Positions 1 to 32,966 of a DNA stretch of 32,966 bases are shown piece after piece (positions within the stretch are counted from its first letter, which is position 1; every line of letters starts with the position of its first letter). The stretch is from Lachnospiraceae bacterium (GTDB taxonomy: Bacteria > Bacillota > Clostridia > Lachnospirales > Lachnospiraceae). The position numbers were made by a program, and so were the translations under genes. The notes beneath the pieces are model-generated. The model worked only from the letters and a program-made list of their open reading frames with translations, was not told where the DNA came from and made no database searches. Where the stretch lies: the NCBI GenBank assembly GCA_021199655.1, contig JAJQHQ010000090.1, positions 1 through 32,966 of the forward strand, in the 5' to 3' direction.

Positions 1-51
1 TACGCACGGTGCTGTGAGAGGACGGCGGCTAATCACCGCCTCCTACTCGAT
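1..51 (+). mobile_element. Probable 3' end of a group II intron (domain V 3' arm and domain VI)
   Basis: The window opens with TACGCACGGTGCTG, which resembles the 3' arm of a group II intron domain V. It is followed by a domain VI-like hairpin (GGCGG 25-29 pairing with CCGCC 36-40). The segment ends in TCCTACTCGAT, which matches the usual intron 3' terminus: a candidate branch-point A about seven bases before a terminal AT. The rest of the intron and any maturase would lie to the left of the window. This rests on recognising the terminal pattern; the domain V 5' arm and the 5' splice site cannot be seen. Confidence 0.55.
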
Positions 52-77
52 TTTATAGGAAACTTCGTTCCTATAAA
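52..77. repeat. Perfect 10-bp hairpin directly after the putative intron end
   Basis: TTTATAGGAA (52-61) and TTCCTATAAA (68-77) are perfect inverted repeats around a 6-base loop (ACTTCG). There is no T run on the right. If the intron ends at 51, this hairpin begins the 3' exon, so the insertion target may have been a palindromic intergenic element or terminator. Confidence 0.6.
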
Positions 78-108
78 GTCAAAACGCTCCGCGAGGATGC
101 GCAGGGCC

Positions 109-134
109 GGGCAAGGAAGTGAGTGCCTTTGCCC
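109..134. repeat. Intergenic hairpin
   Basis: GGGCAAGG (109-116) pairs with CCTTTGCCC (126-134) with one bulged base. The layout (G-rich arm, short loop, CTTT-GCCC arm, then CAC and AT-rich DNA) resembles the hairpin at 28014-28056, so both may be members of one palindromic repeat class. No gene is seen in 1-399. Confidence 0.45.
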
Positions 135-158
135 ACGCTATATTCATTTATTGTTTTC

Positions 159-172
159 AGAAAACGTTTTAG
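159..172. promoter_or_regulatory. LacI/CcpA-type palindromic operator candidate
   Basis: AGAAAACGTTTTAG has a perfect 10-bp palindromic core (AAAACGTTTT, 161-170) with a central CG, typical of LacI-family operators and of CcpA cre sites. A related sequence, GAAACGTTCG, lies near 207-215. It is upstream of the LacI-type gene promoter, so autoregulation or catabolite control is plausible. Confidence 0.4.
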
Positions 173-317
173 AAAAATGAGAGGACAAAAATAATAATCA
201 AACGAGAAACGTTCGAAAATTCTGGAAAAGCACAGGAGCCCCGACGTGAAAATGCACAAAAGTGTGGGGCATAAAAAAAGCACATTGCCCAAAATGTGAA
301 TTTGACGAAAAAAGAGG

Positions 318-346
318 TTGACAAAATGGTCGAAATGCTGTTTAAT
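318..346 (+). promoter_or_regulatory. SigA-type promoter for the LacI-family gene
   Basis: A perfect -35 box TTGACA (318-323) is followed after 17 bases by TTTAAT (341-346). The start codon of the regulator is 53 bases downstream. Confidence 0.5.
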
Positions 347-399
347 ACAAATAAGAAATCGTTTAAGTAATGACAGATTTGACAAGCAAGGAGAAAAGC

Positions 400-1404
400 A
401 TGGTTTCCATGAAAGAAATTGCGGCGGCCTGCGGAGTATCTGTAGCGACTGTCAGTAAGGCGCTGAGTGATCACCACGATATCGGTGAGAAGACGAAGCA
501 GTACGTCAGGGAGACAGCGGATCAGATGGGATATCTTCCGAATCTTTCCGCCCGCTATCTTAAGACGAATCGAAGCTACAATCTGGGCGTTCTTTTTGAA
601 GATGCGGCACGCAGCGGTCTTACCCATGATTTCTTCTCCGGTGTGCTGGAGAATTTGAAAATCACTGCGGAGTCCAGAGGCTATGACATTACGTTTTTGA
701 ACACGTCGTCTCAGGACATGTCATATGTAGAGCGAGCACAGTACAGAGGATTCGACGGCGTGGCGATTGCATGCTCAGACTTTACGGATCCGAAGGTGCA
801 GGAATTGCTTCGCAGCAGCGTGAAGGTCGTTACCGTTGACTACATTGCCGACAACCGCACGGCGGTCGTTTCAGACAATACCGATGGCATGACCCGGCTG
901 ATGGAGTACATTTTAAATCAGGGGCACACAAGGATTGCTTACATTCATGGCGATGAGGGAAGGGTGACCAGACAGAGGCTTGCCTCCTACTACCGCAGCA
1001 TGGAGGAGCATGGGGCAGATGTCCGGGAGAACTACATAGTGCCGTCTCTGTATCGGGACTGGCAGCAGGCGTATGAGAAGACAGAAGAACTCCTGGATCT
1101 GAATGAACCGCCGACCTGTATCCTGTATCCAGATGATGTGGCGGCAATCGGAGGGATGAATGCCATCCGTGCCAGGGGATTGAGAGTCCCGGAGGATATT
1201 TCAGTAGCCGGATACGATGGCATACGGTCACTGCAGTACAGTGAGCCAAGACTGACGACGATCCGACAGGACATGGAAGAACTCGGAAGGCTGGCAGCAG
1301 AAAGCCTGATTGATGAGATCGAGCGGCCGATGACGACGACGCCGACGATCCACACAGTCAAGAGTTTTATTCTGGAAGGACAGACCGTCCGAAAGATCAA
1401 TTGA
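400..1404 (+). CDS. LacI-family transcriptional regulator
   Basis: A 334-residue LacI/GalR-family repressor. Residues 4-23 (MKEIAAACGVSVATVSKAL) form the N-terminal helix-turn-helix with hinge; the rest is a periplasmic-binding-protein-like effector domain, including the conserved late segment VPEDISVAGYDGI. The start at 400 is chosen because AAGGAG (388-393) lies six bases upstream and the homology begins there; an in-frame ATG at 370 would add ten unconserved residues. The gene is followed at 69 bases by a sugar-binding protein and two permeases, so it probably controls that transporter in response to the imported sugar or a metabolite. The effector is unknown. Family assignment is firm; the target is inferred from position. 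Confidence 0.93.
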   Translation: MVSMKEIAAACGVSVATVSKALSDHHDIGEKTKQYVRETADQMGYLPNLSARYLKTNRSYNLGVLFEDAARSGLTHDFFSGVLENLKITAESRGYDITFLNTSSQDMSYVERAQYRGFDGVAIACSDFTDPKVQELLRSSVKVVTVDYIADNRTAVVSDNTDGMTRLMEYILNQGHTRIAYIHGDEGRVTRQRLASYYRSMEEHGADVRENYIVPSLYRDWQQAYEKTEELLDLNEPPTCILYPDDVAAIGGMNAIRARGLRVPEDISVAGYDGIRSLQYSEPRLTTIRQDMEELGRLAAESLIDEIERPMTTTPTIHTVKSFILEGQTVRKIN

Positions 1405-1432
1405 TTTCCATTACTTTTAAAGTAATTGAAAT
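1404..1432. promoter_or_regulatory. 29-bp imperfect palindrome between regulator and transporter
   Basis: Arms ATTTC + ATTACTT (from 1404) and AAGTAAT + GAAAT (to 1432) flank a TTA centre, with one mismatch between the two arm segments. It lies just after the regulator stop codon and about 40 bases before the binding-protein start. It could be an operator for the upstream LacI-type protein or an intercistronic RNA hairpin. Confidence 0.4.
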
Positions 1433-1473
1433 AGAGCTACAAACAATTTTATATTTTATAAGGAGGAAACAAA

Positions 1474-2820
1474 ATGAGCAAGAAATGGTTAAGCCTGCTG
1501 ATGGCTGGCGCTATGGTTGCATCGATGGCTGTTCCGGTAATGGCTGAGGAAGAAACCGAGCCGGACAACACGATCACTGGTGATTCTTCTGCTGACGACG
1601 CGTTCGTAGTATGGGGCTGGAATGATGATATCAAGACGATCCTTGATACCGTATTTGCTGAGGCGTATCCGGAAGAGTATTCCAGAATCGTATTCGTAAA
1701 CACGGGCGGCTCTGACTACTATCAGACAAAGCTGGACGCAGTTCTTGAAGAAGGCTCCAGCAACGAGCTGTATCCGGATCTGATGGGCCTCGAGGTTGAC
1801 TATGTACAGAAGTACACCAACAGCGACTGGCTGCTCTCTGTTACTGATATCGGCATCTCCGAGGATTCTCTGGCGAATATGTATCAGTACAACATCGACC
1901 TGGGCACAGACTATGATGGAAACATCAAGGCTCTGTTCTGGCAGGCAACTCCGGGCTGCTACGCAGTACGTGCAGACCTGGCTGAGAAGTATCTCGGCAC
2001 GACCGATCCGGATGAAGTAGCTGCTTACTTCACAGATCTTGACACCATCATCGCTACCGCTGAGATGGTAAACGAAGCATCAGGCGGCACCTGCAAGCTG
2101 TTCTCCGGCTATGATGAGATCAAGAGATCCCTCATGAACTCCCGTGAGGTTGGCTTCTATGATGAGAACGATGTGATTACACTTGATGAGAACGTTACGA
2201 CTTACTTTGAGACCGCGAAGACCCTGTATGATGAGGATCTGACCTACAACACCTCTCAGTGGAGCGCTGACTGGTATGCAAACATGGACGGCGACGGAGA
2301 GTCCTCCAACGCAGCTCTTGCATACTTCGGATGCCCGTGGTTCGTATACTGGTCACTGTCTGATACATGGCAGGACAACACCATCCTTGTTGCAGCACAG
2401 GAGCAGTGCTTCTGGGGCGGCACAGGTCTTGCAGCTACCGCTGAGTGCTCTGATACTGAGCTTGCAGCTCTGATCATGAGCTATCTGACCACCGATACCG
2501 ACGGCATGGTAGCAATCAACGCTCAGAACTCTGACTTTGTAAACAACACCGAAGCAATCTCTGCAATCGTTGAGAGCGGTGCTTCTGCAGACGGCAATGG
2601 TTATATGTACAGCGGAAATGACCAGAACTTCATCGAGTTCTTCCTTGACAAGGCAGACGCGATCGACGCTTCTACTGTAACCGCTGAGGATCAGACCATC
2701 CTGTCCCTGCTGGATACCGAGTGCCAGGCTTATGTGACCGGCGAGAAGGATCTGGATACAGCTCTGTCAGATCTGACTGCAGCTATCCATGATACCTACT
2801 CCTACCTGAGCGTAGAGTAA
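1474..2820 (+). CDS. Family-1 extracellular sugar-binding protein of an ABC transporter
   Basis: A 448-residue solute-binding protein of the UgpB/MalE class (COG1653). A signal peptide (residues 1-24: a KK start, a hydrophobic core, and a VMA cleavage site before EEE) is visible, but there is no lipobox cysteine, unusual for a Gram-positive binding protein. The mature part has a W/Y-rich fold typical of carbohydrate binders. A near-perfect ribosome site (AAGGAGG, 8 bases before ATG) suggests high expression. It is followed by a strong hairpin and then two permease genes, the usual order for such systems. No ATPase is encoded, so a shared MsmK-like ATPase elsewhere is expected. The substrate is unknown; the nearby beta-mannosidase suggests manno-oligosaccharides, as inference only. 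Confidence 0.85.
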   Translation: MSKKWLSLLMAGAMVASMAVPVMAEEETEPDNTITGDSSADDAFVVWGWNDDIKTILDTVFAEAYPEEYSRIVFVNTGGSDYYQTKLDAVLEEGSSNELYPDLMGLEVDYVQKYTNSDWLLSVTDIGISEDSLANMYQYNIDLGTDYDGNIKALFWQATPGCYAVRADLAEKYLGTTDPDEVAAYFTDLDTIIATAEMVNEASGGTCKLFSGYDEIKRSLMNSREVGFYDENDVITLDENVTTYFETAKTLYDEDLTYNTSQWSADWYANMDGDGESSNAALAYFGCPWFVYWSLSDTWQDNTILVAAQEQCFWGGTGLAATAECSDTELAALIMSYLTTDTDGMVAINAQNSDFVNNTEAISAIVESGASADGNGYMYSGNDQNFIEFFLDKADAIDASTVTAEDQTILSLLDTECQAYVTGEKDLDTALSDLTAAIHDTYSYLSVE

Positions 2821-2857
2821 TCAGCATCCATAAACTGAATTTGTAACATAATCGGAC

Positions 2858-2890
2858 GTGCTGCTTCTTCTTACAAAGAAGGAGCAGCAC
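2858..2890 (+). terminator. Strong intercistronic hairpin after the binding-protein gene
   Basis: GTGCTGCTTCTTCTT (2858-2872) pairs with AAGAAGGAGCAGCAC (2876-2890) over 15 positions with one G-U pair and a 3-base loop. Only a short T-rich stretch (ATTCTTT) follows. It probably acts as a leaky terminator or 3' stabiliser that keeps binding-protein mRNA above permease mRNA. Confidence 0.65.
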
Positions 2891-2947
2891 ATTCTTTAAA
2901 ATGAAGCTTCATTCTGCAGAATTCCTGCCTGCCAGGATTTGTGTCTA

Positions 2948-2980
2948 ATGTCCTGGATTTGCCATACGAATCTGCGACAT
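2948..2980. repeat. Palindromic repeat of the CGAATCTRCGACATAAT class
   Basis: A near-continuous stem runs from ATGTC (2948-2952) to GACAT (2976-2980) with a 5-base loop, one mismatch and three G-T pairs. The right arm and flank (CGAATCTGCGACATAAT, 2967-2983) match, with a single difference, the element inserted inside the beta-mannosidase gene at 6621-6637. A weaker right-arm match lies at 2837-2853. The hairpin ends 4 bases before the permease ribosome site. Confidence 0.55.
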
Positions 2981-2994
2981 AATCAGGAGGCATT

Positions 2995-3972
2995 ATGAAA
3001 AAGAACAAAAAAAAGAGAGTTACATACGGCAGATATGGCTATTTCTTTATAGCGCCGTTCTTTATTACATACCTGATCTTTCAGTTATGGCCTTTGATCA
3101 ACACGTTTTATTACAGCACCTTATCCTACTATAAGCGTAACGGCCGCGAGGTGATCAGCTTTGCCGGAATTCAGAACTTTCTGAATATCTTTGGTCTGGC
3201 TCCTGGTGAGACCGCGTACGTACTTCAATATCTGAAAAATACCCTGATCATGTGGGGCTTCAACTTCGTTCCGCAGATTCTGGTATCCCTGCTGATGGCT
3301 GTCTGGCTGACCGACACCAAGGTGAAAGTAAAGGGTACCGGAGCAATCAAGGTCATCATATATCTTCCGAGCGTTATCACGGCAGCATCGGTATCCGTCC
3401 TGTTTAAGAACCTGTTTTCTCAGTATGGACCGATCACGCTGGCTTTGAAGAGCATTGGCATCCTTTCCGAGAATTTTGACTTCATGTCGAGCGTGGCTGG
3501 CAGCCGCGGACTGATTTCTTTGATTCTCTGGTGGATGTGGTACGGCAATACCTCGATTCTTTTGATTTCCGGTGTGCTGGGCATCGATCCGGTGCTCTAT
3601 GAGGCGGCGGACATCGACGGCGCGGGCGGCTGGAAGAAGTTTACGGATATCACGCTTCCGCTTTTGAAACCGATTCTGCTTTATACATTGGTTACTTCCG
3701 CGATCGGCGGTCTGCAGATGTACGATATCCCGGCCCTGTTCAACGTGACCGAGACCGGCTACAACGGACTTCCGAACAATACGACGACGACGATGGCCAT
3801 GTATATCATGCGTCTGTACAACAGCGACGTCGGAAAAGCTGCGGCTGTGTCCGTGTTCCTGTTCTTTGTTACTCTGGTTGTCAGCCTGCTGTTGTTCTTC
3901 TTCATGGGTGACAAAGAGGAAAAGAAATTGAAAAAGGCAGAAAAGGCCAGAAGAAAGGCAGGTGGTAGATAA
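2995..3972 (+). CDS. Sugar ABC transporter permease, MalF/UgpA type
   Basis: A 325-residue inner-membrane permease of the binding-protein-dependent family (COG1175). The N-terminus is basic (KKNKKKR), followed by six predicted membrane segments. The cytoplasmic EAA loop is clear (EAADIDGAGGWKKFTDITLP), which contacts the ATPase. The C-terminus is lysine-rich. AGGAGG lies five bases before the ATG. It forms the translocation pore together with the next gene, whose start codon overlaps this stop codon by one base, indicating translational coupling. It belongs with the binding protein at 1474-2820. Confidence 0.92.
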   Translation: MKKNKKKRVTYGRYGYFFIAPFFITYLIFQLWPLINTFYYSTLSYYKRNGREVISFAGIQNFLNIFGLAPGETAYVLQYLKNTLIMWGFNFVPQILVSLLMAVWLTDTKVKVKGTGAIKVIIYLPSVITAASVSVLFKNLFSQYGPITLALKSIGILSENFDFMSSVAGSRGLISLILWWMWYGNTSILLISGVLGIDPVLYEAADIDGAGGWKKFTDITLPLLKPILLYTLVTSAIGGLQMYDIPALFNVTETGYNGLPNNTTTTMAMYIMRLYNSDVGKAAAVSVFLFFVTLVVSLLLFFFMGDKEEKKLKKAEKARRKAGGR

Positions 3973-4835
3973 TGATGACAGATGAAGGCTATATGCGCCA
4001 TCTCAGACGTCAGAGGATTCTCCGCACGATCGTTTGTATCATATTCTGCATTATTTCCCTGCTGCCGTTCGTGATTCTGTGTATGAACGCGACCAGGACG
4101 TCAGACGCCATTAAGTCCGGCCTGTCCCTGATTCCGTCGACACACTTTCTGGAGAACTGGAAGAACCTGCTGGCGAAGCAGAATGGTATGCAGATCACGC
4201 TGCAGAAAGCGACCCTGAACTCCCTTTGCATCACGGTTCCGGGCACTGTCCTTTCGGTTTATTTCTCATCCATGACCGCGTATGGCGTGCATGTGTATGA
4301 TTTCAAGGCGAAGAAATTTGCCTGGGCGTTCATCATGGCAGTCATGATGGTGCCGAGCCAGATTTCCATCATCGGTTTCTACCGTTTCATGCTGCAGTTA
4401 GGTCTGGTAGATACCTATATTCCGCTGATCATCCCGACGATCGCGGCGCCGACGGTTGTGTTCTTCATGAAGCAGTATATGGAGAGCATCCTCTCGATCG
4501 AGATGATCGAGGCGGCCCGTATCGACGGCTCCGGCGAGTTCCGGACATTCAACAGCGTTGTCCTGCCGATCCTGAAACCGGCCGTGGCGACACAGGCGAT
4601 CTTCCAGTTCATTGCGCAGTGGAACAACCTGTTCACTCCGACGGTCATCCTGACTACGGACTCCAAGAAGACCCTGCCTATGTTCGTACAGCTTTTGAGC
4701 TCCAACCAGTTCCGTACGGACTATGGTGTGGTATACGTAGGTCTGTTCGTGGCGATCATTCCGCTGGTTATCGTCTACCTGCTCCTGTCCAGATACATCG
4801 TGGGCGGCGTGGCGCTCGGCGGTGTAAAGGGCTGA
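3972..4835 (+). CDS. Sugar ABC transporter permease, MalG/UgpE type
   Basis: A 287-residue permease of COG0395, partner of the preceding protein. It shows six hydrophobic segments and an EAA loop (EAARIDGSGEFRTFNSVVLP). The ATG at 3972 overlaps the upstream stop by one base; a second ATG at 3975 is also possible. This is the last gene of the transporter operon: a composite repeat and a terminator follow within 200 bases. No ATP-binding subunit is encoded here. Confidence 0.92.
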   Translation: MMTDEGYMRHLRRQRILRTIVCIIFCIISLLPFVILCMNATRTSDAIKSGLSLIPSTHFLENWKNLLAKQNGMQITLQKATLNSLCITVPGTVLSVYFSSMTAYGVHVYDFKAKKFAWAFIMAVMMVPSQISIIGFYRFMLQLGLVDTYIPLIIPTIAAPTVVFFMKQYMESILSIEMIEAARIDGSGEFRTFNSVVLPILKPAVATQAIFQFIAQWNNLFTPTVILTTDSKKTLPMFVQLLSSNQFRTDYGVVYVGLFVAIIPLVIVYLLLSRYIVGGVALGGVKG

Positions 4836-4852
4836 TGCGTATTTTCACAAAT

Positions 4853-4917
4853 CCATTCGCTGAAAGCGAATCATACATGGATCTGCGCATATAACTGTGA
4901 AGGTACTGAACAGTTAA
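4853..4917 (+). repeat. Composite repeat: hairpin plus 25-bp palindrome (copy A1)
   Basis: The left part is a perfect 7-bp hairpin, ATTCGCT-GAA-AGCGAAT (4855-4871). About 20 bases later comes the 25-bp palindromic element (4892-4916; arms TAACTGT and ACAGTTA around GAAGGTACTGA). The same composite, with the same spacing and a diverged middle, occurs at 32334-32397, also just after a carbohydrate gene. The hairpin arms share the AGCGAAT string of the regulator-associated clusters at 5107-5161 and 6311-6364. Confidence 0.75.
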
Positions 4918-4953
4918 CAGTTTCGATTTTTCATAATAATTTCCTCATAACAT

Positions 4954-5021
4954 GTCCCGTGCCTGCGGCATGGGACGAAGGCCACGCCGGCGCTTCAGCG
5001 CATTTTAATTGGCGTGGCCTT
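4954..5021 (+). terminator. Tandem hairpins ending the transporter operon
   Basis: First hairpin: GTCCCGTGCC (4954-4963) with GGCATGGGAC (4967-4976), 10 bp with one G-T pair. Second: AAGGCCACGCC (4978-4988) with GGCGTGGCCTT (5011-5021), 11 perfect pairs, followed by TCTC. The second is the likely terminator of the 1474-4835 operon. Confidence 0.6.
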
Positions 5022-5106
5022 TCTCATGATATGTTCCGTGGCTGCAGGCATTTTGTCTGGGATTATAGTCTTTTGGGAAAACCATGGAATATGATACTGG
5101 AAAAAA

Positions 5107-5161
5107 GAAATTCGCTTTAAATGATTTTAAAGCGAATTTCTATCGCGATAAAGCGAATTTC
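5107..5161. promoter_or_regulatory. Operator-like cluster with three ATTCGCTTTA motifs, downstream side of the regulator
   Basis: GAAATTCGCTTTAAA (5107-5121) and its exact reverse complement (5126-5140) form a 15-bp inverted repeat with a 4-base gap. A third copy, AAAGCGAATTTC, lies at 5150-5161, 21 bases from the second. Read on the minus strand the order is direct, direct, inverted, the same as the cluster at 6311-6364 on the other side of the regulator gene. Confidence 0.6.
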
Positions 5162-5200
5162 AATCAGAGCAAAGCAAAGTAATGTAATTATTGTGTATGA

Positions 5201-6217
5201 TCAGGATTCAGAAATAACATGCGTATACATCCTTTCGATATCATCATTCATACCAACGGGAGTGAGCCTGATTTCCGGATGTTCGTTTGCAAAAACAACA
5301 AATAACTGATGAGCGAATCCCTGCCCCATCCACTGTAGTCCATCAAAGTCGATGATTACTTCCTGAAATTTTTCAAGACGGTTACACACTCTTTTGGCCT
5401 GTGACCGGGATACAGGAAATGAATCAAAAATATTTTTCATTGGAATAGTAGTTTTAACAAAACCACCGTCTACATTAGCGTATAAATCGAATACTTCCCG
5501 ACTTTCCTTGTGGGAAAAATTTGACAATGACATAAATACGCTGGTTCCTTCATTTTCTCGGGCTGCAATATCTTTAATTATGCTATTGTCATACCTGTTA
5601 ATTGTAAAAATCTTTCCATCGGAGATAATATAAAAGTCATCCATCATTTTAGAACTGAAAAAAATTCCCTCACCAGAATGATTTTTGGTATCTGTAGTGA
5701 GTTTTCCTTTGAATAGCTCGCAAATTGCGTCATCCAGAGACTCAAAACAGAAATGGTCCTTGATTTTTTTGAAAATCCCAATACCATCGTCAACAATAAC
5801 AGCTGTGGTTTTCAAATAATTCTGTTCAATATGAATGTTAAGATTTTCGGCGTTAGAATGATCCATGACGTTATTGATCATTTCGCTAAAGGTATAACTC
5901 CAGATTCGTTGTACGTTGGATGGGAGTTGTCTGATATGTTGAAATAAACATGTATCGAAAGCGTACATATCTGAGGCTAAATCTCCATTGCTTCTTGTTA
6001 AGTGATATTCATACATTTGATTGATCAATTCATACTGATTGCGTTTAACTCTGCGAATCACTCCTTGATCGACAAGCTCGTTGATATAGCGGTGTACGGT
6101 ATTCTGATTGATAGAAAAAACATCGGATACGGCCTTGGAAATGCCGGAATCTCCCTGATCTATTTTTTCCAGGAGATAGATGATAATGGATTTCTTTTTG
6201 TCTTTGTCAAAGCGCAT
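5201..6217 (-). CDS. Winged-helix regulator with GHKL ATPase and C-terminal STAS-like (DUF4325) domain
   Basis: A 338-residue protein. Residues 1-65 look like a winged helix-turn-helix (SINQNTVHRYINELVDQGVI as recognition region). Residues about 105-230 carry a GHKL ATPase: N box EMINNVMDHS (112-121), G1 DDGIGIF (143-149) and G2 SGEGIFFSSKM (181-191). The C-terminal ~100 residues match the STAS-like DUF4325 pattern (VIIDFDGLQWMGQGFAHQLF). The ATG has AGGAGG upstream. Such a chain could combine anti-sigma-like kinase, antagonist and DNA binding in one protein. It is divergent from the beta-mannosidase and AT-richer than its neighbours. Matching motif clusters on both sides are its probable binding sites. 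Domain calls are from motifs; the role in sugar control is inferred. Confidence 0.8.
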   Translation of the reverse strand: MRFDKDKKKSIIIYLLEKIDQGDSGISKAVSDVFSINQNTVHRYINELVDQGVIRRVKRNQYELINQMYEYHLTRSNGDLASDMYAFDTCLFQHIRQLPSNVQRIWSYTFSEMINNVMDHSNAENLNIHIEQNYLKTTAVIVDDGIGIFKKIKDHFCFESLDDAICELFKGKLTTDTKNHSGEGIFFSSKMMDDFYIISDGKIFTINRYDNSIIKDIAARENEGTSVFMSLSNFSHKESREVFDLYANVDGGFVKTTIPMKNIFDSFPVSRSQAKRVCNRLEKFQEVIIDFDGLQWMGQGFAHQLFVVFANEHPEIRLTPVGMNDDIERMYTHVISES

Positions 6218-6248
6218 ATGGTTTTACCTCCTGAGCATGATATTTTCG

Positions 6249-6273
6249 TAACTGTTTAGTACCTTCACAGTTT
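6249..6273 (-). repeat. 25-bp palindromic element, copy A2
   Basis: On the minus strand this reads as the same element as 4892-4916, with arms AACTGT / ACAGTT and centre GAAGGTACTAA. It lies 31 bases upstream of the regulator start codon and in the orientation of that gene. Confidence 0.75.
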
Positions 6274-6310
6274 TCATAATTTTAACTTAATATCCCCGTC
6301 TTGTCAAATA

Positions 6311-6364
6311 ATATTCGCTTTAAAAGAAACGATATTCGCTTTAAATTCAGGTAAAGCGAATATC
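6311..6364. promoter_or_regulatory. Operator-like cluster with three ATTCGCTTTA motifs between regulator and beta-mannosidase
   Basis: ATATTCGCTTTAAA (6311-6324), GATATTCGCTTTAAA (6331-6345) and the inverted TAAAGCGAATATC (6352-6364). The last two form a 13-bp inverted repeat spaced by 8 bases; the first two are 21 bases apart, two helical turns. The cluster ends about 40 bases before the mannosidase -35 box and is about 95 bases from the regulator start, so it could control both divergent genes. Confidence 0.6.
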
Positions 6365-6405
6365 TCAGATGGATATACGAGATGATAAAAACAAAGAAAA
6401 GGATT

Positions 6406-6434
6406 TTGACAAAAATAAAAAAGTACAAGACAAT
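6406..6434 (+). promoter_or_regulatory. SigA-type promoter for the beta-mannosidase
   Basis: TTGACA (6406-6411), a 17-base spacer, then GACAAT (6429-6434). The -35 box is consensus and the -10 box is moderate. The start codon is about 57 bases downstream. Confidence 0.5.
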
Positions 6435-6490
6435 TTCCTGATTCTGTGATAAAAAGATAATAGTGAATTAAAAGAAAAAATTGGGAGGAC

Positions 6491-9214
6491 ATGATGGTAC
6501 GACTTGACTTGAATGAAAACTGGAAGATGAGGGAAATCAGTAATGATCCGACAATGGAGAGCAGCCGCATGCAGAATCGCCCGGTGGGCGATGCGGCTGC
6601 CTGCGTCGCAGATTCGCAGGCGAATCTACGACATAATATGGAATTTATTCCGGCTGTTGTGCCGGGAACGGTGTATACGGATCTGCTGCGGGAAGGCAGG
6701 ATGGAAGACCCGTTCTGGAAGGATAATGAGGACGAGGCGCTTCGCCTGATGGATAAGGACTATGAGTATGTGACAGAGTTTGACTGCCCGGACGAGCTGC
6801 GTTCCTGTGAGAGAGTGCTGCTGCACTTTGACGGTGTGGATACGATCGCGGACGTCTACCTGAATAGCGTGCTGCTTGGTTCGCCGTGCAATATGCACCG
6901 CGTGTGGGAATATGAGCTGAAAGGTGCAGATAATGGTAATGGTATCCTGAAAGTGGAAGGAAATGAGCTGCGCGTAGTATTTCATTCTCCGACAAAATAT
7001 ATCGCGGAAAAATATGCAGAACGTCCGACGAAAGGAACTGCGGACGCGATGGACGGTTTTGTACACATCCGTAAGGCACACTGCATGTTTGGCTGGGACT
7101 GGGGCGCACATCTGCCGGATGCGGGGCTGTTTCGCCCGGTATCGCTGCTCGGCATCGGTGCTGCGAGGATTGACAGCGTGTATGTGACGCAGGAGCATAT
7201 CCGCAAAGACGGAGCCTCTGGGGAGATAACAAGCGTTCAGCATCCTGCTTTGGCGGGAACAGAAGTGGAGAAGGTACGGCTGCACCTTGATATCGCGACG
7301 GAATTGAGCAATGTTTGCAGTGAAAAAAATGCTGCAGAGAACGCCGCACGTTCCACTTTTGATGTGGATGCATCACCGGCATTTGAATACAGGGTAACGG
7401 TAACTGATCCGGACGGCAAAGCTTTGAGCATGACTGTTTCAGAACCAGTGATGGATATTGAGATTGATCAGCCGCAGCTCTGGTGGCCGAACGGCTACGG
7501 CGAGCAGAAGCTGTATACGGTGTCGGTGGAACTGATGGAGAGAGATTGCTCATGTGCAGGAAATGCTGAAACGGATGTATCTGCTGGCGGTGCCGTTCTC
7601 GATACCTGGACGCGCCGTATCGGTCTTCGCACCATGACGATGCACCGGGAGAAGGATCAGTGGGGCGAGTCGTTTGCCTGCCAGGTCAATGGCGTTGATA
7701 TTTTCTCGATGGGTGCGGATTATATTCCGGAGGATCATCTGCTTGGGCGTGTGACGCCGCAGACGACCCGTACGCTGCTGGAAAAGTGTAAGTGGGCGAA
7801 TTACAACGCCATCCGCGTCTGGGGCGGCGGGTATTATCCGGAAGACTGGTTTTATGATGCCTGCGATGAGCTGGGACTGGTCGTATGGCAGGACTTCATG
7901 TTCGCGTGTGCGGTCTACGATCTGACGCCGGAATTTGAGGAAAATATCCGGGCAGAGTTTGCGGATAACATCAAGAGGCTGCGTCATCACGCAAGTCTGG
8001 GACTCTGGTGCGGCAACAATGAGATGGAATCCTTTGTTGCTGAGCGCAATGAGTGGGTGACGAAGCCGCAGGAGGTGCGCGATTACCTGTTTATGTATGA
8101 GCGCGTGATTCCGGAAGAGCTGGCGAAATACGACCCGCAGACCTTTTACTGGCCGTCAAGCCCGTCGTCAGGCGGCAGCTTTGACGACCCGCAGGATCCG
8201 AACCGCGGCGATGTGCATTACTGGCAGGTATGGCACGGAGACAAGCCGTTTACGGAATATCGGAAGTATTATTTCCGCTATCTGTCCGAGTTCGGCTTCC
8301 AGTCCTTCCCGACGATGAAGACGATCGAGCAGATCAGTGATGATCCGGCTGATTACAATATTTTCTCTTATATTATGGAAAAGCATCAGCGCAACGGCAG
8401 CGCAAACGGCAAGATCATGAACTATATGCAGCAGACCTACCGTTATCCGTCTGACTTTAAGACGGTGCTCTATGCGTCGCAGCTGCTGCAGGCGGACGGT
8501 ATCCGTTATGGCGTCGAGCATTTTCGCCGGAACCGCGGACGCTGCATGGGAGCTATCTACTGGCAGCTTAATGACTGCTGGCCGGTGGCGTCCTGGTCGT
8601 CCATCGATTACTGCGGCCGCCTGAAGGCACTGCATTACTATGCGAAGCGGTTCTTTGCTCCGTTGATGATTTCCTGTGAGGAGCAGGGCCTTGTGACATC
8701 CGGGAAAGAGCTGGTGCGCGAGCACTTTGATTTTGAGAAGTCCATCCGTCTGAATGTGGCGAATGAGACGATGCACGATGAGACTGTGATCGTCCGCTGG
8801 GCGCTGCGCGACCCGTCTGCGAAGATCCTGCAGAGCGGCGAGAACGAGATTCTCGTGCCGGCGCTTACGAGCGTCTGGCTGGATAAAGTCGAGTTCCCGG
8901 ATGCGGATATTTACTGTGAATACATCAGCTACGAGTTGGAAAAAGATGGAGAGATTGTATCAGAAGGCACCGTGAACTTTTCTTATCCAAAATACTTCCG
9001 ATACGAGGATCCGCAGCTGACCTGCCGTGTGATCGGGGATGAGATTGAGGTGACGGCTTCCGCTTACGCAAAGAGCGTGGAGATCCTCAATGAGAACGAG
9101 GATCTGATCCTTTCCGACAACTACTTTGACATGAACGCCGGAACAAAACGCGTGAAGATCGAGAGCGGAGACGCTTCGAAGCTGCGCCTGCGGAGCGTGT
9201 ATGACATCCGGTGA
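6491..9214 (+). CDS. Beta-mannosidase, glycoside hydrolase family 2
   Basis: A 907-residue cytoplasmic enzyme that removes terminal beta-D-mannose from oligosaccharides. The N-terminal jelly-roll (VPGTVYTDLL near 58), the family hallmark HIRKAHCMFGWDWG (about residue 195), Ig-like and TIM-barrel domains are visible. E511 in WCGNNE is the expected acid/base and E600 in SEFGFQS the nucleophile. There is no signal peptide. GGGAGG (6483-6488) fits ATG 6494 better (5 bases) than ATG 6491. It is longer than usual: residues 17-50 are an extra, non-conserved segment encoded by palindromic repeat DNA, and there are hydrophilic insertions near 240-290 and 355-370. It probably hydrolyses substrates brought in by the upstream transporter and may be controlled by the divergent regulator. 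Confidence 0.93.
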   Translation: MMVRLDLNENWKMREISNDPTMESSRMQNRPVGDAAACVADSQANLRHNMEFIPAVVPGTVYTDLLREGRMEDPFWKDNEDEALRLMDKDYEYVTEFDCPDELRSCERVLLHFDGVDTIADVYLNSVLLGSPCNMHRVWEYELKGADNGNGILKVEGNELRVVFHSPTKYIAEKYAERPTKGTADAMDGFVHIRKAHCMFGWDWGAHLPDAGLFRPVSLLGIGAARIDSVYVTQEHIRKDGASGEITSVQHPALAGTEVEKVRLHLDIATELSNVCSEKNAAENAARSTFDVDASPAFEYRVTVTDPDGKALSMTVSEPVMDIEIDQPQLWWPNGYGEQKLYTVSVELMERDCSCAGNAETDVSAGGAVLDTWTRRIGLRTMTMHREKDQWGESFACQVNGVDIFSMGADYIPEDHLLGRVTPQTTRTLLEKCKWANYNAIRVWGGGYYPEDWFYDACDELGLVVWQDFMFACAVYDLTPEFEENIRAEFADNIKRLRHHASLGLWCGNNEMESFVAERNEWVTKPQEVRDYLFMYERVIPEELAKYDPQTFYWPSSPSSGGSFDDPQDPNRGDVHYWQVWHGDKPFTEYRKYYFRYLSEFGFQSFPTMKTIEQISDDPADYNIFSYIMEKHQRNGSANGKIMNYMQQTYRYPSDFKTVLYASQLLQADGIRYGVEHFRRNRGRCMGAIYWQLNDCWPVASWSSIDYCGRLKALHYYAKRFFAPLMISCEEQGLVTSGKELVREHFDFEKSIRLNVANETMHDETVIVRWALRDPSAKILQSGENEILVPALTSVWLDKVEFPDADIYCEYISYELEKDGEIVSEGTVNFSYPKYFRYEDPQLTCRVIGDEIEVTASAYAKSVEILNENEDLILSDNYFDMNAGTKRVKIESGDASKLRLRSVYDIR
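6561..6637 (+). repeat. Palindromic repeat inserted in frame in the beta-mannosidase gene
   Basis: Two adjacent hairpins. The first has outer arms GCAGCCGCAT (6561-6570) / ATGCGGCTGC (6591-6600) and an inner ATCGCCC-GGT-GGGCGAT (6576-6592). The second is AGATTCGC-AG-GCGAATCT (6610-6627), extendable by GTCG/CGAC past one mismatch. The right end CGAATCTACGACATAAT (6621-6637) matches the intergenic repeat at 2967-2983. It encodes roughly residues 24-49, between the conserved start (LNENWKM) and the conserved VPGTVYTDL region. Confidence 0.7.
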
Positions 9215-9266
9215 TTTCGATGAGAGCGATGTAAAACTGGTTTAGGTAAATTGTGGGGTAGATATT

Positions 9267-9557
9267 ATGTATAAAGTGGAACTAAGATTTAATGACAGTC
9301 TGTTGTCACCTGCAGAAAAAGAAAAGCTTTATGAACAGACAGATCGTATTTTTGAAGAAGAAGACCTGAATCGCGCTGATTGCGAGCCTGGGAAGAGGGT
9401 ATATCTTGACCGGGGACGTACACAGGATTATGGACGATTCTGGGCAGCGATTTTTGCGCTTAAAAACTCGGAATGGATTACAGGACATTTGCAGGAGTGC
9501 TATTGGTATAACGGCAGTGAGAAAGAGAACCTGATCACGGAGTTTATGAAAGTGTGA
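9267..9557 (+). CDS. Small protein upstream of a VapD-family gene, probable partner
   Basis: A 96-residue acidic protein (starts MYKVELRFND) with no family I recognise with certainty. It ends four bases before the start of the VapD-like gene, and a terminator follows that gene, so the two form a compact operon. By analogy with two-gene VapD/VapX loci it may be the cognate antitoxin or partner. No membrane segment or DNA-binding helix is obvious. It is AT-richer than the mannosidase upstream. Confidence 0.6.
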   Translation: MYKVELRFNDSLLSPAEKEKLYEQTDRIFEEEDLNRADCEPGKRVYLDRGRTQDYGRFWAAIFALKNSEWITGHLQECYWYNGSEKENLITEFMKV

Positions 9558-9561
9558 CTAT

Positions 9562-9900
9562 ATGGATAGTACACAGAGAAAAGGAATTAACTTTGATCTG
9601 GATACGGCTGCACTAAAGCGATACTATCCGGGTGGCGACTGGCATAATGCTTACTATGATGTTCGGCAGTATTTTGAAAATCATGATTTTGAGCACATAC
9701 AAGGGTCAGGTTACCATTCGGTAAAGGCTATGTCTGAAGCAAAAGCAATGGCAGTTATTTATCAGATGACAAAACAGTTTCCCTGGTTGAACTATTGTGT
9801 ATCAGTCTGTACAATCGCGGATGTTCCTGTGCTATATGATATTACCCATGTCTTCGAAAAAGAAGCGGCTCGTTTGGAGGATAAAAATATCAGTAAATAG
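9562..9900 (+). CDS. VapD-family endoribonuclease-like protein
   Basis: A 112-residue protein. The N-terminal INFDLDTAALKRYYPGGDW followed by an NAYYDVRQYFENHDFEHIQGSGYHS segment is characteristic of VapD, a Cas2-like ferredoxin-fold ribonuclease; the aspartates of FDLD are the expected catalytic residues. The gene lies four bases after the preceding small gene and is closed by a U-tailed terminator, which suggests a toxin-antitoxin cassette. Family assignment is from motif similarity; activity is inferred. Confidence 0.8.
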   Translation: MDSTQRKGINFDLDTAALKRYYPGGDWHNAYYDVRQYFENHDFEHIQGSGYHSVKAMSEAKAMAVIYQMTKQFPWLNYCVSVCTIADVPVLYDITHVFEKEAARLEDKNISK

Positions 9901-9903
9901 GAC

Positions 9904-10194
9904 TTACGAATGCTTCTTCTTGTCGGAGGAGGCATTCTTTTTTTTAGTACCCTTTGCCTGCGCAGCATCCGTTTTTTTCATCGGCGGTTCCTCTTTATCC
10001 GAAGGCCCGAGCACACGTGCGACAAGCTCCATGGCGTAGATGAGGACCGGAACCACGACGGTACATACGATGGAAGCCATCAGCAGATTTTGTGCCTGCG
10101 GGTTGGAGCTCAGCGCGAGGACCAGTGTTGCGACATACATACCGACAAGTAAAATTACGCCGATCATGGCGGCGATGCGTTTGATTCTTTGCAT
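9904..10194 (-). CDS. Small two-helix membrane protein of unknown function
   Basis: A 96-residue protein with two hydrophobic segments (residues about 8-29 and 36-60) and a highly charged, lysine-rich C-terminal tail (from about 66). No family is recognised. It is transcribed toward the VapD operon and its last codons are read from the opposite strand of that operon's terminator. A palindromic repeat lies 35 bases before the start codon. Confidence 0.6.
   Translation of the reverse strand: MQRIKRIAAMIGVILLVGMYVATLVLALSSNPQAQNLLMASIVCTVVVPVLIYAMELVARVLGPSDKEEPPMKKTDAAQAKGTKKKNASSDKKKHS
9908..9945 (+). terminator. Rho-independent terminator of the VapD operon
   Basis: GAATGCTTCTTCT (9908-9920) pairs with GGAGGAGGCATTC (9925-9937), 13 positions with three G-U pairs, followed by eight Ts. 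It lies inside the 3' end of the convergent gene, so the same DNA encodes that protein's lysine-rich tail. Confidence 0.8.
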
Positions 10195-10225
10195 TTTATC
10201 ATTGCCTTTCTTGTCCCTATAATGC

Positions 10226-10258
10226 TTCGTAACCGGACAGGTACGGAACAGTTACGAA
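10226..10258 (+). repeat. 25-bp palindromic element, variant copy A3 with extended arms
   Basis: TTCGTAAC (10226-10233) and GTTACGAA (10251-10258) are perfect inverted repeats. The centre keeps AGGTACGGAACAG but the left inner arm is changed (CCGGAC instead of CTGTGA). It is 35 bases upstream of the minus-strand membrane-protein gene but in the opposite orientation to it. Confidence 0.65.
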
Positions 10259-10335
10259 GATTCCTTGAATATGTTGATAAAAAATATATTGTATTGTATC
10301 AAACTTAGCGTAAAATGAAAAGTATAATTTTGGTG

Positions 10336-10397
10336 ATTGTGATGGCATTGAACAGTCACAATTTTTGATTGACGCACCAGATAAAGCATGCTAAGAT
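10336..10397 (+). promoter_or_regulatory. Promoter and inverted repeat upstream of hipBA
   Basis: TTGACG (10369-10374), 17 bases, TAAGAT (10392-10397) is a good SigA-type promoter. Just upstream, ATTGTGA (10336-10342) and TCACAAT (10356-10362) form a 7-bp inverted repeat with a 13-base gap, a candidate site for HipB autorepression. The leader to the hipB start is about 85 bases. Confidence 0.5.
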
Positions 10398-10487
10398 GGT
10401 AAAAATTTAAATAGCAAAATAATGTGAAATAGATGCTGTTTATTAAAATAATTTACAATATATGAGAAATTAAAACAGGGGAAAGAT

Positions 10488-10847
10488 ATGCGGATTACAG
10501 ATTGGGACAGCAACCAGATCATATTGAAAGAGTTTGGTAAACGTGTCAGAGATTCACGGATTGCAGCGGGATATTCTCAGTCAGAGCTGGCAGAGCGTGC
10601 GGGAGTTGCTATGAATACGCTGGTACGTCTTGAAAAAGGGGAGAACACTGCATTTGAAAATGTTTTGAACGTTTTGCGTGCACTTGGCAATTTATCCAAT
10701 GTAGAATTGCTGATTTCGGAACAGACACTTCGAGCGACAGACATTGCAGATGGAAGGAAAAAACCCCAGCGCGTATCCAGAACCCGAAAAAATGCTTCAA
10801 CAAAAAATGGCTGGGTATGGGGGGAAGACAGGCCAGAGGGAAAATGA
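10488..10847 (+). CDS. hipB: HipB-like XRE-family antitoxin and repressor
   Basis: A 119-residue protein with an XRE helix-turn-helix over residues about 17-70 (SQSELAERAGVAMNTLVRLEKG). It precedes hipA, the standard order, where HipB neutralises the kinase and represses the operon. The C-terminal 45 residues are basic and disordered-looking, ending GWVWGEDRPEGK; a tryptophan-bearing tail also occurs in known HipB proteins. A GGGGAAAG ribosome site precedes the ATG. The inverted repeat at 10336-10362 is its likely operator. Confidence 0.85.
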   Translation: MRITDWDSNQIILKEFGKRVRDSRIAAGYSQSELAERAGVAMNTLVRLEKGENTAFENVLNVLRALGNLSNVELLISEQTLRATDIADGRKKPQRVSRTRKNASTKNGWVWGEDRPEGK

Positions 10848-10898
10848 TCCGTATATAAATATCATGAACACATGAAAATGAGAAGGAGACAGACTGAA

Positions 10899-12182
10899 AT
10901 GAATGTTGCAGAAGTGTATCTGTGGGGGACACGCATTGGTGCTGTGTACCAGGAAGCGCCTGACAGTATGCCGGTGTTTTCCTATGACAGCGCGTTTTTA
11001 AAGAGCGGGATTGAGGTTTCACCTATTGTAATGCCATTGAATCAGCGTAACTATACGTTTCCTTCTCTTTCGAGGGAATCTTTTTATGGGTTACCCGGAT
11101 TGCTTTCAGATTCTCTTCCGGACAAGTATGGAACAAAACTGATTGAGAGGTATCTCTCAGATCAGGGGCGTGATATTCGTTCTCTGACGGCTGTAGAAAG
11201 ACTGTTGTATACGGGGAAACGGGGAATGGGTGCATTAGAATATGTGCCGCCTGCAGATTATGCGAGTACAAAGGACGCCTCAATAGATATAGCCGCTCTG
11301 GTAGAGCTTGCATCAGAAATTTTGTCAGATCGGGAAGGTATGCACTTGACAGAAAATGAGCATCTGATGGAACAGATTCTGAATATTGGTACATCTGCTG
11401 GAGGAGCTCGTGCAAAAGCGGTGGTGGCATGGAACCGGACGACTTCGGATATTCGTTCCGGACAGATTGAAGCCGGGGATGGTTATGAATATTGGATGAT
11501 TAAATTTGATGGTGTGTCAAATAACAAAGATCATGGTAATCGTGCGGATGGAAAAGCATATACTCGTATTGAGTATGCATATTATATAATGGCGAAGATG
11601 GCGGGAATCACTATGAACGAGTGCAGCCTGTATCAGGAAAACGGCCGTTATCATTTTATGACAAAACGGTTTGACCGTAGTGATGCAGGGGAGAAAATTC
11701 ATATGCAGACGCTGGGGGCCTTGGCACATTATGATTACAATATGCCGGGGGCTTACAGTTATGAACAGGCATATGAAATTATGAATCATCTTGGCCTCGG
11801 TCAAAAAGAGGCTGAACAGCTTTACCGGAGGATGGTATTTAATATATGTGCCCGTAATCAGGATGATCATGTCAAGAATATTTCATTCCTCATGGATAAA
11901 TCCGGAAAATGGCGGCTTGCTCCGGCATATGACATTACCTACGCGAATGATGTGTCAAACAGATGGCTTTGCCGTCATCAAATGACGATGAATGGTAAAA
12001 TGGATCAGTTTACGTTGGAGGACTTTCAGATAAGCGGGAAAAGAATGAACTTGTCCCCAAAACGTATTCAGACAATACTGGAGGACGTGAAAGAGGCTTT
12101 AGCCGGATGGGAGACCTGTGCGGAACAGGCTTTTTTGAGAGAAAAGGAGATGGAGTATATCAGAAAACAGTTTTTGATATAA
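10899..12182 (+). CDS. hipA: HipA-like Ser/Thr kinase toxin
   Basis: A 427-residue HipA-family kinase. E. coli HipA phosphorylates glutamyl-tRNA synthetase; the target here is unknown. Visible are the N-terminal HipA domain (NVAEVYLWGTRIG; FYGLPGLLSDSLPDKYG), the nucleotide-loop segment IGTSAGGARAKAV, a basic residue in YWMIKFDG, the catalytic NQDDHVKN (D322/D323) and the DFG-like PAYDITY (D345). The start at 10899 is preferred over 10872 because AAGGAG (10883-10888) lies upstream and the homology starts at MNVAEV. It is 51 bases after hipB. All key motifs are intact, so it is probably functional. Confidence 0.92.
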   Translation: MNVAEVYLWGTRIGAVYQEAPDSMPVFSYDSAFLKSGIEVSPIVMPLNQRNYTFPSLSRESFYGLPGLLSDSLPDKYGTKLIERYLSDQGRDIRSLTAVERLLYTGKRGMGALEYVPPADYASTKDASIDIAALVELASEILSDREGMHLTENEHLMEQILNIGTSAGGARAKAVVAWNRTTSDIRSGQIEAGDGYEYWMIKFDGVSNNKDHGNRADGKAYTRIEYAYYIMAKMAGITMNECSLYQENGRYHFMTKRFDRSDAGEKIHMQTLGALAHYDYNMPGAYSYEQAYEIMNHLGLGQKEAEQLYRRMVFNICARNQDDHVKNISFLMDKSGKWRLAPAYDITYANDVSNRWLCRHQMTMNGKMDQFTLEDFQISGKRMNLSPKRIQTILEDVKEALAGWETCAEQAFLREKEMEYIRKQFLI

Positions 12183-12216
12183 ATTTTATTTATAGCCAGC
12201 TATAGTCAGAAGAAAT

Positions 12217-12245
12217 TTGACGAATCGGGAAATCTGGTTTATGAT
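12217..12245 (+). promoter_or_regulatory. SigA-type promoter of metQ
   Basis: TTGACG (12217-12222), a 17-base spacer and TATGAT (12240-12245), 40 bases before the metQ ATG. The leader is too short for a SAM riboswitch or T-box, and none is visible. Confidence 0.65.
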
Positions 12246-12285
12246 AGCTCCAGATTTCAGAAAAGAACAAGAGGAGGATTTTATT

Positions 12286-13158
12286 ATGAAGAGAACAATC
12301 GCAAAATTACTGGTACTTAGCCTGACGGTTACCGCAGTGGCGGGCCTTTCTGTGACTGCATCCGCAGACGAGGACAAGGTCATCACCGTAGCGGCTTCTT
12401 CCACACCGCACGCGGAGATCCTGGAAGCAGCGCGTGAGACGCTGGAAGCGGAAGGATGGGAGCTGGATGTGGAGATTTTCTCCGATTATGTACAGCCGAA
12501 TGTTGTGGTAGATGAGGGCGAGATCCTGGCAAACTATTTCCAGCATACACCGTATCTGGACGAGTTCAATGAAGAGAATGGCACAGATCTGGTGAGCGTA
12601 GCGAAGATTCACTATGAGCCGTTCGGTATCTATCCGGGAACAAAGTCAAGTCTGGATGAACTCGAAGACGGTGATGTGATCGCGGTGCCGAACGATGTGA
12701 CGAACGAGGCGAGAGCGCTTCTGCTGCTTGAAGCAAACGGCGTATTGACACTGAATGAGGATGCGGGGCTGACGGCTACGATCAATGACATTGAATCCTA
12801 CAATGTAGAAGTGGAGATTCTTGAGGTGGAAGCGGCACAGGTATCGCAGTATATCCCGGAAGTGGCGCTTGTGGTTCTGAACGGCAACTATGCTCTGGAA
12901 GCAGGTCTTTCTGTATCTCAGGACGCTATCGCGTATGAGACATCCGATTCCGAGGCTGCTTCGACCTACGCGAACATCATCGCGGTAGCGGCGGGCAACG
13001 AGGACAACGAAGGCGTACAGGCGCTGGTAGCCGTACTTCAGTCCGATGAGATCAAGGACTACATCAACGAGACCTATGACGGCGCGGTGCTTCCGTATGA
13101 GGAGCCGGCAGAGGACGCTGAGGCAGAGACAGAAGCGGCCGAGACCGAGGCAGAGTAA
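12286..13158 (+). CDS. metQ: MetQ/NlpA-family substrate-binding protein, probably methionine
   Basis: A 290-residue binding protein of the NlpA/MetQ family: ITVAASSTPHAEILE, the FQHTPYLDEFN segment and PNDVTNEARALLLLEANG are characteristic. The start at 12286 follows GAGGAGG and begins a clear signal peptide (KRTIAKLLVLSLTVTAVAG, site near TASA). There is no lipobox cysteine, unlike most Gram-positive MetQ. The C-terminal ~20 residues are an acidic Glu/Ala-rich tail (EDAEAETEAAETEAE) not expected in the family. It forms an importer with MetN and MetI downstream, separated by a 360-base gap with a hairpin. Confidence 0.9.
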   Translation: MKRTIAKLLVLSLTVTAVAGLSVTASADEDKVITVAASSTPHAEILEAARETLEAEGWELDVEIFSDYVQPNVVVDEGEILANYFQHTPYLDEFNEENGTDLVSVAKIHYEPFGIYPGTKSSLDELEDGDVIAVPNDVTNEARALLLLEANGVLTLNEDAGLTATINDIESYNVEVEILEVEAAQVSQYIPEVALVVLNGNYALEAGLSVSQDAIAYETSDSEAASTYANIIAVAAGNEDNEGVQALVAVLQSDEIKDYINETYDGAVLPYEEPAEDAEAETEAAETEAE

Positions 13159-13167
13159 GATCGGGGC

Positions 13168-13193
13168 AGCTGTTTAGGACAGTACAGTTACGA
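13168..13193 (+). repeat. Palindromic repeat of subfamily B
   Basis: GCTGTTTAGGACAGTAC followed by AGTTACG. The string TAGGACAGTAC is close to CAGGACAGTAC read on the minus strand at 28100-28119. It seems to be a relative of the 25-bp element (same outer AACTG/CAGTTAC ends, different centre). Confidence 0.45.
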
Positions 13194-13220
13194 AGAATAT
13201 TGGTTATGATTCAGGACAGA

Positions 13221-13254
13221 AAAGACCGCCCCTGGCAGCAGGCTGGCGGTCTTT
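13221..13254 (+). terminator. Intercistronic hairpin between metQ and metN
   Basis: AAAGACCGCC (13221-13230) pairs perfectly with GGCGGTCTTT (13245-13254); the loop can form a second small stem (CCTGG/GGCTGG). No T run follows. It probably reduces readthrough or protects metQ mRNA. The rest of 13159-13520 holds two ACGTTGCCT direct repeats near 13310-13330, a small CATCTTTT/AAAAGATG hairpin (13391-13410) and copy A4 of the palindromic element. Confidence 0.55.
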
Positions 13255-13459
13255 CCACTGTCTGTGATATCTTTTGTACGTTACATGTTACGTTTGTGCC
13301 AGATGATACGTTGCCTTAGACACGTTGCCTCAGGCATCCGCAGACAGACGGCAGGCAGATTTTTGCAAGCATCATATACACGGCAAAATCCATCTTTTGC
13401 TAAAAAGATGATGCACGTCCTGAAGAATTATGTTATGATGAGCCAGGTAATGAGTGGAG

Positions 13460-13484
13460 TGACTGTGAAGGTACTGAACAGTTA
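13460..13484 (+). repeat. 25-bp palindromic element, copy A4
   Basis: Arms TGACTGT / ACAGTTA around GAAGGTACTGA, exactly 36 bases before the metN start and in its orientation. The A-to-G change in the left arm would still pair as G-U in RNA, and flanking AG/CT extend the stem. Confidence 0.75.
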
Positions 13485-13520
13485 CTGAGCGGACATAAAA
13501 AATTTTGAACGGAGTCATTT

Positions 13521-14534
13521 ATGGAACCAATTATCAGAATACAGAACCTGGAAAAGGAGTTCCGGCAGAAGAACACCGAGGTACACGCTTTGCGCGGTGT
13601 CTCGCTGGACATTTATAAGGGTGATATTTACGGCATCATCGGTATGTCCGGCGCGGGGAAAAGCACGCTGGTGCGCTGCCTGAATTTTCTGGAACGCCCG
13701 ACAGCGGGGACGGTCATTGTGGACGGGCAGGACCTGTCGACGCTTTCCGATAAAGAACTGCGGGAAAAGAGAAAGAATATCGGCATGATCTTCCAGCATT
13801 TCAACCTGCTGATGCAGCGGAGCGTGCTGGATAATGTGTGCTTTCCGATGGAGATTGCCGGCGTGAAGAAATCGGAGGCGCGGAAAAAGGCTCGGGAATA
13901 TCTGGAGATCGTCGGCCTTACGGAAAAGGCGAACGCCTACCCGGTGCAGCTTTCCGGCGGACAGAAGCAGCGTGTCGCGATTGCGCGTGTGCTGGCTTCC
14001 GACCCGAAGATCCTGCTCTGCGATGAGGCGACGAGCGCGCTTGACCCGCAGACGACAAAGTCAATCCTTCAGCTTTTGAAGCAGATCAACCGCGAGTACG
14101 GGATCACGATCGTCGTGATCACGCATGAGATGGCGGTGGTGCAGGAGATCTGCAGCCACGTTGCGATTATTGATCAGGGCAATCTGGTCGAGCACGGCAC
14201 GATGGAGGAGATTTTCCTTTCTCCCAAATCAAAAGAGGCAAAGCGTCTGATCTATCAGGGATATGAGAATGTCGCGGAGATGAAAGGCAAGCGCTGCGTG
14301 CGTATTGTATTTTCCGAGAATTCCTCGTTTGAGCCGGTAATCGCTAACATGGTGATGGCGTTTAAGACGCCGGTCAACATTCTGTACGCGAACACCCGCA
14401 ATCTGGACGGTGTGGCGAAGGGCGAGATGGTGCTGCAGCTTCCGGAGGATGAACCGATGGCGGAGAAGATGATAGTCTGGCTGAAAAATGCAAAACTGGC
14501 AGTGGAGGAGTTGGAAAATTATGTTGGACAGTAG
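13521..14534 (+). CDS. metN: Methionine ABC transporter ATPase MetN
   Basis: A 337-residue ATPase. Walker A GMSGAGKST (41-49), signature LSGGQKQR (144-151) and Walker B ILLCDEATSAL (E169) are complete. The C-terminal ~90 residues (after about 250) match the NIL regulatory domain that binds methionine and inhibits transport in MetN proteins. The start follows an ACGGAGT ribosome site. The stop codon overlaps the metI start by 14 bases. It powers uptake by MetI with MetQ as receptor. D- or L-methionine is the most likely substrate; a related amino acid cannot be excluded. Confidence 0.93.
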   Translation: MEPIIRIQNLEKEFRQKNTEVHALRGVSLDIYKGDIYGIIGMSGAGKSTLVRCLNFLERPTAGTVIVDGQDLSTLSDKELREKRKNIGMIFQHFNLLMQRSVLDNVCFPMEIAGVKKSEARKKAREYLEIVGLTEKANAYPVQLSGGQKQRVAIARVLASDPKILLCDEATSALDPQTTKSILQLLKQINREYGITIVVITHEMAVVQEICSHVAIIDQGNLVEHGTMEEIFLSPKSKEAKRLIYQGYENVAEMKGKRCVRIVFSENSSFEPVIANMVMAFKTPVNILYANTRNLDGVAKGEMVLQLPEDEPMAEKMIVWLKNAKLAVEELENYVGQ

Positions 14535-15183
14535 TACGATTGAGATGATTATTGAGGGCATTGGCGAGACCCTCTGGATGACCTGCATGTCGACCCTGTT
14601 TGGCTACATCATCGGCCTCCCGCTGGGAGTGCTGCTGACAGTGACCGGGGCGGACGGCATCAAAAAGAATCCGTTTATTTATAAAATTGTGGACGTGATT
14701 ACGAACCTGCTGCGGAGCGTGCCGTTCCTGATCCTGATGATCACGATCCGGCCGCTCACCCGTCTGATCGCCGGCAAGAGCTACGGTGCAACGGCGACGA
14801 TCGTGCCGCTGACTGTCGCGGCGGCTCCTTACATCGCCCGTATGGTCGAGTCTTCTTTAAAGGAAGTGGACCGCGGCGTGATCGAGGCGGCGCAGAGTAT
14901 GGGCGCAAGTGTCTGGGAGATTATCTGGAAGGTACTGCTTCCGGAAGGCCGCACATCTCTGGTTGTAAACGCGACGATCGCCATGAACACGATCCTCGGC
15001 TATTCCGCAATGTCCGGTGCCTGTGCGGGCGGCGGACTCGGCGATATCGCGCTGCGTTACGGCTACCAGCGCTGGATGCCGAAAATATTGATGATAACGG
15101 TTGTGCTGCTCGTGATCCTGGCGCAGCTGATTCAGATGATCGGGATGTTCTGTTCGAGGGTGATCGACCGCAGACGGACGTGA
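14521..15183 (+). CDS. metI: Methionine ABC transporter permease MetI
   Basis: A 220-residue permease with five membrane segments and the EAA loop EAAQSMGASVWEIIWKVLLPEG. The start at 14521 (MLDSSTIEMI) fits the family N-terminus, has a GAGGAG ribosome site inside metN and gives a 14-base overlap with metN; upstream in-frame codons lie wholly inside metN. It is the last gene of the operon. A structured RNA on the opposite strand begins just past the stop. Confidence 0.92.
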   Translation: MLDSSTIEMIIEGIGETLWMTCMSTLFGYIIGLPLGVLLTVTGADGIKKNPFIYKIVDVITNLLRSVPFLILMITIRPLTRLIAGKSYGATATIVPLTVAAAPYIARMVESSLKEVDRGVIEAAQSMGASVWEIIWKVLLPEGRTSLVVNATIAMNTILGYSAMSGACAGGGLGDIALRYGYQRWMPKILMITVVLLVILAQLIQMIGMFCSRVIDRRRT

Positions 15184-15194
15184 AAAATACTTAA

Positions 15195-15305
15195 CCGAAC
15201 GGCTATCCGGCAGGCGTAGCATACTCCTGCGTCTCTCGGGTTGCCCCTGTCCGTACCATCGGCGTGTGGTCGCTACGAATTTCACCACCTCGGATAGCCA
15301 TTCGG
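15195..15305 (-). ncRNA. Candidate structured RNA, partly 5S rRNA-like
   Basis: On the minus strand the ends form a 15-bp stem: CCGAA-T-GGCTATCCG with CGGATAGCC-G-TTCGG. The one non-Watson-Crick position is U-G in minus-strand RNA but C/A on the plus strand. Inside are GTGGT/ACCAC, a GGG-GCAA-CCC hairpin (a GNRA tetraloop only on the minus strand) and GCAGG.GTA-TGC-TAC.CCTGC. The strand ends in TTAAGTATTTTT, a terminator-like tail. The strings GCCGATGGTA and GAGAG..AGGA recall the 3' half of 5S rRNA and the length (111) is close, but a normal second domain is missing. It could be a degenerate 5S, another RNA class, or a terminator for the convergent genes. Confidence 0.5.
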
Positions 15306-15341
15306 GTAAAGCCTTATTAATTTATGTAGATTATATGGCAA

Positions 15342-15719
15342 TTATTCTTTTTTGTAAAGAGGCGTATTATTTCGCAATCTCTGTCGAAAACGTTTTTCAT
15401 TTTCACCAATTGCTGTTAATACAGATTTTTTATAGTTGGGATTATCTGTTGATACTGCTAAGCGTAAGACCACATTTATATATTTTTCTTCTTGCCTGAA
15501 TTTTTTGCATACAAGAGCCGTATTTGGCTTATCACGAAAGATATAATCCGGATTTTTTAGAATGTCTGCAAAATATTTCCCATACCTGTCGTAGAAATCC
15601 TGTCCGCGCCGATTAATGATATGTTCGACACGTTCATCTGTCAAGATGACTTCATCTGTAATAATGCCATTTGAAATACATTTGAACATCTCCAGATCAA
15701 TGCTTCCAATAATATGCAC
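15342..15719 (-). CDS. PBECR2-type nuclease-fold protein, stand-alone
   Basis: A 125-residue basic protein. The segments VILTDERVEHIINRRGQDFYDRYG, ILKNPDYIFRD, TALVCKKF and NVVLRLAVSTDNPNYKKSVLTAIGENEKRFRQRLRN match the PBECR2 (phage Barnase-EndoU-ColicinE5/RelE-like) nuclease pattern, usually found as a domain in phage proteins or toxins. The start is GTG at 15719 with AGAGG nine bases upstream; an in-frame ATG ten codons in is an alternative. No protein antitoxin is adjacent: a structured RNA follows within 40 bases on the same strand. RNase activity is inferred from the family. Confidence 0.75.
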   Translation of the reverse strand: MHIIGSIDLEMFKCISNGIITDEVILTDERVEHIINRRGQDFYDRYGKYFADILKNPDYIFRDKPNTALVCKKFRQEEKYINVVLRLAVSTDNPNYKKSVLTAIGENEKRFRQRLRNNTPLYKKE

Positions 15720-15751
15720 GGTCTATAACCTCTTTGTTGATTGATAAAAGG

Positions 15752-15780
15752 ATTATATCAGAAAACATAAGTTGCTACAA
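15752..15780 (-). promoter_or_regulatory. SigA-type promoter for the PBECR2 gene
   Basis: On the minus strand TTGTAG (15775-15780) is followed after 17 bases by a perfect TATAAT (15752-15757), 32 bases before the GTG start. Confidence 0.6.
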
Positions 15781-15864
15781 GAGTAAAATGGAAAAGTATG
15801 TTATAAATTTTATATAGATTTATCAGTTTTTTCATGATAAAATAAATCATCTTGTTTTTGATAG

Positions 15865-17713
15865 ATGGGAAACAACACTATGAAACACCGAAGATGGACC
15901 ATGCGGTCGGCAATCCTGATATCCTGCATAGCCTGTGTCCTGATCGCGCTTTTGCTGCAGACGTTTCTGTTTCAGCGCTCCCTTCGGCAGCAGATCCGCA
16001 CGGAAAGCGTGACGGAGAATGAGACGGCGCTTGGAAGGCTGCAGACAGATATCGCATCTTTTATTTTCAACTTCAAATCGGAAATGCTGACGACCTACAA
16101 TGAGAGTGACCTGATGGAAGGCTTGCGGGCTGCCGCGTCGGATGAGGACGCGGACCTGAAAGCCTTTTATTGGCGTACCTGGTATCTTGGGCGGAAGCGC
16201 TTTACGAGCGACGACCGGCTGCTTGCCATGTATCTTTATGATGCCAATGATAATCTGGTCAGTACCTACCGTTACAACTGTACGACCTTTCCCAGAAATA
16301 TTTACAATGCGGATTATGATATGAATACAGAGAGCGTCACGGAGTATCTTGAGAGTGACCGGAGCGATCTGCTGATCACGGGCTATTACAATCCGGATGA
16401 GGGTAAGAATGTCGTGCGTTTTGTTCTGAAACTGCATACGTATGACGAGGAACGGCTGGATCTCGGATATCTGGTCTGCGACATTGACGCGGCTGCGCTT
16501 GTCACAATCATGGAAAAGTATGTGGATGTGTCGCAGGTCTGCCTCTGGCTGCAACCGTTGGGAGACCGGGCTGTCGCTGTGACCGGAGACAGTTCGCAAG
16601 AACAGGTGAGTATGAGGGAAGAAGTCTCGGAGATCATAGAGAACTCCTATGAGGAAGTCAGTCTGGGAGATGAATATGAAAATTATTATCTGATCCAGGT
16701 GGGGCAGGAGGAATACAATCTTACAGCGTTTGCGCTGGTCTCTCAGTCTCTGATGACCGCGGCACAGCAGGCTCTGGTGAGGACCCTGATCGTGATCATG
16801 ATTCTGATGATCGCCGCTGTCGGTCTGTTCGTGATTGTTCTTACCGGCTGGCTGACAAAGCCGCTGGAGGAAATGCGAAACAGTATTGAGCGGATCAAAA
16901 ACGGGGAGACGGATCTGCGCGTACAGCCTGCAGGATGGTCGGAAGAGGTGGAAGTCCTTGGTACAGAGTTTAATGAGATGCTGGACCAGATCCAGGCGAT
17001 GGCACAGGAAGAATATAAGTACAAGCTGATGGTGGAACGGACGGAGTACAAAATGCTGCAGGCGCAGATCAATCCGCATTTTCTGTATAATACGCTGGAT
17101 ACCATGAGCGGGATCGCGAACGCACAGAACTGCCCCCCTGGTCAGCGGTCTGTGCAGCTCCCTGTCGGCTATTTTCCGTTACAGTCTGAATATGACGGAC
17201 GAGCTTTCAACGGTACAGCAGGAGATGGCGCATGTCCGGAACTATCTTTATGTGATGGATGTGCGCAATGGTTCATCGATTGCCTATGAATATCAGATTG
17301 ACAGCGATACGCTGAATCTTTCGCTGCCCAGGATCTGCCTGCAGCCGATCGTGGAAAACGCGATTACGCACGGACTGCGGAATGTGAGAAGAAAAGACAA
17401 ACGTCTGCGGATCAGCGCGAAACGCTCAGCCGGCAAACTGGTCGTAACCATCAGCGATAATGGAATCGGCATGAATGCCGATGAGATGAACCGGGCGCTG
17501 GAAGCGAACGATCCGAAACGTGTGGAGAGCGGTGTGTCAATCGGAATTCTGAATGTAAATGCGCGGTTGAAACGGCTGTTCGGAAGGATATATGGTCTGC
17601 GTATTGAGAGTGAACCGGGAGAGGGTACGACCGTGATTCTGATGGTTCCGGCGGTGGAGAGCGGAGGGAATCCGGCAGAGAAAAAACCGGACGAAAAAGA
17701 AATGACGGAATAA
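15865..17713 (+). pseudogene. YesM-type sensor histidine kinase, frameshifted
   Basis: Membrane segments near residues 13-33 and 303-330 flank an extracellular sensor region, followed by HAMP (LTKPLEEMRNSIERIKNG). H405 in QINPHFLYNTLDT is the phospho-acceptor region of the His_kinase family. After IANAQNC the frame breaks at a run of six Cs (17133-17138) and this frame stops at 17289. Removing one C restores CPLVSGLCSSLSAIFRYSLN, and the downstream frame supplies the N box PIVENAITHGL, G1 ISDNGIGM and G2 GIGILNVNARL. The repaired protein would be 615 residues. Start could be 15865 or 15880; neither has a strong ribosome site. Its partner is the AraC-type regulator that follows. A sequencing error, C-tract phase variation or true decay would all look like this. 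Confidence 0.85.
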
Positions 17714-17781
17714 AAAAGGAACAGGGAAAATAACAAAAGGTCTGACAACGAAGGAAGGCATGACAGAAAGAACAGCAGAGG

Positions 17782-17806
17782 TAACTGTGAAGGTACGGAA
17801 CAGTTA
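17782..17806 (+). repeat. 25-bp palindromic element, copy A5
   Basis: Arms TAACTGT / ACAGTTA around GAAGGTACGGA, in the orientation of the response-regulator gene and exactly 36 bases before its start codon, the same distance as copy A4 to metN. Confidence 0.78.
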
Positions 17807-17842
17807 TCAACGGAATTGAAACGAAGATAAGGAGATCGAGCT

Positions 17843-19546
17843 ATGAATTCGAGGATATACCGTGTGCTGGCGGCGGACGACGAATATTGGAGCCGTGAAA
17901 ATATTCGCAATCTGCTTCCGTGGGAAGAGTATTCTTTTGAGTTCCTGGAGCCTGCCTGTGATGGTGAGGAAGTACTGGAACGAATTCCGGAGGAACGGCC
18001 GGATATCATTCTGACGGATATCAACATGCCTTTTTTAAACGGTCTGGAGATGCTGGAGCGCATCCATACGGAGTATCCGGAGATCATTACGGTTGCGATC
18101 AGCGGCTATGATGATTTTCAAAAGGTGAAAGGTGTGTTTATCTCCGGAGGCATTGATTATCTGCTGAAGCCGGTCGGAAAGGAGGAACTGATCGCGGTTC
18201 TTACGAAAGCGCTCGGTATTCTGGAGGAGCGTGCGGCGAAAAAGGAACAGGACGAGAGTATCCGCCAGCAGGAATATCGTCTTTCCTCTTATCTGGAGGA
18301 CGGGGAATATTCGGCACTTTTATCGCAGAAGCTCTATGGCGGCGGAGATACGCAGCCGCATGTATCCAGTACGCGCACGTTTTCCGAGGTGGCTACGGTG
18401 ATGGTCAAATTTTACGATATCACGGAGATCGCTGCGGGCTGGAATCATGACGCGCTTAAGACTTCCTTCAATATAAAAAGCAGACTGCGGGATCTGTTTG
18501 GGGATACGGGGAAAACGGTGATCTTTAACTATCGCAATAAAATGTCGGAATTTCTCCTTGCGGGAGCGGCGGATGCACGAAAGCTGGAGCGGTTTGCTGT
18601 AAATGTTTTAAAGGAATTTCCGGTGGAAGAATACGGCCCTGTTTCGGTGGTATTGCATGAGCAGGCAAGCTCCCTTGACGACATTGGCACGATCTACCGG
18701 GAGATGATCGCGGCGCTGATGTCAAGACCGTTTGGTCGGTCGCATTCGATTCTGCACTGTATACAGAAAACGCAAAAGCCTGAGGAACGCGGGAATGATT
18801 TCCATATGGATTCCCGCACTGTGCCGCCCAAAGGGCAGACGCAGCCGGATGCAGGAAATGTGCAGGATGGGATATCCGCATGCAAGGGCGCCGATATCCG
18901 TCTGGAAGACGAATTGTCTCATCTTTTATCCGCAAAACAGAAGACGGCCGCGGAGCATCTGATCTTTGATACATCCGGCTTTGTTTCCTGTGAGGAGGAT
19001 GGCTGGACCTATCTGGATGTGAAACAGTATGTGGGACGGGTGACGAACATCCTTTATGGCTTCGTTCGGAACCAGATGCCGGAGCTGACCGCGCAGATTG
19101 AGGAGTCCATGGAAAACATTGATTATTATATGAAGTGCCTGGACGCGAAATCCGTGATTTCCTCCCTGCGGATTCTTCTTGGCAGCCTGTGGGCAAATGA
19201 CAGTCGGAAAGACAGCGATTCTGTGATGGCGCAGGTGGAGCACATTCATGCCTATATAGAAAAATCTTATTATGAAACGTTTACTCTGACATCGCTTGCG
19301 GAGCAGTACCATGTGGATGCCAGCTATCTCTCACGTACCTTTAGCAAGGCTTACGGGGAGACGATCACTGCGTTTCTGACCCGCACTCGTATGGAGCACG
19401 CGATCGAGCTGATGCGCGATCCGGACCGGAAGCTGGAGACGATTTCCATGCTGGTCGGCTATGACGATTACAATTATTTTAGCCGCGTGTTCCGCAAAAA
19501 GATGGGCGTCAGCCCGAGTGAGTATCGGGGGAAAATTCTTTGTTGA
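17843..19546 (+). CDS. YesN-type response regulator with AraC DNA-binding domain
   Basis: A 567-residue regulator. The receiver domain (1-120) has the acidic pair D12-D13, the phospho-acceptor D59 (ILTDINMP) and the lysine in DYLLKPVGK. Residues about 465-565 are a two-motif AraC domain (TLTSLAEQYHVDASYLSRTFSKAYG; ISMLVGYDDYNYFSRVFRKKMGVSPSEYR). The long middle part contains a hydrophilic insertion near 310-350 (QKTQKPEERGND...). AAGGAG lies nine bases before the ATG. It follows the frameshifted kinase and precedes a sugar-binding protein, so it probably activates that transporter operon when phosphorylated. Confidence 0.92.
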   Translation: MNSRIYRVLAADDEYWSRENIRNLLPWEEYSFEFLEPACDGEEVLERIPEERPDIILTDINMPFLNGLEMLERIHTEYPEIITVAISGYDDFQKVKGVFISGGIDYLLKPVGKEELIAVLTKALGILEERAAKKEQDESIRQQEYRLSSYLEDGEYSALLSQKLYGGGDTQPHVSSTRTFSEVATVMVKFYDITEIAAGWNHDALKTSFNIKSRLRDLFGDTGKTVIFNYRNKMSEFLLAGAADARKLERFAVNVLKEFPVEEYGPVSVVLHEQASSLDDIGTIYREMIAALMSRPFGRSHSILHCIQKTQKPEERGNDFHMDSRTVPPKGQTQPDAGNVQDGISACKGADIRLEDELSHLLSAKQKTAAEHLIFDTSGFVSCEEDGWTYLDVKQYVGRVTNILYGFVRNQMPELTAQIEESMENIDYYMKCLDAKSVISSLRILLGSLWANDSRKDSDSVMAQVEHIHAYIEKSYYETFTLTSLAEQYHVDASYLSRTFSKAYGETITAFLTRTRMEHAIELMRDPDRKLETISMLVGYDDYNYFSRVFRKKMGVSPSEYRGKILC

Positions 19547-19591
19547 CAGTTCAGAACAGGCCACAGACCATTATAAAGCTGTTCTGAACTG
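19547..19591 (+). terminator. 13-bp hairpin after the response regulator
   Basis: CAGTTCAGAACAG (19547-19559) and CTGTTCTGAACTG (19579-19591) are perfect inverted repeats with a 19-base loop, beginning the base after the stop codon. There is no T run. The remaining gap to 19726 holds a disrupted relative of the palindromic element (TAACTGTGAA at 19631, AGGTACCGAAC about 35 bases later) and the AAGGAGG site of the next gene. Confidence 0.55.
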
Positions 19592-19726
19592 GCTTACAAA
19601 AATTTAAGGGTAAATTCCGCAAATATGTCCTAACTGTGAAAAGCCGGATTATGATTTACTACAGGTACCGAACCGGGAACGTGAATCTATGATCCGGTTT
19701 TACAAATTTTAAGGAGGTTTTTCATT

Positions 19727-20869
19727 ATGAGAAAAACATGGAAGAAGCTTGTTGCGGCAACGGCAACAGCTGCAATGCTCGGCTCCAGCCTTGGCGCCGG
19801 CGCAGTTACGGTATCTGCGGCAGATGACATCACGATCGGCGTATCCATCTGGAGTTCCACGGACGTTCTGGGAAGCCAGTGCAAGGCGATTATCGACAAG
19901 GCTGCGGACGCTCTTGGCGTAAGCGTAATGTATGTAGACCAGGGCCACGTATCTGAGGAAGTTACCGCTTCTGTTGAGACACTCTGCGCGGCTGGCTGCG
20001 ACGGCATCATCATCTGCAATTCCGCAGATTCCGAGATGACATCCGCAATCCAGACCTGCGATGCATATGGCGTTTATCTGACTCAGTTCTTCCGCATCAT
20101 CTCCGAGGAGAACAGCCCGGAAGTATATCAGACCGCATGTGATTCTGAATACTACCTTGGCGCAGTTCATGAGGATGAGGTAACAAACGGCTACACTCTG
20201 GTAAATCTGCTTCTTGAAAACGGCGACAGATACATCGGTCTTGAGGCATGGACGGTAGGCGATGCGACATTCCAGCTCAGATGGCAGGGATATCAGCAGG
20301 CAATCGACGAGTGGAACGAGGCAAATCCGGATGATCAGGCATACATGACTGACCCGGTATACGCGAACACGTCCTCTGAGGAAGGCGCTTCCGTAGCCCT
20401 TTCTCTCGTAAACTCCAACCCGGATATGGACGCTCTGATCGTTGCAGGCGGCGGCGGTGACCCGCTCGTTGGTGCAATCGGCGCTCTGGCAAACGAAGGC
20501 CTGACCGGCGAGATCGACGTTGTTTCTACAGACTTCCTGGATGACCTGGCTGAGCAGCTGGAATCTGGCGGAATGTTTGCAGAGTCCGGCGGACATTTCT
20601 GCGATCCGCTGTTTGCGTTCCTGATGACCTACAACGCAATTCAGGGCAACTACACCAAGGAAGCAGGCACATTCGGATATGAGATCCTGTTCCCGTATCT
20701 GTACGTATCCTCCTCTGAGGACTATGCAAACTATGTGACCTACTTCGTAGATGACGATCCGTACACGGATGAAGAAATCGTTGAGATGGCAAGCTACAGT
20801 TTTGACGACCTGAATACCGCGGCGACATCGCTCTCCATTGAGGACGTGATTTCCCGTCACAGCAACTAA
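19727..20869 (+). CDS. Ribose-class (Peripla_BP_4) sugar-binding protein
   Basis: A 380-residue periplasmic-binding-type protein of the RbsB/Peripla_BP_4 class: the mature start ITIGVSIWSSTDVLGSQCKAIIDKAA and the CDGIIICNSADSEM segment are typical. Residues 1-32 are a signal peptide (site near VSAA) without a lipobox cysteine. AAGGAGG before the ATG and codon use suggest high expression. It is the receptor for the ABC system encoded by the next three genes and is probably controlled by the upstream two-component system. The sugar is unknown. Confidence 0.88.
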   Translation: MRKTWKKLVAATATAAMLGSSLGAGAVTVSAADDITIGVSIWSSTDVLGSQCKAIIDKAADALGVSVMYVDQGHVSEEVTASVETLCAAGCDGIIICNSADSEMTSAIQTCDAYGVYLTQFFRIISEENSPEVYQTACDSEYYLGAVHEDEVTNGYTLVNLLLENGDRYIGLEAWTVGDATFQLRWQGYQQAIDEWNEANPDDQAYMTDPVYANTSSEEGASVALSLVNSNPDMDALIVAGGGGDPLVGAIGALANEGLTGEIDVVSTDFLDDLAEQLESGGMFAESGGHFCDPLFAFLMTYNAIQGNYTKEAGTFGYEILFPYLYVSSSEDYANYVTYFVDDDPYTDEEIVEMASYSFDDLNTAATSLSIEDVISRHSN

Positions 20870-20933
20870 TGCAGACAGGAATATCGCAGAAGCGAAGATC
20901 TGAAATGATTTCGTTATAAGAAAATAAAGATGT

Positions 20934-20958
20934 ACAGGCACGCCTTGTGCGTGCCTGT
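20934..20958 (+). terminator. Intercistronic hairpin after the binding-protein gene
   Basis: ACAGGCACGC (20934-20943) pairs perfectly with GCGTGCCTGT (20949-20958), loop CTTGT, followed by only CTTG. It is the third such hairpin placed between a binding-protein gene and its transporter genes in this window. Confidence 0.6.
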
Positions 20959-21040
20959 CTTGCTGATGCGCAGGACTGGGCAGCGGGCAGGAGAAAATCA
21001 CTCTGCCCGATTGCGTTAACTTTTAAGGAGATTATGGATT

Positions 21041-21979
21041 ATGAAAAAACTGAAACAAAGCCAGTATTACGGAATCCTTCTGCTGCTCCTGATGCTTGTG
21101 GCTTTCTGGGCAGTCTTTAAAATCCTTGCGCCGGCTACTTTCGGCTCTCCGGACAAGCTGATGACGTACATGAAATCAGCGCTGATCTATGCGGTCGGCG
21201 GCTGCGGCCTGTATTTCATCTGCTCGATGGGACCGTTTGATATGAGTGTCGGCGCCAACATTGTTTTATCATCGATCATTGCCTGTAACATGAGCGAGCG
21301 CTTTGGCTATCTCGGTCTGGTGATCGCTCCGGTTATAGTCGGCACTATCATCGGCTTTATCAACGGAATGGTGTACATCAAGCTTCACATTTCCTCCCTG
21401 ATCGTTACGGTTGCGCTGTCTCTGATCTATGAGGCGCTGAGTGTGTACGCGACCAATGGCAAAAACGTGATCCTTTCCACGGATTACCGGGCGTTCGGCG
21501 ACTATCCGGCGAACCTGATCCTGGCTCTGGTGGCTTACCTGCTTTGTGCGTTTATTCTGAAATATACCAAGGTCGGCACCTATACCTACGCGATCGGCAG
21601 CAATGAGGTCGTGGCAAAGAATATGGGTGTCAACGTCGCGAAATATAAAGTTGTAGCGTTTACACTGGCAGGTATGTTTTTCGGCCTGCAGTCGATCCTG
21701 ACTATCAGCTTTGGTACTTCGATGACCTCGGCGACGAACCTTTCCTCCATGAGCCGGAACTTTACGCCTCTGATGGGTACGTTCTTCGGCCTGGCGTTCA
21801 AAAAATACGGCCATCCGGTCATCGCGATCGTGGTCGGTGAGATGATCATCCAGCTCATGTTCAACGGCTTCGTGGCACTGGGCGCTCCGACGACCATTCA
21901 GAACGTAGTGACCGGCGCGGCGTTGCTTCTGATCGTGACTCTGACAACCAAGCCGACCAAGGGCGCAGTGGTGAAATAA
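21041..21979 (+). CDS. Sugar ABC transporter permease, RbsC type (first of two)
   Basis: A 312-residue membrane protein of the BPD_transp_2 (RbsC/XylH) family with eight to ten hydrophobic segments. Typical features are GPFDMSVGANIVLSS near residue 68 (the family's DLSVG motif), a GFINGMVY segment and the ATNLSSMSRNFTPLMGTFFG region. AAGGAG lies ten bases before the ATG. It probably pairs with the second permease at 23500, as in LsrC/LsrD-type systems. Confidence 0.9.
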   Translation: MKKLKQSQYYGILLLLLMLVAFWAVFKILAPATFGSPDKLMTYMKSALIYAVGGCGLYFICSMGPFDMSVGANIVLSSIIACNMSERFGYLGLVIAPVIVGTIIGFINGMVYIKLHISSLIVTVALSLIYEALSVYATNGKNVILSTDYRAFGDYPANLILALVAYLLCAFILKYTKVGTYTYAIGSNEVVAKNMGVNVAKYKVVAFTLAGMFFGLQSILTISFGTSMTSATNLSSMSRNFTPLMGTFFGLAFKKYGHPVIAIVVGEMIIQLMFNGFVALGAPTTIQNVVTGAALLLIVTLTTKPTKGAVVK

Positions 21980-21990
21980 GGAGGACAATT

Positions 21991-23487
21991 ATGGGTGAAG
22001 TATTATTAAAGGCGGATAATATCGATAAGCATTTCGGAATTACGCATGCCCTGGATCATGTCTCCCTTACCTTTGGAAAAGGAGAGATCCATGCGCTGAT
22101 CGGTGAGAACGGTTCCGGAAAATCCACACTGACGTCCTGCCTGACCGGCATTTATCAGAAAGACTCCGGTACGTTTACTCTTGAAGGAAAAGAGATCACC
22201 GCGAAAAACCAGGTAGAGGCGAACCATCAGGGCGTGGCAATCGTCGTGCAGGAGATGGGTACGCTTTCCGGACTGACGGTGGCGGAAAATATTTTCCTCG
22301 GGAATGAGAATGATTTTATCAGCCACGGAATCAAGAACACTTCCGCGATGAATAAAAAGGCGCAGGAATATCTGAACAGCTACGGGTTTAATTACATAGA
22401 CGCGACTCGCTCGATTGATGATTACAATTTCGAGGAGAGAAAGCTGATCGAGATCGTGAAGTCGACCTATTTCAATCCTAAGGTACTGGTAGTGGATGAG
22501 ACGACGACTGCGCTCGGACAGAAAGGCCGTGAGGAGCTGTTCAAGGTCATGCATAAGATGCGTGACGAGGGCAACTGCGTTATCTTTATTTCCCATGATC
22601 TGGAAGAAGTCATTGAGCAGGCCGACAACATCAGCGTCCTGCGCGACGGCGTGATGATCGGCTCTATCTCCAAAGCAGAGGCGACGACGGACAAGCTCAA
22701 ACAGATGATGGTCGGCCGTGAGATCGGTGAAAATTATTACCGCACGGACTATGGCGAGAAGATTTCCGATGAGGTCGTGATCTCCGTGAAAAATGTGACG
22801 GTAAAGGGCCAGATCGAGGATTTGTCTCTGGAGCTGCATAAGGGTGAGATCCTCGGCATCGGCGGTCTTTCTGAATGTGGTATGCATGAGGTTGGAAAAG
22901 CAATTTTCGGTGCTTCCTATTTCAGGGAAGGCTCTGTGACGCTCGGCGACGGCACCCCGATCAACTCCATTCCGGACGCCATCAAACACAGCATGGCTTA
23001 CGCGTCGAAGGACAGAGATAATGAATCCCTTGTTATCAACGATACCATCGGTGAGAACATTTGCCTTCCGTCCCTGGAGGATCTGAAGAAGAACGGAATC
23101 CTGCGGAGTAAGAACATGAAAGCATTTGCGGAGAAATATGCGGCGCAGATGAGTACCAAGATGACGGGCGTGGATCAGTTCGTATCCGCTCTTTCCGGCG
23201 GCAACAAGCAGAAAGTTGTGCTGGCGCGCTGGATCGGCAAGGACTCCGATCTGATCATTTTGGACTCCCCGACTCGAGGCATTGACGTCAAGGTCAAGGC
23301 GGACATCTATGCGATGATGAACGATATGCGCAAAAACGGAAAATCCATTATTATGATTTCCGAGGAAATCATGGAACTGTTGGGTATGGCAGACCGGATC
23401 CTGATCATGAAGGACGGAAAGATCAATGGCGAATTCTTCCGCTCGGAGTCTCTGAAAGATACGGATCTGATCAATAACATGATTTAA
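21991..23487 (+). CDS. Sugar ABC transporter ATPase with two ABC domains, RbsA/XylG type
   Basis: A 498-residue tandem ATPase. The first domain has Walker A GENGSGKST (38-46) and Walker B VLVVDETTTAL (E170), but its signature is degenerate (YNFEERKLIEIVKS instead of LSxxxxQ). The second has no normal P-loop (GIGGLSECGMHE, usual for this class), a good signature LSGGNKQK (401-408) and LIILDSPTRGID, where serine replaces the glutamate of the common DEPTRG. So each composite site may be only partly active. The ribosome site AAGGAGG overlaps the upstream stop codon region. Confidence 0.92.
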   Translation: MGEVLLKADNIDKHFGITHALDHVSLTFGKGEIHALIGENGSGKSTLTSCLTGIYQKDSGTFTLEGKEITAKNQVEANHQGVAIVVQEMGTLSGLTVAENIFLGNENDFISHGIKNTSAMNKKAQEYLNSYGFNYIDATRSIDDYNFEERKLIEIVKSTYFNPKVLVVDETTTALGQKGREELFKVMHKMRDEGNCVIFISHDLEEVIEQADNISVLRDGVMIGSISKAEATTDKLKQMMVGREIGENYYRTDYGEKISDEVVISVKNVTVKGQIEDLSLELHKGEILGIGGLSECGMHEVGKAIFGASYFREGSVTLGDGTPINSIPDAIKHSMAYASKDRDNESLVINDTIGENICLPSLEDLKKNGILRSKNMKAFAEKYAAQMSTKMTGVDQFVSALSGGNKQKVVLARWIGKDSDLIILDSPTRGIDVKVKADIYAMMNDMRKNGKSIIMISEEIMELLGMADRILIMKDGKINGEFFRSESLKDTDLINNMI

Positions 23488-23499
23488 GGGGGTAAGCTA

Positions 23500-24465
23500 A
23501 TGGATACAACAGTAAAAAAAGACTCGGCTGAGAAGATTCCGTTTCTGGAACGGCCGATGGTGCGTACCATTCTTCCCATTGCCGGATTTGTCGTGATTTG
23601 TGTTATTTTTGCCATTCTGACCGATGGAAGGTTGTTCCGTCCGAAGAACCTGACACTGCTTCTTTCTCAGTCCTACATGCTGCTGATTTCCTCGATCGGC
23701 GTGTTCATGATCATGACAATGGGAGGGCTGGATTTCTCACAGGGCTCGATGCTTGGAGTGTGTTCAATCGTCATTTGCTATCTGTCGCACTACAACATCG
23801 TCCTCGCGATTATCGGCGGGGTGGTGACCGGCGGTCTGATCGGCCTGATCAACGGCTACTTTAATGTAAAGCGGAAGATCACCAGCTTTATCGTAACCAT
23901 TTGTACGATGTACCTGTTCCGCGGCGTGGTAGCCTACGCGACGACGACCTCTCCGGTGTACGCGGTCAGCGATATTTCCAAATACAATACGCTGCCGTTC
24001 ATGCTTACCTTTACTGTCATCATCTTTGCCGTGACCTTCTTCATCTTTACCTTTACAGGTCTCGGCTCCAGACTGAAAGCCATCGGTGCCGGTGAGACGG
24101 CGGCGAGATACGCAGGTATCCGTGTAGAGCGGACAAAGATGCTGATCTTTATGGCAGCCGGCTGCATCACAGGTCTGGCAGCGTTCGTCAACTCCGTAAA
24201 GGTAGGATCGGTGACATCCACGGCAGGCAACCAGCTTGAGACACAGATCATGATTGCTCTCGTACTTGGCGGAATGCCGGTCAACGGCGGCGCGAAGGTG
24301 AAATTCTACAACATCATTCTTGGCGTCATGACATACAAGATACTCTCCAGCGGTCTGGTTATGCTGATGATCTCCACGCAGATGCAGCAGCTCATCCTTG
24401 GCATCATCTTCCTTGTGGAAGTGGCGCTGTTCAGCGACCGCAAGACGGGTATGATTGTGAAGTAA
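23500..24465 (+). CDS. Sugar ABC transporter permease, RbsC type (second of two)
   Basis: A 321-residue permease of the same family as 21041-21979, with GLDFSQGSMLGVCSI as the DLSVG-type motif and LIGLINGYFNVKRKITSFIVT. It starts 12 bases after the ATPase stop, preceded by GGGGG. Two different permeases with one tandem ATPase suggest a heterodimeric channel. An intrinsic terminator follows. Confidence 0.9.
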   Translation: MDTTVKKDSAEKIPFLERPMVRTILPIAGFVVICVIFAILTDGRLFRPKNLTLLLSQSYMLLISSIGVFMIMTMGGLDFSQGSMLGVCSIVICYLSHYNIVLAIIGGVVTGGLIGLINGYFNVKRKITSFIVTICTMYLFRGVVAYATTTSPVYAVSDISKYNTLPFMLTFTVIIFAVTFFIFTFTGLGSRLKAIGAGETAARYAGIRVERTKMLIFMAAGCITGLAAFVNSVKVGSVTSTAGNQLETQIMIALVLGGMPVNGGAKVKFYNIILGVMTYKILSSGLVMLMISTQMQQLILGIIFLVEVALFSDRKTGMIVK

Positions 24466-24510
24466 GAGATTTGCTCTGGAATCATATTTTAATTATTTTC
24501 ATATAATAGA

Positions 24511-24541
24511 CAAAAAAGTGTACAGAATGTACACTTTTTTG
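24511..24541. terminator. Bidirectional intrinsic terminator
   Basis: CAAAAAAGTGTAC (24511-24523) and GTACACTTTTTTG (24529-24541) form a perfect 13-bp stem with loop AGAAT. The arms supply A and T tracts in both directions. It ends the sugar transporter operon. Confidence 0.85.
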
Positions 24542-24614
24542 TTGACCGGAAATAAAAGAGATATTATACTGATATTAGATTCTGAAGTGGAGGCTCATAG
24601 AGGAGATGATAGAT

Positions 24615-25040
24615 ATGCTTATGGAGCAGGCTACGGAAGTCAGAAAGCAATGGAGCTGTGTCTGTGACAGTGTGATTCATGAAAAACCGAAGTTTATTAA
24701 GCGTACACGTGACAGGATGTGGTTTTCTAATCTGGAGACCATGTCTGATATTTTGGCGGCTTATCATTTTACGGCAGAAAAATTCGCAGAGGAGGATGGC
24801 TCTGTCACGCTTTCTTTAAATGAAATTGATCTGGTTGAAAATGCCAGCGATGAACAGACAGTTCGTCTTGAAATGGGAAAAGCAATTTTGGAGTATTCAG
24901 AGGAATATTATCGTGAATATGAGTTGTACAGCCATAGTGCGAACCGCAAACAGCACGTTCCTTATATTTTTAAAGCACTTATTATGGATGACCCTAAACA
25001 GATAGGAGACAGTATTCAATGCCGCGATGGAAAGAACTAA
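24615..25040 (+). CDS. Partner protein upstream of a HicA-like toxin, putative antitoxin
   Basis: A 141-residue acidic, mostly helical protein that I do not recognise; it is not a HicB-type antitoxin. The start at 24615 is preferred because AGGAG (24601-24605) is nine bases upstream, while it directly abuts the ATG at 24606. Its 3' end overlaps the next gene by 22 bases in another frame, so the two are translationally coupled. Position and coupling suggest it neutralises the downstream toxin-like protein. AT-richer than its neighbours. Confidence 0.65.
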   Translation: MLMEQATEVRKQWSCVCDSVIHEKPKFIKRTRDRMWFSNLETMSDILAAYHFTAEKFAEEDGSVTLSLNEIDLVENASDEQTVRLEMGKAILEYSEEYYREYELYSHSANRKQHVPYIFKALIMDDPKQIGDSIQCRDGKN

Positions 25041-25237
25041 AACGGTTTTGTGATAGGGATGGATGGGAACTTTATAAGGATACCGACCATTATTTCTATC
25101 GAAAAATCGACGCAGATGGCAGCGTACGAAGGACAAAGGTCTCGAAAGGCTCTGGAGAAATACATCCGCATATGTGGAAGGAAATCTTGAGGAAACAGTT
25201 GCAGGTGACACAGGAATACTTTAACAGTAAAATTTGA
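25019..25237 (+). CDS. HicA/YcfA-like small toxin-type protein
   Basis: A 72-residue basic protein: WKELKRFCDRDGWELYKDTDHYFYRK, then GSVRRTKVSKGSGEIHPHMWKEILRKQL. This layout (a GW near the start, a central basic strand, then a lysine-rich stretch ending in KEILRKQL) is that of HicA-related mRNA interferases or 'cytotoxic translational repressor' proteins. The histidine of GSGEIH.H is a candidate catalytic residue. It overlaps the upstream gene by 22 bases, with AGGAG about ten bases before the ATG. Confidence 0.72.
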   Translation: MPRWKELKRFCDRDGWELYKDTDHYFYRKIDADGSVRRTKVSKGSGEIHPHMWKEILRKQLQVTQEYFNSKI

Positions 25238-25280
25238 TTACATAGAATACAAATACTCTGCTTTCAGGAGGAATATACAC

Positions 25281-25886
25281 ATGATAGCAATCATAGATTA
25301 CGACGCTGGCAACCTTAGGAGCGTAGAGAAAGCCCTTGCCTCTTTAGGCGAGGAAACCGTCATCACACGCGATCCCAATGAAATCCTGCGTGCGGACAAG
25401 GTCATACTGCCCGGCGTCGGCGCATTTGGCGACGCGATGGGGAAGCTGCATCAGTATCATCTGGTCAATGTGATCCGCGAGGTGGCGGATAAGGGTACGC
25501 CATTTCTTGGCATCTGCCTTGGGCTGCAGCTGTTGTTTGAATCCAGCGAGGAGTCTCCCGGCGTAGAGGGCCTTGGCATCTGTAAGGGGCAGATTTTGCG
25601 GATACCGGACTGCGCGGGCTTAAAGATTCCCCACATGGGCTGGAATTCCCTAAACTTTGACCATCCGGGACGGCTGTTTGCCGGAATACCGGAGGAGTCC
25701 TATGTCTATTTCGTGCATTCCTACTACCTGAAAGCGTCGGATCCTTCTATTGTGACAGCGTCAACGCACTATTCGGTAGATATACACGCATCTGTCGAGC
25801 AGGGCAACGTCTTTGCCTGCCAGTTCCATCCGGAAAAGAGCAGCCAGGTGGGGCTTGCGATATTGAAGAATTTTGTTGAACTGTAA
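25281..25886 (+). CDS. hisH: Imidazole glycerol phosphate synthase, glutaminase subunit HisH
   Basis: A 201-residue class-I glutamine amidotransferase that supplies ammonia to HisF in histidine biosynthesis. The nucleophile C79 lies in GICLGLQLLF, and H183 and E185 in CQFHPEKS complete the triad; PGVGAFGDAM is the family oxyanion-region motif. A CAGGAGG site precedes the ATG. hisF follows 98 bases later. The other his genes are not in the window. Confidence 0.97.
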   Translation: MIAIIDYDAGNLRSVEKALASLGEETVITRDPNEILRADKVILPGVGAFGDAMGKLHQYHLVNVIREVADKGTPFLGICLGLQLLFESSEESPGVEGLGICKGQILRIPDCAGLKIPHMGWNSLNFDHPGRLFAGIPEESYVYFVHSYYLKASDPSIVTASTHYSVDIHASVEQGNVFACQFHPEKSSQVGLAILKNFVEL

Positions 25887-25984
25887 GATAAATACTGTGT
25901 TTTGTTTCGATTTTTGACATGCGTATAAGGGAAGCCGTACATATGCAAGGAAGTTCCTGTTTACAAGAAAGCGAGAATAAAGTT

Positions 25985-26746
25985 ATGTTTACAAAACGTA
26001 TCATCCCCTGTCTGGATGTGAAGAACGGCCGTGTGGTTAAGGGCGTGAATTTTGTGAATCTGAGAGATGCGGGCGACCCGGTCGAGATCGCGGCTGCCTA
26101 TGATAAGGCAGGCGCGGATGAAGTAGTTTTTCTGGATATTACGGCCTCCTCGGACGCGCGCAATACGGTCGTGGACATGGTGCGCGAGGTGGCGAAGAAG
26201 GTATTTATTCCTTTCACAGTCGGCGGAGGCATCCGCACAGTCGAGGATTTCCGGCTGCTGCTGCGGGAGGGCGCGGATAAGATTTCTATCAATTCCGCCG
26301 CGATCATGAATCCGCAGCTGATCTCTGACGCTGCAGAAAAATTCGGACGGCAGTGCGTCGTGGTGGCGATTGACGCGAGACGAAGAGCGGACGGCTCCGG
26401 CTGGAATATTTATAAGAACGGCGGCCGTGTTGATATGGGCATCGACGCTGTCGAGTGGGCGATGAAGGCGGATCAGTTGGGCGCGGGGGAAATCCTGCTT
26501 ACCAGCATGGACTGCGACGGCACAAAAGCAGGCTATGACATTGAACTGACCCGCACGATCGCAGAGAACGTATCCGTACCAGTCATTGCTTCGGGCGGTG
26601 CCGGAACGAAGGAACACTTTTATGACGCGCTGACGGAAGGAAAAGCGGACGCTGCGTTGGCGGCTTCCCTGTTCCACTACAAGGAACTGGAAATCTGCGA
26701 AGTGAAGCAGTACCTGCGGGAGCGCGGGGTGAGCGTGAGACTGTAG
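25985..26746 (+). CDS. hisF: Imidazole glycerol phosphate synthase, cyclase subunit HisF
   Basis: A 253-residue TIM barrel that closes the imidazole ring of IGP and releases AICAR, using ammonia from HisH. Catalytic D11 (PCLDVKNG) and D130 (VVVAIDAR) are present, with phosphate-binding glycine loops (VGGGIRT; ASGGAG). The start at 25985 matches the family N-terminus [12 protein letters not shown]; upstream in-frame codons would add 22 unrelated residues. ung starts 15 bases after the stop. Confidence 0.97.
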
Positions 26747-26761
26747 AAAGGGGAGAATATC

Positions 26762-27436
26762 GTGGCCGCAATATCCAATGACTGGCTGGTTCCGTTAAAA
26801 CCGGAGTTTTCCAAGCCTTATTACGCAAAACTGTATCGTCAGATCAATGAGGAATATAAAAGCCGCGTGGTTTATCCGCCAGCGGAGGATATTTTCAACG
26901 CGTTTGCGTTTACACCTCTTTCAAAGGTTAAGGTCGTCATTCTGGGTCAGGATCCCTATCACGAAGAAGGCCAGGCGCACGGACTCTGTTTCTCGGTAAA
27001 GCCCGGTACGGAGATTCCGCCGTCTCTGGTGAATATTTATCGTGAACTGCATGAGGACTGCGGCTGCCGCATTCCCAACAACGGCTATCTGACGAAATGG
27101 GCCGACCAGGGCGTCCTTCTGCTCAATACGGTTCTGACGGTGCGGGCGCATCAGGCCAATTCTCACCGCGGCATCGGCTGGGAGGAGTTTACCGACGCGG
27201 CAATCCGTGCAGTGAACCAGATTGACCGCCCGATTGTCTTCATGCTCTGGGGACGTCCGGCGCAGATGAAAAAGTCCATGCTCGACAATCCGAAGCACTT
27301 AATTCTGGAGGCACCGCATCCGAGTCCGCTCTCCGCGTACCGCGGCTTTTTCGGCTGCCGCCATTTTTCCAGAGCAAACAAGTTTTTAAAGCAGAACGGT
27401 ATCGAACCGATTGACTGGCAGATTGAAGACCTGTAG
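26762..27436 (+). CDS. ung: Uracil-DNA glycosylase, family 1
   Basis: A 224-residue base-excision repair enzyme that removes uracil from DNA. Motif A VVILGQDPYHEEGQAHG contains the catalytic D64; motif B is HPSPLSAYRGFFGCRHFS with H186. The start is GTG at 26762 after GGGGAG, 15 bases past hisF, so the gene is probably co-transcribed with hisHF. Length is normal for the family. Confidence 0.97.
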   Translation: MAAISNDWLVPLKPEFSKPYYAKLYRQINEEYKSRVVYPPAEDIFNAFAFTPLSKVKVVILGQDPYHEEGQAHGLCFSVKPGTEIPPSLVNIYRELHEDCGCRIPNNGYLTKWADQGVLLLNTVLTVRAHQANSHRGIGWEEFTDAAIRAVNQIDRPIVFMLWGRPAQMKKSMLDNPKHLILEAPHPSPLSAYRGFFGCRHFSRANKFLKQNGIEPIDWQIEDL

Positions 27437-27473
27437 ATTTTTGGTAACTTTGAGAATACATACGTTGAGGATA

Positions 27474-27965
27474 TTACTTCTTTTTCCCGTATGGCACTGT
27501 ATCCTCGGCTACCATGCTGACATGGTTTTTGCTCCTCCGTTGTCGCTCCAGTTCTCTCAAATCATCAATCGCCATCTCCACATCCAATGTATGAAACCCC
27601 AGCCAGCACTCTTCCATTGTCCTGGCGTCTGCGATTTTGTATATTTCCCGGCTGCTTTCACACGAATAATAATGCCAGTACCGATAGACATATCCGATCC
27701 AGTACATGATTTCTCTTGAAAATAACTCACCGTCTTTTTTTAGTATCCCCGCAGCTTCTTCCTCCAGTTCTTCCAGAATATATTCCTCCCCTGCCCATTG
27801 AAGGCGGTCATAGGTATCATCCAGGCACTCCGCGGCCCGGCTGTTCATAAATGTCTTTATAAAAATCGGAGAATCATATCCACTCTTCAGCGCCAGCTCA
27901 AAGAGACGTCCCTGAATATCACATAATTGCCGCTTATCAAGGCTTAATTCCAGCATAGTCGTCAC
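27474..27965 (-). CDS. Partner protein of a DUF3990 gene, unknown fold
   Basis: A 163-residue acidic protein (starts MTTMLELSLDKRQLCDIQGRLFELAL) with a tryptophan/tyrosine-rich centre (YWIGYVYRYWHYYSCESSREIYKIAD). I recognise this type only as a recurring neighbour of DUF3990 genes; no catalytic motif is seen. It lies downstream of the DUF3990 gene on the same strand, probably in the same transcript, and would be a natural antitoxin candidate. A composite palindromic element ends 18 bases before its start, with 25-bp copy A6 in its orientation. Confidence 0.65.
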   Translation of the reverse strand: MTTMLELSLDKRQLCDIQGRLFELALKSGYDSPIFIKTFMNSRAAECLDDTYDRLQWAGEEYILEELEEEAAGILKKDGELFSREIMYWIGYVYRYWHYYSCESSREIYKIADARTMEECWLGFHTLDVEMAIDDLRELERQRRSKNHVSMVAEDTVPYGKKK

Positions 27966-27983
27966 CTGCCTTTATAATTTCAT

Positions 27984-28119
27984 CGTAACTGTTCAGTACC
28001 TTCACAGTTACGAGGGGAAAGCCCATTCAAAATCGCTGCGCGATGGGGCTTTCCCCCACAAAATATACGTTTTCATACGTACTTCGCAGCAAGTGCGAAG
28101 TACTGTCCTGAATAGTTAC
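27984..28119 (-). repeat. Composite palindromic element between the DUF3990 gene and its partner
   Basis: On the minus strand, in order: subfamily B repeat (28119-28100), a perfect 10-bp hairpin GTACTTCGCA/TGCGAAGTAC (28079-28103), a long hairpin GGGGAAAGCCCAT (28014-28026) / ATGGGGCTTTCCCC (28043-28056) with one bulge, then 25-bp copy A6 (27986-28010; arms extended to CGTAACTGT / ACAGTTACG). The element fills nearly the whole gap between the two genes; its outer end touches the stop codon of the DUF3990 gene (28116-28118). Confidence 0.75.
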
Positions 28120-28805
28120 ATTTCATCAAAAAACATCCCTTCTCTTCGATATCTTTTGCATATCTCCTCCGCCAGTGCAATTCCTTTTTTCCGATTGGAT
28201 TCACTTTCTTTTTTCAGCCTCATCCGCTGTTCCTGCGAAAGTCTCTGTTCTTCGAGAATTGTAATCTTACTACATGCTTTTTCTGTCAATGCGACATATT
28301 GTTTTCCGAGCTTTAGAGCCGAAAGGCTGTGTATAAGAGCTAAATCTGTGATTTCGCCATTAAAAAATCGGTCAAGAACTACGAACATACGGTCATTTGC
28401 GATATAACCAGCCACCATGTCGCAATCTTTTCCCCAGCTTTTTACCCTGCCATAGAGCAGTGTTCCTTTTGCGGCCTCCATTTTTCCGCGATGATAAGCT
28501 ACAAACAATGCCCACTCTAATCCCACATCGATTTTCCTTATTGCTAAGTCCGAAAGGTCAATACTAAGTGTATATAATCTGGCTTTTGGAAAATTACAAA
28601 TCAACGTAAGAGGCTGGCTGCGGTCTGTCCCCATATAAAAGCCTTTTCCAAAGTCGCAGCGATTCCGGCTAATTGGCGCGATTGATCCATGAATTCCTTC
28701 TCTGGATCCATGATAAAGTGTTATGATCTCATTGCATTTTATGACAGGCGGTGTCTCAATGAAAAGAGGATCTAAATGGTTTGCTTCAGCATTTACTTCT
28801 GCCAT
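28116..28805 (-). CDS. DUF3990 protein, ADP-ribosyltransferase-like
   Basis: A 229-residue protein. TLYHGSREG (from residue 29) followed by DFGKGFYMGTDRSQ (51-64) is the DUF3990 signature, which resembles the NAD-binding core of ADP-ribosyltransferases (H in YHGS; the GxGFY strand). A C-terminal helix-rich, charged region ends KKGIALAEEICKRYRREGMFF. The start follows GGAGGGAAG, with a SigA promoter upstream. With the 163-residue gene downstream it looks like a toxin/partner pair. Enzyme activity is inferred from the family. Confidence 0.78.
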   Translation of the reverse strand: MAEVNAEANHLDPLFIETPPVIKCNEIITLYHGSREGIHGSIAPISRNRCDFGKGFYMGTDRSQPLTLICNFPKARLYTLSIDLSDLAIRKIDVGLEWALFVAYHRGKMEAAKGTLLYGRVKSWGKDCDMVAGYIANDRMFVVLDRFFNGEITDLALIHSLSALKLGKQYVALTEKACSKITILEEQRLSQEQRMRLKKESESNRKKGIALAEEICKRYRREGMFFDEM

Positions 28806-28859
28806 AGTCTTCCCTCCGCATGTGGTCTTCCTGCGTTTGGATACAAAAAATTAATTTCT

Positions 28860-28888
28860 ATTATAATGCAGGACGCTTCAAAACTCAA
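28860..28888 (-). promoter_or_regulatory. SigA-type promoter of the DUF3990 gene
   Basis: On the minus strand TTGAGT (28883-28888), a 17-base spacer and a perfect TATAAT (28860-28865), 54 bases before the start codon. Confidence 0.7.
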
Positions 28889-28927
28889 CGTTTTGCTGTC
28901 TAAACTTGTGACTTCCGACGATTTTTC

Positions 28928-28956
28928 ATGACGAACGTATGTTTTGCACTTATAAT
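28928..28956 (+). promoter_or_regulatory. Plus-strand promoter candidate upstream of the phosphorylase
   Basis: A perfect TATAAT (28951-28956) with ATGACG (28928-28933) at 17 bases. It faces the phosphorylase gene, with a strong terminator hairpin in between. Confidence 0.5.
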
Positions 28957-29040
28957 GCTTTCATATGGGACACATTTCCAAAATCTCTGTATGATAGTGA
29001 AGATTATGGAGATTTGATTAAAAAAAACACACTTTATTAA

Positions 29041-29074
29041 AAAAAGAACCACTGCGAAAGGTGGTTCTTTTTTT
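29041..29074. terminator. Intrinsic terminator upstream of the phosphorylase gene
   Basis: AAAAAGAACCAC (29041-29052) pairs with GTGGTTCTTTTT (29061-29072), loop TGCGAAAG, with further Ts to 29074 and A-rich DNA on the left, so it can work in both directions. No gene precedes it on the plus strand, so it ends either a roughly 110-base transcript from the promoter at 28928-28956 or a regulated leader. 28806-29143 contains no convincing gene. Confidence 0.75.
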
Positions 29075-29143
29075 GTACTATCTTTATATGGAAATATGTG
29101 TTCCACGTTGACAGGCAGATTGGATTACATGGGAGAAGTGTGA

Positions 29144-32100
29144 ATGAACGGATATGAATATTTGGATGACAACGGCACTTTTCGGCTGCGCAGGCCGGAT
29201 CAGACCAGCTATCTGTATTTCCCGATTGCAGGGGAAAATGGCCTGAAAGGAGCGATTACCCCGAAACTGAGCGGGGATTTAAAGATGGATCAGAATACCT
29301 TTGTGCTGCAGCCGGTGAGCGCGGAAGATCTGATGGAATCGAAGGCGGGGCGTAATTTCTGGTGCGTGACGGACGATGGCGTTTGCTGGTCGGCGGCGGG
29401 AAATTCTGCGGCGGCGGAGATGGAGCGTTTTTTGAACATAGGAACTGACACAGCAAAGGCCATGAACGGATATAAGAACGGATATAAGAACGGATATAAA
29501 GCGGGAGACAGGGTGACATCATTAACAGGCAGATCATCTGCGTCGACTGTCGGGAAGGATGATGGGGAACCGGTACTCACGGCCGGGCCGATGTGGCAGT
29601 GCGTGACACGCAAAGAAAAACGGACTGGGCTGACGGCATCCATTACAAATTTTGTGCCGGTGCGGGGTGTCCTTACGGAAATGATGATTATAAGGATAAA
29701 GAATACCGGGGATAAGACCGTACGATTTTCCCCGATTGCGGCGATTCCATTGTATGCGCGCAGCGCGGACAATATCCGCGACCACCGGCATGTCACGAGT
29801 CTGCTTCACCGGATCTATACGACGGAGGACGGCGTGTTCGTGAAGCCAACGCTCACGTTTGACGAACGCGGGCATCAGGTGAATACGAAGACGTATTTTG
29901 TGACGGGATGCAGTGGCGATGGAGAAAAGCCAATCGGTTTTTGCCCGGTACTGGAAGATTTTGTCGGCGAGGGCGGCAGTCTGCTCTGGCCGGAAAAGGT
30001 CGTGCGCAATCTGCCCTTTGAAGAGCCTGGTCAGGAATATGCCGGATATGAGGCCATCGGTGCGCTGCGATTCGCGGATGTGACTTTGGAACCGGAGGAA
30101 GAAACAGCGTATTTAATCCGGATTGGGATGGAGGAGGAAACTGCGGATCCCGAAGAGCGGGAATCAGACGATGCAGGATCTATCGGAAAACAAACAGGGT
30201 ATCTATCGGAGAAAACTCCGGCGGATCAGACGCAGAGACTGTGTGGTCTGCATAAGAATGGGGCAGGCAGAAACGCCCTTCAGGAAGCAGAGGCAGCGCT
30301 GCAGGAGACAAAGAACTACTGGGACAGCCGGATCAATGTGCGGCTGCAAACAGGAAATCCGGAATTTGACCACTGGATGTACTGGGTGACATTTCAGCCG
30401 ATTTTGCGGCGCATCTATGGCTGTTCATTTTTGCCGCACCATGATTATGGAAAAGGCGGTCGCGGCTGGAGAGATCTCTGGCAGGATTGTCTGGCACTTC
30501 TGATCATGAATCCGGATGGGGTGCGCCAGATGATCATTGATAACTGCGGCGGCGTGCGTATGGACGGCACCAATGCGACGATCATCGGCAGCCGGCCGGG
30601 AGAGTTTATTGCGGACCGCAACAATATTACCCGCGTCTGGATGGATCATGGCTTCTGGCCGTTGTTTACCGTGAAATTTTACATAGATCAGACGGGGGAT
30701 GCTTCCGTGCTGATGAAGGAATGTCCGTATTTTAAGGATCGGCAGGAGATGCGCGGGACGGCGGTGGATGATACTGTTATGAATACCCGTGAGACAAAAC
30801 AGCGGATATCGACAGAGGATCAACCAGTTGGACAAAAGAATCCGGATCATTCAGAAGCGGACAACGTCAACAGACCGGTCCTTCGGGATCAGAACGGGAA
30901 AATTCACACCGGTACGGTGCTTGAACATCTTCTGGTGCAGAATCTGACCGCGTTTTATGAGACCGGAGAACATGGGCACATGCGGCTGCGCGGGGCGGAC
31001 TGGAACGATGCACTTGACATGGCGCCTGACCGGGGAGAAAGCGTGGCATTTACGGCGGCTTACGCGATGAATCTGCAGACTCTCGCAGAGCTTCTCCTGT
31101 GGCTGAAGGAAAAAACAGGTATGACGCAACTGGAGATCGCCCGGGAGATGGAGATTCTTTTTACAGCAGCGGAAAAATGGAATGGCACGGCTTCTGATAA
31201 TTCAACGGACGTCAGGAGCACAGTGAAAAATTCTGATGATGCAGAAACATCAGAAAAACCATTGGATAAGATCAGAGAGGATTACCGGCAGAAAATTTTG
31301 AGAACTTATTGTGCTTCCTGCTATCCGACCGTTTCGGGTCGAAGCGTCTTCCTCGATACGGAATACGCGGCGGGAGTGCTGAGAAAGATGGCGGAGCAGA
31401 TACGCGAACATATCCGCAAGACAGAATGGCTGCAGGATGAGGACTGCGGCTGGTTCAACAGCTATTATGACAATCATGGGAGGGCTGTGGAGCATATTCC
31501 GTCTGCAAAAGGAAATGGAGAGAAAACCGCCGGCGATACGGAAGAACCCGGAACAGCAGAGGCGGCTGGAAGCGGATTCATGACCGCAGAACCCCGCATG
31601 ATGCTGACCGGTCAGGTGTTTACAATCATGTCCGGGACTGCTACGGAAGAACAGACACGGCAGATCGTGCGGGCGGCGGACCGGTGGCTCTATAAAAAGG
31701 AACTCGGCGGCTACCGGCTGAATACGGATTTTAAAGAAGTTAAGGTGGATTTAGGGAGAATGTTCGGATTTGCTTACGGACATAAGGAAAATGGAGCGGT
31801 CTTTTCCCACATGGCGGTGATGTACGGAAACGCATTGTATCGGAGAGGTTTTGCAAAAGAAGGCTATAAGGCTCTGGTCAGCCTGTTTGAGCAGGCTGCG
31901 GATTTTGAAGTGAGCCGCATTTATCCGGGGATTCCGGAATATTTCAACGACCGCGGCAGGGGCATGTATCATTATCTGACCGGCGCGGCCAGCTGGATGA
32001 TGATGACCGTCGTCACGGAAGTGTTTGGCGTGAGGGGCGACTACGGGGATCTGGTGCTGGAGCCGAAGCTGATGCGCGAGCAGTTTGATGATGCCGGAAG

Positions 32101-32323
32101 GGCAGGAATTCAGACAGAATTTGCACATAAAAGCTGGAATATCCATTACTGCAACCGGGAGCGGCTGGATTATGGCGAGTATGCAATCGAAAAAGTGTGG
32201 ATCAACGGTCGGGCGCAGGAAATACAGGGAAGCGAAACGCTGTATCGGATGGCAAAGGAAGAGCTGGAACGGCTGCCGGAAGGGGCTGCGGTGTCGGTTG
32301 AGGTGGAGCTTGGCAAAAAATGA
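29144..32323 (+). CDS. Large COG3459-type disaccharide/oligosaccharide phosphorylase (GH94-related)
   Basis: A 1059-residue cytoplasmic enzyme of the cellobiose-phosphorylase superfamily, which splits beta-glucosides with phosphate to give a sugar 1-phosphate. An N-terminal beta-sandwich is followed by an (alpha/alpha)6 barrel: WRDLWQDCLALL near 446, WMDHGFW (D501, candidate general acid), LRGADWNDALDM (near 615-626), RMMLTGQVFTI and GGYRLNTDF. Compared with relatives it has several hydrophilic insertions: about residues 105-145 (with three 12-base tandem repeats), 335-375, 545-580, 685-715 and 785-810. The exact GH family (94, 149 or 161) and substrate cannot be set by eye. A second phosphorylase follows. 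Confidence 0.8.
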   Translation: MNGYEYLDDNGTFRLRRPDQTSYLYFPIAGENGLKGAITPKLSGDLKMDQNTFVLQPVSAEDLMESKAGRNFWCVTDDGVCWSAAGNSAAAEMERFLNIGTDTAKAMNGYKNGYKNGYKAGDRVTSLTGRSSASTVGKDDGEPVLTAGPMWQCVTRKEKRTGLTASITNFVPVRGVLTEMMIIRIKNTGDKTVRFSPIAAIPLYARSADNIRDHRHVTSLLHRIYTTEDGVFVKPTLTFDERGHQVNTKTYFVTGCSGDGEKPIGFCPVLEDFVGEGGSLLWPEKVVRNLPFEEPGQEYAGYEAIGALRFADVTLEPEEETAYLIRIGMEEETADPEERESDDAGSIGKQTGYLSEKTPADQTQRLCGLHKNGAGRNALQEAEAALQETKNYWDSRINVRLQTGNPEFDHWMYWVTFQPILRRIYGCSFLPHHDYGKGGRGWRDLWQDCLALLIMNPDGVRQMIIDNCGGVRMDGTNATIIGSRPGEFIADRNNITRVWMDHGFWPLFTVKFYIDQTGDASVLMKECPYFKDRQEMRGTAVDDTVMNTRETKQRISTEDQPVGQKNPDHSEADNVNRPVLRDQNGKIHTGTVLEHLLVQNLTAFYETGEHGHMRLRGADWNDALDMAPDRGESVAFTAAYAMNLQTLAELLLWLKEKTGMTQLEIAREMEILFTAAEKWNGTASDNSTDVRSTVKNSDDAETSEKPLDKIREDYRQKILRTYCASCYPTVSGRSVFLDTEYAAGVLRKMAEQIREHIRKTEWLQDEDCGWFNSYYDNHGRAVEHIPSAKGNGEKTAGDTEEPGTAEAAGSGFMTAEPRMMLTGQVFTIMSGTATEEQTRQIVRAADRWLYKKELGGYRLNTDFKEVKVDLGRMFGFAYGHKENGAVFSHMAVMYGNALYRRGFAKEGYKALVSLFEQAADFEVSRIYPGIPEYFNDRGRGMYHYLTGAASWMMMTVVTEVFGVRGDYGDLVLEPKLMREQFDDAGRAGIQTEFAHKSWNIHYCNRERLDYGEYAIEKVWINGRAQEIQGSETLYRMAKEELERLPEGAAVSVEVELGKK
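29465..29500 (+). repeat. Three 12-base tandem repeats inside the phosphorylase gene
   Basis: AACGGATATAAG is repeated three times (last copy ends in A instead of G), encoding NGYKNGYKNGYK. With the ATG before it, the 12 bases ATGAACGGATAT (29462-29473) are identical to the first 12 bases of the gene (29144-29155). Confidence 0.85.
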
Positions 32324-32333
32324 CGTAACTATT

Positions 32334-32397
32334 CCATTCGCTGAAAGCGAATTTTGCATAGATTTGTGCCTTAACTGTGAAGTTACGGAGCAGTTAC
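32334..32397 (+). repeat. Composite repeat: hairpin plus 25-bp palindrome (copy A7)
   Basis: ATTCGCT-GAA-AGCGAAT (32336-32352) followed 19 bases later by the 25-bp element (32372-32396; arms TAACTGT / GCAGTTA, centre GAAGTTACGGA). It is a diverged twin of 4853-4917. It lies 11 bases after the first phosphorylase stop and 59 bases before the next start. Confidence 0.75.
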
Positions 32398-32455
32398 GAA
32401 ATGATAAATAAGGATCGACATCAGATATAGAGGACGGGAAAATGAGGAGGAGAGC

Positions 32456-32966
32456 ATGAACAGAAAAGCAGAGGCATATACGATACAGGATTACGGAAAA
32501 AAGCCGATGTTTGCAAGCTTTTTGCCAGGCATCAGCGGTATCAGGGGGATTCCGCTCTGGTGCTATTATGTCAACCGCGGACAGTGCATGGTGAGCTTCG
32601 GTGCGGAAAATAAGGACAAAGCGATCATGGAATTTTTTCCGGCACAGGACGCCTATCAGAACGCGAAACGGACGGGATTCCGCACGTTTTTACGGGTGAA
32701 CGGAGAATTCAGAGAACCGTTCGCGGATGAGAATGAATCCCATGAAATGCGGATTTATAAAAACGGATTGGAACTTACGCAGGAGGCGTCAGGCTTGAGA
32801 ACGGAAGTCTCGTATTTTACGCTGCCAAATGAAGAAATCGGCGCGTTGGTGCGGACGGTGACGGTGACATATGTGGGTGCTGACGAATTGCCGGTCTGCT
32901 CCAATGCTGCCTCGGATGACAGAGACGGGATGGCAACACCTGCATCAGGTGGCAGAGACGGGATGG
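32456..32966 (+). CDS. Second COG3459-type phosphorylase, N-terminal part (runs off the window)
   Basis: Open to the window end (170 codons). It begins [16 protein letters not shown] with GGAGG before the ATG. The segments [31 protein letters not shown] and [17 protein letters not shown] are characteristic N-terminal beta-sandwich sequences of cellobiose-phosphorylase-like enzymes. The visible end ([18 protein letters not shown]) is a low-complexity stretch in which GCAGAGACGGGATGG-like DNA occurs twice, another hydrophilic insertion like those in the preceding gene. Together they suggest a paired phosphorylase operon. Confidence 0.75.

Follow-up and report, generated by a model that had tools for sequence, protein, structure and literature searches.

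The closest described systems combine the same kinds of domain in separate proteins. CapK and CapS form a two-gene kinase/repressor pair (Chambers et al., EMBO J 2026, PMC13373217). In the passages of that paper used here, CapK is an HTH-STAS-GHKL protein and CapS a STAS-wHTH protein with the half-site TTAA; the palindromes bound by CapS are located in its own promoter and at the next operon, and CapS releases DNA upon phosphorylation of a STAS serine (PMC13373217). According to the same passages, 348 of 443 CapK/CapS precede an immune operon, known or predicted; the paper makes no use of the term DUF4325, and a word search of it for a one-chain form yielded no such passage. SpoIIAB/SpoIIAA and the RsbW-type anti-sigma factor kinases and antagonists likewise feature a GHKL ATPase and a STAS domain (passages of PMC13373217). 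These are separate proteins, whereas the locus described here encodes a single chain. The target of SpoIIAB/SpoIIAA and RsbW-type proteins is a sigma factor, and these proteins are not known to carry a DNA-binding domain. DUF4325, the family to which the C-terminal domain of this chain belongs, is named in PMC7924643, and its Pfam name itself marks the function as unknown.

The window, i.e., the whole stretch of DNA analysed, comprises 32,966 nucleotides from the genome of a gut bacterium of the Lachnospiraceae (contig JAJQHQ010000090.1). A regulator gene is flanked on either side by a repeat array, and the relevant features are the following.

5106..5141, minus strand: hairpin like that of an intrinsic terminator, made by the downstream dyad (16 base pairs, 4-nt loop, T-rich tail)
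5110..5158, no strand: left array, downstream of the gene, with the dyad at 5110-5137 and the direct repeat at 5149-5158
5201..6217, minus strand: regulator gene, 338 aa; wHTH ~8-64, GHKL ATPase ~109-205 and DUF4325 STAS-like domain 273-327, from profile matches
6249..6272, minus strand: copy of a genome-wide short repeat in the regulator 5' leader (the ACTGTGAAGGTACTGAACAGT copy at 6251-6271)
6279..6307, minus strand: regulator promoter candidate TTGACA-17-TAAAAT (11/12), the -35 of which begins 5 bp from the nearest half-site
6313..6361, no strand: right array, upstream of the gene, with the direct repeat at 6313-6322 and the dyad at 6334-6361
6427..6455, plus strand: candidate mannosidase promoter AAGACA-17-TAAAAA, hexamers assigned by eye, 65 bp from the right array
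6491..9214, plus strand: GH2 beta-mannosidase-like gene, divergent neighbour, from a scan of the window genes

The GHKL/STAS-like identity assigned to the regulator in an earlier note on this DNA is supported for the STAS-like domain and probable for the GHKL part. The C-terminal DUF4325 (PF14213) match passes its cut-off (59.8 against 23 bits), the HATPase_c (PF02518) and HTH_45 matches stay below theirs (22.9 against 26.4 bits and 19.8 against 25.5 bits, respectively), and residues N115/N116, D143-G145-G147 and G182/G184, which we take to be the N, G1 and G2 ATP-site motifs of GHKL proteins, are invariant in 31 aligned rows. The family phrog_3364 of PHROG (function unknown) matches residues 10-234, corresponding to the wHTH and GHKL part (E = 2.4e-11), and does not reach the STAS-like domain. 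All matches to NCBIfam models are far under the cut-offs, the top match to defence-family models (E = 6.7e-5) covers the HTH only, and the best match among solved structures (E 0.0025) is a GHKL kinase. Residues 298-301, presumably the STAS phospho-acceptor position by register to SpoIIAA, read GQGF in the 31 aligned rows, except for GQAF in L038, and include no serine, threonine or tyrosine; residue 302 is a serine in a single row, L040.

As far as the passages of PMC13373217 go, the likeness to CapK/CapS extends to the HTH, GHKL and STAS domains, to palindromes in the own promoter (here located from sequence) and to a second site. In contrast, CapK/CapS are encoded by two adjacent genes, whereas here one chain has the order wHTH-GHKL-STAS; the arrays feature 21-bp repeats, a second array lies behind the gene, no partner is common, and the adjoining genes encode a permease and a mannosidase. 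The conserved phospho-acceptor serine reported for the second STAS helix of that system (passages of PMC13373217) is absent at 298-301. The regulator would work like CapK/CapS, a recently described two-protein defence switch, yet is no member of that system and apparently lacks its phosphorylation step. In a separate observation, locus L106 (G168:C77) encodes a STAS-GHKL-like protein beside a short DUF4325 protein with serines in the STAS loop, a pair which by eye resembles the two-gene CapK/VapK kind.

Mirrored arrays and the candidate regulator promoter

Six exact copies of ATTCGCTTTA occur in the window, at 5110 (+), 5128 (-), 5149 (-), 6313 (+), 6334 (+) and 6352 (-), and nine copies are found when one mismatch is allowed, against 2.55 expected from shuffles. 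The six copies make up two arrays, and the mirror-image clusters that had been proposed on both sides of the gene are thereby borne out. The clusters form one inverted repeat (5106-5158 and 6313-6365) of 53 nt, 77% complementary and 1154 nt apart. Each array consists of a 28-bp dyad, ATTCGCTTTA-N8-TAAAGCGAAT, located on the outer side (5110-5137 on the left, 6334-6361 on the right; 8-bp spacer), and of a direct copy 21 bp inward, toward the gene. The spacing of about 21 bases given for the direct copies is exactly 21 bp on either side. The direct-direct-inverted order of the three copies per side stands as well, but the direction had been mistaken: the order holds when reading away from the gene, since the two direct copies adjoin the gene on each side and the inverted copy is outermost. 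The contiguous 18-mer palindrome ATTCGCTTTAAAGCGAAT is absent from the window, the actual dyad being interrupted by its 8-bp spacer.

The arrays are locally confined. Across the 3.98-Mb genome, exact ATTCGCTTTA is found at 15 sites, 6 of which are located here, and a reversed control pattern at 3. With up to 3 mismatches allowed, the dyad core has three matches in the whole genome, as many as its reversed control; two are the exact sites of the window, and the third has 3 mismatches. In a survey of 150 genomes of the family, one per genus, the protein (E <= 1e-70) is encoded in 8 and the exact dyad, TTCGYTTTA-N8-TAAARCGAA, is present in 2 (G000 and G125), being missing from 6 of the 8 genomes encoding the protein. 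All four dyad sites in these 150 genomes flank the regulator gene, on both its sides. A LacI-type operator, serving a nearby LacI gene, was set aside on what we assume to be the dyad shape of such sites.

Other repeats are found in the same stretch. The short interspersed repeat ACTGTGAAGGTACTGAACAGT has 232 genome copies (up to 2 mismatches, both strands; reversed control 0), and maps in the window to 4894-4914 (+), 6251-6271 (-), 13462-13482 (+), 17784-17804 (+) and 27988-28008 (-). A copy in the regulator 5' leader is present in the window and in L018, and is not found there in L019 and L020. A hairpin, ATTCGC-TGAAA-GCGAAT, is located at 4855-4871, just 3' of the permease gene, and is missing at that place in L018; its words are related to the half-site, and their spacing is unlike that of the arrays.

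Homologues were collected from a contig scan (33 loci), to which the window and 8 whole-genome loci were added, for a total of 42 loci; L018, L019 and L020 share coordinates with G160, G166 and G162 and were taken as the same contigs. Arrays were searched for by a motif-blind detector, which relies on geometry only (a dyad with an 8-bp spacer and a copy 21 bp on; 200 shuffles per locus). The upstream array is detected at p <= 0.01 in 22 of the 42 loci (L037 and its identical twin L051 both counted) and at p 0.01-0.05 in 5 more. It is not detected by this geometry (p > 0.05) in 15/42 loci, four of which (L022, L023, L030 and L032) feature arrays of the same half-site at 17- or 22-bp spacing.

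The register between array and promoter was analysed in 33 of the 42 loci, nine having been dropped beforehand for a weak array; L021, L022, L023, L030 and L032 were kept despite weak scores because arrays or remnants are visible. TTGACA (up to 1 mismatch) starts 5 or 6 bp past the last half-site in 20/33 loci, and 23-27 bp past the array, about one repeat unit on, in another 6, while it is found at neither position in 7. As the promoter scan yields 7 sites against 6.0 in shuffles, support for the candidate promoter comes from the conserved register, not from the scan. An array set against the gene's own -35 is as expected of an autorepressor, and the sign of regulation would thus probably be negative. 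The suggestion that the regulator controls its own gene is well supported, at the level of sequence, by this register together with the covariation described below.

Covariation of the recognition helix with the motif

Under classes and a threshold picked after inspection, all homologues with an NQNT-H helix (22/22 de-duplicated rows) have at least two CGAAT words, on either strand, within 260 bp upstream, and none of the others do (0/20). The figures before de-duplication are 25/25 and 0/14, a count that leaves out viral loci, L050, L056 and L057. The helix label changes three times on the tree (3-4 in bootstraps), which amounts to 3-4 independent joint switches rather than 42, and the Fisher value of 2e-12 therefore overstates the covariation.

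A second helix class, SLN[ST]/SLTT, is associated with AGTTAA words, two or more of which are present in 6 of its 7 members and in 1 of the 35 others. This class includes homologues from viral contigs and the only paralogue present in the regulator's own genome (L002, 51%), which lacks the ATTCGCTTTA motif and has three AGTTAA words upstream. Six homologues, at 43-49%, are found in predicted viral contigs; four have three AGTTAA words upstream, and two, which are identical proteins, have one. Arrays of TTAACTTTA/AGTTAA were observed at L109-L112 (47-49%, predicted viral contigs), and in L109 the array lies, by eye, over a TTTACA-17-TATAGT-like promoter.

The joint variation of helix and motif finds its best explanation in recognition of the adjacent arrays by the encoded protein itself. 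Homologues devoid of the motif nearby, which the earlier note regarded as evidence against its proposal, do occur as far as the exact motif is concerned, but arrays of another motif, which tracks the recognition helix, are often present in its place.

Downstream array, neighbouring genes and alternative readings

A downstream array is present in 10 of 41 loci (the window, L018, L019, L020, L023, L026, L027, L028, L033 and L053) and was not found in the other 31, all with enough sequence; L032, where the sequence is cut off, was left out of the count. Six of the ten arrays reach p = 0.005 by the motif-blind detector, and in L020, L027, L028 and L033, where a half-site or the spacing differs, the array was recognised by eye. 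A downstream signal at 0.005 in L040 was rejected as an unrelated hairpin. The downstream-array label changes five times on the tree, at least four by well-supported branches, indicating that the array has been gained or lost repeatedly.

The downstream cluster might be a mere terminator that resembles an operator, the upstream cluster alone being regulatory. In 6 of the 10 downstream-array loci, the window among them, a T-rich tail comes after the hairpin, and a scan of the window yields 3 terminator-like sites against 1.0 expected (the upstream dyad also scored, with a poorer tail). We regard this as unlikely: the direct repeat inside the array is kept, although of no use to a terminator, and L053, L027, L028 and L033 keep the array without any T-rich tail. 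The array is read as an operator which, in some lineages, also serves as a terminator. Looping across the gene, raised in the earlier note, or bridging between both arrays may occur; a search of the literature for operators on either side of a gene combined with looping found no match.

Control of the mannosidase had also been suggested. The window, L018, L019 and L020 share the gene order permease-regulator-mannosidase, and a few pairs or triplets of loci have other neighbours in common, but no neighbour family within 4 kb is common to more than 4 of 34 loci. The 20 neighbouring ORFs scanned include GntR, ABC, PadR, SUKH, GNAT, RhuM/Fic, amidohydrolase and GH43 proteins and one IS605-type transposase. 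Among 47 genomes of the genus, the regulator (E <= 1e-60) is found in 4 and a mannosidase match (E <= 1e-200) in 33. Permease and mannosidase genes are adjacent in G156, G168 and G170, where neither regulator nor array is present. The exact dyad occurs at 8 sites in 6 of the 47 genomes: five sites are beside the regulator (G000, G160 and G166), and three stand alone before the mannosidase (G157, G164 and G165). The note would also have regarded wide occurrence of the motif apart from the regulator as evidence against its proposal; such occurrence is seen in 3/47 genus genomes, and only at the mannosidase locus.

In these three genomes, the lone array (L095, L097 and L098, at ~1501-1526) is intact, with one dyad and one or two direct repeats. 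No DUF4325 match was found in any of them (97-99% complete) and no regulator homologue at E <= 1e-5 in G157 and G164; in G165, the permease is not seen within the stretch fetched. All four half-sites are perfect in G164 and G165, where the sequence just past the array has drifted, and the further conserved blocks there correspond to the terminator side and the mannosidase promoter. The lone arrays may be young relics or else sites for another protein.

The module could serve mainly for local switching of the neighbouring beta-mannosidase gene and of the associated genes for sugar uptake, as the order shared by four genomes and the array retained before the mannosidase in three regulator-free congeners would suggest. 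This is doubtful, as most homologues adjoin other genes, the candidate mannosidase -35 and the right array are 65 bp apart (the promoter scan's own candidate, TTGACA-17-GACAAT at 6406-6434, is 44 bp away), and the relative G156 has neither array nor regulator. A sequence similar to the mannosidase promoter candidate is also found in relatives lacking the array. Mannosidase control is not family-wide, given the varying neighbours, and no array precedes the mannosidase in G156, G168 and G170, yet one is kept there in the three congeners.

Somewhat less probable still is a DNA-damage switch which, like CapK/CapS, would guard a defence function. The three kinds of domain, the palindromes in the own promoter and the six homologues in predicted viral contigs are in its favour, but the domain order differs, a single chain replaces two proteins, no serine is found at 298-301, and no defence operon is present among the ten window genes scanned.

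Finally, it is very improbable that the regulator gene resides in a small mobile element whose terminal inverted repeats are the arrays. This is a weak reading to which the 53-nt inverted repeats at either end, the patchy spread (4/47 genus and 8/150 family genomes), the varying neighbours, with an IS605-type transposase gene beside L033, and an 8-bp direct repeat at equivalent places just outside both arrays of L053 (in G125, the sole genome of its genus) lend themselves, but against which stand the absence of a recombinase from the module itself, the 31/41 loci where no downstream array was found, the fact that no second close copy was detected in any genome under the E-value limits of the family and genus surveys, gene-free relatives that differ over a wide stretch rather than by clean excision, and outside words of 4-6 bp at most shared by the other nine downstream-array loci, so that a word resembling a target-site duplication is seen in 1/10 of these loci and not at the window copy. 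Cargo of a plasmid or phage is likewise disfavoured, as no match was obtained in annotated plasmid or phage collections.

Proposed mechanism

The reading we prefer, to which we assign a probability of roughly 0.7, is that the gene encodes a one-chain transcriptional autoregulator predicted to act through both arrays by the mechanism outlined here. Among characterised repressors, the closest one targets palindromes located in the promoter of its own gene, according to passages of PMC13373217, and this was counted in favour of such an autoregulator. The winged helix would bind the half-sites of the two arrays, in each of which a direct repeat is placed two helical turns from the 28-bp dyad. Binding beside its own -35 would most likely repress the regulator promoter, and the array just past the stop codon would be bound by the same protein. 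In the lineage of the window, the downstream array would in addition form a hairpin that terminates transcription, and may contribute to bridging between both ends of the gene. DNA binding is most likely gated by ATP via the GHKL domain, presumably in response to a signal.

A bolder version, offered tentatively and held to be less likely than not, is that an ATP-gated wHTH-GHKL-STAS repressor, a one-protein and phosphorylation-free counterpart of CapK/CapS, would clamp its own gene between mirrored arrays, its specificity having been switched several times along with its operators.

For DUF4325, a family with almost no literature, the proposed autoregulator provides a prediction of both ligand and target, namely the arrays and the regulator itself, respectively. 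Because changes in helix and operator are paired, the prediction is directly testable and, if the bolder version is true, the family would offer a natural set of variants from which to read a recognition code. The locus also suggests a one-chain form of the kind of control exerted by CapK/CapS, which would necessarily work without the serine switch.
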